From a bacterium (GTDB taxonomy: Bacteria; ARS69): DNA of 64,000 bases. Every line of letters starts with the position of its first letter. Position 1 is the first letter of the stretch. The position numbers and the translations under genes were made by a program. Of the stretch, positions 1 through 64,000 are shown in pieces. The notes under the pieces are model-generated. The model was not told where the DNA came from and did no database searches. It saw only the letters and a list, made by a program, of their open reading frames with translations. The stretch lies in NCBI GenBank assembly GCA_025774805.1, contig JALGZR010000052.1, positions 19,985 to 83,984 of the forward strand. The letters are read 5' to 3'.

Positions 1-1439
1 AACCGTGTCCGGAAGGCGCCGCCGCGTCCGTTGATCGTCCCCAAGTCCCCGTTGTCATCGTATCCGGCCTGGTTTCCGATGAACTGGCAATACTCGAACC
101 GGCCCGTCTCGCCGAGGTTGTCCGCGAACGCGCCCCCCTTGTAGGCCGCGCCCCCGGAACCGAAGGACGTGTTGTTCCGGAACGTACAACGGGAGATGAG
201 ACCGGTCGCGTACCTTCCCAGATAGAACCCAGCTCCCTGCCCGTTGTAGTTCTCCTCGAAGAGGGATCCGGTGCAGGTGACCGCCACCATCCGGCCGACG
301 TCCCGCCCCTTCACCAATACGCCGCCGCCGTCGGCGGCAGTGGCTCCCAAGGTGAGGTTTCCCTTGTTGCCGATGAACCTCGAATCGGAGATGTCGAGCT
401 GGATCGCCTCGGTATGCGATGCCGAGGTGCGGGACATGAACAGCCCGGCGCCGGCCGTCCAGGGATCCTGCCCGCTGAACGCGCTTCGATTCCCGATGAG
501 GTCGCAATCGTGCAATGTCGTGCTGCCGTCCTCGACGGAGATGCCTCCGCCGGCCCCCACCGCGCGATTGCTGTCAACGTGGCAATGGGCCAGGTCCAGG
601 GAGCTCGCGGTCCTCAACGAGAAAACGGAGATCGCTCCCCCTCGCCCGATCTGGGGCGGATTGTTCTGGCTCTCGTTGTTCGTGAACTCGCAGTCCTCCG
701 CGACGAAGTGGTAGTCGTCCTGGAGAAAGACGGCTCCCCCGGGGCCCGCGGTCGTGTTGTCGCGGAGCACGGATCGCCTCAGGACGATCTGCATTCCCTG
801 CCCGTCGCCCCGGGCATGGATGCAGCTTCCTCCGTAGGGGTACGAGGATCCCTGGTGCCCGGTGAACGCGCAGTCCTCGATCAGAACGCTCTGAAGAGTC
901 TGAGTCGGATTCTCGGGGTAGAGAACGGGCGCCGAACTGGCCGGCGTGGAGCCGACGAACGAGACGCCCTGGATCGAGGCGGAGGTCAAGGTGGAGTCGA
1001 AGCGAAACGCGGCAGTCGTCTCCATCAGCACTCGGCACGTCGCGTAGTCGCCGTCGAAGTTCTTGTTGGCCAGATGGGTGATCAGATCGAGCGGTCGATC
1101 GACGACGTGGTCCTCCGGATAGAGGACGATGGTGTCGGCGGGGGTCGCCTGCTGCAGGGCGAGGTGGATCGAAGGGTAGCAGTTCCACAGAGCCCACGTG
1201 TCGGGGAGGCTCGGCATGACCGAGCGAGACCCGCCGGTGCGAACGTGGTACCGATCGGCCCGAGCCTCGTTCGGAGCGAGCCCGATTCCGAGGGCGAGGA
1301 GAATGAAGCCGGCTCCGGCGAGGAGAGCCGCTCGGGCCCTCGGGCGGAGTCGGGGACGCTCGTATCCGGGCTCCCGCCGGGGGCGGACGCGAAAAACCAT
1401 CCGGCAAACATCTCCGGGTCGGGGAATGTCGCGAGGCAT
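1..1439 (-). CDS. secreted parallel beta-helix repeat protein (partial)
   Basis: The frame is open from an ATG at 1439 to the window edge (at least 479 residues, no stop seen), so the C-terminus is missing. The ATG has an AAGGA ribosome-binding site five bases upstream; an in-frame ATG at 1400 is the alternative. An Arg-rich start leads into a hydrophobic signal segment (about residues 36-58). The rest contains repeated short turns of the kind DCxFTxN, NNTS, GGAV, GGGISVEDG and SRFIGNKG, the pattern of right-handed parallel beta-helix (pectate-lyase-like) proteins. No catalytic residues were recognised, so an extracellular adhesive or structural role is as likely as polysaccharide cleavage. 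It has its own promoter-like sequence at 1525-1554. Longer open frames on both strands here are shadows. Confidence 0.75.
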   Translation of the reverse strand, partial: MPRDIPRPGDVCRMVFRVRPRREPGYERPRLRPRARAALLAGAGFILLALGIGLAPNEARADRYHVRTGGSRSVMPSLPDTWALWNCYPSIHLALQQATPADTIVLYPEDHVVDRPLDLITHLANKNFDGDYATCRVLMETTAAFRFDSTLTSASIQGVSFVGSTPASSAPVLYPENPTQTLQSVLIEDCAFTGHQGSSYPYGGSCIHARGDGQGMQIVLRRSVLRDNTTAGPGGAVFLQDDYHFVAEDCEFTNNESQNNPPQIGRGGAISVFSLRTASSLDLAHCHVDSNRAVGAGGGISVEDGSTTLHDCDLIGNRSAFSGQDPWTAGAGLFMSRTSASHTEAIQLDISDSRFIGNKGNLTLGATAADGGGVLVKGRDVGRMVAVTCTGSLFEENYNGQGAGFYLGRYATGLISRCTFRNNTSFGSGGAAYKGGAFADNLGETGRFEYCQFIGNQAGYDDNGDLGTINGRGGAFRTR

Positions 1440-1741
1440 GTCCGTCCTTGCGAACGGTTCAAGGGGCGAGAAATCGCGTAGTCGGGGGGAGCGCCGGGTG
1501 CCATCCGGGGCAGCCACTCCAACATTTTTACCGCATTTCGGCGGGAGATTTCAAGTGGGTCCCGGGCCGACCGTCAGGCATGACCACGCATCCGCGACCA
1601 TTGTGCAGGCAGGACAACCAATGGCGAGATCCGCGACGGGACCGGATCATCCCGCCCTGCCGCGAGACGGTCGCCGGCCCGCCGCTCCGGGCGCGCCGTC
1701 GGCCCACCGCCGCCCCCCCCGGCGGACGGGGGTGGTTTGGT
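1440..1741. other. intergenic region upstream of the beta-helix gene
   Basis: This 302-bp gap separates the usher-like gene from the beta-helix gene, both on the minus strand. It holds a minus-strand promoter-like sequence (1525-1554). The remainder is G+C-rich, and I see no RNA gene or stem followed by a T-run. Confidence 0.6.
1525..1554 (-). promoter_or_regulatory. sigma70-like promoter of the beta-helix gene
   Basis: Read on the minus strand, TTGAAA (1554-1549) is followed after 18 bases by TAAAAA (1530-1525), an A/T-rich pair in G+C-rich surroundings. The predicted transcript starts near 1518 and gives a leader of about 80 bases. This suggests the beta-helix gene is transcribed separately from the pilus-like operon upstream. 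The call is inferred from the sequence alone. Confidence 0.45.
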
Positions 1742-4651
1742 TTACCGGCGACTCACCGTCCGCAGTCCGATCTCGATCCCATTCCGGATCTCGGGACCGC
1801 GATCGAGCTCGACGCGAAAGGGCCTGGGAAGGACCCAGTCCGGTCTTCTCCCCGAATCGAGCAGGGTGATCTCGACCCGGCCGGGCGGCAGTCCCTTCAA
1901 GACGAACCGTCCCTGGAGATCCACGACCGCCAGCCTCGAGCCGGCCCGCAGAGCCGCGCCACCCGCCGGCGGCTCGTCCCGGTCCCAGCGACCGTTGCCG
2001 TTTCGGTCCACGTAGACGTGGCCGCGCACCGAGCGCAGCGCACGGAGAGGCAGCTCCCACCGCACCGTCTCGCCGGCCGTCGCCGTGACGGTGAGATCCT
2101 CCCAGCGCCCCAGGGGGGAGTAGTCCGTCGGCAGCGAGCTCCGCCGCCAGTCACAGGTCACCGTTCGCCCCAGAGGCAGCATCTGGCGGGTCGCTCCCGC
2201 CGTGGTCGTGCGGACCTGCACGTCGACCCCCGTGAGGTACAGACGAAGGTCCGACACCAGGGGCTCCCCTTCGTCCAGCTGTCCGTTCTCGTCCAGATCG
2301 CTGAATGCGAGCAGCTCGAGCGTGGCGGGGGCCGGGCCGAGGCCGAAGTCCGCCCCGGGACGGTCGACCGCGGCCAGGGCCACCCTTCGAACGACCGGTG
2401 TCGTCGCGACGAGCTTCGTCACTTCCGGATCGGGGACGACCCGCACGTGAACACGATCGGCGCGAACTCCGCCGAAACGATAGAACCCGTCCGAGCCGGT
2501 GACCGCCTCGCGACCGTCGTCCAACCGGACCTTCACTCCGGGCACCCCGAACTCCAGCGGGTCTCTCCGTCCGTTCGCGTTCCGATCGTGGAAAACCAAC
2601 CCTCGCACGGTCCTCCGGGGGTAACGGCGACCCCGTTCCACCGCCGGCCGCCCCGCCCCGAATCCATGGGTGAGACCGATCTGAATCGCCCCGTTCTCCA
2701 GGTCCATGTCCGGATCCTGATCCCAGGCGGCCACCATGTCCGCCCGGAAGCCGTGCCAGGGCCGCGTGCCGAGTTCGACCCGCGCGGTGTAGCGCCGTCC
2801 CGAGTTGAACTTCCGGTCGAGGAGGCTCAGGTATTCCCACTCCTGGTAGCCGAGCGTGAATCTCCCGTCCCCCATCGGACCGAAGCGAGGTGCGCGACCG
2901 ACGACCTGGGTGCGCCAGACGAAGTCACTCGGTTCGTCCGTCACGTCGTCCCCGAAGAAGCGACGCTCCAACCGGGCCTCGACGCTCAGCCACTCCGAGA
3001 AACCCAGCTCCGGCTCGAGATACACGGACCGTCGCGTGAAGTCGTCCCTGTCGCCGTCCGTGATCCGCTCGTTCGTGTTCTCTCCGCCGATCCTGAGTCC
3101 GACCCACGCGCCGTGCCGCTCGAGCCCCCCGTTGCTCCGGAAACCGACCTCTCCGCCTCCGCGCCACCTCCGCCAGTGATCCTCGCGGATGTCGTTGTCG
3201 CCACGCTTCAGCCATCCCCTCAGCAGGACAGCCTCCGTCAGTTCGTAGTCCGCTCCCAGGGAGTGGTATCGATTGTCCAGCCACGCGTCGATCGCGGAGG
3301 GGGTGACCGCGGCGGAGAGCGCGGCCGGCCCCACTCGCAACGGTCCCGACCCCGGTGGAGGCGTGACGGTGAGCTCTGACTCGGGAGGAGGAATCACGGT
3401 AAAGGTGCTCGTCTCCGTCTGCTCCCACCGTCGCCACGAGGTGGTTGCGTTCAGGCGCAGACGGTCTCCGACGTCCCGGCGGGCGCCCAGGCGGAGGTAG
3501 CGCGATCCCGGGAGCCCCCGACCTCCGCGGAGGGTCCTGAAGGGACCGTTGAAGAAGTTCGCACTCGCGGACAGAGCCGTGCCCCGCCGGGCCCACCGGA
3601 TCCCCCCATCGCCGGCCAGGTGGTCTCCGTCGACCGCCAGGAGCCCCTCCCAGTCGACGTGGGCCTCGCGTCCCCTCGTCCCGATCGACCCGACTCCCCG
3701 CGTCTCGTCTCCCGGACCCCACCGGGTGCCGAGCTCCGCGTGGGCGAACACGTCCGAGGAAGGACGCCACTGCAGGCGGGCCCCGCCGAGTCGATCCCGC
3801 GTCGGGGCGTAGAGACGGGTGCGACTTCCCGGGACCACGACGTCGGGGACGTCCTCCCCGTAACAGACTTCGAGGAGAAGACGCTGTCGCCCGCCGACGA
3901 GACGCGGGGTGCCGAGCTCCAGCCGTCCCCCCTCGAAGCGGTCCCGGAAGAACGTGAATCGACTCCAGGCGACGTCGACCATGCCGAGATGGAGTCGTGG
4001 TTGGTGGAAGGGACCGAGCTGGGGACGTTCGAGGAGCACGTCGTACTGCAGCACGTCGACCTCCCCTTCGCGCTCCTCCAGCGTGAGTCGGCCCTGCCCG
4101 TGGAGGTCGCCCCGGTTCAGGCGCGCCTCGCCCGTGTGGGTCCGGACGCTGCTGCTCGTGCTTCTCGGGCCCTCGGTTCGGTAGCCGTAGTAGCGGGTGC
4201 CGTACGTGATCGAGAGGGGTCGACCGTTCCTCACCCGCGGGTCCTGCGAGGGGTCGAGGATCGGCCGGTGACCGAGCACCATGGCCCGAAGAACAATGGG
4301 GCGGCCCTCGCTCCACACCCGGATGGTCGCCATGCCGTACTTCAGGCCCCGGAGAACGATGCGCCCGGGGTCGGGCGCGTTCACCGCGACCAGCTCCGGA
4401 TCGAGATTGAGCAACCGATCGACGGGCTCGACGCTCACCTCCAAGCTGTCGCCGATGTACAGCTCGAACTGCCGCACGTCGGATTCGGTGGTCTGAGCCC
4501 GCAGGGGAATCGCCCCCAGCGCACCTGCGAGCAAGAGGGCGAACACGACTCGGGCCGGCGCTCCGATCGATGGGGCGGGCCGGCATCTCTCACCCGGCGC
4601 AGCGAGCCGCTGCCGGAGCCGAGGCTGTTGAGAGACGCAGGCCGGGTTCAA
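1742..4651 (-). CDS. usher-like outer-membrane protein with SdrD-like repeats
   Basis: The product is 969 residues. The TTG start is chosen because AGAGGAA lies about five bases upstream. A signal segment (about 35-53) is followed by a domain like the N domain of secretins and pilus assembly proteins (about 58-130; 'DRLLNLDPELVAVNAPDPG ... IVLRGLKYGMATIRVW'). Next is a long stretch of alternating aromatic, Arg and Gly residues typical of an outer-membrane barrel (about 135-670). Then come three SdrD-B/Ca-binding-like repeats with DxNxNGxxDxxE cores (DRNANGRRDPLE, DLDENGQLDEGE, DRNGNGRWDRDE). It is the last gene of a set with a pilin-like and a chaperone-like gene, 42 bp below the latter. The fimbrial usher role is inferred from this context and architecture. 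The domain order differs from classical ushers such as FimD or CfaC. Confidence 0.7.
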   Translation of the reverse strand: MNPACVSQQPRLRQRLAAPGERCRPAPSIGAPARVVFALLLAGALGAIPLRAQTTESDVRQFELYIGDSLEVSVEPVDRLLNLDPELVAVNAPDPGRIVLRGLKYGMATIRVWSEGRPIVLRAMVLGHRPILDPSQDPRVRNGRPLSITYGTRYYGYRTEGPRSTSSSVRTHTGEARLNRGDLHGQGRLTLEEREGEVDVLQYDVLLERPQLGPFHQPRLHLGMVDVAWSRFTFFRDRFEGGRLELGTPRLVGGRQRLLLEVCYGEDVPDVVVPGSRTRLYAPTRDRLGGARLQWRPSSDVFAHAELGTRWGPGDETRGVGSIGTRGREAHVDWEGLLAVDGDHLAGDGGIRWARRGTALSASANFFNGPFRTLRGGRGLPGSRYLRLGARRDVGDRLRLNATTSWRRWEQTETSTFTVIPPPESELTVTPPPGSGPLRVGPAALSAAVTPSAIDAWLDNRYHSLGADYELTEAVLLRGWLKRGDNDIREDHWRRWRGGGEVGFRSNGGLERHGAWVGLRIGGENTNERITDGDRDDFTRRSVYLEPELGFSEWLSVEARLERRFFGDDVTDEPSDFVWRTQVVGRAPRFGPMGDGRFTLGYQEWEYLSLLDRKFNSGRRYTARVELGTRPWHGFRADMVAAWDQDPDMDLENGAIQIGLTHGFGAGRPAVERGRRYPRRTVRGLVFHDRNANGRRDPLEFGVPGVKVRLDDGREAVTGSDGFYRFGGVRADRVHVRVVPDPEVTKLVATTPVVRRVALAAVDRPGADFGLGPAPATLELLAFSDLDENGQLDEGEPLVSDLRLYLTGVDVQVRTTTAGATRQMLPLGRTVTCDWRRSSLPTDYSPLGRWEDLTVTATAGETVRWELPLRALRSVRGHVYVDRNGNGRWDRDEPPAGGAALRAGSRLAVVDLQGRFVLKGLPPGRVEITLLDSGRRPDWVLPRPFRVELDRGPEIRNGIEIGLRTVSRR

Positions 4652-4693
4652 AATCGTTCCTCTACCGCTCCGGAGTCGAGGGCCTCGGTGCGA

Positions 4694-5812
4694 TTACCGG
4701 ATTCGGAAATGTCTCGAGCTCGCGAGGCTGTGGTCTTCGTTCTCGAGAAGCACCGTGAGCTCGTACTCGCCCGGAGGCAGGGAGCCGAGGGGCACCGTCT
4801 GCCCGGATGCCTCCCCGGGCAGGATGGTGAGGTCAGGGGCATCGGGAGATTCGACGGTCGCTCCCCGCGTGTCATTCACCCGGATCGTGCTCCTGAGGAC
4901 GGCCGTGATGTTGCCCCGGTTCTCGACGCGCACGATGGCGTCCGCGCGACCCTCACGCTGCACGACCTCCGCGAGCATCAGCTCGAGGTGATCCACGACC
5001 TCGAACTCCATCTCCGGGGTGAGGAACCGTCCTCCTCCGAGCTCGATCGTTCCGATGATCTGATACTTGCCGGGAGCGAGCGGACCGTCCCACTGCTCGG
5101 CGACCCGAATGTCTCCGCCCGGCTGGGCGAAGTACGTCTTCATCTCCACCTTGCCCATCAGCAGGCCGCTCGCATCCACGATCGCAAAGGACCCTCCCGG
5201 CCTCAGCCCCGCGTTGCCGCGATTGCGAATGACCGCATGAATCTCCAGACCCCGCGTGTCGTCCGGCCGCGAGACCCTAAGACCCTCCAGCTCCGCGTGC
5301 CAGTTCGTATTGCCCTCGGTGTCCACGGTGATCAGGTGCCCGAGATTGACCCGCGTGGCGACGGTGAGGGCGCTCGGAGAGGCCTGGGCCACCGGATCGA
5401 TGTCGACGATGAAGGCACTGAAGTAGCTACCGATGGCGTTTTCGGGAAGCGTGACCGAGAGGGAGATCTCCTGCAGACCGCCCGCCGGTATCTCGAACTC
5501 GGTCGGCCAGACCTGAAGCCACTCGGTGCAGGATCGCTTCTGCGTGTTCGACGGGTGATAGCGCAGTCTCTCGGCCAGGCCGTCCTCGATCGTCCAGTCG
5601 TGAAGCCGGAGACGACAGGAGATCGGCCCGTCCGTCATGTTGCCGATCGTGACCGTCTGACCGCCATGGCTGCCCGGAGCCACGGTCATCCGGGTCGACG
5701 ACGGGGTCATGCTCACCTTGGCGGCGGTCGTCGACGACGACGCGACCGTCATCGCGATCGCGAGAGACGCGACAATCAGATACCACCCAGGTACCCGTAG
5801 GGATCGATCCAC
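4694..5812 (-). CDS. PapD-like / DUF916-like periplasmic chaperone
   Basis: The product is 372 residues. The GTG start lies two bases after the stop of the pilin-like gene and gives a clean signal peptide (MDRSLRVPGWYLIVASLAIA...). Three immunoglobulin-like segments follow. The first ('MTPSSTRMTVAPGSHGGQTV', then 'GNMTDGPISCRLRL') resembles the N-terminal strand and 'SxxNxxxxP' region of fimbrial chaperones and the DUF916 domain that accompanies WxL surface proteins. The last two ('VIRNRGNAGLRPGGSFAIVD', 'VRVENRGNITAVLRSTIRVN') are CARDB/DUF3324-like. The likely job is folding or escorting the small secreted subunit encoded just upstream to the barrel protein encoded just downstream. The fold is fairly clear; the partners are inferred from gene order. 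Confidence 0.65.
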   Translation of the reverse strand: MDRSLRVPGWYLIVASLAIAMTVASSSTTAAKVSMTPSSTRMTVAPGSHGGQTVTIGNMTDGPISCRLRLHDWTIEDGLAERLRYHPSNTQKRSCTEWLQVWPTEFEIPAGGLQEISLSVTLPENAIGSYFSAFIVDIDPVAQASPSALTVATRVNLGHLITVDTEGNTNWHAELEGLRVSRPDDTRGLEIHAVIRNRGNAGLRPGGSFAIVDASGLLMGKVEMKTYFAQPGGDIRVAEQWDGPLAPGKYQIIGTIELGGGRFLTPEMEFEVVDHLELMLAEVVQREGRADAIVRVENRGNITAVLRSTIRVNDTRGATVESPDAPDLTILPGEASGQTVPLGSLPPGEYELTVLLENEDHSLASSRHFRIR

Positions 5813-5814
5813 GG

Positions 5815-6300
5815 CTAGATCGCAGTCACCGTCAGGTTGATCTGGAACTGATAGCTCGTCGTGTTCTGCTGCGCTCCCACGTTGAACTGGGCCGCGACGT
5901 TCTTGTTGAAGTTCTCGGATACCCCTCCGATGGGGGCGGTGAACTGGCGAGACGTGCCGAAGTCGGCCTGCAGCCAGGTCAGGGTCTCCGAGCCGTCGTT
6001 GAGGGTGACGCTCAGATCCCAGTCGGGTCCGCCGGGCTTCGTCACAATGGACGAGAGGTTGAACGTCTGGGCGGGGCCCAGGTTGTGGGTCACGGTCAGA
6101 ATCAGGTTGTCCGTGGGCGAACTGCCGGGAGTCGTCGTGCCGAAGTTCTGCGAGGTGGTGCCGCTCGTCTGCCACTGAACCGTGACCCCGATGTCCGTGG
6201 ATACCGCCAAGGTCGCGAAAGCATCGGCTTGCGCCCCACACACCCCCGTCCACAACCCGACCAGACCGATCGCGAGAATGGGCAGGAGAGTCGCTCTCAT
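5815..6300 (-). CDS. small secreted pilin-like subunit
   Basis: The product is 161 residues. The ATG at 6300 has GAGGAGG four bases upstream. A signal peptide (about 1-24, ending CGAQA) precedes an all-beta mature domain rich in Thr, Ser, Asn and Gln with no Cys. It ends in alternating hydrophobic strands (FQINLTVTAI), as fimbrial subunits do for donor-strand exchange. Size and composition resemble CfaB-type major pilins and WxL-like domains, but I recognise no specific family. It is first in the chaperone/usher-like operon, the place expected for the major subunit. Confidence 0.6.
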   Translation of the reverse strand: MRATLLPILAIGLVGLWTGVCGAQADAFATLAVSTDIGVTVQWQTSGTTSQNFGTTTPGSSPTDNLILTVTHNLGPAQTFNLSSIVTKPGGPDWDLSVTLNDGSETLTWLQADFGTSRQFTAPIGGVSENFNKNVAAQFNVGAQQNTTSYQFQINLTVTAI

Positions 6301-6698
6301 GGTGCCTCCTCGTTGAATCCGTCGTTTCCGGCTCCTGCCGGTCCGCCCCACGAACACCTGGCATGGGCCCGACGGAGAACGGGCGAGGCCCCTCCATCCA
6401 GTCGACGAGGGAACGGTCCAGCAGGTCCCTGATAACATTGTGACACGAGTCGACCCGCGCTCACAACCGGGGAGGACCCGGGCTCCCCGGTCCCATCGCG
6501 GGTCGGACGGCCGCCCCGGGGGAGAGCGGTGCGCGTATTGGGCTATGTGCGCCTTTATTATCCGATTTTGACATGAATTGAGGCCTCCGCCGCGCTCGCC
6601 GTCCATCCGGAGGATCGGGAGCGCAAGCGACGCCTGCCCTCGTGGGGGGTGCTCGGTCGGGGATGATCCCAGACGCCCGTCCGCCGTCGGGACGTCGG
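6301..6698. other. intergenic region upstream of the pilus-like operon
   Basis: About 400 bp lie between the LVIVD gene end and the pilin-like gene, both on the minus strand. It includes the pilin ribosome-binding site, an extended -10 candidate at 6429-6437, and an unusually A/T-rich island at about 6546-6576. No convincing gene is seen, and the open frames here are shadows. Confidence 0.5.
6429..6437 (-). promoter_or_regulatory. extended -10 promoter candidate for the pilus-like operon
   Basis: Read on the minus strand the sequence is TGTTATCAG, a TG-n-TATCAG extended -10 box, about 130 bp before the pilin-like start. No good -35 box is seen. The second A/T-rich patch at 6546-6576 could be an alternative promoter or an operator. 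Confidence 0.3.
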
Positions 6699-7727
6699 CT
6701 ACCGCACGAGCATCAGTTTTCGCACGGCCCGGAACTCACCCGACTCCATGGTCAGGTAATACACGCCCGGAGATACGAACGTTCGCTCCTCTCGTGAGCC
6801 CGACCAGAGCGTTCGGTGCCGGCCGGTCGGCAGGACCCCGTCGATCAGCGTGCTCACGAGCCGTCCCCGCACGTCGTAGATCCGGAGCCGGGTGTGTCGA
6901 GGCTCCCCGAGGCGGAACGAGATCGAGGTCGATCGCCGGAACGGGTTCGGCGCTCCCTCCTCCAGCGCGAACGACATCGGCTCGTCCGGTCCCGAGGCCG
7001 GGACCCCGGCCTCGAGCCAGTCGATCTGGAGCCAGGAAACCGAGGGGCCTCCGGGCGCGGTCCACGAGAGCGTCGCGCGCCACCGCAGATCGTGCCCGGG
7101 ATGGGTGAAAACGTTCCAGTTCCCGTCGGGAAGCACCGCCTGCCAGTGGGCTCCCCCGTCGGCGCTCAGCCCCCAGGCGATGCTCTCGGTCGAGGATGCC
7201 GTCAGACGGGCTTCGAGGACGACCGCGCTCGAGCCGTCGACGTCGAGCGACTGGGCGACGTTCGCGCTCCCGTCGACCTCCCGCTGCCGCACCTGGACCG
7301 CTTGGAGAAGCACCGAGGAGTCCGCCAGGTAGGCGACGTCTCCGGACACCGCCACCCCGCGGACCGAGCTGGAGGTGTCGTAGTACCCCAGGAGCGAGGG
7401 CTCCGCCGGGTTCGAGATGTCGACGATCCGAATCCCCGAGAGCCGGTCGGCGACGTAGGCGACGTCTCCCTGCACGACGACGTCGTCGGCCTCGCCCGGC
7501 GTGTCGTAGGTGCCGAGCAGGCCCGGTGCGGAGGGGCTCGAGACGTCGATGAGGTGGAGCCCGGAGAGTCCGTCCGCGACGCAGACGAGATCCCCTGCGA
7601 CCGCGACGGCGGACGCCTCCCCCGGCGTGTCGTACACGCCGAGGAAGAGGGGCGTGGTGGGATTCGAGACGTCGATCAACCGGAGTCCGGAAGGCCCGTC
7701 CGCCACGTAGGCGACGTCTCCCGCCAC
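6699..7727 (-). CDS. LVIVD-repeat secreted protein, 3' part of a frameshifted gene
   Basis: This is the downstream part of one gene broken near 7835-7850. The frame itself continues upstream to the break; 7727 is only the first Met. It holds the last four of 13 LVIVD repeats ('DTPGEASAVAVAGDLVCVAD'), then a beta domain, then a C-terminal sorting/FlgD-like domain: 'GAPNPFRRSTSISFRLGEPR', 'LRIYDVRGRLVSTLIDGVLP', 'FVSPGVYYLTMESGEFRAVR', ending KLMLVR. Such tails mark exported surface proteins in FCB bacteria. Without the upstream part it lacks a signal peptide and would not be exported. Confidence 0.75.
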   Translation of the reverse strand: MAGDVAYVADGPSGLRLIDVSNPTTPLFLGVYDTPGEASAVAVAGDLVCVADGLSGLHLIDVSSPSAPGLLGTYDTPGEADDVVVQGDVAYVADRLSGIRIVDISNPAEPSLLGYYDTSSSVRGVAVSGDVAYLADSSVLLQAVQVRQREVDGSANVAQSLDVDGSSAVVLEARLTASSTESIAWGLSADGGAHWQAVLPDGNWNVFTHPGHDLRWRATLSWTAPGGPSVSWLQIDWLEAGVPASGPDEPMSFALEEGAPNPFRRSTSISFRLGEPRHTRLRIYDVRGRLVSTLIDGVLPTGRHRTLWSGSREERTFVSPGVYYLTMESGEFRAVRKLMLVR

Positions 7728-8935
7728 CGCGACGCGCTCGGCGTAGCCGGGCGTGTCGTGGTCGCCGAGCAGCGCGGGGAAAGCGGGCTCGGAGACATCG
7801 ATCGCGAGCAGCCCCGAGCCGGCCGCCGCGACCCAGGCGACGAGGCGACGTCCCCGCAGACCGCGACCCCGGTGGCGAAGTTCGGGGTGTCATGGATCCC
7901 GAGGGGGGTCAGGTTCCCCGGAACGGAGATGTCGATCGCCTGCAGACCGACGGTCCCGTACGCGACGTACGCCACGTCCCCCGACACCGCGACGCGGATC
8001 GAGTTGCCGATCGTGTCGTACCGGTGGAGATAGACGGGCGGCACGGGAGAGGAGATCTCGAGCAATCGAATTCCGGAGAGCCGATCCGCGACGAGAGCGA
8101 CGCCCCCGGCCACCGCGATCCCGTGGGCGTGGCCGGGCGTGTCGTGGCTGCCGAGCGAGACCGGTTGGGAGGGATCGGAGACGTCGACGACCTGAACTCC
8201 GAACGCGTCGTCGGCGACGTACGCGGCGTCACCGCTCACCGCGACGGCTCGCGCCAGACCGGGGGTGTCGAGGCTCCCGAGGGAGGTGGGCGCGGCGGGA
8301 TTCGTGATGTCGATCGCGCGAAGGCCGGACGCGCCGTCCGCCACGTAGGCGACGTCCCCGGCGAGGGCAAGGCCGCGGGCCTGACCCGGCGTGTCGTAGC
8401 GACCAAGAGGAGAGGGAGCCGACGGGTTCGAGACATCGATGAGACAGAGTCCGGAGTCTCCGTCGGCGACGCAGGCGAGATCTCCGGCCACGGCGACGGC
8501 GAGCGCGGATCCGGGAGTGTCGGAAAGACCGAGGAGCGTCGGAGCCCCCGGGTTCGAGATGTCGAGGAGGCAGAGCCCGGAGTCCCCGACGGCGACGCAC
8601 GCGACGTCTCCGGCCACGGCGACCCCGTTCGCGGGGGCGGGGGTGTCGTGGCTCCCGAGAGCGGAGGGAGCGGCGGGGTTCGAGAGGTCGACGGCGCACA
8701 GTCCGGAGTCCCCGTCGGCGACCCACGCGATGTCCCCGGCCAGAGCGACACCGAGTGCCGACCCCGGGGTGTCGAGGTGCCCGAGCGCGGAGGGGGCCGT
8801 GGGGTCGGAGACGTCGACGACGCGCAGACCGGAGTCTCCGTCGGCGACGCAAGCGACGTCTCCGGCGACGACGACCTCGAGCGCGGATCCGGGAGTGTCG
8901 AGGCTGCCGATTCCGATCGGCTCGAAGGGGGGGAG
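7310..8935 (-). repeat. tandem ~126-bp repeats encoding 13 LVIVD units
   Basis: Thirteen imperfect units of about 126 bp (42 codons) follow each other. Each contains a variant of GACACxCCxGG, encoding DTPG, and GGxGACGTCGCxxxCGTxGC, encoding GDVAxVA. The high similarity makes the array prone to slippage and gene conversion, relevant to the duplication inside it. Confidence 0.8.
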
Positions 8936-9112
8936 CCGGAGCTCCTCGACGACCGTGTTCCAGTCGGCCGTCGTGTTCGCCGCGTCCCGGTAGGTCGTCG
9001 TGCTGAAGTCCTCGACGTACGTGTTCTCGGCGGCCACGGACGGGACCACCCCGGGCGCGGAAAGAAGGAGAAAGAGAAGCGGTGCGACGAGACGTCGAGG
9101 CGGACGATGCAT
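7676..9112 (-). CDS. LVIVD-repeat secreted protein, 5' part of a frameshifted gene
   Basis: The start is the ATG at 9112 with GAGGAGG seven bases upstream; it gives a signal peptide (MHRPPRRLVAPLLFLLL...). Nine beta-propeller-like LVIVD repeats of about 42 residues follow (DTPGSALxVAVAGDVACVADGDSGLxxVDVSNPxAPxxLG). The reading frame is lost at the 8-bp tandem duplication 7835-7850, after which the translation turns into Arg/Ser-rich nonsense. Removing 8 bp joins this part to the 6699-7727 part as one frame of 801 residues with 13 repeats and a C-terminal sorting domain. Function is unknown; a surface propeller for binding is likely. Confidence 0.75.
   Translation of the reverse strand: MHRPPRRLVAPLLFLLLSAPGVVPSVAAENTYVEDFSTTTYRDAANTTADWNTVVEELRLPPFEPIGIGSLDTPGSALEVVVAGDVACVADGDSGLRVVDVSDPTAPSALGHLDTPGSALGVALAGDIAWVADGDSGLCAVDLSNPAAPSALGSHDTPAPANGVAVAGDVACVAVGDSGLCLLDISNPGAPTLLGLSDTPGSALAVAVAGDLACVADGDSGLCLIDVSNPSAPSPLGRYDTPGQARGLALAGDVAYVADGASGLRAIDITNPAAPTSLGSLDTPGLARAVAVSGDAAYVADDAFGVQVVDVSDPSQPVSLGSHDTPGHAHGIAVAGGVALVADRLSGIRLLEISSPVPPVYLHRYDTIGNSIRVAVSGDVAYVAYGTVGLQAIDISVPGNLTPLGIHDTPNFATGVAVCGDVASSPGSRRPARGCSRSMSPSPLSPRCSATTTRPATPSASRWRETSPTWRTGLPDSG
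7835..7850. repeat. 8-bp tandem duplication that breaks the LVIVD gene
   Basis: AGGCGACG occurs twice in a row (7835-7842 and 7843-7850). On the coding strand GAC-GTC-GCC should lead into TGG-GTC-GCG (GDVAWVA), but eight extra bases shift the frame. Subtracting them makes 6699-9112 an exact multiple of three (802 codons). Confidence 0.85.
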
Positions 9113-9353
9113 GTGCGCGCCTCCTCGTGCCCGGAGTCTCGGCGAGCCCCGGTCGGCGAGGAGTCCCCTCCCGAAGACGGCGAACGGGTCGTTCCCGGAA
9201 GCGGCGGAGGCGCCCGTCCTTCGATGCGGTTCCGACTTCCTCCATCCTACGACAGGAGCGATCCGGAGTTCGAGACCGTCGCCGGGCGCCATCCTCCCGG
9301 ACGCCTGAGCGACTCGCTTGAACTCCTTGGGGGCGCGGGAGTTGCGAGAGTTC

Positions 9354-10061
9354 TCAGGATCCCGTCGGCATCCCGGGGAAGTTCCTTTTCGGTGCGGTCC
9401 CTCCGGACGGCACGGCCCCTCTCCGCTCGACCAGGCGATCCGCGACGGACGTGAAGGCGTCGGTCGGGGCCGGAGGGGCCTCGGTCTCCAGGGCCCGCGG
9501 GACGAGTCCGTCCCGACCGGGTCCCGGTCGCGGGCTCCACAGCGGGAAGGAGACCCCCGAGAGCCGGTGGATCACGTACGCCTGCGCGGTCAGCAGGACG
9601 ATGGCCGCCATCAGGGCGAGGAGGACCGGGCCGCCGGTCATCAGGCCGAGGGAGACCATCAGCGCGGTCGACGCCGCGGGCGGATGCGCCAGGTTCGTCG
9701 CGACCATCAGGACGTTCGTCAGCGAGAGGGCGATCGTCACGGCCGTGATTCGACCGCCGGGGATCCCTTCCTGGAAAAGCGCGAAGGCCATCCATCCGAT
9801 AAGAATGGCACCCCCGTGGGCCAGGATCGCGTTGCGGGGAGAGCTCGAGGGAGCCAGAGGCCGATAGAAGAAGAGGAAGGCGCTGGGTCCCAGGGACGGG
9901 AACAGCAACGGCTGGTCCGTGTAGGCCGCGGCCGCCGCCAGAATGGCGATCGAGATCCCCGAGTTCACGAGGATGAACGCGGACCGCGTCAGCCGATTCG
10001 GGAAGCGCGTGAGCACGTACCAGGGCTGAATGCGGGCCAGTCGCCAGAACCATCTCTTCAC
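9354..10061 (-). CDS. HPP family integral membrane protein
   Basis: The product is 235 residues. The GTG start at 10061 has GGGAGG eight bases upstream. Four hydrophobic segments lie at about 30-50, 80-98, 103-123 and 135-160, with the family motifs 'PLLFPSLGPSAFLFF' (residues ~52-66) and 'NLAHPPAASTALMVSLGL' (~122-139), including the His-Pro-Pro that names the HPP family. Related proteins in cyanobacteria and plants have been linked to nitrite transport; whether that holds here is unknown. The last 60 residues are a polar Pro/Arg-rich tail. It is divergent from the HDOD gene, with 44 bp between the starts. Confidence 0.85.
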   Translation of the reverse strand: MKRWFWRLARIQPWYVLTRFPNRLTRSAFILVNSGISIAILAAAAAYTDQPLLFPSLGPSAFLFFYRPLAPSSSPRNAILAHGGAILIGWMAFALFQEGIPGGRITAVTIALSLTNVLMVATNLAHPPAASTALMVSLGLMTGGPVLLALMAAIVLLTAQAYVIHRLSGVSFPLWSPRPGPGRDGLVPRALETEAPPAPTDAFTSVADRLVERRGAVPSGGTAPKRNFPGMPTGS

Positions 10062-10105
10062 GACGCTCGCCTCCCGGGTGCGCGTCTCGAAACCAGGTAT
10101 CGGCG

Positions 10106-11002
10106 ATGATCTTTCGCAAGCTGAGCGAACAGGCCGCGATCGCCACCGGCGACTTCGGCCGCATGTTCCGTGAGCTGGAGATCCCGTCCCTGCCGCAGGC
10201 GGCGACCGCGTGTCTCGAAATGGCCGGGGACGAGGACGCCGACGTCGGCAAGATCGCCGGCGCGATCAGCAGCGATCCCGGGATCTCCGCGCGGGTCCTG
10301 CGGATGGTGAACTCCGCGCACTTCGGGATCCCCAACCGGATCGGAAACGTCCGCCAGGCCGTGGCGATGCTCGGCCTCGGTCGCATCCGCTCTCTGGTGC
10401 TCGGGTGCGGGGCGATCGAGGCTCTTCCGAGACGGGGAGAGGGCTTCGACCCCGAGGCCTTCTGGCGGACTTCTCTCCAGCGTTCGGTGTTCGCCGAGGT
10501 CTTGGCCCGGGAGATCTGCCGTGGATCCGAAGGAGAGGCGTTCACCGGGGCCCTGCTGCAGGACATGGCGCTTCCCATCCTGCTCTGCAAATGGGGCAAG
10601 CACTATCGCCCGGTGTACGAGTCCGCGGTGTCCTCCGGCCGGGACCTCGTCCTCGTGGAGCGGGAGGAGCTCTCCTGGACCCACGCCGAGGCCGGGGCGT
10701 GGATGGCGCGCAACTGGGGGTTTCCCGACGTTCTGGTCTGCTGCGTCGGACTTCACCACGCGACGCTCGACGAGATCGCGGCCCTCGATCTCGGGGGCTC
10801 TCCGGTCGCGGCGGTCAGTGTCTCCTCGCGCGTTCCCGACGCGGCGACGGTCTGCCGAGGCGAGTTGGGGTTCTCCGAGGAGAAGTACCGCGGCGTCTGC
10901 GAGGAGGTCGACCGGGCGTGCGAGGAGCTCGCCGGCGTCTTCGAGATCCCGAGACCGGCGCCGCTGGCGGAGTCGCCCGTCTCCGACCCGGGGTCGGCCT
11001 GA
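10106..11002 (+). CDS. HDOD domain protein
   Basis: The product is 298 residues. An HDOD domain (a relative of HD phosphohydrolases lacking the metal-binding His-Asp pairs) covers about residues 22-225. Visible hallmarks are 'LEIPSLPQAATACLEMAGDE', 'ISSDPGISARVLRMVNSAHF', 'AVAMLGLGRIRSLVLG', 'GALLQDMALPIL' and 'WGFPDVLVCCVGLHH'. HDOD proteins act in signalling, often in motility, chemotaxis or cyclic-di-GMP pathways, but no partner lies nearby. It stands alone between the divergent HPP gene and the transketolase, which seems to have its own promoter. Confidence 0.88.
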   Translation: MIFRKLSEQAAIATGDFGRMFRELEIPSLPQAATACLEMAGDEDADVGKIAGAISSDPGISARVLRMVNSAHFGIPNRIGNVRQAVAMLGLGRIRSLVLGCGAIEALPRRGEGFDPEAFWRTSLQRSVFAEVLAREICRGSEGEAFTGALLQDMALPILLCKWGKHYRPVYESAVSSGRDLVLVEREELSWTHAEAGAWMARNWGFPDVLVCCVGLHHATLDEIAALDLGGSPVAAVSVSSRVPDAATVCRGELGFSEEKYRGVCEEVDRACEELAGVFEIPRPAPLAESPVSDPGSA

Positions 11003-11083
11003 GGGCGAGTGGGATCTCCGGCCCGACGTCCTCCGGGCGACCGGCCGTCGTCTTGACCCGGGTCGCGCGTCTGCTTCCTGATC

Positions 11084-11092
11084 TGTTATTCT
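11084..11092 (+). promoter_or_regulatory. extended -10 promoter candidate for the transketolase gene
   Basis: TGTTATTCT (TG-n-TATTCT) lies about 93 bp before the transketolase start. There is no -35 box at the right distance; TTGACC at 11053 is too far away. Confidence 0.35.
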
Positions 11093-11184
11093 GTTCGGCC
11101 ACCCACCCGCGGAGCGCCGGCTCACCCGCGAGCCCGCCGCTGCCCGGTCCCTTCCCCCACCCGACTGGCAAGGACCTGTTCGAG

Positions 11185-13755
11185 ATGGCTTTACACGTCA
11201 CGTCGCGACCCACGGTCGTCACGGTCAACGCCGTGGAGACGGAAGAGAGGCGGACGCCCCACTCCATCGAGCTCCCCGCGTACGAGCGCGAGCGGTTCGA
11301 AGACGTGGCGTTCATGACCGCGATGACGCTGGTGCTCCTGGGCAACTACTCGCAGACCGGCCACTACGGGGGGCCCCTGGCCTACACCCCCTACAACGTC
11401 GCCATCCATCTGGGCGGACCGGAGGTGGGCGGGTTGCGCTACGACCTCCGCGACCCCAAGCACCCCTTCGCCGACAAGTTCATGCTGACCGGCGGCCACT
11501 CCATCCCGACCTGCTATGCGCTCTGGATGATCCTGTGCGAGGCGATGCGTCGTCAGCGCGAGGCCACCGGCAAGGACGATTACGCGATCGATCCGAACGT
11601 AGCCATTCTGTCCGTCGACGCGCTCGGGTTCCGGCGCAGCCCCGGCGCGGTTCGGAATCTCCTCTCGGAGAACGGGCTGAGCGACGATCCGCGGTTCGCG
11701 CAGGCCAAGCTGCGCGGCATTCGATCGCTGGCCGGACACTCGGAGACGACCGATCTGACGAACGACGTCAACGGGGGACCGTCCGGGATCGGGATCGCCA
11801 CCGCCGCGGGGAAGGCGCTCTTCTGGGACGCGATCGGCGCTCCACCCACCCTCAAGCTGATCGCCTTCGAGGGCGAGTTCGCCTTGACCGCCGGCCACGC
11901 CCAGGAGGTCAAGACCGCCGCCCTCGCGCAGCAGGTCGGGAAGCGGCTCCGGGTGCTCCTCTCCTACAACAACGCGGGCATCGACGATCAGCTCGTGGGC
12001 AGCGTCGTGAAGCCGCAGTACCAGGGCTACGACATCGCCCAGCAGTGGACGTCCTACGGCTGGAACGTCCTCTCCATCGAGGACGGCAACCGGTTTGACG
12101 ACGTCTTCGGCGCGCTCAAGGCCATGGAGGACTGGCCGGTCGACGACCGGCGACCGATGATCGTCATCGGCCCCACCCTCAAGGGCTGGTGGCCGGGCGC
12201 GATCGAACGGCGCATTCCCGGCTACGACGGCGAGATGCTCGTCGGCGCTCCCAGCCATCCGTACGCCCTTGCGATGAACGGCGACTACTTCGTGGCCCTC
12301 GCCGAGACGTTCGAGAAGCGCTACGGGGTGACGTTCGAGGGGATTCGCGACGGCGCCCCGAAGTCCGAGCCGGAGCGCCTTACCCAATTCATGACCAACG
12401 TGCAGATCGCCATGTCGGTGATGGACGAGAGGCCCGGGCTCCGGGAGTGGATCGCGGACCGGGTCGTGGACATCGCCGGCAAGCTCGACCGCAGCTTCCC
12501 GGTCAAAATCGCCACCGACCGGGATCCCTTCCGCGACGAGCGCCTGAAGGTCGAGAACCTCCCGACCGAACCCGTCGAGGCGGTTCTGAAAAACCCGCAC
12601 ACCGGTGAGGAGGCCAAGCGGACGATCGCCCTCTTCCTGCCGCCGGGGGAGAAGAGGGGAACCCGACGGGCCCTGAGCGAGATCGGGAAGTGGATGAACT
12701 ACGTGACCGGCAACCGGTTCTACACCGCGGCGGCGGATCTCTCCGACTCGATCAACGTGGAGAAGTGCCACTTCTTCGGTCACTACGATCCGGTGACGAA
12801 CCCGGCCGGGACCCGCCTCAAGGCGCCGATCCAGGAGGCGGTGAACGCGTCGACCATCATCGGGCTCATCAATCAAACGGCCTCGTCGGATCCCGAGATC
12901 CACGCCGGCATGGGAGGGCTGTCCGGAACCTACGGCTCGTTCACGCCGCTGATGTACACGCCGGCCCGCGTCTACAGCCAGCAGAACCAGGACAGTCCCT
13001 TCGCCCTCGGCGTGCTCACCATTCTCGCCGGGCACTCCGGACCCGAGACGGCGGCGGACGCCCGCACGCACTTCGGGATCTTCGCGCCCCAGGTGTGGAC
13101 GCTCTTCCCCCGGAACCAGATCATCAATCTCTACTTCTGGGACTACAACGACGTGGCGGCCGGTTACTTCGCCGCGCTCCAGGAGGCCACGGCGCGGAAG
13201 GAGGTCGGGATCATCACGATCCACGTGGCCCGGCCGGACTTCTACGTCAGCGACCGGAGCGGCTTCGCCGACCCCGATCTGAAGGCCGCCGCGAAGGGGA
13301 TGTATCTCATCCGCGACTACGCCCCGGACCGGCCCCCGATGGGAACGGTTCTGGCGCAGGGCTCGAGCTCGACCATGAACCTGGTCGGGATCCTCCCGCG
13401 GCTGGAGAAGGAGGGCGTGAACGTGCGGGTGGCCGCGGTGATCAGCCCCGAGCTCTTTGACTGGCAGCCGGCGGCGCATCGCGAGAAGGTCTTCCCCGAC
13501 TCGGCCCGCTACGACTGCATGGTCGTCAGCACCATGACGAAGCGCGTGCCGCCGCTCGCGAATCTCGGTCCGCTCACCGAGGAGTACTCGCTGTACGCCG
13601 ACTTCGACGATCGGTGGAGAACGGGCGGAACCGAGCCCGACGTGATCGCCGAGGCCCGTCTCGATCCCGATTCGATCTTCGACGGCGTGGTGCGCTTCGC
13701 CCGCGCTCGGGAGGAACGGCTTGCCCGGCAACGGGAGGCGCTCGGGGGGCTGTAG
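11185..13755 (+). CDS. transketolase-like thiamine-diphosphate enzyme, long form
   Basis: The product is 856 residues against about 660 for classical transketolase. The ATG at 11185 begins the homologous part; the frame is open further upstream but only as a shadow of the HDOD gene. The N-terminal TPP-binding domain shows 'GGHSIPTCYALW', 'NGGPSGIGIATAAGKAL' and 'FEGEFALTAGHAQEVKTAAL ... LLSYNNAG', where GEF replaces the usual GDG/GDGE of transketolases. The pyrimidine domain shows 'GGLSGTYGSFTPLMY', 'FALGVLTILAGHSGPETAAD' and 'IINLYFWDYNDVAAGYFAAL'. Expected chemistry is two-carbon ketol transfer in the pentose phosphate pathway. The extra length and altered TPP motif mean the substrate is uncertain. 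A strong terminator follows. Confidence 0.82.
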   Translation: MALHVTSRPTVVTVNAVETEERRTPHSIELPAYERERFEDVAFMTAMTLVLLGNYSQTGHYGGPLAYTPYNVAIHLGGPEVGGLRYDLRDPKHPFADKFMLTGGHSIPTCYALWMILCEAMRRQREATGKDDYAIDPNVAILSVDALGFRRSPGAVRNLLSENGLSDDPRFAQAKLRGIRSLAGHSETTDLTNDVNGGPSGIGIATAAGKALFWDAIGAPPTLKLIAFEGEFALTAGHAQEVKTAALAQQVGKRLRVLLSYNNAGIDDQLVGSVVKPQYQGYDIAQQWTSYGWNVLSIEDGNRFDDVFGALKAMEDWPVDDRRPMIVIGPTLKGWWPGAIERRIPGYDGEMLVGAPSHPYALAMNGDYFVALAETFEKRYGVTFEGIRDGAPKSEPERLTQFMTNVQIAMSVMDERPGLREWIADRVVDIAGKLDRSFPVKIATDRDPFRDERLKVENLPTEPVEAVLKNPHTGEEAKRTIALFLPPGEKRGTRRALSEIGKWMNYVTGNRFYTAAADLSDSINVEKCHFFGHYDPVTNPAGTRLKAPIQEAVNASTIIGLINQTASSDPEIHAGMGGLSGTYGSFTPLMYTPARVYSQQNQDSPFALGVLTILAGHSGPETAADARTHFGIFAPQVWTLFPRNQIINLYFWDYNDVAAGYFAALQEATARKEVGIITIHVARPDFYVSDRSGFADPDLKAAAKGMYLIRDYAPDRPPMGTVLAQGSSSTMNLVGILPRLEKEGVNVRVAAVISPELFDWQPAAHREKVFPDSARYDCMVVSTMTKRVPPLANLGPLTEEYSLYADFDDRWRTGGTEPDVIAEARLDPDSIFDGVVRFARAREERLARQREALGGL

Positions 13756-13803
13756 TCGGGAGAACTCACCGGGCCCTGAGGATTTGCGATTCGGGGGCCG
13801 GGA

Positions 13804-13855
13804 AGGCGAGGGGAGGAGGGGTCGGCGAACGCCCTCTCGCCTCGCCTTTTTCCAT
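13804..13855 (+). terminator. Rho-independent terminator of the transketolase gene
   Basis: A long G+C-rich inverted repeat (left arm starting AGGCGAGG at about 13804, right arm CCTCTCGCCTCGCCT ending near 13846, loop about TCGGCGAAC) runs into TTTTT. It lies about 50 bp past the stop codon of the transketolase. Confidence 0.7.
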
Positions 13856-13873
13856 GGATGATTCCAGGATGCC

Positions 13874-13907
13874 GGCGGACGCGGGTTCGATTCCCGCCGC
13901 CTCACCA
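13874..13907 (+). other. tmRNA (ssrA) 3'-end-like fragment, possible attachment site
   Basis: The run GGACGCGGGTTCGATTCCCG followed by CCGCCTCACCA matches the T-arm and acceptor end of tmRNA: stem GCGGG/CCCGC, seven-base loop TTCGATT, then CCA. The acceptor strand is one base short, and no matching 5' acceptor strand, tag frame or pseudoknot region exists upstream, where the terminator and transketolase gene lie. I read it as a remnant, such as one left by integration at ssrA, not a working gene. Confidence 0.45.
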
Positions 13908-13984
13908 GCCCGCTTGTTGCCGCCAGCGGCCGGGCGTCCCCTTCCGGTCGAACGGACGAGTCCGCGCATGCAGCCCCGCCCGGT

Positions 13985-14130
13985 TCAGGGTGTGGGCTCG
14001 ATGCGGAACGGATAGCGCAAGGTCTGGAGAACCTCGCGCCCCTGGCCGTCCTTCTCGTGAAGAAGGATGAGGTACCGGCCGGGGGAGAGCTCGCGAGCCT
14101 CGAGGAGCAGGACACAGGAGTGGCCTCTCC
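13985..14130 (-). pseudogene. C-terminal remnant resembling an anti-sigma factor tail
   Basis: The last 40 or so codons of a minus-strand frame (stop at 13985) read 'LLLEARELSPGRYLILLHEK' followed by DGQGREVLQTLRYPFRIEPTP. This looks like the final beta-sandwich strands of zf-HC2-type anti-sigma proteins ('LPPGxYxLxLxG...YPFRV'). Upstream residues are Pro/Arg-rich and do not look like protein. It sits between the tmRNA-like remnant and the zinc-finger gene, in what appears to be a scrap region. The family assignment is tentative. Confidence 0.35.
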
Positions 14131-14322
14131 CCCTGAACCGCCCCGCGTTCTCGGGGAGACCCGGCTGCCTGATTCCGGCCTTCCCCGCCGGGGGCCACCG
14201 AGTATCTCGAGATACGGAGTCGGGCGAACACCGCGATGCCGTGCCGTCCGGCGTCGCGATCCGCAAGGGCACATCGGTGCCCGGCAGGTAAAGCGTTACC
14301 CTGGAAGTGCCGATGCCCCGGC

Positions 14323-14730
14323 ATGGAGTGCTTCCAACACGAAGGTCGTCCGGCGGTCGGTGCTTGCCGGTCCTGCCTGAAGGGCCTCTGCCGAGAGTGC
14401 GCCACGGAACTGGACGGCGGCCTGGCGTGCTCGCCGAAGTGTGAGCGGATGGTCGGGATCATCGTGTCCTCTCTCGAGCAGGGAGCTCGTTATCAACACG
14501 TGTCCGCCGGGATCCTCCGTTCGACACCCGGCCTCTGGTCCGGCCTGGCGGTCGTGGCCCTTTTCGTCGGCATCGTAGTGGCCGCACTCGGACTGAGCTT
14601 TTCCGCGTACCGCAGCATCGCTCTCCTCGCGCTCCCATTCCTCGCGCTCGCATTCCTGTCGGGCCGCCTGGCCCGGAGCACCGCCGGCGGGCCCTCGCCC
14701 GCCGATGCCGCCCGGGAACCCGTCTCTTAG
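14323..14730 (+). CDS. small zinc-finger (B-box-like) membrane protein
   Basis: The product is 135 residues from the ATG at 14323. The N-terminus has a Cys/His cluster, 'MECFQHEGRPAVGACRSCLK' then GLCRECATELDGGLACSPKC, spaced like the B-box-type zinc fingers of many small bacterial membrane proteins. Two transmembrane segments follow (about 68-90 and 95-113) and then a short polar tail. Function is unknown. It is not clearly in an operon with MltF, 210 bp downstream. Confidence 0.75.
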   Translation: MECFQHEGRPAVGACRSCLKGLCRECATELDGGLACSPKCERMVGIIVSSLEQGARYQHVSAGILRSTPGLWSGLAVVALFVGIVVAALGLSFSAYRSIALLALPFLALAFLSGRLARSTAGGPSPADAAREPVS

Positions 14731-14889
14731 CGGTCGGCCCTGAACATTCCATGTCGAGTAATCGGGTTGCCCCGATTGAGCCCGCTTGACATTTCGTTGG
14801 GCTCTTGCGGGATTCGTCCGGTTGCTCGACTGCGGCCTCCCGGATTCCGCCGCAACCCCTCCTTCGTACCCCCGAGATGATCTCGCGTC

Positions 14890-14898
14890 TGATACACT
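14890..14898 (+). promoter_or_regulatory. extended -10 promoter candidate for the mltF-like gene
   Basis: TGATACACT (TG-n-TACACT) lies about 43 bp before the start codon. A perfect TTGACA sits at 14786-14791 but has no -10 box at the right distance. Confidence 0.3.
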
Positions 14899-14940
14899 TG
14901 AACCTTCTTCAGACGCGCCCCGGAAGAGCGACGCGTCCAC

Positions 14941-16761
14941 ATGAGACGAGTCCTTCGCCTTCTCCCCCTCCACAGATTTCGCCTCGGCCGCCGAGCCCGG
15001 GTCGTGATCGTGCTGCTCACCGGCTGCGTGGTGCTGCCGTGCCGGAACCCGGATATGGCCCGGAAGCCGTTTGCCGCGCCGAGGCGGACGCCGGTCACCA
15101 AGAGCGCCCCGGAAGGCCCCGGTCTGACCGTCCTGGTACGGCCTTACACTGCCGGTGGCGCGGAGACCCTGATCGACCGGGAGATCGCCCGCGGCGTCGC
15201 CGAGCTCCTCGGAGCGGAGGCGCGGCTCGTCTTCGAAGACGACGAGGGAAGGATGGTCGATCGTCTGCTCTCGGGCGAGGTCGACCTGATCGCCGCCCTA
15301 CTGCCGGTCACTCCGGAGCGCGAGAGGGAGATCGCGTTCTCCCTTCCTTACGGCGTGGCGGCAAATGGCCCCGCCGCCGTCGCCGTCCGCCCCGACGATC
15401 GAGAGTTACGGCTCCGCGTCAACGAGTTCCTCATCTCCCACGCTCTGATCAGCCGGCGGGATGCGACCCACACGGACGACTTCAGCGACATCAAGGCTCG
15501 GGGCCGGCTCCGCATCCTCACCGAGAGCGGTCCGGCCTCGTTCTACGTTCACCGGGGCGAGCCCCGGGGGTTCGAGTACGAGCTGCTGAAGCGGTTCGCC
15601 GATTGCCACGGTCTGGCGCTGGAGGTCGTCGTCCCGCCGACGCGCGCGGACCTCGTCCCCTGGCTCCTCGCCGGCAAGGGAGACGTCGTGGCCGCCGGGC
15701 TTCCCGTCCGGTCGGAGCTCGCCGACGAGGTCGCGTTCACACGCCCGTACCAAAACCTGCAAGAGGTGATCGCGGTGCGTGAACGCGATCGGGTACGAGA
15801 TCTCGAGGACCTCCGCGGTCGCCGCGTATTCGTGCGTGCGGGCAGCCCGCACTATGAAACGCTGCGGGAGCTCCGTCAGTATGACGACGACTTCGAGATC
15901 GCGGTCGTCCCGGAGACCTTCGATCTCGAAGATATCCTCGACCGTGTCGAGGACGGCACCTGGGACGTCACCGTCTCCGACTCGCACATTCTGAAGATGG
16001 AGCGCGCAACCGGACGCCGCCTCCGGGCGGGTTTCGCCATCAAGGTCGCCCGCCACGCCTGGGCGGTTCGTCCGCAGAACCCGGAACTCCGGCAGGCGCT
16101 CGACGCCTTCCTCCGGCAGGAGTATCGCGGCCTGCACTTCAATCTCATTCGCGCGCGCTACTTCGGCAACGCCCGGGACATCGCTCACGTGCGCGACGAA
16201 TTCCGCTCCGACGCGAGCAGCCGCATTTCCCCGTACGACGACCTCATCCGCTCGCGCGCCGGGCAATACGGTCTCGACTGGCGTCTCATCGCGGCGCAGA
16301 TGTACCAGGAATCGCGGTTTGACGGCTCCCAGGTCAGCCTCGCCGGGGCGGCCGGTCTCATGCAGCTCATGCCGCGGACCGCCGCCGAATTCGGTGTCCG
16401 GGAGCGAGAGGATCCGGAGAGCTCGATCAGGGCGGGAACGAAGTATCTGCGGAGCCTCATCGACCGCTTCGACCCCGAGCTGCCGCTCGCCACCCGCATT
16501 CGCTTCGCGCTGGCGAGCTACAACGCCGGCAAGGGCCACGTGGACGATGCCCGTCGCCTCGCCGCCGAGCTCGGATTGTCGGCGGACCGCTGGTACGACA
16601 ACGTCGAGAATGCTCTGCTCCTCCTCGAGCAACCGGAACACTACCCGAAGACCCGCTTCGGATACTGCCGCGGAAGCGAGACCGTCCGCTACGTGCGGGA
16701 GATCGACCGCCACTACCGTACCTACGTCGAGTACGTTCCGATCGAACTCGCGTCGCGGTGA
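14941..16761 (+). CDS. mltF: MltF-like membrane-bound lytic transglycosylase
   Basis: The product is 606 residues. A basic, hydrophobic N-terminus ends in a lipobox-like LLTGC (Cys29), suggesting a lipoprotein. Two periplasmic solute-binding modules follow: a partial one (about 60-155, 'GLTVLVRPYTAGG', 'SGEVDLIAALLPVTPERE') and a full SBP_bac_3 type (about 185-400, 'GRLRILTESGPASFYVHRGE', 'AFTRPYQNLQEVIAVR'). The C-terminal SLT domain (about 435-560) has catalytic Glu457 in 'QMYQESRF', then 'AAGLMQLMPRTAAEFGV' and 'ASYNAGKGHV'. MltF cleaves peptidoglycan glycan strands, with its activity regulated through the binding module. The doubled binding module makes it longer than Escherichia coli MltF (about 518). 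Confidence 0.9.
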   Translation: MRRVLRLLPLHRFRLGRRARVVIVLLTGCVVLPCRNPDMARKPFAAPRRTPVTKSAPEGPGLTVLVRPYTAGGAETLIDREIARGVAELLGAEARLVFEDDEGRMVDRLLSGEVDLIAALLPVTPEREREIAFSLPYGVAANGPAAVAVRPDDRELRLRVNEFLISHALISRRDATHTDDFSDIKARGRLRILTESGPASFYVHRGEPRGFEYELLKRFADCHGLALEVVVPPTRADLVPWLLAGKGDVVAAGLPVRSELADEVAFTRPYQNLQEVIAVRERDRVRDLEDLRGRRVFVRAGSPHYETLRELRQYDDDFEIAVVPETFDLEDILDRVEDGTWDVTVSDSHILKMERATGRRLRAGFAIKVARHAWAVRPQNPELRQALDAFLRQEYRGLHFNLIRARYFGNARDIAHVRDEFRSDASSRISPYDDLIRSRAGQYGLDWRLIAAQMYQESRFDGSQVSLAGAAGLMQLMPRTAAEFGVREREDPESSIRAGTKYLRSLIDRFDPELPLATRIRFALASYNAGKGHVDDARRLAAELGLSADRWYDNVENALLLLEQPEHYPKTRFGYCRGSETVRYVREIDRHYRTYVEYVPIELASR

Positions 16762-16792
16762 GCCGGATGGGAGCCGCGGGCCCTTCGGGCGG

Positions 16793-16910
16793 CTATTCGG
16801 GGAGGAGCAGGGCGTCGTCGGCGATCCGGTGACCGGCCTCACCGTCCGCCCACTTCGAGGACTCCGCGCCGATGGCGAGCAAGTCCCCGTTCTCCAGGAG
16901 CCAGGCTCCA
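16793..16910 (-). pseudogene. arylsulfotransferase gene remnant
   Basis: On the minus strand the translation reads 'GAWLLENGDLLAIGAESSKW' then ADGEAGHRIADDALLLPE*. This is nearly the same as a stretch of the intact arylsulfotransferase at 20315-21577 ('ELLENGDLLAIGAEPSQW...'). At DNA level 16811-16900 and 21161-21250 agree at 87 of 90 positions. Neither flank continues the similarity, so only a scrap of the gene remains, immediately downstream of the paralogue at 16999-18363. Confidence 0.75.
16811..16900. repeat. 90-bp direct repeat, copy 1 (other copy 21161-21250)
   Basis: Identical to 21161-21250 apart from three substitutions (at 16854, 16861 and 16882). Both copies are in the same orientation, about 4.35 kb apart, and enclose the arylsulfotransferase/glycosyltransferase module. 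Confidence 0.9.
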
Positions 16911-16998
16911 TAGGGTGATCGATGAGTGACTGCAACCACAAAGACCCGGTTGCGGCAGCGCAGAGGCCTCGTACGCACGGGCCACGCACGTGCTCGGG

Positions 16999-18363
16999 CT
17001 AATCCGTCTCTCGATCACTCGATGTGGGTAGCCAGTCAAGCGGAAACTCGGGGTCCAGCCGGATCATCTCGAAGAGTGTCGCGATCAGCTCGTTCCGCCG
17101 GCCAGCGCGATACGGGTTGAGAAACTCCCAGACGATCGTGCCATCCATCAGCACCTCGATCGCCCGCCCCGCATCCGATTCTGTGATCAGGGTGTTGCCG
17201 TTGGGGAGTCGATCGCACGATCCGCAAGTGTGAGAGTAGAGTGGACGATCGAGCGACCCACTGTACTGCCATATGACCTCGGCCGTGAGCGGATCGAACT
17301 CCATCACGCGACTCGTCCCGCGATTGCCCTGGTTGTCGAAGATGAGCATGTGGAGGTTGTCGAGCACGGTGGATTGGTGTTGCTGGTACCAGAGTGAATT
17401 CATGGCCCATACCACCTCACGGGCCTTCACATCGAGCACGCAGACTGTATCCAAGTGCAGGATTGAGAGGAGTACATTGCCGGCCGCGAAACACGGGGCA
17501 AGGTGTGCCAGACGGCCGTTCAAGCGCTCGATCGTATTCGTATGCAGGATGTCCCCACCCCACTCGACACGCTGAAGGATGGAGAGATAACTGGAGTTCT
17601 CGAGGCTCTCGAGGACCGAGACGCGTTCGAGTTCGCGACCGTCCGGGTCGAGAACACAGACGAAGTCTTCGAGAATCGGTTCCTGTTGACTGTAATTTGA
17701 ATCAAAGCGAGCCTTCCGGGTCAGCGTGTAGATCCGACCGTCGGGCTGCACCTCGAGATCGTGGTGGGTCCGGCCCTCATAGGACCAGAGGAGGTTCGAG
17801 TCTCGGTCGAGCTTGACCAGCCCGATGCCTTCGAAGATAGCGAGGATGTCTCCGTTCTCGAACACATGGGCCCGTCGCCAGAATCGATGGTTCTGCACGT
17901 TTTCTTGGGCTTCAAAGTCCCGATCAGGCCACACGCGTTCTGCCGCGCAATTCCACGCCCAAAGCTCATGGCCCTCCATGTCCATCAGAATGGCCGTGGG
18001 AGCGTGTCCAGATGTGTAGAGGTTGAGCGCGTTGTAGGCGGCTTCCCGGTCGTACTCAGTCACACCCTTCGACTCCGGGACTGCACGCGAACCAGAGAGA
18101 TATCCGACGGACTCGAGCCGGTCGATCTCGCGCCGCCGTTCATCGGTGAGAAATTGGGCCCCAGGGTGATCTGGGATGGCGCGCCAGCGCCCCTGGGGAC
18201 CTTTCGAAAAGACGCGGACCAACGCATTCGTTGCCCGGCTGAGCGCCTCGCGCGGTGGGACGGGCCACAAGGTGCAGATCAGGAGGAATGCATTGAGCAG
18301 GAGAGAACCCACTATGCCCGCGACCGCAAGCCCTCTCAGCCAGGAGCGGCGAGGTTGCGTCAC
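16999..18363 (-). CDS. arylsulfotransferase-like (ASST) membrane-anchored protein
   Basis: The product is 454 residues. An N-terminal membrane anchor (about 11-34) is followed by a beta-propeller of the Arylsulfotransferase family: 'FENGDILAIFEGIGLVKLDR', 'SYEGRTHHDLEVQPDGRIYT', 'DILHTNTIERL', 'NLHMLIFDNQGNRGTSRVME' and 'CDRLPNGNTLITESDAGRAI'. Known members move sulfate from phenolic sulfates to other phenols outside the cytoplasm, using an active-site His. The conserved His residues in 'THHDLEV' and 'ILHTNTI' fit, but substrates are unknown. It lies between remnants of its own gene family and of the neighbouring glycosyltransferase family, in a duplicated block. Confidence 0.82.
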   Translation of the reverse strand: MTQPRRSWLRGLAVAGIVGSLLLNAFLLICTLWPVPPREALSRATNALVRVFSKGPQGRWRAIPDHPGAQFLTDERRREIDRLESVGYLSGSRAVPESKGVTEYDREAAYNALNLYTSGHAPTAILMDMEGHELWAWNCAAERVWPDRDFEAQENVQNHRFWRRAHVFENGDILAIFEGIGLVKLDRDSNLLWSYEGRTHHDLEVQPDGRIYTLTRKARFDSNYSQQEPILEDFVCVLDPDGRELERVSVLESLENSSYLSILQRVEWGGDILHTNTIERLNGRLAHLAPCFAAGNVLLSILHLDTVCVLDVKAREVVWAMNSLWYQQHQSTVLDNLHMLIFDNQGNRGTSRVMEFDPLTAEVIWQYSGSLDRPLYSHTCGSCDRLPNGNTLITESDAGRAIEVLMDGTIVWEFLNPYRAGRRNELIATLFEMIRLDPEFPLDWLPTSSDRETD

Positions 18364-18436
18364 TGTCTCTCCTCGTACCGAAGGCCCACCCGGGCTGCAA
18401 CCGTCACGCGGAACTCATGGGTGCCGGATTCCTGCC

Positions 18437-18582
18437 TCAGGTGGACGAAGGGAAAAACCACTCAAACGCACCTCTGAGTCGACACACCTCATCGGGATCG
18501 ATCTCCGGGTCGGACCCATGGTAGAGACGTGCCGTGACCGTGATTCCCGCTGCGATCGCGTAGGCGTCGTGGCGCACCGTCG
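18437..18582 (-). pseudogene. remnant of the membrane glycosyltransferase-like gene with internal deletion
   Basis: The frame ending at 18437 reads 'VRHDAYAIAAGITVTARLYH' and then IDPDEVCRLRGAFEWFFPS. In the intact gene these correspond to 'VRYDAYVIATGIVVTALLYH' (DNA about 19211-19275) and 'IDPSEAVRLRSALEQFSPT' (DNA about 18657-18714). About 500 bp between them has been deleted, fusing the two. The fragment directly follows the 3' end of the intact paralogue and is read through out of frame by it. Confidence 0.7.
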
Positions 18583-20300
18583 ACTCTTCCTCCATTCCTC
18601 CCGGCATCTGTGCCCTTGCGCCAGACCTGCGAGCGCTGGATGACTCCAGCGGGCAGAGTGGGAGAGAACTGTTCGAGCGCACTCCTCAGTCGGACGGCTT
18701 CCGACGGATCGATCGCGAAGAAGGACACGATCGGCGCGCAGTAGACGCAGTCCGCGATTTCCCATTCCGCCACCTTGACCCACTCCGTCGGGAATCCTCC
18801 TTGCTCGCGGAAGAATTCCTCGTTGACAACCGCGATCCTGGAACCGTGCTCGCGCGCGAGGCGGGCAATGGCCGTCGTGTCGTACTTCCCGAGGAGAGTC
18901 AGTCGGACCACCTCGGGGCTACCGAGACCGAACGGATCGAAGAGTCGAAGTTCCGCGATCAGACACACGGCTCCGACGTCGTTCACGACGACCGATTCCC
19001 CTTCATAGAACTCTGCGAGGAACAGACCGATCTGGACGTGCTGTCGTTGGATGCTACCGACGTTGACGGGTATCCGGGTAATGGACCGGAGGCGGTTCTT
19101 CAAGTCGTTGGCGACCGGATTGAGTATGTAGAGGAACAGAACGAGCATCACCGCATGGGGGAGCCGGAATCTCACCGATCTCGCGTTCCGTACGATCCCC
19201 GGAATCAATTCGTGATAGAGAAGGGCCGTGACCACGATTCCCGTTGCGATGACATACGCGTCGTAGCGCACCATCCACCCGAAGATCCCGAACGTCATGT
19301 GAGCAAGGGCCTGAACGGCGAAGAGCGTCCCGAGAACGCCCCGCCGATCCCAGCCCGACCCCGGGCGCCGAAACCGGACGTACGCGCTGCCGAGGGCGAG
19401 GAGCGCGAAGACGAAGGGCAGAGAGACCCTTAGGGCGCCCAGGACGAAGCGGTAGTAGAACGCGGCCGGAGAGGTAAGGGAGACCAGCCCGGGGGACTTC
19501 ACCAGGATGGAGGAAGGGAGCCAATAGTGACCGTGCGCGACCGATACCCAGCCCACGGCCCCCGGCAGGATGAGGGAAACGCCCAGGAGAAGGAGGCCGA
19601 AGCCGACGCGCCGCCTCAGCGCATAGAGACACGCGGCCGTGAGGATCGCCGCGAAACTCTCGTAGCGCACAACGGGCAACAGGAAGGCGAGAAGCAGGAC
19701 CCAACGTCCGAGCGAAGGAAGGGGCTTCTCCGTGGGGCTCTTCGCAGCGATGTGCTCTGAGACCGCCAGGAGGAAGCCGAGCATGAGGACGGCATGGAGG
19801 GAGTGCTCGAGGCCGTTGAAGACCAGCGTAGGCAGCGGCGTGACCAGGAGCAGCAGGACGAGCGTGGTCGAACGCCCCGTCGTCGCGATCCGGTCGCGGC
19901 GCATGGATCGGTTCGCCAGCGCGAGAAGCATGGCCGCCGCGACGAGATTCAGTATCCACGGAACGAACAGGAATCGGCCCGTGATCCACCCGATGACAGC
20001 GAGCAATGCGGTCCACAGCGGCGAGGAGGAGGCCGAGGAGAACTCGAAAGGGGTGAGCCCCCAGACTCCGTGTTCCACGAAGTTGCGTGCGATCACCATG
20101 TGGATGTACGCATCGTCCGCGGAATAGACAAATCTGGGGGGGGCCTCGCGAGGATTGAATACGAGGAATCCGAGGCAGACGAGTACGAGAAGGCCGAGCA
20201 CGGCCAAGAATGGTCGATCGAGATCCAGGAGCTTGCGGCCATCCTGAGCGGTGTTCAGCGCCCAAACCTCCTGAGGGAGGTGACCTGATCTGGGAGCCAT
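18489..20300 (-). CDS. multi-pass membrane glycosyltransferase-like protein
   Basis: The product is 603 residues from the ATG at 20300; no strong ribosome-binding site is seen and upstream ATGs are possible. About ten or more hydrophobic segments span residues 28-440. A first-loop signature 'YSADDAYIHMVIARNFVEHG' and 'SSASSSPLWTALLAV' resembles the D-D-A/DAY motif of GT39/GT83-like lipid-linked sugar transferases. A soluble C-terminal part contains 'VVVNDVGAVCLIAELRLFDP'. The same architecture is seen at 46864-48570. The last 40 residues are an Arg-rich out-of-frame reading of the remnant at 18437-18582, so the natural C-terminus has probably been replaced. The acceptor is unknown. Confidence 0.7.
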   Translation of the reverse strand: MAPRSGHLPQEVWALNTAQDGRKLLDLDRPFLAVLGLLVLVCLGFLVFNPREAPPRFVYSADDAYIHMVIARNFVEHGVWGLTPFEFSSASSSPLWTALLAVIGWITGRFLFVPWILNLVAAAMLLALANRSMRRDRIATTGRSTTLVLLLLVTPLPTLVFNGLEHSLHAVLMLGFLLAVSEHIAAKSPTEKPLPSLGRWVLLLAFLLPVVRYESFAAILTAACLYALRRRVGFGLLLLGVSLILPGAVGWVSVAHGHYWLPSSILVKSPGLVSLTSPAAFYYRFVLGALRVSLPFVFALLALGSAYVRFRRPGSGWDRRGVLGTLFAVQALAHMTFGIFGWMVRYDAYVIATGIVVTALLYHELIPGIVRNARSVRFRLPHAVMLVLFLYILNPVANDLKNRLRSITRIPVNVGSIQRQHVQIGLFLAEFYEGESVVVNDVGAVCLIAELRLFDPFGLGSPEVVRLTLLGKYDTTAIARLAREHGSRIAVVNEEFFREQGGFPTEWVKVAEWEIADCVYCAPIVSFFAIDPSEAVRLRSALEQFSPTLPAGVIQRSQVWRKGTDAGRNGGRVDGAPRRLRDRSGNHGHGTSLPWVRPGDRSR

Positions 20301-20314
20301 TTGCACGCACGTTC

Positions 20315-21577
20315 TCATCCGCGGTGTGCAAGAGTCACTAAATACCACGAAATCGGGGCTACGGGGACCGATGTCGAGAACGAATCGTCTCCACCGCCTT
20401 CCGGTCGATCCACCGGATTCGCACAATCGTCGCAGACGATCTCGCCGTCGGGAGCGACCTCGATCGCGCGGCTCGAGTCCGACTCCGCCATCAGGGTGTT
20501 CCCGTTGGGGAGCCGCTGCACCGATCCCTTGGTCGGCGTATAGAACGACTCGGGAGGGTCGTCACGCCACTCCCAGACGATCTCGTCCGTTCGGGGATCC
20601 ACTTCCAGCCCCCGGGACCACCCCCGTCCCAGCCCGTTGTCGAAGAGAAGCACGTTTCCGTCGGGGAGGAGCTGGGCGTCGTGCGGACCGAGGGTCTCCT
20701 CGTCGCCCCAGGCCCAGACGAACCGTTTGTCCGTCGTATCGAGGATCGCGACGCGGTTCTGGTGGCGGAAGCAGAGGAGCACGTGATGGGCCGCGTAGAA
20801 CGGATGGGTCCCGAAGAGCGCCTCCTCCCGCATCCACTCGAGCGAGTTGGAGTGGAAGAGGTCGACCCAGGGGGTGCCGCCCAGATCGTTCGGCTCGGGG
20901 TAGAGCAGGGGAAAGACGGCGCGGCTCCGGAGAGCCGGGAAGAGCATCCCCTGGGCGTGGAGCTCGGTTCCGTCTTCGGGATCGAGGATCGTGATGCGAT
21001 CGTCCCGGGTGTCGATCTCCGGGTGAATCGTGGGCACCTGCCGGCGCTTGAATGTCAGCGCGGCGAGCATTCCGTCCGGCCGGACCTCCACGTCGTGATG
21101 CGCGGTCAGCTTCCGCTTCCAGAGGAGCCGGCCGTCCCAGTCGAGACGCAGGAGGTACCGGGCGTCGTCGGCGATCCGGTGACCGGCCTCACCGTCCGCC
21201 CACTGCGAGGGCTCCGCGCCGATGGCGAGCAGGTCCCCGTTCTCCAGGAGCTCCGCCCGCTCCCACCGGTCGCTCGGGGGGTGGGTCCAGGAGCGAAGGG
21301 TGCGACCGTCCTCGTCGATCAGGTCGGCGCGGCTGAGCTTCTGGCTCGTGTAGAGGCGGTATCCCGGGCAGGTCCGCTCGGGGTCGTGAAGGAGCACGCC
21401 GCCCGCCCCATCGCCCGCGTCGACGCTGCCGGCGTAGGGGAGGGCCCGCAGCGCCTCGATGTCGGCCTCGCGTTCCCCTCCGTCCGCGCAGCCCGGTCCG
21501 ATCCCGGCCGCGGCGAGCAGGATCGCGGTGAGCAGTACCGCCGCGGCGCCCGTCCCGGTTCGGAAAGACCGCTTCAC
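20315..21577 (-). CDS. arylsulfotransferase-like (ASST) lipoprotein or secreted protein
   Basis: The product is 420 residues from the GTG at 21577, 19 bp after the acyl-CoA dehydrogenase stop. A signal segment ends in a Cys ('LLAAAGIGPGC', about residue 29), consistent with a lipoprotein. The propeller carries 'ELLENGDLLAIGAEPSQWAD', 'KRKLTAHHDVEVRPDGMLAA', 'WVDLFHSNSLEWM', 'PHDAQLLPDGNVLLFDN' and 'SVQRLPNGNTLMAESDSSRA', hallmarks of the Arylsulfotransferase family. The C-terminus after 'GEIVCDDCANPV' departs from the paralogue's 'GTIVWEFLNP' and looks altered or shortened. The membrane glycosyltransferase-like gene follows within 15 bp, so the two form a module. Confidence 0.82.
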   Translation of the reverse strand: MKRSFRTGTGAAAVLLTAILLAAAGIGPGCADGGEREADIEALRALPYAGSVDAGDGAGGVLLHDPERTCPGYRLYTSQKLSRADLIDEDGRTLRSWTHPPSDRWERAELLENGDLLAIGAEPSQWADGEAGHRIADDARYLLRLDWDGRLLWKRKLTAHHDVEVRPDGMLAALTFKRRQVPTIHPEIDTRDDRITILDPEDGTELHAQGMLFPALRSRAVFPLLYPEPNDLGGTPWVDLFHSNSLEWMREEALFGTHPFYAAHHVLLCFRHQNRVAILDTTDKRFVWAWGDEETLGPHDAQLLPDGNVLLFDNGLGRGWSRGLEVDPRTDEIVWEWRDDPPESFYTPTKGSVQRLPNGNTLMAESDSSRAIEVAPDGEIVCDDCANPVDRPEGGGDDSFSTSVPVAPISWYLVTLAHRG

Positions 21578-21596
21578 GCGAGCGCCGGGGGGCGCA

Positions 21597-23546
21597 TCAC
21601 GGCGCGCCCGCCGTTCCGGCACCGGCCACCGGGTCGCCGGCCGCCGCTTCCTCGCCCTCCGCCACGGGGGAGCCGTCGCCCGTCTCCTCCGGGCACGCGA
21701 CGACGATTCCCTCCTCCAGCCAGCCGTAGCGATCCTCCAGCACCCGGCGGGCGACGGCTCGATCGGCGCGATCCGTGTTGTGCCGCACGCCGCGGAACGC
21801 GTCCCCGATCCTCTGCCGGGCGCACCGGCAGAAGTGATCGGCGAGCTCGACGGGACCGTTGCCGGCGATTCCCCCTCCTCGTCCCGTCGCCGCGTTGGAG
21901 ATCGTGGCGGACATCGCGAGAAGATCCGCACCGACGTCGACGAAGCGGCCGAGGAGCTTCTGCCGTCGCTCGAGAGCGGGGCCCACCCGGATCATGGCGT
22001 GGAAGAGGCCGCGGGCGAGCCGCCGGGACGCGCGGCGCACGAACCGGACATGACCCCCGAGCTCCGAGGGAACTCCGGCGGGGGCGGCCTCCTGAAGACC
22101 GAACCAGAGCGACGCGTACCATCCCGGGTAGAATCGCAGGGCCGAGCCGAGCGATCTCGACTTCTCCTTCCACGAGGAGCGCGGATTGACGAGCGCCCCC
22201 GCCTTCTTCAGGTGCGGGTCGAGGGCCTCGCGCGCGATGAAGAGGCGCATGATCTCCGAGGTGCCCTCGACGAGGGTGTTGATGCGGGCGTCCCGGTAGA
22301 TGCGCTCGATCGGGTACGGCGTCTCGCCCCGGCGCGCGAGCGACTCTTCCCGCTCGTATCCCCTCCCGGCGCGGATCTGCATCGCGTCTTCCGCGATTCG
22401 CAGCGCCGTCTCCGAGCTGAACAGCTTCGCGAACGCCGCCTCGAGGCGGATGTCGGCCCCCCCTCGGGAGGCGAGTCCCGAAGCGTAGTCCGAGAGCGCC
22501 TGCATCGCGAACGTGTGGGAGGCCATTCTCGCCAGCTTCGCCGCCACCGCCTCGTGCTTCCCGATGGGTGCGCCCCACTGAACCCGCTCGCCCGCCCACC
22601 GCCGCGAGATCTGAAGGCACTGACGCGCCATGCCGACGCCGGCGGCGGGCAGGGTGAGACGGCCGGTGTTCAGGGTCTCCAGGGCGATCTTCAGCCCGCG
22701 GCCCTCGCCTCCGAGCACGTTCTCCGCCGGAACGCGCACGTCCCGGAAGCGGATCAGCCCGTTGGAGATCGCGCGGATCCCGAGGAAGAGGCACCGATCC
22801 ACCCGTTCGAAGCCGGGGGAGTCCGTCTCCACGATGAACGCGGTGACCTGCTTCCGCTCGCGGCCGCGCACGACCTTCGAAGGCGTGCGCGCCATCACGA
22901 CGAGGAGCTCGGCGACGAGGCCGTTCGTGCACCAGAGCTTCTCCCCGTTGAGGATCCACTCGCGACCGTCCTCGCTGGGGACGGCCGTGGTCGCCATCGC
23001 CGCCGGATCGCTTCCCACCTCGGGCTCCGTGAGCGCGAACCCCGAGATCGCTCCGCGCGCGAGACGGGGCAGGAACTTCTTCTTCTGCTCCTCGGTGCCG
23101 AAGAGGCGGATCGGCTGCGGAACGCCGATCGACTGGTGGGCCGAGAGCCAGACCGCGGTGGACGCGCAGTGGCTCGCGACGAGCGCCACCGCCCGGTTGT
23201 AGTTGAGCTGGGAGAGACCCAGCCCTCCGTACTCCCGCGGGATCTTCATCCCGAAGGCCCCCATGTCGATCAGTCCGCGCAGGACGTCGTCGGGGACCTC
23301 TTCGTCCCGATCGATGGCGACCGGGTCGACGCGCTCCCTGAGGAACGCCCCGAGCTCGGCCAGGAACGCGTCCCCCTCGGCTCGATCCGCGGGGTCCTGC
23401 TCGGGAAACGGATGCACGAGCTCGGGACGGAACCGTCCCATGAAGAGCTCGGCCGCGAAGCTCGGAGCCGCCCACTCCGTCTGGCGGGAGGCCTCGGCCA
23501 TCTCCCGCGACTCGTCGGGATCGAGGTGCGTCCGATTCTCGCTCAT
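21597..23546 (-). CDS. acyl-CoA dehydrogenase
   Basis: The product is 649 residues. The acyl-CoA dehydrogenase fold covers about residues 55-460: '[20 protein letters not shown]', '[20 protein letters not shown]', '[10 protein letters not shown]', '[20 protein letters not shown]', '[20 protein letters not shown]' and '[12 protein letters not shown]', with Glu427 at the position of the catalytic base. A roughly 180-residue C-terminal extension, as in very-long-chain (ACADVL/ACAD9-like) enzymes, ends in an acidic Ala/Gly tail. It performs the first FAD-dependent step of fatty-acid beta-oxidation. Divergent from the cysteine-synthase-like gene. Confidence 0.92.
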
Positions 23547-23692
23547 GGTCTCATCCTCCCTGAACCCCGAGGGCGCGCGGGGGCATTTCCACCATCGGCC
23601 ATCGTCGCGTGATTCTCAACCCCATCCGAATCGACCCCGCTCCGCGGAGGGCGGTGGGCCGAGGCGGCCCCCTGATCGGACGTCTCGAACGA

Positions 23693-23722
23693 TTGCCCTC
23701 CGGTTCGTCCCCGCGGTAGCCT
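23693..23722 (+). promoter_or_regulatory. sigma70-like promoter of the cysteine-synthase-like gene
   Basis: TTGCCC (23693-23698), an 18-bp spacer and TAGCCT (23717-23722). Transcription would begin near 23729, which rules out the in-frame ATG at 23728 as start and supports the TTG at 23782. Confidence 0.4.
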
Positions 23723-23781
23723 GGGAGATGGCCGATCGTCTCCGTTCGCGCGCTGACCGGGTTCCGGGAGGGGCGACCACC

Positions 23782-24897
23782 TTGATCAATACCGCCGTCG
23801 ATCAACGCCTCCGCGGGCTGAAGTGCCTGGTGGGCAACACCCCCCTGCTGGTCATCGATTTCGAGTATCGACAGCGGCCGCGCACGCTCTACGCCAAGGC
23901 CGAATACCTCAACATGACCGGGAGCATCAAGGACCGGATGGCTCTCCACATCGTCTCCCGGGGCTACGAGCGGGGCCTTCTGTCTCCCGGCGACCGGATC
24001 ATCGAGGCCACCAGCGGGAACACCGGGATCGCGGTGGCGGGCGTGGGGCGCGCGCTCGGCCACCCGGTGACGATCTTCATGCCCGACTGGATGAGCCAGG
24101 AACGGATCGATCTGATCCGGAGCCTCGGTACCGACATCCATCTCGTCTCCCGCGAGGAGGGAGGGTTTCTCGGCAGCATCCGCCTGGCCGAGGAGCTCGC
24201 GGGCTCGACCGAGGGCTCGTTCCTGCCTCGACAGTTCTCCAACGAGGACAACGTCGATGCCCACTACGAGACCACCGCCCGGGAGATCTGGTGGCAGCTC
24301 CGGTTCCACGGGATCCGGCCCGACGTGTTCGTGGCGGGTGTCGGCACCGGGGGGACCATCATGGGCGTGGGGCGGTTCCTGCGGGAGAGGAACCCCTCCG
24401 TGACCGTTCATCCGATGGAGCCGGCGAATTCCCCCACCCTGCGTGCCGGCTGCCGGGTCGGGAAGCACCGCATCCAGGGGATATCGGACGAGTTCATTCC
24501 CTCGATCGTGGACCTCGAGGCCCTCGACGAGATCGTGGACGTGGACGACGGCGACGCCATCCTGATGGCGCAGAAGCTCGCGAGCGAGCTCGGGCTGGGG
24601 GTGGGGATCTCGTCGGGGGCGAACTTCCTGGCCGCGCTGAAGATCCAGAACGAGCGGGGTCCCGATGCCGCCGTGGTCACCGTCCTGCCCGATGACAACA
24701 AGAAGTACCTGAGTACCGACCTTCTCCACGACGAGCCGGTGAAAGAGGGATTCCTCACCCCCGACGTCCGGCTCCTGCGGTTTCGGGGGATCAAGCGGGT
24801 CTGCCGGACGTGCTGCGATCCGCTCGAGTGCGCCGGGGACCGTCCGCTCGACATCGCGGAGCGGGCCGCGCTGCCTCCCTGTCCCCGCCGGGACTGA
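23782..24897 (+). CDS. cysteine synthase / cystathionine beta-synthase-like PLP enzyme
   Basis: The product is 371 residues from a TTG at 23782, chosen because GGGAGGGG lies eight bases upstream and the promoter leaves no room for the ATG at 23728. It is a fold-type II PLP enzyme: 'LVGNTPLL' (about 16-23), PLP lysine Lys50 in '[10 protein letters not shown]', '[20 protein letters not shown]', the phosphate-binding loop '[17 protein letters not shown]' and '[12 protein letters not shown]'. It most likely makes cysteine from O-acetylserine (or a related beta-replacement). A C-terminal extension has a Cys cluster, '[17 protein letters not shown]', absent from ordinary CysK; it could bind metal or be redox-active. 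The reaction is inferred from the family. Confidence 0.85.
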
Positions 24898-24914
24898 GGC
24901 AGGGCTCCCGCCCG

Positions 24915-25376
24915 CTATTCCGGCGATTGCCGCGACAGGATCTCGGTCACGATTCGCTTCACCAGGGCGCCGTCGACCTCTCCCCGGTGTGCCTTCATGA
25001 GGGCTCCCATGACGCGTCCGACGTCGCTGGGACCCGCCGCCCCGGTCTCGGAGATCGCCTCGGTCACCCAGCGCCGGGTCACGTCCTCGCCGGCGAGCGA
25101 CGGGAGGAACTCCCGGATCACTTCCATCTCCGCCCGTTCCTCCTCCGCCCGGTCCTCCCGGCCTCCCTTCTCGAAGGCCTCGATGCTCTCCCGGCGCTGC
25201 TTCTCGAGACGACGGAGGAGCCCCACGCACGTCTCGTCGTCGAGCGAGTCGGAGTTGTCCTTCTTCATCTCGGTGAGAAAGGCCGCGCGGATGTTCCGGA
25301 GGGCGGCCAGCCGGGTCGTGTCCTTGGCCCGCAGTGCGTCCTTCATCTGGGCACTGATCGTCTCGTAGATCGACAT
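24915..25376 (-). CDS. yqeY: GatB/YqeY domain protein
   Basis: The product is 153 residues, the usual size of free-standing YqeY proteins. The ATG has GAGGAT five bases upstream. Hallmarks are 'ISAQMKDALRAKDTTRLAAL' 'RNIRAAFLTEMKK', 'QRRESIEAFEKGGREDRAEE', 'EFLPSLAGEDV', 'DVGRVMGALMKAHRGEVDGA' and 'VKRIVTEIL'. The domain is shared with the tail of GatB and GatE and is thought to interact with tRNA; the precise cellular role is unknown. Convergent with the cysteine-synthase-like gene. Confidence 0.9.
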   Translation of the reverse strand: MSIYETISAQMKDALRAKDTTRLAALRNIRAAFLTEMKKDNSDSLDDETCVGLLRRLEKQRRESIEAFEKGGREDRAEEERAEMEVIREFLPSLAGEDVTRRWVTEAISETGAAGPSDVGRVMGALMKAHRGEVDGALVKRIVTEILSRQSPE

Positions 25377-25494
25377 GTCATCCTCGTCCCGTCGGGGGAA
25401 TCGGCCGCGTCCACTCTACCTCGAACGCAGGTCGAGCGAAACCGGACCTCCGCCCCTCGACGCACCGAACCCCATTCCCCTCGCGAGGTGCGTC

Positions 25495-25523
25495 TTGTCC
25501 CTTTTCCGAATCCCCGTTATCCT
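25495..25523 (+). promoter_or_regulatory. sigma70-like promoter of the nucleotide-sugar genes
   Basis: TTGTCC (25495-25500), a 17-bp spacer and TATCCT (25518-25523). The start codon of the first gene lies about 45 bp past the predicted transcription start. Confidence 0.45.
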
Positions 25524-25574
25524 CGGGTTCGACCGGGCCCATTGGCCGTCCGGGACTCCTCGGAAGGGGAATGA

Positions 25575-26507
25575 ATGCGCGTACTCGTCACGGGCGCCGC
25601 CGGGTTCCTGGGCTCCCACCTGACCGACCGCCTCCTGAAGGAGGGGCACGAGGTCGTCGGGCTCGACAATCTGATCACCGGAAACATAAGGAACATCGAG
25701 CACCTCTCGGGCAATCCGAAGTTCCAGTTCATCAAGCACGACGTCACCGAGTACATCTTCCTCTCCGGTGCGCTGGACGCCCTTCTCCACTTCGCGTCAC
25801 CCGCGTCCCCGATCGACTATCTCGAGCTCCCGATCCAGACCCTGAAGGTGGGGGCGCTCGGAACCCACAAGGCCCTGGGTCTCGCTCTCGGCAAGGGGGC
25901 GCGCTTCCTGATCGCGTCCTCGTCCGAAGTCTACGGCGATCCCCTGACCCACCCCCAGCAGGAGACCTACTGGGGCAACGTGAACCCGATCGGGCCCCGC
26001 GGCGTCTACGACGAGGCGAAGCGCTTCGGTGAGGCCATCACGATGGCCTATCACCGCTCTCACGGCCTCGACACGAAGATCGTCCGCATCTTCAACACGT
26101 ACGGCCCCCGGATGCGCGCCCGGGACGGCCGCGTCGTCCCCGCGTTCATCACGCAGGCTCTCTCCGGAAAGCCGCTGACCGTGTTCGGCGACGGCACGCA
26201 GACACGGTCCTTCTGCTTCGTCTCCGACCTGATCGACGGGGTCTATCGCCTCCTCCTCTCCGACCTCAACGAGCCCTGCAATCTCGGAAACCCGACCGAG
26301 ATGACCATTCTCCAGTTCGCCGAGGTCGTTCGGCGCCTGACCGGCTCGAAATCCGAGATCACGTTCGAGCCCCTGCCCACCGATGATCCCCGGGTCCGCC
26401 AGCCGGACATCACCCTGGCCAGGACGGAGCTGGGGTGGGAGCCGGCCGTGTCCTTCGAGGAGGGGCTCCGGGAGACGATCCGCTACTTCCAGGAAGTGGG
26501 ATACTGA
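25575..26507 (+). CDS. UDP-glucuronate decarboxylase (UDP-xylose synthase)-like SDR
   Basis: The product is 310 residues, the usual bacterial UXS length without an N-terminal membrane domain. Extended SDR fold: NAD-binding '[17 protein letters not shown]' (5-21), '[20 protein letters not shown]', catalytic 'SSSEVYGDP' (Glu118) and Tyr145-x3-Lys149 in 'GVYDEAKRF', followed by '[20 protein letters not shown]' and '[13 protein letters not shown]', all characteristic of UDP-glucuronic acid decarboxylases making UDP-xylose. Its stop overlaps the next start (TGATG), so the two SDR genes are coupled and likely supply sugars for surface polysaccharide. Confidence 0.88.
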
Positions 26508-27478
26508 TGCGCTTTCTGCTGACGGGCGGCGCGGGCTTCATCGGATCGCATCTCGCGGACCACCTGCTCGACCGGGGGGATCGGGTCACCATCCTCGACG
26601 ACCTCTCCACCGGCCGGAAGGAGAACCTCGAGCATCGGGAGGGCGACTCCCGATTCCGGGCCGTCTACGACACGGTGTTGAACGCCGACGTCGTACGGCG
26701 GCTGGTCGCGGAGGCGGACTGTGTTCTCCACCTGGCGGCCGCGGTCGGCGTGAAGTACATCATCGAGAATCCGCTGCACTCGATGCGGGTGAACATCCGC
26801 GGCACCGAGAACGTGCTCGAGGCCGCCGACCGCCGCGGGACGAAGGTCGTTCTCTTCTCCAGCTCCGAGATCTACGGGAAGTCCGCGGACACTCCGTTTC
26901 GCGAAGACGCGGATCGGCTGCTCGGCCCCCCGACGGTGCATCGCTGGAGCTACTCCACCGCGAAGGCGGTCGACGAGGTCCTGGGCCTCGCCTACCGGCA
27001 GGAGCGGAACCTGCCGGTCATCATCGTCCGCTGCTTCAACACCTGCGGTCCCCGGCAGCGCGGACGGTACGGCATGGTGATGCCCCGTTTCGTCGAGCAG
27101 GCGCTCCGGGGCGATCCGATCACCGTCTACGGCGACGGCACTCAGACGAGGTGCTTCGCATCGGTCTTCGACGTCGTGGAGGGAATCGTCTCTCTCCTCG
27201 ACGAGGATCGCGCGGTCGGAGAGATCTTCAACATCGGGACGAACGAGGAGTACAGCGTCCTCGCGCTCGCGCGGAGAGTCCGCGAGATCACGGGCAGCGA
27301 TTCCGAGATCCGCCTGATCCCGTACGCGGAAGCCTACGAAGAGGGGTTCGAGGACATGCTGCGGCGCGTTCCCGATCTCGGGAAGATCCGGAGGCTGATC
27401 GGTTATCGGCCGAAGCGCACGCTGGACGACGTCCTGCGTTCCGTGATCGAGTACCGGCGGACGATTCCGACTACGTAG
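26507..27478 (+). CDS. NAD-dependent nucleotide-sugar epimerase/dehydratase
   Basis: The product is 323 residues; its ATG shares bases with the previous stop. Extended SDR: 'LTGGAGFIGSHLADHLLDRG' (5-24), 'LHLAAAVGVKYIIENPLHSM', 'FSSSEIYGK' and catalytic Tyr149/Lys153 in 'WSYSTAKAVDE', then 'RCFNTCGPRQRGRYGMVMPR' and 'YGDGTQTRCFASV'. It resembles the ArnA-like/UDP-glucose 4-epimerase-like class; the exact substrate cannot be told by eye. It probably acts with the UXS-like enzyme just upstream. Its TAG stop is part of the recurrent 18-bp element at 27476-27493. Confidence 0.85.
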   Translation: MRFLLTGGAGFIGSHLADHLLDRGDRVTILDDLSTGRKENLEHREGDSRFRAVYDTVLNADVVRRLVAEADCVLHLAAAVGVKYIIENPLHSMRVNIRGTENVLEAADRRGTKVVLFSSSEIYGKSADTPFREDADRLLGPPTVHRWSYSTAKAVDEVLGLAYRQERNLPVIIVRCFNTCGPRQRGRYGMVMPRFVEQALRGDPITVYGDGTQTRCFASVFDVVEGIVSLLDEDRAVGEIFNIGTNEEYSVLALARRVREITGSDSEIRLIPYAEAYEEGFEDMLRRVPDLGKIRRLIGYRPKRTLDDVLRSVIEYRRTIPTT

Positions 27479-27493
27479 CCCGCATTTCTCACC
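27476..27493 (+). repeat. recurrent 3'-end element, copy A
   Basis: TAGCCCGCATTTCTCACC. Its first three bases are the stop of the plus-strand epimerase gene, and its TCA (27489-27491) is the stop of the convergent minus-strand BNR gene, so it ends translation on both strands. Confidence 0.7.
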
Positions 27494-30059
27494 GGGCGAC
27501 GATCACCTTCCGCGACGTCCGAGCCTCCCCAGCGCGGAGAACGGCGAAGTAGACGCCGTCCGGAAGGTCCTCCGTCCACCAGCGACCGTTGCGAACGATG
27601 CCGTCTCCCCGGGAGAGTCGGGCGACCTCGCTCACGAGCCGGCCCCGGACGTCGTAGATCTCGAGCACGACCTCGCCCGAGGAGTTCGCCGCGTAGCGGA
27701 ACGTCGTCGCGTCCACCACGGGATTCGGATAGGGCCGATCGAGCATGAGGCTCGGCGGTCCCGACGGGGGCCGTACATCCACGTCGGGCCCGTCCTCCGG
27801 CTCGAGGTCGAGCAGGGGGCCGAAGTCGAGCTCCCAAGCACCGCGACCGTGCGTGCCCGCGAAGAGCTTGTGGGTCGCCACCTGGATCTCGAGGTCGGCG
27901 ATCACCGCGTTCGGGAGACCGTTCTCGCACGGGCTCCAGCTCGCTCCCCCGTCCGTGCAGTTCCACACGCCGATGTCCGTCCCCACGAACCAGAGGTTCG
28001 GACTGCCGGGGGCCACGGCGATCGCATTCACCGGCTGATCGGGCAGATTCCCCGTGACGTCCTGCCAGGACCCGCCCCCGTCCGTGGTCAGCGCCACGTG
28101 GGCATCTCCGACCGCGTACCCCGAGAAGGTGACGAAGGCGGAGTTCACGTCGACCGGATGGGCGAGGATCTTCGTCACCGTGCCGTGCGAGAACATGAAC
28201 GACGCCGCGGGGGACCAGGAGGCTCCGTCGTCCGTGGTGCGCCAGACGACCGCGCTCGCCGTCCAGACGACGTCACCGTCGACGGGGCTGATCGAGATCC
28301 AGAGGGCGGTATGGTCGGCCACCTTCGTCCAGGAGCTCCCTCCCGTGGTCGTGCGGAAGATCCCGTCGGAACTGGACGTGTAGAGGTGGTTGCCGGCGTT
28401 CTGGTCCTCGTCGACGGGTGTGACCCAGAGACCCTCCCCGGTGATCCCCGAGTTGATCGAGGTCCAGGGCCCCAGCCCGGAGGCCGTGTTCTTCCGGTGG
28501 TCCCCCTTCTGCATCTCCGCGTAGACCGTGCGACCGTTGAGCGGATTGATGTTGCAGACCATTCCGTCGCCGCCCAGACCCTCGCCCCAGGACGACGTTC
28601 CGCTCCACCTGTCGGTGCCCTGGTCCTGCGTACCGCCCATGATGAAGTCGGGGTCGGCGTCGTGGTTGTTCACGCAGATGTCGTAGAACTGATACGTCAC
28701 CAGACCCGCGTTGCGATCGGACCAGCTCAGGCCGTCGTCGGTGGACTCCCAGATTCCGCCGTCGGTCGCGACGAAGACGTTGTCACCGGCCCCCGGTCGG
28801 TAGACGGCGTCGTGATGGTCGACGTGAACGCCGCCGCCGGTGCCGGTGAACGTGACGCCTCCGTCCGTCGAACGGTACAGCGCGACGCCGCCCGCGATCA
28901 CGACGTCGGCGTCGTCCGGATCGGCGACGAGAGAAAGGTTGTACCAGCCCTGCCCGCCGGGGATGTTCGGGGTCGTCGCGCGGAGGATCCAGTTCGCCCC
29001 CCCGTCCGTGCTGCGATAGACGCCGAGCAGGTGATAGGTCGAACGGTTGGAGTAGATCGCGTAGATCGTGTTCGGGTCCTGGGGGGACATCGCGATCTTC
29101 GTCTTGCCGATGTCGAGGGAGCCCGGCTGGCCGATGCCCGCCTTCGCCCACGTCAGGCCGTCGTCCGTCGAGACCTTCACGTTGTTACCGCTCGCGTCGC
29201 GGCCCTTGGCCACGAAGACGGAGTCCGCGCTCCCCGGCTTCCAGCGGCCGTCGTAGTAGTCGCCTCCCACCTTCATCTGGACCCACGTCTCTCCGGCGTC
29301 GCTCGATCGCCAGAGGCCGTTCGTCGCGCCCGCGAGCAGGGTCCCGTGGATCGGGTTCGCCTCCACGAAGTGGAATCCGTGACCGCTGCTCTCGCCGTAC
29401 GAGAGACTGGTCGTGTTCCAGGTCGCACCCCCGTCGGTGGACCTCAGGATGCCGACCCCGCCGATCCGATCGACGTTGAACGTGGCCTCCCCCGTCCCGA
29501 TCACGACCACGTCGGGATCGGTGGGGACGACGGCCACCCCCCCGACCGCCAGGGTGGGCAGGTCGTCCGTCAGGGGGGACCAGGTCCCGCCGCCGTCCGT
29601 GCTCTTCCAGAGCCCCCCGCCCGCGGCCCCGGCATAGAGGGTGTCGGGGCTCGTCGGATGGAACTCGAGCGCGAGCATCCGTCCGGCGAGATTCGCGGGA
29701 CCGAGCGCGAACCAGGTCGAGCGAAACGACCGGGCCCTCAGAGCTTGACGCTGCTGCCGCTGCTCCCAAGCCCTCCACCGGGCTCCGACCGGCGGCTCTA
29801 CGCCGTCCACCATGCGCTGCTCGTGGAACCACCGGATCCGCTGGAACGGCTTCCACCCGTGCCCCGGGCGCTCGACGTAGTCGGGTCGGGTCCCGAAGAA
29901 GCGGTCCATTCCGGTGATCCAGGCGGTCAGTCCGTCGTCGAGGCCCGGCTCGCTCGTGGAGGCGGAGGCCTCCGCCCCCGGAAGGAGCCCCGACGGCAGA
30001 AGCGAGAGGATCAGGGCGGGGAGGAGGGATCGAGACGGCAAGAGAAAACGGGGCACCAT
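27489..30059 (-). CDS. secreted BNR/sortilin-repeat (Asp-box) protein with C-terminal sorting domain
   Basis: The product is 856 residues. The ATG at 30059 has GAGGAGGG five bases upstream; the frame stays open far past it only as a shadow. A signal peptide (about 1-30) is followed by many Asp-box repeats of the form S-T-D-G-G-x-T-W ('LWKSTDGGGTWSPL', 'ILRSTDGGATWNTT', 'VYRSTDGGANWILR', 'IWESTDDGLSWSDR'), the signature of VPS10/sortilin and BNR-sialidase-like propellers. The tail 'DRPYPNPVVDATTFRYA', 'VLEIYDVRGRLVSEVARLSR', 'RKVIVAR' is a T9SS/FlgD-like sorting domain. No sialidase Arg triad was identified, so catalytic function is unclear. Confidence 0.85.
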   Translation of the reverse strand: MVPRFLLPSRSLLPALILSLLPSGLLPGAEASASTSEPGLDDGLTAWITGMDRFFGTRPDYVERPGHGWKPFQRIRWFHEQRMVDGVEPPVGARWRAWEQRQQRQALRARSFRSTWFALGPANLAGRMLALEFHPTSPDTLYAGAAGGGLWKSTDGGGTWSPLTDDLPTLAVGGVAVVPTDPDVVVIGTGEATFNVDRIGGVGILRSTDGGATWNTTSLSYGESSGHGFHFVEANPIHGTLLAGATNGLWRSSDAGETWVQMKVGGDYYDGRWKPGSADSVFVAKGRDASGNNVKVSTDDGLTWAKAGIGQPGSLDIGKTKIAMSPQDPNTIYAIYSNRSTYHLLGVYRSTDGGANWILRATTPNIPGGQGWYNLSLVADPDDADVVIAGGVALYRSTDGGVTFTGTGGGVHVDHHDAVYRPGAGDNVFVATDGGIWESTDDGLSWSDRNAGLVTYQFYDICVNNHDADPDFIMGGTQDQGTDRWSGTSSWGEGLGGDGMVCNINPLNGRTVYAEMQKGDHRKNTASGLGPWTSINSGITGEGLWVTPVDEDQNAGNHLYTSSSDGIFRTTTGGSSWTKVADHTALWISISPVDGDVVWTASAVVWRTTDDGASWSPAASFMFSHGTVTKILAHPVDVNSAFVTFSGYAVGDAHVALTTDGGGSWQDVTGNLPDQPVNAIAVAPGSPNLWFVGTDIGVWNCTDGGASWSPCENGLPNAVIADLEIQVATHKLFAGTHGRGAWELDFGPLLDLEPEDGPDVDVRPPSGPPSLMLDRPYPNPVVDATTFRYAANSSGEVVLEIYDVRGRLVSEVARLSRGDGIVRNGRWWTEDLPDGVYFAVLRAGEARTSRKVIVAR

Positions 30060-30229
30060 GATTTCCCTCCTCTCGCGGGCGGACCCTTTCGGTGACCCTC
30101 GGGCCGGGGAGGGTGCACCGCGAACCGCTCGGGACGCCACACGATCGATCGTGTGGTGGGCGACGACCGGGTCGCGAATCGACGCGATCGATGCCCGTCT
30201 CGTCCCTGAAATCGGCGGCTGTTCGTCCA

Positions 30230-30238
30230 TATTTAGCA
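30230..30238 (-). promoter_or_regulatory. extended -10 promoter of the BNR gene
   Basis: On the minus strand the sequence is TGCTAAATA within an A/T-rich stretch, about 170 bp before the BNR start. It is back to back with the plus-strand promoter at 30261-30289. Confidence 0.4.
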
Positions 30239-30260
30239 AAAGCGGAGCCAATTCGCGCCG

Positions 30261-30289
30261 TTGACGCTCCCCCGACCCTCTCGTAGGCT
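30261..30289 (+). promoter_or_regulatory. sigma70-like promoter of the long housekeeping/envelope operon
   Basis: TTGACG (30261-30266), a 17-bp spacer and TAGGCT (30284-30289). It heads the run of eleven closely spaced plus-strand genes up to 45168. The TTG that could be read as a start codon at 30261 is the -35 box itself. Confidence 0.5.
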
Positions 30290-30350
30290 TTGCCGCGACT
30301 CGGAGCCCAACTCTCGGCACCGGGACCCGACCCGTCTCGGGAGGTCCGTT

Positions 30351-32309
30351 CTGGTCTCGTTTCTCGTCACGTTCGTGACCGCGCTGGCCGTCGCGCTCCT
30401 GCTGACCCCTGTCTGCCGCCGGATCGCGATTCGAACCGGCTTCGTCGCGATCCCCTCCGCCAAGGGGATTCACCGCGAGCCGACCCCGGTCCTCGGAGGC
30501 GTGGCCATCTTCTTCGCGGTCTTCTTCGCCCTGTTCGTCGCCGGAGGGTTCTCGGGGGCGCTCCCGAAGATGCGCGCCCTCGGGTTCCTGGGCGGAGGCG
30601 CGCTCGTGTTCGTGATGGGAGTCATCGACGACCGCGTGGATCTGAGCTGGTTTTCCAAGCTCCTCGGTCAGATCGTCGCCGCGATTCTCCTCCTCGCGAG
30701 CGACAACGCGAGCGGGGTGTTCTTGACGCCCGGTGGACTCGTGCTCTCCCTCCTCTGGCTCGTCGGCCTCGCCAACGCGATGAACTTCCTGGACAACATG
30801 GACGGCGTATGCTCCGGAATCACCGTCGTCGTCGCCGCGGTTCTCGGGGCGTTGGCCCTTCTCGCCGGCCAGCCCGAGACCGCCCTCCTGGCGGGCGCGG
30901 TCTGCGGGGCCTCTCTCGGGTTTCTCCGCTTCAATTTCTTTCCCGCGCGGATCTTCCTGGGAGACGGCGGCAGCCTCTTCCTCGGCTACTCCCTCGCCAG
31001 TCTCGGTCTCATGACCACGCGGTCGATGGACTTCACGTTCGCGCTGCTCGTTCCGGTGATCGCGCTGGCGTATCCGATCTTCGATATCACGTTCGTCAGC
31101 GTGACCCGCGTGGCCCGGGGGCAGAGCCTCACCCAGGGAGGCCGCGACCACACCAGCCACCGCCTCGGTCGCCTGCTCGGGGACGCACGGCTCACCTCGG
31201 TCACCATCTACGCCATCTGCGCCGCGCTCGGGGCGATCGCCGTCGGGCTGCACCAGATCGCGTTCCCCCCGGCGACCATCGTGACGTTCCTGGCCGTCGC
31301 GTTCGCGTTCTTCGGCTTCGGGATGCGGCTCAGCCGGTCCGCACCCGTTCCCAAGCCCCCGGGCACCGCCGCCGCCGGGGTTTCCCCGAGCTCCCCGCGA
31401 CGGGCTCCCCCCATCGGAGGAGAGGACTTGAGCCAGAGCCGGACCGTACGGGTCGGATGCCGCGACAACGACTTCTGTCGGGCTCAGACCGGGTCGCTCC
31501 TCGAGAGGATCGCCGGGAGCCATCCGAAGATCACGTTCGAGGTCATCGATCTTCCCGGGAGCGGAGAGGGAGAGCACCCGATCCTCGAAGCGCTGGGCGC
31601 GGGCGTCTGCGACCTGCACCTCCGCGCGGTGCGGGAGCTGCCGATCGGGCTGCCCGAGGACGTCGTGCTCGCCGCCGTCACCCGGAGGAACGACCCGTTC
31701 GACGTGCTGATCGCCGGCGACGGCCAGCTCCTCGAAGACCTCCCGGAGGACGCGATCCTCGGCGTCGAGTCGTCCCGCGTCGCCGTCCAGTTGAAGTCGT
31801 TCCGAGAGGACATCCGGGTCCAGAAGATGAAGGGGACGATCGACCGTCTCATGCAGCACCTGAGCTCGGGAGAGATCGCCGCGTTCGTCACCGCGGCCGA
31901 GGACGTCGAGACTCTAGGCTGGGAGGAGTCCGTGGTGGAGTTCTTCCACCCGGACATGGTGCTTCCCGCGGCCGGACAGGGGTGCTTCGCCATTCTCGGT
32001 CGGGCGGGAGACGACGAGCTGATCGAGGAGTTCGCCACGCACGACCACCTCGTGTCCCGTCAGGTCGTGCTCGCGGAACGCGCCTTTCTCCGGGAGCTCA
32101 ACGTGAAGCCGACCGATCCGGTCGCGGTGCACGGTCGCTTCGAGGGGGAGACGCTCGTGCTGGAGGCCATGCTTGCCGACGAGATCTCCGGGGCGATTCT
32201 GCGTGACGATCTCGACGGCGATCCCTCCGAGGAGGACGAGCTCGGCATCCGTCTCGCCAAGCTCTTCATCGCGGATGGCGCCCGGGACTACATCGCCAGT
32301 TACGGGTAG
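30351..32309 (+). CDS. WecA/MraY-like sugar-phosphate transferase fused to degenerate HemC domain
   Basis: The product is about 652 residues. Start uncertain: GGGAGG at 30339-30344 points to a CTG at 30351; GTG at 30375 is the alternative. Residues ~1-330 are a ten-helix polyprenyl-phosphate glycosyl-1-phosphate transferase (GT4): 'KGIHREPTPVLGGVAIFF', 'GVIDDRVDLSW', 'NAMNFLDNMDG', 'FNFFPARIFLGDGGSLFLGY', 'GGRDHTSHRL'. From about residue 360 the frame continues into a hydroxymethylbilane synthase-like domain: 'VRVGCRDNDFCRAQTGSLLE', 'LPAAGQGCFAIL', 'VLAERAFLREL'. The cofactor-binding Cys of HemC is missing ('RELNVKPTDPVAVHG'), and the catalytic Asp motif HSMKDVP reads HLRAVRELP with Glu429. 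It is therefore unlikely to make hydroxymethylbilane. A TTG at 31428 preceded by GGAGGAGAGGA could start the second domain separately. Confidence 0.8.
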   Translation: MVSFLVTFVTALAVALLLTPVCRRIAIRTGFVAIPSAKGIHREPTPVLGGVAIFFAVFFALFVAGGFSGALPKMRALGFLGGGALVFVMGVIDDRVDLSWFSKLLGQIVAAILLLASDNASGVFLTPGGLVLSLLWLVGLANAMNFLDNMDGVCSGITVVVAAVLGALALLAGQPETALLAGAVCGASLGFLRFNFFPARIFLGDGGSLFLGYSLASLGLMTTRSMDFTFALLVPVIALAYPIFDITFVSVTRVARGQSLTQGGRDHTSHRLGRLLGDARLTSVTIYAICAALGAIAVGLHQIAFPPATIVTFLAVAFAFFGFGMRLSRSAPVPKPPGTAAAGVSPSSPRRAPPIGGEDLSQSRTVRVGCRDNDFCRAQTGSLLERIAGSHPKITFEVIDLPGSGEGEHPILEALGAGVCDLHLRAVRELPIGLPEDVVLAAVTRRNDPFDVLIAGDGQLLEDLPEDAILGVESSRVAVQLKSFREDIRVQKMKGTIDRLMQHLSSGEIAAFVTAAEDVETLGWEESVVEFFHPDMVLPAAGQGCFAILGRAGDDELIEEFATHDHLVSRQVVLAERAFLRELNVKPTDPVAVHGRFEGETLVLEAMLADEISGAILRDDLDGDPSEEDELGIRLAKLFIADGARDYIASYG

Positions 32310-32315
32310 CGAGCC

Positions 32316-33581
32316 ATGGCCGGCCGATTCCGGTTCTCCGTCTCCCCCGGTCAAATCAGGAACTTCCTGTTCCTCGGCATGGTCGCGCTGGCTCTCGCCT
32401 CCTTTCTCTTCACGAGCCGGCTCGCGTCCCGACTGGAGAGGCAGACCGCGTCCTTCACGGACATCTTCGCCCGCTTCGCGGCGACGTCCACGATCCGCGC
32501 TGCGGAGGACGAGGAGGTCCAGCGCCTCTTCCGCAGCTTCATGGACCGCGTCACGTTTCCCATCATCGTGACCGACCATCGAGGGGTTCCCTGGACCTGC
32601 AAGGGAACCGGAGTCTCTCCGGATGCGATTCCCTACGAGGAGTTCCTCTACACCGACCCGAGCAATCCCAGTCCCGGCCCGGTGGCCGACCTCATCCGCC
32701 TCGCCTGGGAGATGGACACGAAGCGGACTCCGATCCCGATGTACCGCCCCGACACGGGAGACCTCTTCGGTTACGTTCACTACGGGGAGTCCCCCCTCGT
32801 CGCCAGCCTCCGGCTGATGCCGATCATCCAGATCGCGATCGGGGCGCTCCTCGTGGCGGTGGCCTACATCGGGATCCGCTCGGTCCGGCAGAGCGAAAAG
32901 CGATCGATCTGGGTGGGCATGGCGAAGGAGACCGCTCACCAGCTCGGAACGCCCATCTCCTCCATGATGGGGTGGGTCGACCTCCTGGAGGCGGAGACCG
33001 AGCCCGGCGACGACTCCCGGCGAAGCACCCTCAAGGAGATGAGGGCCGATCTCGAGAGACTGACCCAGATCGCCAGCCGGTTCGAGCGGGTCGGGTCCGT
33101 GCCCGCGTTCCGGCTTCTGGACGTGAACCCCGTCATCTCCCAGGTCGTTCTCTACCTGCGGCGGCGGCTCCCGTCACGGGGTCGGCGGGTGGAGATCATC
33201 GAGCAGCTCGAGGCCGAGATCCCCCGGATCCACTCCGACCCCGAGCTTCTCGCCTGGACCGTCGAGAACCTCCTCAAGAATGCGGCGGATGCCATCCTGA
33301 AGGGGAAGGGAGACGGGAGGATCTACGTCCGGTCCTCCCCCGGGAATCCGAACGGGGTGAGGATCGTCGTCGAGGACGACGGGCCGGGAATCCCCGAATC
33401 CGATCAGAACCGGGTCTTTGACCCGGGGTTCACTACGAAAGCGCGGGGCTGGGGTCTCGGACTCGCCCTGGCCCGCCGGATCGTCGAGGACTACCACCAC
33501 GGGCGCATCCGGCTATTGCGGAGCACACCCGGCGTCCGTACCGTATTCGCGGTGGACCTGCCCGAACGGTCCGCCCACTGA
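32316..33581 (+). CDS. membrane sensor histidine kinase (probable PorX partner)
   Basis: The product is 421 residues. Transmembrane helices at about 16-33 and 166-187 enclose a sensor region of about 130 residues ('FPIIVTDHRGVPWTCKG' resembles a PAS core). The dimerisation motif is 'MAKETAHQLGTPISSMMGW' with phospho-acceptor His208. The ATPase domain has an N box with Asn322 ('ENLLKNAADAI'), G1 'VEDDGPGIPE' (355-358) and G2 'GWGLGLALARRIVEDYHHG'. It lies 26 bp before the PorX-type regulator in the same operon, so it is the likely kinase. It differs from the Bacteroidota arrangement, where porX and porY are usually unlinked. Confidence 0.9.
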   Translation: MAGRFRFSVSPGQIRNFLFLGMVALALASFLFTSRLASRLERQTASFTDIFARFAATSTIRAAEDEEVQRLFRSFMDRVTFPIIVTDHRGVPWTCKGTGVSPDAIPYEEFLYTDPSNPSPGPVADLIRLAWEMDTKRTPIPMYRPDTGDLFGYVHYGESPLVASLRLMPIIQIAIGALLVAVAYIGIRSVRQSEKRSIWVGMAKETAHQLGTPISSMMGWVDLLEAETEPGDDSRRSTLKEMRADLERLTQIASRFERVGSVPAFRLLDVNPVISQVVLYLRRRLPSRGRRVEIIEQLEAEIPRIHSDPELLAWTVENLLKNAADAILKGKGDGRIYVRSSPGNPNGVRIVVEDDGPGIPESDQNRVFDPGFTTKARGWGLGLALARRIVEDYHHGRIRLLRSTPGVRTVFAVDLPERSAH

Positions 33582-33607
33582 TTCGACTCCCGGGAAGCGA
33601 GAAACCC

Positions 33608-35179
33608 ATGCCTGAGGACCGCAAGAGAATCCTCTGGGTCGACGACGAGGTCGACCATCTGCGGCCCCACATGAAGTTCCTGGAGGACCGCGGGTTCCAG
33701 GTCGAGGGCGTCACGAACGGAGAGGACGCGATCGCCCTGATCTCCGAGTCCGAGGCGCGGATCGATCTCGTCATTCTGGACGAGATGATGCCGGGATTCT
33801 CCGGCCTCGAGACCCTCCAGCGGATCAAGGCCGCGGACCCGTACGTCCCGATCATCATGGTCACGAAGTCGGAGGACGAGGGGCTCGTCGACGCGGCCAT
33901 CCGCCAGGACATCCACAACTATTTGGTGAAGCCGGTGAACCCACTCCAGGTCTACACGGCCGCCAAGCAGCTCATCGAGGGCAACCGTCTCCGCGAATCG
34001 GGCGTGATGCGGGACTACGTCGACCAGTTCACCCTGCTGCGGAACCTTCGCACGGACGAGGCCTCGGCGGAGACCTGGATCGAGGTCTACCGGCAGCTCG
34101 CCGAGTGGGACGTCCGGCTCGACAACCACCGGGACGCCGGTCTCCTCCAGACGCACGAGGACGCGAAGCTCGAGGCGAACATCGAGTTCTGCCGGTTCGT
34201 CTCGGATCACTACGAGGATTGGGTGGACGGCCCGAGCGACTCGCGCCCGACCCTCTCGGTCGACATCATCGCGAAGTACGTCGCCCCGCTCCTGTCCGAG
34301 GGGCGAAAGGTCTACTTCATTCTCATCGACTGTCTGCGGCTCGATCAGTGGCTGGCCATCGAGGCGTTGCTCGAGCCGTACTTCGACATCCGACGCGACT
34401 ACTACTTCTCGGTGCTTCCGACCGCGACCTCCTTCTCCCGAAACTCCGTCTTCTCCGGCCTCTTCCCCCTGCAGATCGCCAAGCGGCATCCGGAGTTCTG
34501 GAGCATGCCCGGCGACGACGACCACAGTCTGAACCGGTACGAACGGCAGCTTCTCGACCTCCAGCTCGAACGGCTCGGGGTCCAGGTGAACCCTTCGACG
34601 AAGTACATCAAGGTGTTCAACCAGGAGGAGGCCGGCGCCGTGAAGAAGGACATCGCGAGCCTCTACTCCCTGCCTCTGGTCGCGATGGTGTTCAACTTCA
34701 TCGACATTCTCTCCCACGGACGGAGCGAGTCGATGATCCTCCAGGAGATCGCACCCGACGAGGCGGCATTCCGGGCGCTCACCACGGCCTGGTTCAAGCA
34801 CTCGTCGCTCTTCGACATCATGAAGGCGATCTCCCGGCAGGACGCGACGGTGATCCTCACCACCGATCACGGATCGGTGCTCGGACGGCGCTCCACGATC
34901 GCCTACGGAAACCGGGACACGTCGACGAACCTCCGCTTCAAGATCGGGACGAACCTGGGGTGCGACGAGAAGCACGCGCTCCACCTCAAGGACCCGGAGC
35001 GCTTTCAACTCCCGTCCCCCGGACTGAACACCCACTACATCCTGGCCAAGGAGAACTTCTACTTCGTCTATCCGACGAAATACCACGAGTACGAGCGCCA
35101 GTACCGGGGCAGCTTCCAGCACGGCGGGATTTCGATGGAGGAGATGATCCTCCCGTGCGTCCTGATGAACCCCCGGTGA
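33608..35179 (+). CDS. porX: PorX-type response regulator (receiver + PglZ domain)
   Basis: The product is 523 residues, matching PorX. Receiver domain 1-125 with acidic pair Asp12/Asp13, phospho-acceptor Asp58 ('LVILDEMMPGFSG') and Lys108 ('YLVKPVNP'). A linker of helices leads to a PglZ/alkaline-phosphatase-superfamily effector (about 215-523): metal-binding 'FILIDCLRLDQW' (Asp241), 'LPTATSFSRNSVFSGLFP' with candidate nucleophile Thr272 or Thr274, 'NFIDILSHGRSES' and 'VILTTDHGSVLG'. In Bacteroidota PorX controls type IX secretion genes, and its PglZ domain has been reported to hydrolyse oligonucleotides. Here it is operonic with a histidine kinase, and the window encodes at least three exported proteins with T9SS-like tails. 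Confidence 0.92.
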   Translation: MPEDRKRILWVDDEVDHLRPHMKFLEDRGFQVEGVTNGEDAIALISESEARIDLVILDEMMPGFSGLETLQRIKAADPYVPIIMVTKSEDEGLVDAAIRQDIHNYLVKPVNPLQVYTAAKQLIEGNRLRESGVMRDYVDQFTLLRNLRTDEASAETWIEVYRQLAEWDVRLDNHRDAGLLQTHEDAKLEANIEFCRFVSDHYEDWVDGPSDSRPTLSVDIIAKYVAPLLSEGRKVYFILIDCLRLDQWLAIEALLEPYFDIRRDYYFSVLPTATSFSRNSVFSGLFPLQIAKRHPEFWSMPGDDDHSLNRYERQLLDLQLERLGVQVNPSTKYIKVFNQEEAGAVKKDIASLYSLPLVAMVFNFIDILSHGRSESMILQEIAPDEAAFRALTTAWFKHSSLFDIMKAISRQDATVILTTDHGSVLGRRSTIAYGNRDTSTNLRFKIGTNLGCDEKHALHLKDPERFQLPSPGLNTHYILAKENFYFVYPTKYHEYERQYRGSFQHGGISMEEMILPCVLMNPR

Positions 35180-35694
35180 TGTCCGGCGCCGGCCGATCTC
35201 TCGTCATTCGGACCTCCGCGGCGGAGGAGACCCGGGCCGTCGGGCTCGCGCTCGCCAAGAGCCTGACCGGCTCCGTCACGCTCTCCCTCGAGGGGCCGCT
35301 CGGCTCGGGCAAGACGGTGCTGGCGCGCGGCGTCTGTGAAGGTCTCGGAGTTCGGGAGCCGGTCACGAGCCCGACGTACACCCTCCAGAACGAATACGTC
35401 GGTCGGGAGGGGCGACGGGTGATCCACCTGGACTGCTTTCGTCTGGAGGGCCCGGCCGATCTGGAGGACCTCGACGTGGAGGACCGGCTCGACGAGGACA
35501 CCGTTCTGCTCGTCGAGTGGGGGGAGCGGGCGCTGGACGCCCTTCCGGGCGACGTGCTCCGGATCCGACTGGAGCCGGGGGAGGGGGACGAGCGACGGAT
35601 CCTGATCCGCGTCCCGGAGGGGGTGGACCTGCCCGGGGCGCTCGGCAACGGCTCGGGGAGCCCCCGGCCCCTTCGGGAGGCGGATGCCGAATGA
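35179..35694 (+). CDS. tsaE: tRNA t6A biosynthesis ATPase TsaE
   Basis: The product is 171 residues and overlaps the porX stop (TGATG). Walker A is 'GPLGSGKT' (39-46), followed by 'EPVTSPTYTLQNEYVGREG', 'VIHLDCFRLEGPADLEDLDV' and 'VLLVEWGERA', all standard TsaE motifs. TsaE works with TsaB and TsaD in forming N6-threonylcarbamoyladenosine on ANN-decoding tRNAs. The C-terminal 25 residues are a low-complexity extension. It overlaps tsaB by four bases (ATGA), so the two are translationally coupled. Confidence 0.93.
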   Translation: MSGAGRSLVIRTSAAEETRAVGLALAKSLTGSVTLSLEGPLGSGKTVLARGVCEGLGVREPVTSPTYTLQNEYVGREGRRVIHLDCFRLEGPADLEDLDVEDRLDEDTVLLVEWGERALDALPGDVLRIRLEPGEGDERRILIRVPEGVDLPGALGNGSGSPRPLREADAE

Positions 35695-36416
35695 CTCTGC
35701 TGGCCCTCGAGACCGCGACCCGGGCCGGCAGCGTGGCGCTGCTCGACGGGGAGGATCTGACCGAGCTCCCCTTCGACCCGCGCGGCGAGGGAACCGTGGC
35801 CGCCGTGAACCGGATCCTCCACGACGCCGGAATCTCTCCGCGAGAGATCGGCGCCGTCGCCGTCTCCGTCGGTCCGGGGTCCTTCACCGGCTGCCGGATC
35901 GGGGTCTCCGCCGCCCAGGGCTTCTGCCTCGCCACCGGAGTGCCCGCCGTCCCGGTCGGCACGCTCGAGGGGCTCGCCTGGAGCGCCTCGACCGCCCCGG
36001 GAGCGGAATCCGGCACTCTCCTCCTCCCCTCGGTAGACGCGCGGCGCGCCGAGGTTTACGCTGCCCTCTACCGGGTCGTCGCGGATTCGCCACCGGCCCT
36101 TCTCTGGGGGCCGGAAGCGATCTCGTGTGTCGCTCTGGCCCGTCGCTTCGCCGAGTCCCTCCCCGGAGGTTCCGAGGTGGCCGCGGGGATCCTGTCCGGG
36201 GACGGCGCGGCTCTCCTGACGCCGCTCTTCCCCGAGGAGGCGGGGTGGGCTCGACCCGCCGCGCTCTCCCGACCGGAGGCCGCCGGAATCGCCCGGGCGG
36301 GGAGACGCCGACTCGCGGACGGGGGCGCCGTGAGCCCCGATGAGCTGCAGCCGGTCTATCTCAGGAAGTCGGATGCCGAGATCCATCGAGAAGAGCGCCA
36401 GCGCCCGGAGGGTTGA
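35691..36416 (+). CDS. tsaB: tRNA t6A biosynthesis protein TsaB
   Basis: The product is 241 residues from the ATG at 35691 inside the tsaE stop. ASKHA fold: 'LLALETATRAGSVALLDGED' at the N-terminus, 'AVSVGPGSFTGCRIGVSAAQ' 'GFCLATGVPAVPVGTLEGLA' (family-defining GPGSFTGxRIG) and 'LLPSVDARRAEVYAALYRV'. TsaB is the non-catalytic scaffold of the TsaB-TsaD-TsaE complex; no tsaD lies in this window. It overlaps rimI by 44 bp. Confidence 0.93.
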   Translation: MTLLALETATRAGSVALLDGEDLTELPFDPRGEGTVAAVNRILHDAGISPREIGAVAVSVGPGSFTGCRIGVSAAQGFCLATGVPAVPVGTLEGLAWSASTAPGAESGTLLLPSVDARRAEVYAALYRVVADSPPALLWGPEAISCVALARRFAESLPGGSEVAAGILSGDGAALLTPLFPEEAGWARPAALSRPEAAGIARAGRRRLADGGAVSPDELQPVYLRKSDAEIHREERQRPEG

Positions 36417-36912
36417 TCCCCGCGGATCGTCCCCGTCCGCGATCCCGATCCCCACCCGAATGGAACTGGGAGACCTCGCCGAGGTCGCGGAGCTGGAGAG
36501 CGAGATCTTCCCCGATCCGTGGTCGGCCGATTCGTTTCTCGCGGAGGTCGAGCGCAGCGAGGACGTCGGCTACCCGGTAGTCCTTCGAGACGGGACGGAG
36601 CTTGTCGCCTACGCCGTCGTCTGGTTCATCGTGGACGAGATCCACATCGGGAACATCGCCGTGCACCCGGACCGGCAGGGGAGGGGCGTCGGAACCGCCC
36701 TGTTCCGCCACCTGATCGACGAGGGCCGCCGACGGAGGATGAAGTTCGCGACCCTCGAGGTCCGTCCCTCGAACACGCGGGCGGTCGAGCTCTACCGCCG
36801 GTTCGGCTTCCGCCAGATCGCCCGCCGCAAGAACTACTACCGCACCGATCGGGAAGACGCCCTGGTTTTCGCCCTGGCGCTCGATCCCTCCGCGGAGGAT
36901 CGCCTTGGTTGA
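36373..36912 (+). CDS. rimI: ribosomal protein S18-alanine N-acetyltransferase RimI
   Basis: The product is 179 residues from the ATG at 36373, preceded by AGGAAG and lying inside the end of tsaB. GNAT fold: 'ELESEIFPDPWSADSFLAEV', 'AYAVVWFIVDEIHIGNIAVH', the acetyl-CoA loop 'PDRQGRGVGTALFRHLIDEG' and 'LEVRPSNTRAVELYRRFGFR' 'QIARRKNYY', the classic RimI C-terminal motif. It acetylates the N-terminus of ribosomal protein S18. The tsaE-tsaB-rimI order is common in bacteria. Confidence 0.92.
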   Translation: MPRSIEKSASARRVDPRGSSPSAIPIPTRMELGDLAEVAELESEIFPDPWSADSFLAEVERSEDVGYPVVLRDGTELVAYAVVWFIVDEIHIGNIAVHPDRQGRGVGTALFRHLIDEGRRRRMKFATLEVRPSNTRAVELYRRFGFRQIARRKNYYRTDREDALVFALALDPSAEDRLG

Positions 36913-37750
36913 CGCCGCCGGACTCCTGATCGATCCCGAGGCGGTCGAGTTCCTCGCCGAACGGGGCTTCGCCGGCCCCCGGGTCGGTTTCGTGCTCGGC
37001 TCGGGGTGGGGGCACTTCGTCGAGTCGACCGAGGTCCTCGCCGCCTGTCCCTACGAGGAGATCCCCGGCTTCGGGCGGAGCACCGTGGCCGGTCACGCCG
37101 GTCGTCTCGTCCGCGGACGCGCCGGGGGCCGCGACTACCTGGCCCTGCAGGGCCGTCTCCACCACTACGAGGGGCACCCTCTCTCGAGAATCGGGGGAAC
37201 CGTCGGCGCGCTCCACGGCCTCGGAGTGACCGAGCTCATCGTCACCTGCGCCGCGGGCGGAGTGAATCCCGCCTTCCGGGTGGGAGACCTCGTTCTCGTG
37301 CACGACTTCATCAACTTCATGTTCGCGAGTCCGCTCCGGGGCGCCCCCGGGTCGCTGCGCTCGCCCGCGCGCGTCTCGGAGCGGCTCGTCCGGGCGACCG
37401 AGGAGGCCGCCGCGGGCGCCGGGATTCCCCTGCGCAAGGGGGTCCTGTTCTCGTCGAAGGGTCCGAGCTACGAGACCCCGGCGGAAGTGCGCATGACCCG
37501 AACGCTGGGAGGAGACGTCGTGAGCATGTCCACGGCTCCCGAGCTCATCGCGGCGTCGGCCCTGGGTCTGGAAGCGGTTGCGCTCTCCTGCGTCACGAAC
37601 CTGGCCCCGGGAGTCGTTCCCGGCGGCGAGGTGAATCACGAAGAGGTGATGGAGGTCATGACGGCGCGGAAGGAGCGTTTCTCGGAGCTGCTCGCGTGCG
37701 TGCTGGAGAAGCTCGAGTCCGACCGCGAAGCGACCGTCGGAGGAAAGTGA
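36905..37750 (+). CDS. punA: purine nucleoside phosphorylase (trimeric type)
   Basis: The product is 281 residues. The TTG start has GGAGG six bases upstream and overlaps rimI by 8 bp. Motifs of class-I purine nucleoside phosphorylase: 'GFVLGSGWGHF' (phosphate loop), 'IPGFGRSTVAGHAGRLVRG', 'LQGRLHHYEGHPLSRI', 'TCAAGGVNPAFRVGDLVLVH', 'FSSKGPSYETPAEVRM', 'DVVSMSTAPELIAASALGLE' and 'SCVTNLAPG'. It converts purine nucleosides and phosphate to free bases and ribose 1-phosphate in purine salvage. Confidence 0.92.
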   Translation: MVDAAGLLIDPEAVEFLAERGFAGPRVGFVLGSGWGHFVESTEVLAACPYEEIPGFGRSTVAGHAGRLVRGRAGGRDYLALQGRLHHYEGHPLSRIGGTVGALHGLGVTELIVTCAAGGVNPAFRVGDLVLVHDFINFMFASPLRGAPGSLRSPARVSERLVRATEEAAAGAGIPLRKGVLFSSKGPSYETPAEVRMTRTLGGDVVSMSTAPELIAASALGLEAVALSCVTNLAPGVVPGGEVNHEEVMEVMTARKERFSELLACVLEKLESDREATVGGK

Positions 37751-37752
37751 GC

Positions 37753-38628
37753 ATGGCCTGGTTCCGGCGCACCAAGAAGGGCATCAAGTCGCGAGGCGAC
37801 AAGAAGGACATGCCCCAAGGCGTCTGGCTCAAGTGCGAGGCGTGCAGCGAGATCCTCTACCGGCCGGAGATGGACAAGAGCTTCTGGACCTGTCCGGAGT
37901 GCAACTACCACTTCCGGATCGGAAGCCGGAAGTACCTCGAGCTGCTCCTCGACGAGGGCTCCTTCCGCGAGGAGGACGCGAACCTCACGCCCGCGGATCC
38001 TCTCGAGTTCCGGGACTCGAAGAAGTACTCGGATCGGGTCGAGACGGCGCGGAAGAAGACCGGCCTCAACGACGCGATCGTGGCCGGCCGGGGTTCGGTA
38101 AAGGGGATTCCGCTCTCGATTGCGGTACTCGACTTCGGATACATGGGCGGCAGCATGGGCTCGGTCGTGGGCGAGCGGGTCGCCCGCGTCACGCACCGCG
38201 CGGTCGAGGAGCGTCGCGCCCTCGTGACCCTGTCCAGCTCGGGCGGCGCCCGGATGCAGGAGGGCATCCTCTCACTCATGCAGATGGCGAAGACCTCCGC
38301 CGCCCTGGCGAAGCTCTCGGCCGAAGGCCTGCCCCACGTCTCGATCCTCACCCATCCGACCACGGGGGGAGTGACCGCCAGCTTCGCTTCGCTGGGGGAC
38401 GTGATCCTCGCGGAGCCGAAGGCGCTGATCGGCTTCGCCGGCCCGCGCGTCATCCGGGAGACGATCAAGCAGGAGCTGCCGGAGGGCTTCCAGCGGTCCG
38501 AATTCCTTCTCGAGCACGGGTTCGTGGACCGCGTGGTGCACCGGAAAGACCTCCGGGACGAGCTCGCGGCCATCCTCGCCTTCTTCGGCGACGCGCCCAT
38601 GGTCCTCAACACCGCCGAGGACGACTGA
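37753..38628 (+). CDS. accD: acetyl-CoA carboxylase carboxyltransferase beta subunit
   Basis: The product is 291 residues, the usual AccD length. The ATG has AGGAAA upstream. A four-Cys zinc ribbon (Cys28, Cys31, Cys47, Cys50) precedes the carboxyltransferase core: 'VLDFGYMGGSMGSVVGERVA', 'LSSSGGARMQEGILSLMQMA', 'HPTTGGVTASFASLGDVILA', 'EPKALIGFAGPRVI' and 'GFQRSEFLLEHGFVDRVV'. With AccA it transfers CO2 from carboxybiotin to acetyl-CoA, the committed step of fatty-acid synthesis; no accA lies in the window. The accD-folC order is common. Confidence 0.96.
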   Translation: MAWFRRTKKGIKSRGDKKDMPQGVWLKCEACSEILYRPEMDKSFWTCPECNYHFRIGSRKYLELLLDEGSFREEDANLTPADPLEFRDSKKYSDRVETARKKTGLNDAIVAGRGSVKGIPLSIAVLDFGYMGGSMGSVVGERVARVTHRAVEERRALVTLSSSGGARMQEGILSLMQMAKTSAALAKLSAEGLPHVSILTHPTTGGVTASFASLGDVILAEPKALIGFAGPRVIRETIKQELPEGFQRSEFLLEHGFVDRVVHRKDLRDELAAILAFFGDAPMVLNTAEDD

Positions 38629-38633
38629 TCACC

Positions 38634-39959
38634 GTGGCGGACGGGGCGTCGGCCTTCGAGCGCCTCCAGGCTCTGCGCGGTCAGAGCGTGGAGCTCGGGC
38701 TCTTCCAGGTCACCCGGCTCCTCGACCGCCTCGATCACCCAGAGCGCGACTTTCCCGCGATCCACGTGGCGGGCACGAACGGCAAGGGCTCGGTCTGCGC
38801 GATGATCGCCGCGCAGCTTCAGCGGGCGGGGCACCGGGTCGGCCTCCTCACCTCGCCTCACCTCGTGGACTACTCCGAGCGGATCCGGGTCGACGGCGAG
38901 CCGATCTCCCTCGAGGACGCGGAAGACGTGTCGAGGGACATGACACTTCCCGACGGGAGCTTCGACGGCTCCTTCTTCGAGGCGACGACCGCGCTGGCGT
39001 TCGAGCACTTCCGACGTCGCGGCGTCGACGTGGCGGTGCTGGAGGTCGGCCTGGGGGGGCGACTGGACGCGACGAACGTGTGCGTGCCCTGGACGACGGT
39101 GATCACGTCGATCGATCTCGACCACACGAAGACGCTGGGCGCCGATCTCGCTTCCATCGCCGCGGAGAAGGCGGGCATCGTGAAGCCGGGCGTCCCGGTC
39201 GTGTGCGGCCCGGTGGTTCCCGAGGCGGGCGAGGTGCTGGAGCTCATCGCCGCCCGGCGGAGCGCTCCCCTCCACCGCGCCGCCGAGGAGACGGAAGTGC
39301 GCGTCCTCTCCTCCACGTGGAGCGGCCTCGAAGTCTCGGTGCGTCTTCCCGGCGAACGCCACCAGGGGGCCCGCGTCCCCCTTCCCGGTCGTCACCAGGT
39401 CGACAACCTCGTCGTGGCGGCACTGGCCGCACGGCTGTTCGACCCGCGGGCGGAGAGCGGAGAGGCGCTGCTCGCGGGTCTCGAGGACACGTTCTGGCCC
39501 GGCCGGCTCCAACGGGTGGAAGGAAACCCGGTTCGGGTCTACGATGTGGCGCACAATCTCGCGGGTGTCGAAGCCCTGTCAAAGACCCTGGACGAGCTCG
39601 GAGTCCCGGAGGGATCGATCCTCGTCGTCGGGGTGCTCGGGGACAAGGATCTCACCGGCATGGCCCGGAGGCTCTCCCGTCACTTCCGTCGGGCGATCGC
39701 GACGACTCCCCCTCATCCCCTCCGGGCCCGCCCGGCGGCCGAGACGGCCGAGGCCCTCCGGGCGGCCGGGGTCGAGGCCCGGGCGATCGACGAGACTGCC
39801 GACGCGGTGGCGGAGGCCGGACACCGGCTCGAGGGGGACGGTTGGATCTTCGTGACCGGGTCCCTCTTCACGGTGGGCGCGGCCATGCGGACGTTCGGCG
39901 ATCGCGCGGACCGACGCCGACCCGGAGAGGCCGCGAACCTCGCCTCCCGAGAGGGGTAG
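38634..39959 (+). CDS. folC: folylpolyglutamate synthase / dihydrofolate synthase
   Basis: The product is 441 residues from the GTG at 38634, five bases after accD. Mur-ligase fold: 'ERLQALRGQSVELGLFQVTR', P-loop 'HVAGTNGKGSVCAMIA' (Lys51), 'SPHLVDYSERIRVDGEPIS', 'EVGLGGRLDATNV', 'ITSIDLDHTKTLGADLASIA' 'AEKAGIVKPGVPVV' and 'VYDVAHNLAGVEALSKTL'. It adds glutamate to dihydropteroate and folates using ATP. DHN is replaced by VAHN in the C-terminal domain, a small departure from the usual 'DGAHNP/DVAHNP'. Confidence 0.93.
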   Translation: MADGASAFERLQALRGQSVELGLFQVTRLLDRLDHPERDFPAIHVAGTNGKGSVCAMIAAQLQRAGHRVGLLTSPHLVDYSERIRVDGEPISLEDAEDVSRDMTLPDGSFDGSFFEATTALAFEHFRRRGVDVAVLEVGLGGRLDATNVCVPWTTVITSIDLDHTKTLGADLASIAAEKAGIVKPGVPVVCGPVVPEAGEVLELIAARRSAPLHRAAEETEVRVLSSTWSGLEVSVRLPGERHQGARVPLPGRHQVDNLVVAALAARLFDPRAESGEALLAGLEDTFWPGRLQRVEGNPVRVYDVAHNLAGVEALSKTLDELGVPEGSILVVGVLGDKDLTGMARRLSRHFRRAIATTPPHPLRARPAAETAEALRAAGVEARAIDETADAVAEAGHRLEGDGWIFVTGSLFTVGAAMRTFGDRADRRRPGEAANLASREG

Positions 39960-39977
39960 ATCGAGAAAGAGGGCGTC

Positions 39978-41093
<1,116 letters not shown>

Positions 41094-41157
41094 GAAAGTG
41101 TCGGGGCGGATCGTGTTCCGCCGCCACCGAGCCCCGACCCCGAGCGGGAAGCTTCCC

Positions 41158-44100
41158 ATGGTGCGTTGCCTCGACCTCGGCTTCGGTCGCGCGGCCGTCT
41201 CCCGCGCCCGCTCTCTCCTTCTCGGTCTCGGCGGCGGCCTTCTCGCGGTCGCGATTCTCGGGCCGCCCGCGCACGGGGAGACGGGGGACGATCCGGAGGC
41301 TCCGGAGGAGCCCTGGATGATCCGGTCGCGCACGGCCAATGCGATGAAGACGCCCACGGGAGACTGGATTCACTCCTACGTCGGGGCCGTCGTGATCACG
41401 CACGGCGACCTGACCGTCACCGCCGACGAGGCCCGCTACTTCGACCGCGCTAAGCGGGCGGTGCTCTCGGGTCACGTGGAGATGAGACAGGACTCGACGG
41501 TGGTCCGGGGTCCGGTGGTGAGCTACGACCGGATCCGCCGGATCGCCCATTTCCCCCGCGGAGTGTTGATCGAGCGTCCGACCGGAACGGCCCTGGCGGA
41601 CCTCGGAACGTGGCGCCGGGACGAGAACGAGTTCGAGCTCCGTGGGGAGGCGGCGGCGGCGGACACGGCGGGCACGCTCGACGCGAACGCGATGACCTAC
41701 GACGACGCCCGGAACGTCTTCTACGCCGTCGGCGACGCGCGCATGGTCGACCACGTCTCGGGCGTCCTCGTGGAGGGGCAGAATCTCCGCTGGGATCGGG
41801 CCGAGGGACTCGCGACCGCGACCGGCGCGCCCGAGGCCACGTTCGAGGAGGAGGACGGAGTTCCGGTGCGGGTCTGGAGCGAGCGGATGACGTACGACCC
41901 CGCCGATCAGGTCGCCGTGGCGACGGGCGACGTCCGCATCGAGGGGGAGAGTATGGAGGGACACGCCGAGACCGCGACGTTCTATCGGGCGGTGAACCGG
42001 GCGGTGCTCACGGGCGACCCCGAGATCGTGGACGGATCGACGGTCGTGAACGGAGATCGCATCGAGATGGACATGCCGGAGCCGGGACGGAGGATCGTCC
42101 GCGTGACCGGCTCGGCCCGCGTGGCGAACCGTTTCCTGGAGAGCCGGTCCCGTCCGGAGGCTCCGGAGGAGGCGCTCCCCGCGGGCGAGGGTGAACTCGA
42201 GGCCGCGCCGGACGTTGCGCCGGACGTTGCGCCGCCCGAAGGGGGCATGGCCGCGCCGGACGCCGCGCCGGAATCCGGACCCGAGGCCGCGCCGGCCGAC
42301 ACCTCCGGGCTCGCCGGCCGGATCGAACGGGCGCGAACGCGGGTGGAGGATGCGGCCGAACGGATTCGAACCGCCGAGCCCCCGTCCGACCCGGACGAAG
42401 CGGTGGCGATTCTCTCCGCCGAGGCCGACTCGCTGTCGGATCTCGCCGAGACCGCCCGCGAGGCGGTGGAGGCGGCGCTCGCGCCGTCCGCATCCTCCGA
42501 GAGGGGCGGGGAGGCGGAGGCCGGCGAGGACGAGGGGACCGAGGGGGAAGGCGACGACTCGGAGGAAGATGAGGAGTCCGAGGACGAGGGCCCGCCCCTG
42601 CCGCCGTGGCTCACGGTCCCCTCCGAGCAGCTCCCCACCGAGAATCTCCTCTTCGGCGACCGGATCACGATCCATTTCCTCGACGACGAGATCCGGCGGG
42701 TCGAGGTCGTCGGGTACGGTCGGAGCAAGTTCTTCCCCAATGAGGAGCAGGGCGAGCTGACGGAGTGGAACGACGTCTCCGGAGACACGCTCTTCGTCTG
42801 GTTCGCGGAATCGGCGGTGGAGAGCGTCACCGTGCTGGGAAACGGTGAGGGCGAGTACCGCCTGCCCGCCGGAGAGGAGGCCGGGTCCCCGACCGAGGTG
42901 CTCGCGGAACGGGGAAAGCTCGTCCGCTACCGAGCGCCTCGAATCCGTTACAACCGAACGGCCGAGACGATGCACCTCGATCAGGGCGCCGAGGTCCGCT
43001 ACAAGACGATGAACCTGAAGTCGGGGAGGATCGACTTCGAGGCGCAGAAGGAGATCATGACCGCGGGGGGTGACCCCGCGCCCATCCTCGTGGACGTCGA
43101 AAGCGAGATCCTCGGCGAGCAGATGAACTACCACCTCCCCACGCAGAAGGGCGAGATCACGTACGGAAAGACCAAGTTCGAGAACGCGTATTACCGGGGC
43201 GAGGACATCTGGAAGATGGGCGAGGACGTCCTGGCCGTGCACGAAGCGGTGTACACGACGTGCGATCGGGAGCGGCCGCACTATCATTTCGCGAGCCGGA
43301 ACATGAAGATCTATCTCGACGACAAGGTCGTGGCGAAACCGGTCGTTCTCAAGATCCACGAGATCCCGGTGTTCGCGCTTCCCTTCTACATGGCCTCGCT
43401 CAAGAAGTCGCGGCACTCCGGTTTTCTGCTGCCGAATCTGGAGCTGGGCGTCGACGACAATCGCGGACGGTTCATCCGCAAGCTCGGCTACTTCTGGGCG
43501 CCCAACGACTACATGGACCTCACGACCTCGTTCGATTTCTATCCCGCCCAGGACCGCATCGTCACCTACCTGAACGGGCGGTACAAGCTGCGCTACCGCT
43601 TCGAAGGCCGGGCCACGATGAAGTACAACCGCGACGTGCCCAACAATCTCAAAGACACCGCCCTCGAGCTCGAGCACCGGCAGTCTCTCTCGGAGACGAT
43701 GACCCTCAACGGCAGCGCGCGCTTCGTGTCCACGAGCTCGATCTACCGGGACATCGACGACGACCAGCGCCTCAACCGCGATCTTCGATCCCACGCCACC
43801 TTCACGAAGAACTTTCCGGGATCGAACCGCTCCCTGCGGGCGGAGGTCGAGCGACGCGAGAACCTCGACACCGGTCAGATCAACGAGACCCTGCCCCTGG
43901 TCGCCTTCAGCCAGCCGAGCCGTCCCCTCTCGGGCCGGGTGGGCCGATCGGGCGGTGGAGAGGGGGAGGAGCGTAAGGCGGGGTGGCTCGACGACATCTA
44001 CTACAACCTCGACTCCCGGTTCGTGAGCCTGCGCACGGTGGATCAGAACGACGACGAGGACCGGCGGACGGGCGCGAAGACCAATACGCGGCTGACCGTG

Positions 44101-45168
44101 AATCGAACGCCGATTCCCTATCTCCAGATTCGCCCCTCCGCCTCGGGCGAGGTCGTCTGGGTCAACGAGGACCGGCTGGGAAAGTCGAACGCGACCCGGG
44201 CGACCTACAGCGCCGCGGTGAGCGCGGATACGAAGCTCTACGGGACCTTCCTGCGACCGATCGGTCCGAGCCGCGGACTCCGTCACGTGATCGAGCCCCG
44301 CATCTCCTGGAACTGGGCGCCCGACTTCCGCGAGTACTTCTACCGGGACGAGAACGGAAACCTGCAGGACCGCTTCGCCTCGTTCGGCGGCATCGGAGGG
44401 ACTACTCGCAAGACGAGCCGGATGAGCATGTCGCTCAACAACCTGGTGCAGTCGAAGATCGATTGGAAAGGGGAGGAGAAGCGGTTCGACGTATTCAGTC
44501 TCGGGAACTCGATCAGCTACGATTTCCTCGCCGAGGACGAGGGACGCAGACCCCTCTCCAATCTGACGAGCTCCCTGCGGGTCCTCTCCTCACAGTCGAT
44601 CAACCAAACCTGGAGCGTCTCGCACGACGTCTACAACTGGGATCTTCTGAGCAGCTCGGTGACCACCCGGATCGGTCTGAACTCCCGGATGTTTCAGCGC
44701 CCTTCGTCGCACCCGGAGGATGCCGGCGATCTGCCGCCTCCCCCCGCCGGAGGACCCGAGCGCCCGGACGATCCGTTCCGGGATCCGGGAGACCTGCCCC
44801 TCTCGGAGATGGATCAGCAGCGCGGCCGGGGGCGGGCCGGCGTCTGGCGGATCGATCTCAGTCACACCGCGCGGCGCGGAGGAACCTCCAACGTGGTGTG
44901 GAATTCCGACTGGTCTCCGACCGAACGGTGGAATCTCCGCTTCATGACCGAGTACGACCTGCAGCAGGGGGAGAACACGCGCCAGGAGTGGTCGGTCCAG
45001 CGGACAATCCACTGCTGGCAGCTCGCGTTCGATCGTCGCCTTCTCGGCGGAGAATGGCAGTACTACCTCCGCATCAACGTCACCGATCTGCCCGACATCC
45101 AGGCCGAGCGCGGCGACCGGTTCCGGGGGCGGCGGAGCACGGGTATCCCCGGCAGCGGACTCTTCTAG
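41158..45168 (+). CDS. lptD: LPS assembly outer-membrane protein LptD
   Basis: The product is 1336 residues, far longer than Escherichia coli LptD (784). The ATG at 41158 has GGGAAG seven bases upstream and gives a signal segment (MVRCLDLGF...AHGETG). LptA-like OstA repeats cover about 50-340 and 460-650 ('VVITHGDLTVTADEARYFDR', 'ATGDVRIEGESMEGHAETAT'), split by an Ala/Pro/Glu-rich insert (about 340-485, many AAPDVAP-like units and an acidic run). The barrel begins near 670 with the LptD signature 'AVYTTCDRERPHYHFASRNM' and 'ALPFYMASLKKSRHSGFLLP', ending GIPGSGLF. It inserts lipopolysaccharide into the outer leaflet, implying LPS. Its TAG stop lies in recurrent-element copy B. Confidence 0.93.
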   Translation: MVRCLDLGFGRAAVSRARSLLLGLGGGLLAVAILGPPAHGETGDDPEAPEEPWMIRSRTANAMKTPTGDWIHSYVGAVVITHGDLTVTADEARYFDRAKRAVLSGHVEMRQDSTVVRGPVVSYDRIRRIAHFPRGVLIERPTGTALADLGTWRRDENEFELRGEAAAADTAGTLDANAMTYDDARNVFYAVGDARMVDHVSGVLVEGQNLRWDRAEGLATATGAPEATFEEEDGVPVRVWSERMTYDPADQVAVATGDVRIEGESMEGHAETATFYRAVNRAVLTGDPEIVDGSTVVNGDRIEMDMPEPGRRIVRVTGSARVANRFLESRSRPEAPEEALPAGEGELEAAPDVAPDVAPPEGGMAAPDAAPESGPEAAPADTSGLAGRIERARTRVEDAAERIRTAEPPSDPDEAVAILSAEADSLSDLAETAREAVEAALAPSASSERGGEAEAGEDEGTEGEGDDSEEDEESEDEGPPLPPWLTVPSEQLPTENLLFGDRITIHFLDDEIRRVEVVGYGRSKFFPNEEQGELTEWNDVSGDTLFVWFAESAVESVTVLGNGEGEYRLPAGEEAGSPTEVLAERGKLVRYRAPRIRYNRTAETMHLDQGAEVRYKTMNLKSGRIDFEAQKEIMTAGGDPAPILVDVESEILGEQMNYHLPTQKGEITYGKTKFENAYYRGEDIWKMGEDVLAVHEAVYTTCDRERPHYHFASRNMKIYLDDKVVAKPVVLKIHEIPVFALPFYMASLKKSRHSGFLLPNLELGVDDNRGRFIRKLGYFWAPNDYMDLTTSFDFYPAQDRIVTYLNGRYKLRYRFEGRATMKYNRDVPNNLKDTALELEHRQSLSETMTLNGSARFVSTSSIYRDIDDDQRLNRDLRSHATFTKNFPGSNRSLRAEVERRENLDTGQINETLPLVAFSQPSRPLSGRVGRSGGGEGEERKAGWLDDIYYNLDSRFVSLRTVDQNDDEDRRTGAKTNTRLTVNRTPIPYLQIRPSASGEVVWVNEDRLGKSNATRATYSAAVSADTKLYGTFLRPIGPSRGLRHVIEPRISWNWAPDFREYFYRDENGNLQDRFASFGGIGGTTRKTSRMSMSLNNLVQSKIDWKGEEKRFDVFSLGNSISYDFLAEDEGRRPLSNLTSSLRVLSSQSINQTWSVSHDVYNWDLLSSSVTTRIGLNSRMFQRPSSHPEDAGDLPPPPAGGPERPDDPFRDPGDLPLSEMDQQRGRGRAGVWRIDLSHTARRGGTSNVVWNSDWSPTERWNLRFMTEYDLQQGENTRQEWSVQRTIHCWQLAFDRRLLGGEWQYYLRINVTDLPDIQAERGDRFRGRRSTGIPGSGLF

Positions 45169-45183
45169 CCTGCATTTCCGACC
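45166..45183 (+). repeat. recurrent 3'-end element, copy B
   Basis: TAGCCTGCATTTCCGACC, three changes from copy A; the TAG is the lptD stop codon. Confidence 0.65.
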
Positions 45184-45194
45184 CTCGGCGATGA

Positions 45195-46574
45195 CTACTC
45201 CACTCGGATCATCTTGCGCGAGATCATCTCCCCGGCGGCGTGGATGGAGTAGAAGTACGCTCCGGACGCGACCCGGCTTCCTCCGGCGTCCGTGCCGTCC
45301 CAGCTCCAGGTGTAGGAGCCGCCCCGCGGGTGGGCCCTTCGCACTTCCCGCACGAGGCGACCGGCGGAGTCGTGGATTCGAAGCTGGACCGGCCCTCCCC
45401 GGGAGATCACGTAGCCGATCTCGGTGGCGGCGAGAAACGGATTCGGGCGGTTCTGGGCGAGGTCGATCTCCGCCGGGTCGGCGGCCGTGGCCGGATCGGC
45501 TCCGACGATGCCGTCGTGCGGCTTGTAGAAGACGACTTGCGACTGCAGCGTGTAGTGGGGTGGCGTGTGGCTTCCCCCGTTGTACGCGCACAGCGCGCAC
45601 GTCACTCCGTCGACGCACTCCGGATTGTCCGGCCGGCAGTCGTTCACGTAGTCCTGCACGGTATAGGAGATCAGGGCCGTCTCTCCCGGAGTCACGGAGG
45701 ACGTGATGTCGGAGGTCCACGCGGGGGCGTCCGATCCCGGGCACCATCCCGCCCGGCTGAACTGCCACGTGCCCCCCTGGGGGCTGCACGGATTCGACGC
45801 GCAGTCGGTGCGCCAGATCAGGCGGCTGTAATCATCCCCGTTCGCCGTCACCGTGTGGGTCAGAGGGCAGAACTCCGCGCAGTTCAGGGTGTTCGCCTGT
45901 CCGTGTCCGGTTACGAAGACACGTACCTTGACCCTCTCCGCCCGCGGGTCGATCTCGACGAGCTCGGGAGGGATCTGGTTCTCGACCGGATCGTTCGGGT
46001 CCCCGATGAGCAGGTAGTCGTCCTGGAACAGGTTGACGACCTTGTACGGCTCCCAGGCGCGCTCTCCCTCGACGAACGCGAAATCGCACGTCACGATCCA
46101 CCCGTTGTTCCCTCCGATCCACGACTCGATGTAGTTCATGAGCTCGACTTCGCCGCGGAGAAGCGCCTTGTAGGGTGAGACGTTGATCTCCCACGTGCAG
46201 GTGCCGGGCCGATTGGGGCCCGTGATGTCGTAGGGCGTGACGATGCGCGCGATCTCCACCTCCCCCTGGGGCGTCACGACCCGCATGTACCCGAGGCGGT
46301 CCCACGGGTCGCAGTCGTTCGGAGGGTCGGGACACTCGATCGTGTAGAAGAGGCGGATGCTCTCCCACATGGACGGATCGTCCGGGAACGTGAACGTCTG
46401 ATAGTGCGGAGTCGCCCAGTTGTAGAAGTCGTGATCGAACGTCCGCACCCAAGTGGTATCTCCGGGAGCGGCGAGCGCGGCCATCGGCAGGGTGACGGCC
46501 GCGACGCAGAGAAGGCTGACGACCGGACGCGGATCACGTCGGACGCACACGGTTCGGAGGCGGAACGATCGCAT
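45195..46574 (-). CDS. secreted peptide-N-glycosidase F-like amidase with C-terminal sorting domain
   Basis: The product is 459 residues with a signal peptide (about 1-36). It aligns by eye along PNGase F of Elizabethkingia: 'YTIECPDPPNDCDPWDRLGY' with NECPNKTCDEWDRYA, 'IARIVTPYDITGP' with IGRFITPYW, 'GHGQANTLNCAEFCPLTHTV' with GWGHAKPY...CAEWCFRTHTI, and 'FSRAGWCPGSDAPAWTSDIT' with PDRAGWCPGMAVPTRIDV. The three catalytic acids of PNGase F (Asp60, Glu118, Glu206) correspond to Asp92, Glu150 and Glu234. The enzyme removes intact N-glycans from glycoproteins. The last 90 residues are a T9SS/FlgD-like tail ('NRPNPFLAATEIGYVI', 'LRIHDSAGRLVREVRRAHPR', 'SGAYFYSIHAAGEMISRKMI'). An extended -10 box lies at 46635-46643. 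Confidence 0.9.
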   Translation of the reverse strand: MRSFRLRTVCVRRDPRPVVSLLCVAAVTLPMAALAAPGDTTWVRTFDHDFYNWATPHYQTFTFPDDPSMWESIRLFYTIECPDPPNDCDPWDRLGYMRVVTPQGEVEIARIVTPYDITGPNRPGTCTWEINVSPYKALLRGEVELMNYIESWIGGNNGWIVTCDFAFVEGERAWEPYKVVNLFQDDYLLIGDPNDPVENQIPPELVEIDPRAERVKVRVFVTGHGQANTLNCAEFCPLTHTVTANGDDYSRLIWRTDCASNPCSPQGGTWQFSRAGWCPGSDAPAWTSDITSSVTPGETALISYTVQDYVNDCRPDNPECVDGVTCALCAYNGGSHTPPHYTLQSQVVFYKPHDGIVGADPATAADPAEIDLAQNRPNPFLAATEIGYVISRGGPVQLRIHDSAGRLVREVRRAHPRGGSYTWSWDGTDAGGSRVASGAYFYSIHAAGEMISRKMIRVE

Positions 46575-46634
46575 GGCTCGCTACCTCGAGGAGGTGGGCA
46601 CGGCACGGGCCTCACAGGACCGGCTGATCTTCGC

Positions 46635-46643
46635 ATCTTAGCA
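46635..46643 (-). promoter_or_regulatory. extended -10 promoter of the PNGase F-like gene
   Basis: TGCTAAGAT on the minus strand, about 60 bp before the start codon, with no clear -35 box. Confidence 0.4.
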
Positions 46644-46743
46644 CGCCCCGGATGGGCGTGGGTCCGGTGCGGTCCCCACCCGGGAGCGCCCAGGGGGACC
46701 GCCCGAGCGGGACCATCCGACCGGACCGGGTCGGGGGGCCCTG

Positions 46744-46752
46744 TGCTATGAT
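46744..46752 (+). promoter_or_regulatory. extended -10 promoter of the membrane glycosyltransferase-like gene
   Basis: TGCTATGAT on the plus strand, about 112 bp before the start at 46864; it is divergent from the one at 46635-46643. Confidence 0.4.
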
Positions 46753-46863
46753 GCGCGGCACTCTCGTCTCGATCCCCGCCGGTCGCGTCGCTTCCGGGGA
46801 TCCCCGTGCCACCGCGGTCGCGGGTCACGGAGCGTACCCGCGAGAGTGCTGCCAAGGGTCGAG

Positions 46864-48570
46864 ATGGAGCACGTTCGGCACCCGATCCTCTCCCGAATCC
46901 TCCTCGTCACGACACTCGCCCTCGTGGTCCTGCCGGTGCTCGTCGATCTGAGCGGCTCCGACCGGTTCCGGCCTTTCGGGTACCTCGCGGCCGACGCCTT
47001 CTACTACCTCACCGTCGGGCGCAACCTGGCCGAGACCGGACGGACCACGTTCGATCAGCGCCACGAGACGAACGGGTTTCATCCCCTCTGGCAGGTGCTG
47101 ACCGGAGGGATGTTCGTGTTGCTGCCCCGCCTCGGCGTGGGCGAGCCCGGACTCCTCCGGGGCACGCTCCTCTTCGGGCTTCTGCTTCTCACGGCGGGAA
47201 TCGCTCTTCTGCTGCGGGCGATGGCGGACCGGGAGACCGGATCCTCCCCGATGATCGTGACCCTTCCCGTGGGGGCCTATGCCGTGATCCTTCTCCCGAT
47301 CTGGGCGGGGTGGCTGACCGACCTCTCTCTCCGGGTTCCCACCGAGGGGACCCTGCCCCTCTACGGCACGCTCTGGAGCCACGTGAACGGAATGGAGAGC
47401 GCGCTGGTGATCTTCATGCTCGGCGTGACGGCGGATCGTTTCATTCGGGGGAAGATCGTGCATTCACCAAGCGCGGCCGCCGGTTTCGGTGCGCTGCTGG
47501 GACTCCTCACGCTGGCCCGGCTAGACCATGGGTTCTTCGCGGTCGCCCTGATCGCGGTTCTCGGCGTCGAGTCGGCGCGATCGCGGGAAGCGAGGGCGCG
47601 GATCCTCGTCGTGATGGGGGTTTTCTTTGCCGTGGTCGGGGGATACCTGCTGTTCAAAGAGCTCCGGTACGGGGCCGCGTTCCCAACGAGCGGGGCGCTC
47701 AAGTCGACGTTCCCCCATCCGCGTCCGGAGAACTTCGCGGATCTGGGCCGATTGCTGCGCGGGGAGGCGGGGGATCGAATCGCGCTCGTGATCCGCCACG
47801 CCCAGATGGACCTGCCGGTGGCCGTCGCGCTCGTCCATCTCGCTCTTGCGGCCGTGGTCGGCGTCCGCCGGAAGCGGGAGGAGATCTCGAGGAACGCAGC
47901 GCGGGTCGATCGATTCCTTGTCGCGCTCGCGTTCGGGGTCCTCCTTCTGGGCGCGTACAACTTCCTCTTCGTGAGATCCGTCCAGCAGTGGCACTGGTAC
48001 TACCCGGTGTCCACGCTCTTCGTGGGGCTGGTGGCGGTCCGCTGGCTCGACCGCTTCGTTCGGGGCTGGGCGCGGACGCCGGTCGGCGCCTCCGTGTGGA
48101 TCGGCGGGTGGTGCGTGGCTTCGATCTCCGTCTTTCTCGCCTTCCACCGCCCGCCGGATTACCATGCGAAGTATGCGCGATTCTATTACGAGCTCGCCCC
48201 GCGGGTTCGCGAGCACTACGGGGAGGAGAGGCCGGGGTTGCTCTCCTTCGACGACGGGATCGTGGCATTTTCCACCCGGTTCCCCACGATGTCGGGGAAG
48301 GGGCTGAACCTCGACCCGATCGCCGCGCGGGAGCGCAGAGAGGGCCGGTTGCTCGAGCTCGCCCTCGCCCGCGGCTACGACCGCATCACGTCCCTCGTCT
48401 ACCTGGAGCACTGGGGGCGGGCGGACTTCCGGCGCGACCCTGCCGGGGCGGCCGACCGCTTCGCCCGCTTCGCGCTGAAGAAGAACTACCGGGAGGGCTA
48501 TCGCTTCGTGTCCGAGCTCCACGAGCCCGACGAAGGATTCGTCATCCTCCGCGTGGAGCGGGAGGACTGA
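46864..48570 (+). CDS. multi-pass membrane glycosyltransferase-like protein
   Basis: The product is 568 residues from the ATG at 46864 (AAGGG six bases upstream; GTG at 46846 is an alternative). Hydrophobic segments fill residues 8-440. The first periplasmic loop has 'LAADAFYYLTVGRNLAETGR' and 'ETNGFHPLWQVLTGGMFVLL', the same layout as 'SADDAYIHMVIARNFVEHGV' in the gene at 18489-20300, so the two are distant paralogues. This D-A-[FY]-Y layout occurs in GT39/GT83-like polyprenyl-linked sugar transferases, but no close family was recognised. The C-terminal soluble part includes 'LLSFDDGIVAFSTRFPTMSG'. The AI-2E family gene follows without a gap. Confidence 0.68.
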   Translation: MEHVRHPILSRILLVTTLALVVLPVLVDLSGSDRFRPFGYLAADAFYYLTVGRNLAETGRTTFDQRHETNGFHPLWQVLTGGMFVLLPRLGVGEPGLLRGTLLFGLLLLTAGIALLLRAMADRETGSSPMIVTLPVGAYAVILLPIWAGWLTDLSLRVPTEGTLPLYGTLWSHVNGMESALVIFMLGVTADRFIRGKIVHSPSAAAGFGALLGLLTLARLDHGFFAVALIAVLGVESARSREARARILVVMGVFFAVVGGYLLFKELRYGAAFPTSGALKSTFPHPRPENFADLGRLLRGEAGDRIALVIRHAQMDLPVAVALVHLALAAVVGVRRKREEISRNAARVDRFLVALAFGVLLLGAYNFLFVRSVQQWHWYYPVSTLFVGLVAVRWLDRFVRGWARTPVGASVWIGGWCVASISVFLAFHRPPDYHAKYARFYYELAPRVREHYGEERPGLLSFDDGIVAFSTRFPTMSGKGLNLDPIAARERREGRLLELALARGYDRITSLVYLEHWGRADFRRDPAGAADRFARFALKKNYREGYRFVSELHEPDEGFVILRVERED

Positions 48571-49650
48571 ATGGGCGTCGTCGCCGATCCGGATCGATTC
48601 CGCAAGGTATTCCTGCTCTTGCTCCTCGTCGCGATCACCGCGGCATTCGTCGCGATGATTCGACAGTTCCTCCTGACGCTTCTCCTGGCGGCGATCTTCA
48701 GCGGGCTGACCTACCCGCTCTTCGGTCGGATCACGCGGGCCCTTCGAGGCCGTCGGGGACTCGCGGCGGCGGTGACGGTCTTCTTCCTGCTTCTGGTCCT
48801 GATCGGGCCGGCCCTCATGCTCGCCGGCGTCGTGGCCGGCGAGGCGTTCAGGGTGGCGCAGACGGCGCGCCCCTGGGTGGAGAACTGGGTCGAGAATCCC
48901 GGCGAGCTCTTCGATCGCCTCCGTGCCCTTCCGTTCGTCGAGGCCCTGGAGCCGTATCGCACGCAGGTGCTCACCCGGGCGGGCGAGCTCGTGGGCTCAT
49001 TCGGGGCCTTTCTCTTCGACAGCCTGTCCGCCGCCACCCGGGGAACGCTCGGCTTCCTCGTCCACTTCATCCTGATGCTCTACGTGATGTTCTTCTTCTA
49101 TCTCGACGGGCCGGCGATACTGCGGAAGATCCTCTACTATCTGCCGCTGCCGCCCGAGGACGAGGAACGGATGATGGACAAGTTCGTCTCCGTGACGCGC
49201 GCCACGTTGAAGGGGACGCTCATCATCGGCGTGCTCCAGGGGGCGCTGGCGGGAATCGCGTTCGCGGTCGCCGGCATCGACGGGGCGGTGTTCTGGGGAG
49301 CGGTGATGATGGTCGTCTCCATCATTCCCGGGATCGGAATCGCGCTCGTCTGGGTTCCGGCCGCGATCGTTCTGGCCTCGTCGGGTCGGATCTTCGCGGG
49401 GATCGGTCTCGCCGCCTGGTGCGGGCTCGTGGCGGGAAGCATCGACAACGTGCTGCGCCCCCGGCTCGTCGGGCGCGACTCCGGAATGCACGATCTCCTG
49501 ATACTCTTCGCGACGCTGGGGGGGATTCTCCTCTTCGGGTTGGTCGGGTTCCTCATCGGACCGATTCTCGCCGCGCTCTTCGTGACGGTCTGGGACATCT
49601 ACGGCGTCGTGTTCCGGGATGTACTGCCGCCCGCGCGAGAGGCGGAGTGA
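48571..49650 (+). CDS. AI-2E family transporter-like membrane protein
   Basis: The product is 359 residues with about seven to eight transmembrane segments. Family motifs are 'LTLLLAAIFSGLTYPLFGRI', 'FILMLYVMFFFYLDGPAILR', 'TRATLKGTLIIGVLQGALAG', 'FWGAVMMVVSIIPGIGIALV' and 'VAGSIDNVLRPRLVGRDSGM' 'HDLLILFATLGGI'. Despite the family name, members export various molecules or act as Na+/H+ antiporters; the substrate cannot be told here. It begins at the base after the preceding stop, so it is coupled to it. Confidence 0.9.
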   Translation: MGVVADPDRFRKVFLLLLLVAITAAFVAMIRQFLLTLLLAAIFSGLTYPLFGRITRALRGRRGLAAAVTVFFLLLVLIGPALMLAGVVAGEAFRVAQTARPWVENWVENPGELFDRLRALPFVEALEPYRTQVLTRAGELVGSFGAFLFDSLSAATRGTLGFLVHFILMLYVMFFFYLDGPAILRKILYYLPLPPEDEERMMDKFVSVTRATLKGTLIIGVLQGALAGIAFAVAGIDGAVFWGAVMMVVSIIPGIGIALVWVPAAIVLASSGRIFAGIGLAAWCGLVAGSIDNVLRPRLVGRDSGMHDLLILFATLGGILLFGLVGFLIGPILAALFVTVWDIYGVVFRDVLPPAREAE

Positions 49651-49666
49651 GCGAACGGGTCCGCCG

Positions 49667-49684
49667 GGCGAGAAACGCGGACTA
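49667..49684 (-). repeat. recurrent 3'-end element, copy C
   Basis: On the minus strand TAGTCCGCGTTTCTCGCC; the TAG is the stop of the cohesin-like gene. It lies between the converging ends of the AI-2E and cohesin-like genes. Confidence 0.6.
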
Positions 49685-50248
49685 GCGAAATGCGCTCTTG
49701 ATCCGACCCCACCCCGCCGGCTCCAACGGGCTCGTCCAGGACGAGTCGCAACTCGTGTAGCCCGCCAGATCGTCCCCGTAGTCACTCTCGGGCACGCGGA
49801 ACACCCCCGTTCCGCCTCCGAGCACGACGAAGCGCAGGATCGCGAGCTGACCCACGGCGCCGTCCGGCACGGGAGCGGCGGGCGTGATGCCGACGACTCT
49901 CGCCTGCTGTCGCGGCTCCAGATAGGTTCCGTCGATCCACCAGGACGGAGTCAGATTGCCCACGCCCACGCCGGCATATCTCAGGAGGGTCGTCGGGAAG
50001 TCGACGTAGAGGGTGAAGGACTCGAGAGGACTATCGGTGTGGACGGTGACCGGCACTCCCACGGTGTCCCCGATGTCGCCGACGAGTTCCCGGATTCCGA
50101 CCTGACCGGGGGTGAGCACGTTGCATCCGGCGACGATCAGGTCCGGCGAATCGCCCGACTCGACGGGGCCGGGCCCCGCCGGAAAGAGGAGAACGGCCAG
50201 GACCGGGATCCCGGCCATCCCCGGGAGAGAACGGCCTGGAAACCTCAT
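49682..50248 (-). CDS. small secreted cohesin-like domain protein
   Basis: The product is 188 residues from the ATG at 50248 (GGGAGGAT upstream). A signal peptide (about 1-30) precedes a single cohesin-like beta-sandwich: 'DIGDTVGVPVTVHTDSPLES' 'FTLYVDFPTTLLRYAGVGVG', 'RVVGITPAAPVPDGAVGQLA' and 'ILRFVVLGGGTGVFRVPESD'. Cohesins bind dockerins in cellulosomes, but free-standing cohesin-like domains are widespread in FCB secreted proteins. No dockerin is evident beside it. It follows the C39-like peptidase gene and overlaps its open frame by 218 bp. Confidence 0.7.
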   Translation of the reverse strand: MRFPGRSLPGMAGIPVLAVLLFPAGPGPVESGDSPDLIVAGCNVLTPGQVGIRELVGDIGDTVGVPVTVHTDSPLESFTLYVDFPTTLLRYAGVGVGNLTPSWWIDGTYLEPRQQARVVGITPAAPVPDGAVGQLAILRFVVLGGGTGVFRVPESDYGDDLAGYTSCDSSWTSPLEPAGWGRIKSAFR

Positions 50249-50900
50249 CGGAGATCCTCCCGCCGCGAGAGAGGGCGCACCGGCTCGGGACACTCTCCGC
50301 GAGAGAGTCGTGCGCGTCGGGAAACGGGTCAAGGGAAACGGAGACGTCGTCGAACACGAGTGCGACTCCGTTCCACTGCCGTTCCAGGGCGGCCCGGGGA
50401 TAGCGGATCCGACCGAGCGACGGGTCGTGGACGAGCCACTCTCCCCCCGTCGCACGCCCCTCGAGCACGACGAAATGTCGTCCGCGCACGTGGAGAATGG
50501 CGGGCGGAGTCAGCGAGTCGAGCGAACCGGGGGAGAGTCGGACCGCCCGGGCCGGGTGTCCTCGGGCGCGCGCGAGCTCGGCGAGCTGACCCAGACGCGC
50601 TCCCCCCGGTGTGAGCTCGACGACGATCGGCGGACCGGGATACGGCACGGAGTCGCTGAGAGACCGCAGCGCGTGGGCCAGCGCGGCGGGCCCGCAGTCA
50701 TTCGGAGAGACCTGACGCACCCCGGATCGGGGATCGAGGAGACGTCCGCCCCCCCATCGCGCGGCGATTGCCTCCGGGCGGAGCTCGCGCCGCAGGGTGG
50801 AGCCGACCCCGGGAACGAACGGCGCGCCGCCGAGGGCCGCCATCAGGGGAATCGCAATCAGCCCCGCCGCGCGAGCGCCGGCGCCGGCCTTCCGGCTCAC
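50031..50900 (-). CDS. membrane-anchored C39-like cysteine peptidase
   Basis: The product is up to 289 residues from a GTG at 50900 that shares bases with the upstream stop (GTGA). One membrane segment (about 8-27) precedes a papain-like C39 domain: catalytic Cys in 'VSPNDCGPAALAHALRSL' (about residue 65), His in 'LHVRGRHFVVLEGR' (about 140) and Asp in 'WLVHDPSLGRIRYP'. C39 domains usually remove double-glycine leader peptides in ABC exporters; here no ABC or membrane domain is fused. After about residue 200 the sequence becomes Arg-rich and is the out-of-frame shadow of the cohesin-like gene, so the true end is probably near 50290 or a frameshift exists. Confidence 0.7.
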   Translation of the reverse strand: MSRKAGAGARAAGLIAIPLMAALGGAPFVPGVGSTLRRELRPEAIAARWGGGRLLDPRSGVRQVSPNDCGPAALAHALRSLSDSVPYPGPPIVVELTPGGARLGQLAELARARGHPARAVRLSPGSLDSLTPPAILHVRGRHFVVLEGRATGGEWLVHDPSLGRIRYPRAALERQWNGVALVFDDVSVSLDPFPDAHDSLAESVPSRCALSRGGRISDEVSRPFSPGDGRDPGPGRSPLSGGARPRRVGRFAGPDRRRMQRAHPRSGRNPGTRRRHRGHRGSAGHRPHR

Positions 50901-51505
50901 GGGCGCGCGGCCCCGGACGCGGCTTCCTCGATTCGGGACTCCACCCACCGCTGCAACCGGCGAGGGGATCGATAGCCGCGCCGGTGATCGAGCAGTCTTC
51001 CGTCCGCGTCGAAGAGGAGGAAAACGGGAAAGAGCCCGGGACCCAGGGAATCGAGCGCCTCCCCGGAAAGCTCGCTTCGCTCCACGATCGCGAGACCGAC
51101 GCCGACCCCGAACGGCCAGGGATCGAGCTCGAAGTCCTCCTTCACCCGGACACACGCGGGACACCCCGGATCGCCGACGAGTACGAGCGATGGGCCGAAG
51201 CCGGGCGACGGGCGCGGACCGGAGCGCGGCTCGCGCACGAAAGACGGGGCGGGGCCGTCCGAGGGAGGGAGGCCGGCGCCCCGATGGCGCACGAGGAACG
51301 GGGCGGAGCCGTCCGACGGAGAAGGGACGAAGCTCGGATCGCGCGGGAGGTTCAGGTCGGCAAGGCTCAGGCCGAGCTCCGGCGGCGCGCTCCCCGCGGA
51401 CTCGAAGCGCTGGCCGAGCCAGACGAGCGCACCCACCGGAACCGATCCGGCGACGAGCACGACGCCGGCCAACCCCCGCGTGAGCCATCGACGGGTTCGG
51501 AGCAA
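50897..51505 (-). CDS. membrane-anchored thioredoxin-like protein
   Basis: The product is 202 residues from a TTG start. One N-terminal membrane segment (about 12-31) and a Pro/Ser-rich linker precede a thioredoxin-like domain with the redox motif CPAC in 'LVLVGDPGCPACVRVKEDFE' (about residues 114-117), a cis-Pro 'GLFPVFLLFDADGRLLDHRR' and 'GYRSPRRLQRWVES'. It probably keeps thiols reduced or oxidised outside the cytoplasm. The C39-like cysteine peptidase gene overlaps its stop, so its substrate may be that enzyme's active-site Cys. Confidence 0.75.
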   Translation of the reverse strand: MLRTRRWLTRGLAGVVLVAGSVPVGALVWLGQRFESAGSAPPELGLSLADLNLPRDPSFVPSPSDGSAPFLVRHRGAGLPPSDGPAPSFVREPRSGPRPSPGFGPSLVLVGDPGCPACVRVKEDFELDPWPFGVGVGLAIVERSELSGEALDSLGPGLFPVFLLFDADGRLLDHRRGYRSPRRLQRWVESRIEEAASGAARP

Positions 51506-51589
51506 ACCGCCCCGCTCCTCGGGGAGGATCCGGTCGCGATGGAACCGGCAAGGACCGTGCCGCGCGCGGCGGCGTCTTCGCGGCGTCCT

Positions 51590-51609
51590 GGTGAGAAATG
51601 CGGGATCTA
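51590..51609 (-). repeat. recurrent 3'-end element, copy D
   Basis: On the minus strand TAGATCCCGCATTTCTCACC, identical to copy A except for an inserted AT after TAG; it is 75 bp downstream of the ACT gene stop. Confidence 0.6.
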
Positions 51610-51684
51610 GGTGCTCACGAGAGGGCCGGAACCGGGAACCACGGGGCCGGACCGGGATCCTCGTCGCCGAATCGTGACGGCCGG

Positions 51685-52098
51685 TCAGACCCCGAGGGCG
51701 GCGGACGCGGCCGCCCAGTCCTCGGGCTTGACGTGGAGGATGTAGCGGAACCCGCCCCGGCCGTCCGTCACGCCGCTCGAGCGGTACACGTTGATGTGGG
51801 CGTCGGAAAGGCTGGAGTGAACGTCGGCCAGGGCTCCGAGCCGATCGTCTCCCTCGATGAGAAACGCGCGTGTCGGCCCCTGGAAGACGAGACCGCCCTT
51901 CTCGGCGACCTCGGCGAGCCGATCGACGTCCTCGGGGTAGAGGACGAGCTGCGTGTGATCGGGGCCCAGGGGAATGGCGTCGAACGCAAGCAGATTCACC
52001 TCGGCCGCGGCTACCCGTGAGAGCAGCGCGTAGGCCTCGCCCGGCCGGTCACGGACCATGATCGTGAAGTACTCGACCCCTCGGATCGTAAGTGGCAC
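51685..52098 (-). CDS. tandem ACT-domain protein
   Basis: The product is 137 residues. The GTG at 52098 has GGAGGAG five bases upstream, much better than upstream candidates. Two ACT-like halves are visible: 'VEYFTIMVRDRPGEAYALLS' 'RVAAAEVNLLAF' and 'DRLGALADVHSSLSDAHINV' 'YRSSGVTDGRGGFRYILHV', each with the Gly-containing first turn that binds amino acids. No catalytic domain is attached, so it is probably a small-molecule-sensing regulatory protein. The ligand is unknown. Confidence 0.82.
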   Translation of the reverse strand: MPLTIRGVEYFTIMVRDRPGEAYALLSRVAAAEVNLLAFDAIPLGPDHTQLVLYPEDVDRLAEVAEKGGLVFQGPTRAFLIEGDDRLGALADVHSSLSDAHINVYRSSGVTDGRGGFRYILHVKPEDWAAASAALGV

Positions 52099-52203
52099 GG
52101 CGCTCCTCCCGAAGGTGCGGACCCTTCGCGCGTCGCATCGCGCAATCCGGGTCCGATGACAGGGCTCCCTCCCGCTCCTCCGGGAGGCGGGCACGACGAA
52201 CCT

Positions 52204-52221
52204 GGTGAGAGATGCAGGCTA
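52204..52221 (-). repeat. recurrent 3'-end element, copy E
   Basis: On the minus strand TAGCCTGCATCTCTCACC; the TAG is the stop codon of the CBS-pair gene. Confidence 0.65.
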
Positions 52222-52707
52222 GCGATCGCGGATGACCTGAAGCATGTCGAGAGCCGAGATGATTCCCACGACCTTCCCCTCGCGGGTCACGAACAGCCGG
52301 TGAACGCGGTTACGAATCATCCTGTCCGCCACGTCCCGAATCGGAGCGTCCTCCTGGACGTCGATGACCACCGGGGTCATGATCTCCCGGATCTTCACAT
52401 GCGGCTCTTCGAAGAGGAAGGACCCCGGATCCTCTCCCCCGAAATCCGTCTCGAGGACTTGGAGATAGTACTCGTGACGGGTCACGGCCCGGGGGTCGGT
52501 GGACTGCGAATCGCTCCGGGCGATGTCGGTCAGTGACACGACGCCGACCAGCTCTCCGCCTGCGTTCGTGACGGGAGCTCCCGAGATCGCGTTCTCCACC
52601 AGGAAGTCGGCGAGCTGCTCCACCGGCCAATCCGGATGGACGCACAGCACGTCCGTGGTCATCACATCCTTCGCGGTCAAACGCGACACGCTCTTCTTTC
52701 GACCCAT
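52219..52707 (-). CDS. CBS-pair domain protein
   Basis: The product is 162 residues, with two CBS domains: 'TAKDVMTTDVLCVHPDWPVE' 'QLADFLVENAISGAPVTNAG' 'GELVGVVSLTDIARSD' (about 12-68) and 'KIREIMTPVVIDVQEDAPIR' 'DVADRMIRNRVHRLFVTREG' (about 104-160). Such modules bind adenosine nucleotides and regulate partners; stand-alone pairs have no known reaction. A spacer of about 30 residues separates the halves. The probable promoter is the extended -10 at 52776-52784. Confidence 0.92.
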   Translation of the reverse strand: MGRKKSVSRLTAKDVMTTDVLCVHPDWPVEQLADFLVENAISGAPVTNAGGELVGVVSLTDIARSDSQSTDPRAVTRHEYYLQVLETDFGGEDPGSFLFEEPHVKIREIMTPVVIDVQEDAPIRDVADRMIRNRVHRLFVTREGKVVGIISALDMLQVIRDR

Positions 52708-52775
52708 GACCTCGCCCTCGAGTGGGGGGATCTCCGTTGCCGTCGAGCACGGGGGATCCGATTCGATTCCGGCTC

Positions 52776-52784
52776 ATCGTAGCA
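52776..52784 (-). promoter_or_regulatory. extended -10 promoter of the CBS-pair gene
   Basis: TGCTACGAT on the minus strand, about 70 bp before the start codon; the same TGCTAnGAT form as at 46635 and 46744. Confidence 0.4.
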
Positions 52785-52966
52785 CCCACCCGGGCGAGGC
52801 GTCATCTCAGGGAGGGGAGTGGCGCTCTCTCCCTCCTCCGGTCCACCGCGCGCAGCGGATGGGGTATGATCGAGCTCACCCCGAAGAGTCACGCCCTCCG
52901 AGTCGGCCGCCTCCCCGGGCTCCGGCCGGAACGGTCATCCCACGGTTCGAACGAAAGGCGGTCACG

Positions 52967-53287
52967 ATGCATCGCCTCCTCCTCCAAGGTCTCCTTTCGC
53001 TCACGGTCGTCGCGCTCGCCGCCTGCGCCTCCACTCACATCCAACTGGGCGACGACTGGGACGACGACCAGATCGAGGCCACGAGTCCCGACGCGTTCGC
53101 GGAGCGCTGGGGCGAGCCGGACGAGACGAAGAACGAGAAGGTCGGCGGCGAGCTTCAGACCACGGCCATCTGGTACTGCCTCGACGGCCAGTACCGAGAG
53201 ATGGTCTGGCGGCTCCGCCGGCGGGAGGACGGTCGGCCCTACTGGTTCCTCGCGAGCGACGTCACGAAGGAAGGGGACTGCCCCTAG
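52967..53287 (+). CDS. small outer-membrane-type lipoprotein
   Basis: The product is 106 residues from the ATG at 52967. The signal peptide ends in a lipobox LAAC (Cys20 in 'TVVALAACAS'). The mature part resembles the small SmpA/BamE-like group: 'SPDAFAERWGEPDETKNEKV' 'GGELQTTAIWYCLDGQYREM', as in lipoproteins whose 'GxPx' turn precedes a beta-sheet. It could assist outer-membrane assembly, and an Omp85-type barrel is encoded 240 bp downstream on the same strand. This link is inferred. Confidence 0.65.
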   Translation: MHRLLLQGLLSLTVVALAACASTHIQLGDDWDDDQIEATSPDAFAERWGEPDETKNEKVGGELQTTAIWYCLDGQYREMVWRLRRREDGRPYWFLASDVTKEGDCP

Positions 53288-53527
53288 GTCCCCCCGATGA
53301 CCGTGCCGATTCGCCTCGGTCCCTTCGCGGCCGGGTCATTCCTGTGTGGCGAGAATTCACACCGAACGGTAACGTGGCCCTGATCGCCGCCGGTCCGGCG
53401 AGCGGTGCGTGCGGGAACCCTTTCGCTTCCAGTGAGTTGGGGGCTCCGTGCCCGCGGCCGGACCGGGGGCGCCCGTCCGGAACGATGGTTGCTTTCTCTC
53501 GAGGATGACCCCCTCCGAGGAAACAAC

Positions 53528-54871
53528 GTGTCTTCCTACCCACGCCTGCTGTTGCCCCTGCTCCTGCTCACGGCCGCCGTCCCGGCCGCCGCCGCCGAGG
53601 CTCCTCTCGAGCTCGAGACGATCGCGCTGATCGGAAACGACCGGACCCCACGCGAGATCGCGCTTCTCTACTTTCCGCTCGCCGAGGGAGATCCCGTGAC
53701 GCCGGACGGTCTCCTCGACGCCGTGGACGCGCTCCGCGCGAGCGAGCTCTTCACTTCCGTCGACTTCCGGACGAGGGTCGGCAGCGTGCGGGGCCGGGTC
53801 GCGCTGGATCTCCTCGTCGAGGAGAGAGGAGTCGAGTTCCGTTTCGGGACCGGCTTCCGGGATCTCGACGGTTGGTATCTGATCCCCGCCCAGCTTCGCT
53901 TCGACAACCGCCTCGGACGGGGCGAGCGAATCCGCCTGCAGGTCAAGCTGGGCTACCGGATCGCCGGAGTGGAGTTCCTTCTCGAGGAGCCCCGCGTCGG
54001 CGACGGACAGACGTTCTGGGGAATCCGAGCGGGCGGGTACGGCACGACGCGCACGTACTACGTCGACGAGACCGAGTACGAGCATCGGCTGGGGCGGGGG
54101 CTCTTCGAGGCCCACCTCGGTCGCCGGATCGGCCGGAGCTGGGCGATCGAGATCGGCGGCGGGTTCGAATCGGTCGACTCCGACTCCGTGCCCGAGGCGG
54201 CCGAGGACGACGAGTTCCGGGAGATCGAGCGGGGCGACGAGCTTCCCTTCGACGAGCTGCCTCCCGCGATCGCCTCTCACGTGGGCATCGCGAATCGCAG
54301 CATCTTCCACGCGCAGCTCGCCGTCGACACGCGGTCGCGTCGCCGCGTCGCCGCGACCCCCGCCTCCGGGCTGTGGGGTCGCCTGCGGGGTGAGGGGCGA
54401 TTGGGCGAAGGGCCGGACGTCGTCGCGGTCACCGCCGATCTCCGGGCCTACCGCCGGCTGCTTGGTGGCGGGCTCGCCCTGCGGCTGAAGGGGGGTGCGA
54501 TCGGAGAGGCCGCCCCCTGGTACGACCGCTACTACCTCGGAGGTCTCTACACCGTTCGCGGTTTCCCCGGTCAGTCGCTCTCTCCGTCGGGCGGCGACAC
54601 CAGGTTCTGGACGGCGTCTCTCGAGTTCCGCGCCCGTCTCGCCGGGAACTCCGCCGATCCGCGGGTAGCGGCCGTGCTGTTCGTCGACGCCGGCGACGGA
54701 TGGACCGGAACCGACGTCGACTGGGACGACGTCTCCGCCTCCGCCGGATACGGCTTCCGGCTCCGCCTGCCCTGGATCCACTGCCTCGGAATCGACTTCG
54801 GCGTGCCGATCACGGATTCCCCCGTCCGGGAATCGTTTCGCGCCCACGCGGCCCTCGGATGGAACTTCTGA
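53528..54871 (+). CDS. Omp85-type outer-membrane protein with a single POTRA domain
   Basis: The product is 447 residues. The GTG at 53528 has GAGGAAA six bases upstream and gives a signal peptide (VSSYPRLLLPLLLL...AAAA). One POTRA-like domain (about 25-100, 'LETIALIGNDRTPREIALLY', 'LDAVDALRASELFTSVDFRT') precedes a 16-strand-type barrel ending 'AHAALGWNF' with a terminal Phe. The L6 signature 'YYLGGLYTVRGFPGQ' is clear. With one POTRA it resembles shortened BamA/TamA or patatin-associated barrels more than BamA (five POTRA). It probably inserts or exports proteins at the outer membrane. Confidence 0.82.
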   Translation: MSSYPRLLLPLLLLTAAVPAAAAEAPLELETIALIGNDRTPREIALLYFPLAEGDPVTPDGLLDAVDALRASELFTSVDFRTRVGSVRGRVALDLLVEERGVEFRFGTGFRDLDGWYLIPAQLRFDNRLGRGERIRLQVKLGYRIAGVEFLLEEPRVGDGQTFWGIRAGGYGTTRTYYVDETEYEHRLGRGLFEAHLGRRIGRSWAIEIGGGFESVDSDSVPEAAEDDEFREIERGDELPFDELPPAIASHVGIANRSIFHAQLAVDTRSRRRVAATPASGLWGRLRGEGRLGEGPDVVAVTADLRAYRRLLGGGLALRLKGGAIGEAAPWYDRYYLGGLYTVRGFPGQSLSPSGGDTRFWTASLEFRARLAGNSADPRVAAVLFVDAGDGWTGTDVDWDDVSASAGYGFRLRLPWIHCLGIDFGVPITDSPVRESFRAHAALGWNF

Positions 54872-55689
54872 TGTACGGGCGGACTCTTTTTCGAGTCCGG
54901 GCTCGGATTCGGGCGCCTCGCCGGCTCGGAGGGAATCGGTGCACGTTCCGACGACTCGGGCGGAGCCGACGTGCGTTCCGGCGGTTCGGGCGGAGCCGGC
55001 GTGCGTTCCGGCGGCTCGTCCCCCGGTTGCTCGCGCTCGCCGCCGCGGCGCTACTCGCGAACGGCGCTTCACCGATCGGCGCCGAGGAGGGCGTCCCCCG
55101 GGTGGACCGGGTCATCCCCCTCCGCGACGGAACCCTCCTGATCTGCTCGCTCGTCACCTCGGACCTTCCCGGAGAACGGATCACGTCGTCTCTGGAGAGC
55201 GGCCTTCCCTCCGCCGTCGAGATGGCGCTCGACGTGCTGGACGGGCGGGATCGGGTGGTCGCCGGGAATCGGATCTCCTTTCGCATCGCCTTCGATCTCT
55301 GGGAGGAGATCTTCCTCGTCGAAGGCGTGGGGGACGTGCGCAACTTCGCCGATCTGGATTCGCTCGCGGGCTTCTTCGACGTTCTTCCCCGCCTGCCGGT
55401 CACGCCGATCGCGGGTCTCGAGCCGGGAGCACGCCATCGCGTTCGCGTGGGGCTCGAGCTCCACCCGCTGGCTCCGAGGGAGTCGCGGCGCCTCGGGGCC
55501 TGGGTCGCGGGGGGAGAGAACCGAGAACGGGAGGAAGTTCCCGGATCCGACACGCGAGAGGTGTCGGTGAGCCTCGGAGAGGTCATCCGGTTCTTCTATC
55601 GCGGCGGCGAGCGGACGGAGTCGGGAGCGGAGAGAGAGCGGTTCTCGGCCTGGTTCATTCCCGAGGAGCTGGACGATGCGACGGATTAG
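54871..55689 (+). CDS. DUF4390-like secreted protein
   Basis: The product is 272 residues from the ATG at 54871 that overlaps the previous stop (TGATG). A long basic leader precedes the hydrophobic segment 'LLALAAAALLANGASPIGA' (about 54-72). The rest resembles DUF4390: 'VIPLRDGTLLICSLVTSDLP' 'GERITSSLESGLPSAVEMAL', 'ISFRIAFDLWEEIFLVEG' and 'RHRVRVGLELHPLAPRESRR'. In proteobacteria DUF4390 genes also sit beside ntrYX-like kinases, as here. The leader is encoded by a 30-bp tandem repeat (54941-55018), so the true start may lie downstream. Function unknown. Confidence 0.72.
   Translation: MYGRTLFRVRARIRAPRRLGGNRCTFRRLGRSRRAFRRFGRSRRAFRRLVPRLLALAAAALLANGASPIGAEEGVPRVDRVIPLRDGTLLICSLVTSDLPGERITSSLESGLPSAVEMALDVLDGRDRVVAGNRISFRIAFDLWEEIFLVEGVGDVRNFADLDSLAGFFDVLPRLPVTPIAGLEPGARHRVRVGLELHPLAPRESRRLGAWVAGGENREREEVPGSDTREVSVSLGEVIRFFYRGGERTESGAERERFSAWFIPEELDDATD
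54941..55018 (+). repeat. 30-bp tandem repeat (2.6 copies) in the DUF4390-like leader
   Basis: Units 54941-54970, 54971-55000 and part of a third (55001-55018) share GTGCGTTCCGGCGGNTCGGG. They are in frame and encode repeats of RRLGRSRRAF, a strongly basic stretch before the signal segment. Confidence 0.75.
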
Positions 55690-56419
55690 GACCCGGCTGG
55701 TGGTCGCGTTCGTCGTGGTGGCGCTGCTGCCGGCGGCCCCTCTCACGGTTCTGGTCTGGAACCTGTTCGAGGAGACGTTCTCGCCCTCTTTCGAGCGGGA
55801 CATCACGGCGGCGCTCGACGCCGCGCTGGAGGAATCGCGCGTTCGGTTTCGCGCGGAGAAGCAACGCTTCGAGACGGATCTGACGGAGAGATGGATTCCG
55901 GAGATCGCGGCCGGTCGGCTGCCGGCGATACCGGGAGGGCTTTCGGTCCCGGTAGGAGATCCGGAGGCGGGCCCGCTCCGGGGAACGGACGGCGCGGGGA
56001 GAGTCCCGGCCGCCGTGGAACAGTGGGCGCGGTCGCACGCCGGGGAGGCGCGCGCGGCGGTCGTCGGTCCGGAGAGGGTGGAAGAGCACCTGGTCGCGCT
56101 GGTGGATCGCATCGGCAGCGGAGGAGAGGAGATCGTCCTCCTCGCGCGGCCTCTTCCCGCGGGCATGGTGGTCTTCCCGCGGGCATGGTGGCGAGGGCGG
56201 ATCGGATCAAGGAGACGGTGCCGCTCTTCCGCCGCTACCGGGAGGAGCGCACGCGCCGGCTCGTGTCCTACGTGGCGCCCTTCCTTCTCGGCTACGTCGT
56301 TCTCCTGCTCGTGGCGATCGTGGTGGGAGCCCGCCTCGCGGGACGCATCGCCCGTCCGGTCGAGGCTCTCGCGGCAGGCGCGCGCCGCGTCGCGACGGGC
56401 GACCTCGACACGCGGGTGA
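55676..56419 (+). CDS. NtrY-like sensor kinase, 5' part of a frameshifted gene
   Basis: In-frame kinase sequence runs from the ATG at 55676 to the duplication at 56152-56191; residues after about 165 are out-of-frame nonsense. It holds the first transmembrane helix ('LVVAFVVVALLPAAPLTVLV', about 8-27) and a periplasmic sensor of about 130 residues. It overlaps the DUF4390-like gene by 14 bp. Deleting 20 bp joins it to the downstream part as one frame of 555 residues. Confidence 0.75.
   Translation: MRRIRTRLVVAFVVVALLPAAPLTVLVWNLFEETFSPSFERDITAALDAALEESRVRFRAEKQRFETDLTERWIPEIAAGRLPAIPGGLSVPVGDPEAGPLRGTDGAGRVPAAVEQWARSHAGEARAAVVGPERVEEHLVALVDRIGSGGEEIVLLARPLPAGMVVFPRAWWRGRIGSRRRCRSSAATGRSARAGSCPTWRPSFSATSFSCSWRSWWEPASRDASPVRSRLSRQARAASRRATSTRG
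56152..56191 (+). repeat. 20-bp tandem duplication that breaks the NtrY-like gene
   Basis: TCTTCCCGCGGGCATGGTGG occurs twice in a row (56152-56171 and 56172-56191). A single copy reads RPLPAGMVARADRI; the extra 20 bp shifts the frame. Subtracting it makes 55676-57363 an exact multiple of three (556 codons). Confidence 0.9.
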
Positions 56420-57363
56420 GAGCGGAGGCTCCAGGGGAGGTCGGCGATCTCGTGGAGGAGTTCAACGGAATGGTGGCGGAGCTCTCGACCCAGCGGGCGG
56501 AGCTCGCGCGGCTCGAGCGCGTCGCCGCCTGGCGCGATCTCGCGCGCAGCCTCGCCCACGAGATCAAGAATCCGCTCACTCCGATCCAGCTCGCCGTGCA
56601 GCAACTCGCCGATCGCTTCCCGGCGAAGCGTGAGGAAGGGCGGCCGGCCGACGATACGGCGACCGCAGGCGACGCGCCCGAGGGTGCGGGACCGGCAGTC
56701 GGGGCACCGGCAGGAGGGCGGCCGCACGACGACGCCGCGCTGGACGAATACAGCGTTCTCCTCCGGGAGTGTCTCGAGATCGTGAACGAGGAGGTCGAAT
56801 CGCTCCGCCGCCTCGTGCGGGAGTTCTCCGAGTTCGCGCGGCTTCCGGAGCCCCGACCCCGCTCGGGCGATCTCGCGCCCCTCCTCCGGGAGCTCGTCCG
56901 TCTTTACGGCGAGGAGAGAGTCGCGTGGGACGGGCCGGCGGAAGGGGTCGCGGCCCGCTTCGACGAGTCCGAGCTCAGGCGCGCCCTGATCAACCTCGTC
57001 GACAACGGTCTCGCCGCCTGCCGGGAGGCCGGGCGCCCCGAGCGGGTGGAGCTGGGCACCTCGATCGGGGACGGGGCGACGATCCTCACGGTACGGGACG
57101 AGGGGTGCGGCATCTCCCGGGAAAACCGGGAGCGCGTGTTCGAGCCGAACTTCTCCACGAAGTCGGAGGGCATGGGGCTCGGCCTCGCGATCGTGGAGGG
57201 GATCGTTCGCGGTCACGGCGGAACGATCCGGGTCGAAAGCGTTCCCGAGGTCGGAACGACGTTCACGGTCCGGTTGCCGGACGGGCCGCCGGGGGGGCCG
57301 TCCGGAGACGTTTCGGCCGCCCCTCCCGTTCCGGGAGTGGCGGAGGGAGTGGAAGAGCGATGA
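56185..57363 (+). CDS. NtrY-like sensor kinase, 3' part of a frameshifted gene
   Basis: This part, 392 residues from the first usable ATG (in the duplicated copy), has the second membrane helix ('VAPFLLGYVVLLLVAIVVGA', about 30-49), a HAMP linker ('RPVEALAAGARRVATGDLDT'), the phospho-acceptor His125 in 'ARSLAHEIKNPLTPIQLAVQ' and an ATPase domain with 'RRALINLVDNGLAACREAG', 'VRDEGCGISRENRERVFEPN', 'FSTKSEGMGLGLAIVEGI'. That is NtrY/GlnL-like. It could still be translated as a membrane-attached kinase lacking the first helix and sensor. Its stop overlaps the ntrX start (ATGA). Confidence 0.8.
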   Translation: MVARADRIKETVPLFRRYREERTRRLVSYVAPFLLGYVVLLLVAIVVGARLAGRIARPVEALAAGARRVATGDLDTRVRAEAPGEVGDLVEEFNGMVAELSTQRAELARLERVAAWRDLARSLAHEIKNPLTPIQLAVQQLADRFPAKREEGRPADDTATAGDAPEGAGPAVGAPAGGRPHDDAALDEYSVLLRECLEIVNEEVESLRRLVREFSEFARLPEPRPRSGDLAPLLRELVRLYGEERVAWDGPAEGVAARFDESELRRALINLVDNGLAACREAGRPERVELGTSIGDGATILTVRDEGCGISRENRERVFEPNFSTKSEGMGLGLAIVEGIVRGHGGTIRVESVPEVGTTFTVRLPDGPPGGPSGDVSAAPPVPGVAEGVEER

Positions 57364-58880
57364 AGAGGCGAATCCTCGTCGTCGACGACGAGAAGAACAT
57401 CCGTCGAACGCTGGGAATGGTCCTTCGCTCCGAGGGGTTCGAGGTGAACGAGGCGGCGAGTGGAGAGGAGGGGCTCCGCGTGCTCGCGGAAACCGGGGCG
57501 GACCTCGTTCTCCTCGACGTCAACCTTCCGGGGATCGACGGGCTGGAGATGCTGCGCCGGATCAAGCGAAACGACCCCGATCGAATGGTCGTGATGATCT
57601 CGGGGGAGGGCACCGTCGCGGTCGCGCTGGAGGCGACGCGGGAGGGTGCCTTCGACTTCCTCGAGAAGCCGCTCACGAAAGAGCGGGTGCTCGTCGCGGT
57701 GCGCAACGCGCTCGATCTGGACACGATGGGCCGTGAGTTCCGCGAGCTGAAGGCGCGCGAGACGGACCGGCACACGATGATCGGCGAGTCCGAGCCGATC
57801 CGGAAGGTCCGCGAGGAGATCGCCCGCGCCGGTCCGAGCACGGCGCGCGTCCTCATCCTCGGGGCCAGTGGGACGGGCAAGGAGCTCATCGCGCGCGCGA
57901 TCCACGAGGCGAGCGACCGCGCCGCCGGACCGTTCGTGAAGGTGAACTGCGCCGCCATTCCCGAGGAGCTCATCGAGAGCGAGCTCTTCGGCGCGACGAA
58001 GGGGGCCTACACCGGCGCCGATGCCTCCCGCGACGGGAAGTTTCTGCAGGCCGACGGGGGAACGCTGTTCCTCGACGAGATCGGGGACATGAGCCTCAAA
58101 GCGCAGGCGAAGGTGCTGCGCTCGCTCCAGGAGGGTGAGATCGAGCGCGTCGGGGGATCGGGGACGATTCGCGTGGACGTGCGCGTGCTCGCGGCGACGA
58201 ACAAGGACCTGGCGGTCGAGGTGGGGGAGGGACGGTTCCGGGAGGATCTCTACTTCCGATTGAACGTCGTCCCGATCGTGGCGCCGGCGCTGCGCGATCG
58301 TCGCGACGACATCCCTCGGCTCGCCCATCACTTCCTGGAACGCTTCCTGCGGGAGAACAACCGCCCGCCGCTGACTTTCTCCGCCGAGGCGATTCGCGCG
58401 CTGAGCGGATCGGCGTGGCCGGGAAACGTCCGCGAGCTCGAGAACGCCGTGGAGCGCCTCGCGATCATGGCGCGCGGTACCGAGATCGGTCTCGGGGATC
58501 TCGCGCGGGCGGGCCTCGGCACCGACGCGCGTCCGGCGGAGGGCGCGGGGACTCCCCCAGCTAGCGAGGGAGGACCCGGAGAGTTCCGGCAGCGGGAGGG
58601 CGCGCCGGCCGTCCCCGGTCGGTCGGCCCCTTCGCCGGCCCGTCCGCCGGCCGGCGGCATTCCCGCCGTCTCTCCGGAGGAGATCCAGCGGGTGGGGGGG
58701 CTCGTGGAGGCGCGCCGGCGCTTCGAGACCGCGTGCATCCGGGAGGCGCTGACCGCCGCGGCGGGCAACGTGTCGGCGGCCGCGCGCCTTCTCGGGATCG
58801 ACCGCACGAATCTGCACAAGAAGATCCAGAGCTACGGGATCGAAACCACCGACCCCCCCGAGCCAGGAGTCCGATCATGA
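57360..58880 (+). CDS. ntrX: NtrX-like sigma54-dependent response regulator
   Basis: The product is 506 residues. Receiver (1-120) with Asp10 and phospho-acceptor Asp53 ('LVLLDVNLPGIDG'). AAA+ domain with Walker A 'GASGTGKE' (168-175), sigma54-contacting loop 'GAYTGA' (215-220, a GAFTGA variant), Walker B 'GGTLFLDEIGD', 'REDLYFRLNVVPIVAPALRD', 'WPGNVRELENAVERLAIM'. A Gly/Pro-rich linker precedes a Fis-type helix-turn-helix ('LTAAAGNVSAAARLLGIDRT' 'NLHKKIQSYGI'). It is the partner of the kinase encoded just upstream, activating sigma54 promoters, so the genome should encode RpoN. Overlaps the next gene by four bases. Confidence 0.93.
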   Translation: MKRRILVVDDEKNIRRTLGMVLRSEGFEVNEAASGEEGLRVLAETGADLVLLDVNLPGIDGLEMLRRIKRNDPDRMVVMISGEGTVAVALEATREGAFDFLEKPLTKERVLVAVRNALDLDTMGREFRELKARETDRHTMIGESEPIRKVREEIARAGPSTARVLILGASGTGKELIARAIHEASDRAAGPFVKVNCAAIPEELIESELFGATKGAYTGADASRDGKFLQADGGTLFLDEIGDMSLKAQAKVLRSLQEGEIERVGGSGTIRVDVRVLAATNKDLAVEVGEGRFREDLYFRLNVVPIVAPALRDRRDDIPRLAHHFLERFLRENNRPPLTFSAEAIRALSGSAWPGNVRELENAVERLAIMARGTEIGLGDLARAGLGTDARPAEGAGTPPASEGGPGEFRQREGAPAVPGRSAPSPARPPAGGIPAVSPEEIQRVGGLVEARRRFETACIREALTAAAGNVSAAARLLGIDRTNLHKKIQSYGIETTDPPEPGVRS

Positions 58881-59536
58881 CCTTTCCCGCAACCCGCTCC
58901 GACTCCCGATCGGCTCCCGCCGGGTGGAGCCGCATCGCCCCGTTCGTCACCGTCGCGGCGGCGCTGCTCATCCCGACCTCGGCCGGGGCCGACACGCAGG
59001 GCCTCCATGTCGGTCTTCTCCTCCATGCCAACCACCTCGACTCCGCCGACGAGACGACGGTGGCTCCGGTCCTGGTGGACGAGAGGGGGGGAGGGGCCCG
59101 TCTGTTCTTCGGCTACGGTTTCGACCCCTCGTTCTCGCTCCGGCTGAGCGTGACCGCATCCCGTCACGATACGTCCCGGAACGACATCGACTTCGAGTTC
59201 TCGTCCGGCACGCTCGAGGGGGTCTACCTCTTCCGGAACCCGGACGCGTTCCGCCCCTACCTGTACGGCGGCGTCGGCGGAATGCTGGCGCGCGCGACGG
59301 AGGGAGCCCTCGATTTCGAGACCCGGGGCCCCGGCGTCGTCTTCGGCGGAGGGCTCCTCTACTTCCCTACCCCCGACTTCGCCGTCGATTTCCACGCGCG
59401 GGCCGACTTCATCAACTGGGAGGAGGAGGAGAACGCCGTTTTGGAGGTCGCCGGAGGAACGACGACCGTCGAGCGCCCCATCGAGAGGGAGGGAACCGGC
59501 GTGCAGCTCGGTTTCGGAATCAGCGGGTGGTTCTAG
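58877..59536 (+). CDS. small outer-membrane beta-barrel protein (OmpW/OmpA-barrel-like)
   Basis: The product is 219 residues, starting inside the ntrX stop. Signal segment about 20-38 ('PFVTVAAALLIPTSAGA'). The rest alternates hydrophobic and polar residues in eight or so strands ('LFFGYGFDPSFSLRLSVTAS', 'AFRPYLYGGVGGMLA', 'GPGVVFGGGLLYFPTPDFAV' 'DFHARADFINWEEEE') and ends in an aromatic residue (GFGISGWF*), as barrels recognised by the BAM machinery do. Size fits OmpW or OmpA-type 8-strand barrels. Ligand or role unknown. Confidence 0.78.
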   Translation: MTFPATRSDSRSAPAGWSRIAPFVTVAAALLIPTSAGADTQGLHVGLLLHANHLDSADETTVAPVLVDERGGGARLFFGYGFDPSFSLRLSVTASRHDTSRNDIDFEFSSGTLEGVYLFRNPDAFRPYLYGGVGGMLARATEGALDFETRGPGVVFGGGLLYFPTPDFAVDFHARADFINWEEEENAVLEVAGGTTTVERPIEREGTGVQLGFGISGWF

Positions 59537-59540
59537 TCGA

Positions 59541-60962
59541 GTGCTCTTCAACTCGCTTACGTTTCTGATCTTCTTCGTCGTCGTGATGGCGGCGCACCGG
59601 GCTCCCCTCTCCTGGACGACGAAGAAGCTCAACCTGCTGCTGGCGAGCTACCTGTTCTACGCCGCCTGGAATCCACCTTTCGTCCTCCTGATCTTCCTCT
59701 CCACCGGCGTCGACTGGGTGGTGGCGCGACGGCTGGCGCGGGTCGGCGATCTCCGCGCCCGCCGGGGTCTTCTTGGCCTCAGTCTCGCGGTCAACCTCGG
59801 AATGCTCGGCTTCTTCAAGTACGGCTCGTTCCTGCTCGAGAACTTCGTCGCTCTTCTGGCCGCCTTCGGAGTCTCCTACCGGCCGGCCGCGCCCGACATC
59901 GTCCTGCCGGTGGGAATCTCCTTCTACACGTTCCAGACGCTCTCCTACACGATCGACGTCTACCGGGGCGTTCAGCGCCCGCGCTACTCACTCCTCGACT
60001 TCGCGCTGTACGTGAGTTTCTTCCCGCAGCTCGTGGCGGGGCCGATCGTGCGATCCGGCGATTTTCTGCCGCAGTGTGCAAAGGACCGGCGACCCGGGGC
60101 GGATGACCTGGGTTGGGGTCTGGCCCTTCTCACGCTCGGGCTCTTCCAGAAGACGGTCCTCGCCGACGGTCTTCTCGCGCTGGTCTCGGACCAGGTCTTC
60201 CGCGCCTGGGAAACGGTCGGGGTCCGCGACGCCTGGACGGGAACGCTCGCGTTCTCGTGCCAGATCTTCTTCGATTTCGCCGGGTACTCGACGTGTGCCG
60301 TCGGCATCGGGAGGTGTCTGGGGTTTCGCATTCCGGAGAACTTCCGCGGTCCGTACGGCGCGATCGGATTCTCGGACTTCTGGCGCCGGTGGCACGTGTC
60401 GCTCTCGTCCTGGCTGCGCGACTACCTGTACATCTCGCTGGGCGGGAGTCGCCGCGGCAGGGTGCGCACCTATGCGAACCTGATGACGACGATGCTTCTG
60501 GGAGGGCTCTGGCACGGAGCGTCGTGGCGGTTCGTCGCGTGGGGCGGCTTCCACGGGCTACTCCTGATCGCGGAGCGCGGGCTGCGGCGGGTCTTCGGGG
60601 GCTCCTGGGCTCTTCATTGGCCGGCGCTTCGCCCCGTCGGGGCGGTGGTGACGTTTCTCCTCGTGACCATCGCCTGGGTGCCGTTTCGGGCGGACTCCTT
60701 CGCCGCGACCTTCCGCCTTCTGCGGGTGATGCTCGGGACGACGGTCGGCGGCGAGACCGTTCTCGGAGGCCAGTACGTTCTCATGGTCGCGGTGACGGCC
60801 GCACTTCTCGTGATCGTTCACGCGACGACGCGCGACGTTCCGCTGGGCCGGACCGTGGCGCGACTTCCATGGTGGGCACGGGGGATCGCCCTGGGCCTGT
60901 TGCTGTTCGGAATCCTTCTCGCTCCGGGGGAGCGCAGTGCGTTCATCTACTTCCAGTTCTGA
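59541..60962 (+). CDS. AlgI-type MBOAT membrane O-acyltransferase
   Basis: The product is 473 residues with about ten transmembrane segments. The GTG start is four bases after the previous stop. MBOAT signatures are 'LPVGISFYTFQTLSYTIDVY' 'RGVQRP', 'FALYVSFFPQLVAGPIVRSG', 'FFDFAGYSTCAVGIGRCLGF', 'ENFRGPYGAIGFSDFWRRWH' 'VSLSSWLRDYLYISLGGSRR', and 'TMLLGGLWHGASWRFVAWGG' with the catalytic His. AlgI-like proteins pass acyl (usually acetyl) groups across the membrane to exopolysaccharide, working with SGNH/AlgJ/AlgX-type partners; the next gene may be that partner. The polysaccharide is unknown. Confidence 0.92.
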   Translation: MLFNSLTFLIFFVVVMAAHRAPLSWTTKKLNLLLASYLFYAAWNPPFVLLIFLSTGVDWVVARRLARVGDLRARRGLLGLSLAVNLGMLGFFKYGSFLLENFVALLAAFGVSYRPAAPDIVLPVGISFYTFQTLSYTIDVYRGVQRPRYSLLDFALYVSFFPQLVAGPIVRSGDFLPQCAKDRRPGADDLGWGLALLTLGLFQKTVLADGLLALVSDQVFRAWETVGVRDAWTGTLAFSCQIFFDFAGYSTCAVGIGRCLGFRIPENFRGPYGAIGFSDFWRRWHVSLSSWLRDYLYISLGGSRRGRVRTYANLMTTMLLGGLWHGASWRFVAWGGFHGLLLIAERGLRRVFGGSWALHWPALRPVGAVVTFLLVTIAWVPFRADSFAATFRLLRVMLGTTVGGETVLGGQYVLMVAVTAALLVIVHATTRDVPLGRTVARLPWWARGIALGLLLFGILLAPGERSAFIYFQF

Positions 60963-61941
60963 TCGCCCAACCAACTCGTGGGGGCGCACTGGGGTGCTCG
61001 CGCTCGCACTGCCGGCGCTTCTCGCGGCGGGCACCGAGGCCGTCTTGCGCGCGAGGGGCTACGCTCCGGAGCCCATGGAGGAAGGGCGCCTGTGGGCGCT
61101 GGCCCGTGAGGCGGTTCGGCCGCACGATCCGGGCGAGGTGGTGGTCCTCGGCTCCTCGCGAATCCAGTGCGGGCTGCAGCTCGACGCCTGGAGCGAGGTG
61201 ACGGGAAGGAAGCCGGTTCAGCTCGCGATCTACGGCTCCAGTCCGGTACCCGTCCTCGAGGATCTCGCGACGGACGAGAGCTTCACGGGGACCGCGATCG
61301 TCGAGGTGACCGCCCCGATCTTCTTCTCGCAGAGCTCCCGTCGGCTGGAGAGGCCGCGCCGCTGGATCGCTCAGTGGCGCGAGATGCGGCAATCGCTCTT
61401 CGGTTTCGCGGAGCGTCGGCTGGAGCTTGCGTTCGAAGAGCGGGCGGTCTTCCTCGGGCGGGCGTTCGACCTCCCGAACCTCGCCGCCGCCCTCGCCGAA
61501 GGGCGCTGGCCCGTCGTCAGCCACCGGTTTCGTGGGGATCGAAACCGTACCGTGATCCCGGATCACATCACCGAGGCCTCCGACCTGGCGGCATTCGAAC
61601 CCGGCGGCGGGGGCGATGGCGCCGATCGCGCGCCTCCCGACGCCGGTCCGGTCATCGAGCGGGTGACGGCGGCCGTGGAGCGCCTAGAGAAGCGGGGAGG
61701 GAGAGCCGTTTTGGTGGCGCTCCCGGCGCGCGGGTCGGTCGCGCTGGAAGAGCGGCGCCTCACGCCCCGATCCCGCTACTGGGACGTTCTCGTGAGTGCT
61801 CTCGACGTGCCCGCCATTCACTGGGAGGACGAGCCGGAGCTTCGCGAGCTTCGCCCGGCGGACTCCATGCACCTGCCCGGTGAGCAGGCCGAGCTCTGGA
61901 CCCGGTCCGTCGCCCGGATGGTGCGCGACCTCGGGTCGTAG
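60937..61941 (+). CDS. SGNH/AlgX-like partner of the O-acyltransferase
   Basis: The product is 334 residues. The GTG at 60937 (GGGGGAG upstream) overlaps the acyltransferase gene by 26 bp. One N-terminal membrane segment (about 18-33) precedes an SGNH-hydrolase-like domain: block I 'EVVVLGSSRIQCGLQLDAWS' with candidate Ser, then 'PVQLAIYGSSPVPVLEDLAT', and near the end 'RPADSMHLPGEQAELWTRSV' with candidate Asp/His. This layout occurs in DltD/AlgJ/DUF1574-like proteins paired with MBOAT enzymes. It probably completes acyl transfer in the periplasm; the catalytic triad assignment is tentative. Confidence 0.72.
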   Translation: MRSSTSSSDRPTNSWGRTGVLALALPALLAAGTEAVLRARGYAPEPMEEGRLWALAREAVRPHDPGEVVVLGSSRIQCGLQLDAWSEVTGRKPVQLAIYGSSPVPVLEDLATDESFTGTAIVEVTAPIFFSQSSRRLERPRRWIAQWREMRQSLFGFAERRLELAFEERAVFLGRAFDLPNLAAALAEGRWPVVSHRFRGDRNRTVIPDHITEASDLAAFEPGGGGDGADRAPPDAGPVIERVTAAVERLEKRGGRAVLVALPARGSVALEERRLTPRSRYWDVLVSALDVPAIHWEDEPELRELRPADSMHLPGEQAELWTRSVARMVRDLGS

Positions 61942-62008
61942 AGCGACCCGATTCCGGGTAGACTGACGCGGGCGGCGACCGGCCGCTCGATTTCATCGGG
62001 AGCCCTCC

Positions 62009-62722
62009 ATGACCGAGCCGAAGTTCGTTCCCTACCGCCGCGAGCGCCTGAACGACGGTGACATGAAGGCGCGCGCCGCGTTCTTTCACGGCCTCATGAA
62101 CGCGCGGCGCAGCGTCCGGCACTTCTCTCCCGATCCGGTTCCCCGCGAGCTGATCGAGCAGGCAATCCGCACGGCCTCGACGGCACCATCGGGCGCGCAC
62201 CGGCAGCCGTGGAGATTCGTGGCGATCTCCAATCCGGAGGTCAAGCGGCGGATCCGAATCGCCGCCGAGCGAGAGGAGAGGATCTCCTACGAAGAAGGAC
62301 GGATGCCTCCGGAGTGGATCGAGGCCTTGGCGCCCCTCGGGACGAGCTGGCAGAAGCCGTATCTCGAGATCGTTCCCTGGATCGTCGTCGTGTTCGAGGA
62401 GGTTCACGGAGTGCGCGACCACGGACCGGTGCGCAAGAACTACTACGTGAAGGAGAGCGTCGGCATCGCCTGCGGGATGTTCATCGCGGCACTCCACCAC
62501 ATGGGGCTCTCCACTCTTCCGCACACTCCCAGTCCGATGGGCTTTCTCCGCGACATCCTCGGCCGCCCCAAGAACGAGCGCCCCTACATTCTGTTTCCCG
62601 TCGGCCATCCGGCGCCGGACGCTCAGGTTCCGGATCTGCGCCGCAAGTCACTCGCCGAGGTGGCGCTGTTCGATCCGGAAGTAGCGGATGCGAGCACGAG
62701 CGCTCCGGACGAGCCCGGTTGA
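62009..62722 (+). CDS. iodotyrosine deiodinase-like flavoprotein (nitroreductase fold)
   Basis: The product is 237 residues. It matches the iodotyrosine deiodinase (IYD) branch of the nitroreductase family more closely than ordinary nitroreductases: 'RRSVRHFSPDPVPRELIEQA' 'IRTASTAPSGAHRQPWRFV', 'WQKPYLEIVPWIVVVFEEVH', 'KESVGIACGMFIAALHHMGL' 'STLPHTPSPMGFLRDILGRP', 'ERPYILFPVGHPAPDAQVPD' 'LRRKSL'. The active-site lid residues that bind the amino-acid part of halotyrosine in human IYD (Glu157, Tyr161, Lys182) correspond by position to Glu90, Tyr94 and Lys116. FMN-dependent removal of halogen from halotyrosines is the expected reaction. A stand-alone gene. Confidence 0.88.
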   Translation: MTEPKFVPYRRERLNDGDMKARAAFFHGLMNARRSVRHFSPDPVPRELIEQAIRTASTAPSGAHRQPWRFVAISNPEVKRRIRIAAEREERISYEEGRMPPEWIEALAPLGTSWQKPYLEIVPWIVVVFEEVHGVRDHGPVRKNYYVKESVGIACGMFIAALHHMGLSTLPHTPSPMGFLRDILGRPKNERPYILFPVGHPAPDAQVPDLRRKSLAEVALFDPEVADASTSAPDEPG

Positions 62723-62794
62723 GGAACCCTGGACGGGAGATCGGGTTGCCCCGCATTCGTCTCTGCCCGAGCCTTCGCGGACTGCGGTCGCCCG

Positions 62795-63478
62795 TTACCG
62801 GTAGCGCCCCTTGGCTCGCCCCCAGCTCTCGGACTCGGCCGCGGTGGGCCCACAATCGTAATATTCGCAGGGAATCGGCGGAACGATTCCCGGACAACCG
62901 TCGATGGGATTGACGTACTCGCAGTGCCCATCCGGAAAGCAGCACGGCTCGGGCCAGTCGGGGATGCCGCACAGGTTCGTGGCTCCCTTGCCGCAGTACT
63001 CCCCCCCGAAGAGGAGCCCTTGCCAGGTGATCTCCGACGAGACACCCTGACAGTTCGTCGTGGCTTGAATGCCGCTCGCCGAGGGTCCGATGCAGAGGCT
63101 CCCCGGCTGCGTCAGGAGCACGAGAATCTCTCCCGCCAGCACGGGCCCGCAGGGGCATCCGTCGACCTCGAGTCGCAGGTCCGTCGGGCCGCCCGTGTTG
63201 ATGAATCCGTTTCTCGGCATGAACGAGAGAACGGTGTTCGCCGGGTGGGTCGACACGAGGTCGAACTCCGCCGTCGACACGCCGGCCGGATCCCCCCAGT
63301 GGCAGCACTCGAGCCACAGTTTGAACGTGGAGAGGCCGGGAACGAAGGGGATCTCGTACGCACCGGAACTGTCGGTGATGATCCATCCGTGCTGAGCCCG
63401 GGAGCCGGGGACGGCCACGAGGAGAGCAGCCGCGGGGACGACGAAGGACATCCAGAGCTTGTGCGGTCCGCCCGGCAT
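62795..63478 (-). CDS. Cys-rich secreted protein of unknown function
   Basis: The product is 227 residues. The ATG at 63478 has a near-perfect AGGAGGT five bases upstream. A signal peptide (about 1-29, ending GSRAQ) precedes a beta-rich domain ('GAYEIPFVPGLSTFKLWLEC', 'VSTAEFDLVSTHP', 'VDGCPCGPVLAGEILVLLT') and a C-terminal module of paired Cys residues: 'EPCCFPDGHCEYVNPIDGCP' 'GIVPPIPCEYYDC'. The Cys-Cys-x-P-x-G-x-C pattern recurs at the ends of secreted proteins of this bacterial type, in my reading, but I cannot name a family. Confidence 0.72.
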   Translation of the reverse strand: MPGGPHKLWMSFVVPAAALLVAVPGSRAQHGWIITDSSGAYEIPFVPGLSTFKLWLECCHWGDPAGVSTAEFDLVSTHPANTVLSFMPRNGFINTGGPTDLRLEVDGCPCGPVLAGEILVLLTQPGSLCIGPSASGIQATTNCQGVSSEITWQGLLFGGEYCGKGATNLCGIPDWPEPCCFPDGHCEYVNPIDGCPGIVPPIPCEYYDCGPTAAESESWGRAKGRYR

Positions 63479-64000
63479 CGGATACCTCCTCTCGACCTTC
63501 TGACCGTGTCTCGAGTGCCCTTACCGAGTTGCCCCCTGCTCACAGTCCGCAGCCGGTGTCAGGCACGGCTGCAGCCTGGAAGCGGAGGGACCGTTCGTTC
63601 GACCGCGCTGCCCCCCGGGCCGAGGTCTCCGTCGCGACCACCCGGTCAGGTGGGGCCGCGTCGACGCACACGAGGGTAGCTGGCTACAAGATGCGAGATC
63701 CAGGGCGATCTACCTGGCAACCCAGCGGCTGCCGGCGGACCCGGCGGACGTCTCGTCGACTTCCCGCCGCCTCCGCCCCGGTGGGGATGTCCCGCGGTCA
63801 CCGCCGTTCGTTTCCAGGCGCCTTCCCTCTGGACCTCCCGGCATCGGAGGGCCTGTTCACCATAGGGTCAGAGTTCGCGTTGGGAGCGGGGACCCGAGGT
63901 GGGCGGTGCGGAAAGGGGCGGTGAGGGAGTGGACGGGGTGCCGCCAGGCCATGCCCCGCCATTCCGCCGCCGTAACGCCCTGGAGGGCAACACGTTTCAG
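63479..64000. other. right-edge region without a recognised gene
   Basis: These 522 bp hold the ribosome-binding site of the Cys-rich gene and a poor match to the recurrent 3'-end element (about 63682-63703). Open frames look like shadows, with Arg/Ser/Pro-rich composition. No tRNA, repeat or terminator was seen. Confidence 0.5.

Follow-up and report, generated by a model that had tools for sequence, protein, structure and literature searches.

A three-gene locus that probably represents a divergent chaperone-usher branch whose pore lacks a plug

Three tightly packed minus-strand genes in the 64,000-nucleotide stretch of bacterial DNA analysed here (the window) raise the question of whether they encode a new surface-fibre assembly system that merely mirrors chaperone-usher pili, as the original prediction had it, or a distant branch of the chaperone-usher pathway itself. 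A check of the open reading frames confirmed the three closely spaced genes, with gaps of 2 bp and 42 bp, in the order subunit, chaperone, usher-like protein (Table 1), and the 161-residue secreted beta subunit that had been proposed was found as an open reading frame with a signal peptide and a strong ribosome-binding site ahead of it. The order that a chaperone-usher pathway calls for, subunit-chaperone-usher on one strand, was present both in the window and in relatives, and the order and spacing of the triad match those of fimA-fimC-fimD. The signal peptide of the 969-aa protein would begin only near residue 35, so that its TTG start is uncertain and a later start is possible. A search for a sigma-70-like promoter found none. 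The usher-like gene is followed on its own strand by a gene cut by the window edge (3-1517, minus strand); its product, a secreted right-handed beta-helix protein in which Pfam finds Chlamydia-PMP-type repeats, is a possible surface cargo. Upstream of the triad, at 6699-9292 on the minus strand, is an LVIVD-repeat protein whose C-terminal tail resembles a sorting domain (Por_Secre_tail/FlgD_ig, Pfam); its two overlapping reading frames, 6699-7727 and 7676-9292, look like a single frameshifted gene.

Table 1. Features of the triad, in window coordinates
Feature	Position	Strand	Details
Usher-like outer-membrane protein gene	1742..4651	-	969 aa; TTG start 42 bp beyond the chaperone gene
SdrD/CarboxypepD_reg-type C-terminal domains, residues about 679-968	1748..2617	-	Pfam; align with FimD-family CTD1/CTD2, probability 89
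Predicted beta-barrel, residues about 174-664	2660..4132	-	Low-confidence AlphaFold2 model; homology to L045
Pilus-formation N domain (PF13629, T2SS-T3SS_pil_N), residues 60-119	4295..4474	-	Pfam E = 1.2e-5, over cut-off
Periplasmic chaperone gene	4694..5812	-	372 aa; GTG start 2 bp past subunit stop; signal peptide, two PapD/WxLIP-type Ig domains, third C-terminal domain (putatively Ig-like)
Secreted beta-rich subunit gene, WxL-like/pilin-like	5815..6300	-	161 aa; ATG start, AGGAGG just upstream; signal peptide; W-D-L at residues 93-95; hydrophobic C-terminal strand
AGGAGG, Shine-Dalgarno-like, ahead of subunit start	6305..6310	-	Read from sequence

Taken alone, the window chaperone gave no Pfam match above cut-off and no PapD hit, and its DUF916/PapD nature became visible only in profile comparisons that included its relatives. 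A family profile of 15 chaperone relatives (A4) aligned with seven PapD-type chaperones (six from E. coli K-12, of FimC/EcpB type, and one from genome G032) at an hhalign probability of 98.1 over 215 columns. The alignment spans both Ig domains and keeps the G1 donor-strand region in register; at the family level, the two PapD-like Ig domains of a chaperone-usher chaperone are therefore present. Against PDB sequences, A4 matched the WxL-interacting protein EfmWxLIP1 (9i1y) at E = 1.8e-11 and the fimbrial chaperone EcpB weakly, at 0.022. The DUF916-type first Ig domain of WxLIP is thus a feature of the family profile and not of the window protein by itself. With Pfam, PF06030 was found (E up to 0.1) in 6 of 19 family members, and the Chryseobacterium chaperone matched WxLIP_PGBD at 2.7e-6 and PapD_N at 0.03. 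Judged by these profiles, the family is homologous both to the PapD-type chaperones of E. coli and to the Gram-positive WxL-interacting protein, and joins the two. The chaperone had been described as a three-Ig protein mixing PapD, DUF916 and CARDB-like features; the first two held, through the family profiles only, whereas no CARDB match was found for the window protein and one relative has such a match. According to a published prediction (PMC10599100), WxLIP inserts a hairpin strand into WxL; strand donation in chaperone-usher systems is known as donor-strand complementation (PMC4654587), and we regard the two as the same trick.

The subunits were compared in an alignment of 39 sequences that includes the window subunit (A7). 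None of the 39 matched a relevant Pfam family, and none matched the WxL domain, PF13731. One alignment column is occupied by tryptophan in about half of them, mostly within a W-x-hydrophobic motif (W-D-L in the window subunit), and an aromatic-T/S-hydrophobic strand closes 29 of the 39; these mid-sequence and C-terminal motifs lie at approximately the positions of the two motifs of WxL domains. The N-termini have, as a pattern of residues, the alternation expected of a donor strand. The subunit profile aligned with two WxL proteins of genome G258 at a probability of 73, and gave no significant alignment with the pilins of E. coli K-12 (probability 8). The only two PF13731 matches in 386 genomes lie in tandem in G258 (L192 and L193, contig C659), where the chaperone family is present as well, and the WxL protein of L192 aligned pairwise with one subunit of the system at E = 1e-4.

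For the 969-aa protein, the predicted architecture was a secretin-type N domain, a barrel and three SdrD-like repeats. The N domain was found by Pfam and occupies the place of the usher N-terminal domain; four other usher-like proteins (L088, L089, L091 and L116) share it at the same position, and a chaperone gene adjoins each. SdrD_B matched at E = 9.1e-12, with two stretches passing the cut-off and the third repeat recognized by eye. Neither PF00577 (Usher) nor PapC_N was matched, PF13629 standing in place of the latter, and no plug-size insert was visible in the sequence. The barrel is the part that did not emerge with confidence from the window protein: its AlphaFold2 model (pLDDT 51), computed from 18 divergent rows, has about 22 weakly predicted strands in the barrel region and is too weak to stand alone, with FimD chains among its best structural matches (1.7e-8). 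No full-length relative of this protein was found in the window's phylum, which comprises only five genomes, or in a pattern scan of the genome contigs.

A confident barrel was obtained from a homologue, L045, whose model (pLDDT 84.8) starts with two Ig-like domains, continues with a barrel of about 26 strands (residues 251-703) and ends in two C-terminal domains, with no plug to be seen. In this homologue the layout is that of the usher fold, an outer-membrane barrel followed by two C-terminal beta-sandwich domains. When the L045 model was compared with the PDB by Foldseek, ranks 1-9 were all FimD or PapC (7.9e-14 to 4.5e-11), and other barrels came in at about 1e-6. VIA-align placed FimD at Z 14.6 over model residues 253-903, that is, the barrel and the C-terminal domains, in a list headed not by FimD but by MtrB (Z 17.6), and from which the absence of a family does not exclude it. 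TM-scores to FimD were only 0.25-0.39. The usher-like proteins of Chryseobacterium are full-length homologues of L045 (profile probability 99.7, 829 columns).

Profile comparisons connect the large proteins to ushers by further routes. The SdrD-like repeats had been taken for a novelty in place of the usher C-terminal domains; those of the window family in fact aligned with usher CTD1/CTD2 (probability 89), at the same position, and so are no unrelated novelty. A branch comprising L042, L096 and L106 aligned with the K-12 ushers (FimD) at a probability of 87; the 218 aligned columns take in barrel sequence, the GD motif and an inserted domain that resembles the plug. This branch has its C-terminal domains in common with the window branch (probability 98.8). 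Two loci are intermediates between ushers and window-type proteins: in L118 a PapD_N chaperone (8.8e-6) adjoins an SdrD-tailed protein, and L119 has a true usher whose CarboxypepD_reg tail is weak. The relatives of the large protein in the window's own genome (A14) gave no sequence alignment with ushers, the Pfam Usher model matched none of the first 15 large partner proteins, and PF00577 is absent from 42 of the 44 genomes with the chaperone family, the two that match the model holding a true usher. The Usher and PapC_N models thus miss the window protein, while homology holds for the chaperone and for the overall architecture. Taken together, the homology of the chaperones, the SdrD/CTD alignment, the FimD alignment of the L042 branch and the FimD/PapC top structures argue for common descent with chaperone-usher pathways. 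A regular-expression test for a GD...RG motif scored 13 of 45, compared with 3.6 after shuffling; the motif had been picked after the data were seen, and the test is not used as proof.

Searching with the chaperone sequence found relatives in 18 of 193 genomes, and the A4 profile placed the family in 57 of 386 genomes (about 15%), in 50 of 328 genera and in many families. A recurring set was found in about 60 neighbourhoods that were read: at least one secreted protein, mostly of 150-330 aa, then the chaperone, then a protein mostly of 800-1,200 aa. Many of the secreted proteins end in a strand such as FTYTLTAP, TVTYTIIDQ or TLTYTVVVQ. Among chaperone loci with room for a partner, 37 of 52 are followed at +1 or +2 by a gene of 750 aa or more on their own strand, against 16 of 156 (10%) control genes of similar size from the same loci (p = 1e-16, with some loci sharing a genus or genome and thus not all independent); the other 15 have no such partner. 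In Chryseobacterium and its allies, 50 loci were found by way of the usher-like protein, and the chaperone lies directly upstream in 49 of the 49 evaluable ones, comprising 44 full triads (with 1-5 subunits), three pairs cut by a contig start and two broken usher-like frames. The functional coupling expected from the gene spacing is borne out by this linkage and by the recurrence of the triad in many genomes, and the Chryseobacterium-type loci are the reverse of homologues without the partner genes, which had been named as evidence that would count against the proposal. A second set is present in the genome from which the window comes (L029, G000 contig C12, 1176-6389), with two subunits, a chaperone and an 877-aa usher-like protein that has no pilus-N match. 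A plasmid search gave no match to the Chryseobacterium usher-like protein; copies of the chaperone on Deinococcus plasmids are annotated as hypothetical. The same genome as the window also holds a third chaperone homologue (L030, G000 contig C44, 8660-9496), with no recognisable usher-like gene directly downstream. Chaperone-family genes without a large same-strand gene downstream occur in L039, L041, L092, L101, L108, L113 and L115; several of these encode two chaperone domains per protein, perhaps another use of the domain.

Chaperone-usher systems, whether archaic/sigma (e.g. Csu) or classical (e.g. Fim), share with the triad the gene order, a PapD-type two-domain chaperone, a large outer-membrane barrel with C-terminal beta-sandwich domains, and subunits with an alternating N-terminal strand and a hydrophobic C-terminal strand. 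They differ in that the large protein here is missed by PF00577 and has SdrD-type C-terminal domains, its N-terminal domain is pilus-N (Cu_amine_oxidN1 or Ig in others), neither the window protein nor the L045 branch shows a plug, the barrel of a homologue counts about 26 strands and not 24, and in Pfam terms the chaperone is nearer to WxLIP than to PapD_N. WxL clusters with WxLIP (DUF916-DUF3324) resemble the triad in having a small secreted beta protein next to a two-Ig partner to which the chaperone family matches; unlike them, the window chaperone has no evident C-terminal transmembrane helix, PF13731 is missing from the 39 subunits, and the set includes an outer-membrane barrel and resides in diderm hosts. 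The N-terminal pilus-N domain recalls the type IVb/Flp pilus secretin CpaC/RcpA (T2SS-T3SS_pil_N), but Pfam found no secretin domain here, the triad comes without Flp pilus genes, and a monomeric-type barrel is expected.

We conclude, with a probability of roughly 0.8, that the triad belongs to the chaperone-usher superfamily, as a divergent branch without a plug that would assemble a surface fibre by donor-strand exchange. The original prediction was thus right about the kind of system, given the recurring triad, and is not supported in making it a new one that only mirrors chaperone-usher pili, since common descent is indicated. In the mechanism that we propose, the 161-aa subunit would be exported by Sec and captured in the periplasm by the 372-aa chaperone, a strand of whose first Ig domain would complete the subunit fold. 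The subunit would then be passed to the 969-aa outer-membrane barrel and polymerized through it, the chaperone strand being swapped for the N-terminal strand of the next subunit, to give a thin surface fibre. The pilus-N domain, replacing the usher NTD, may serve in docking or in contact with peptidoglycan, and the SdrD-like C-terminal domains would do the job of usher CTD1/CTD2.

The subunit and chaperone data could also be read as a diderm WxL-type surface complex that makes no fibre, in which the chaperone-like protein is a permanent partner that keeps the WxL-like subunit at the cell surface or on peptidoglycan, with the barrel as a mere anchor. The match of the chaperone family to WxLIP, the aromatic-x-hydrophobic motifs at mid-sequence and C-terminus as in WxL domains, and the alignment with the G258 WxL proteins are all consistent with such a complex, and a pilus-N domain could bind the cell wall. 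We nevertheless consider it improbable: WxL clusters have no counterpart of the large usher-like barrel with CTD-like domains, tandem near-identical subunit copies fit a polymer, and the PapD relation spans both chaperone domains.

Two other readings concern the barrel, and both seem to us very unlikely. One is that it is a porin or polymer exporter (AlgE/MtrB-like) with the small genes as accessories, as might be suggested by MtrB being the best VIA-align match and by the good scores of AlgE and OprD porins. In Foldseek, however, ushers lead the other barrels by about seven orders of magnitude; around the triads for which a gene list was read, we noticed no cytochrome or polysaccharide gene, and a PapD-like chaperone is often paired with the barrel gene. 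The other is convergence, with a PapD-like chaperone of common origin and a barrel recruited independently of ushers that arrived at a similar SdrD-domain layout. The barrel of the window protein resists sequence alignment with ushers, and strand number and N-terminal domain differ, as convergence would have it; against it, the L042 branch aligns with FimD through the plug and is tied to the window branch by its C-terminal domains, and L118 and L119 are intermediates. A more radical version of the chaperone-usher reading, which we offer tentatively and think doubtful, is that the branch forms a separate class of fibre platform, with a plug-less pore of about 26 strands, an exchangeable N-terminal domain, and gating and recruitment unlike those of ushers, and that it derives, together with WxL clusters, from a common donor-strand ancestor predating the classical chaperone-usher split.

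By the published account, chaperone-usher pili occur only in Proteobacteria, Cyanobacteria and Deinococcus-Thermus (PMC4654587). The carriers found here are often far from the bacteria known for this machinery, and include cultured Chryseobacterium. No paper joining DUF916 with chaperone-usher systems, or describing such an usher branch, was found in the open-licence literature; NCBIfam has no model for the system's parts, and Pfam and NCBIfam name neither the subunits nor the usher-like proteins. What is new is the breadth of the branch, its invisibility to Pfam and NCBIfam, the exchange of its N-terminal domain and the connection that it makes to WxL clusters. The system links these Gram-positive clusters with chaperone-usher pili, and poses the question of how an usher might work without a plug. 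Chryseobacterium is a tractable host in which to test for a new surface fibre. The loci of Chryseobacterium and its allies (L140-L189) have one to five near-identical 181-aa subunit genes each, and in some of them a further gene of about 480 aa, which has no Pfam match, lies behind the usher-like gene and is a candidate tip adhesin.
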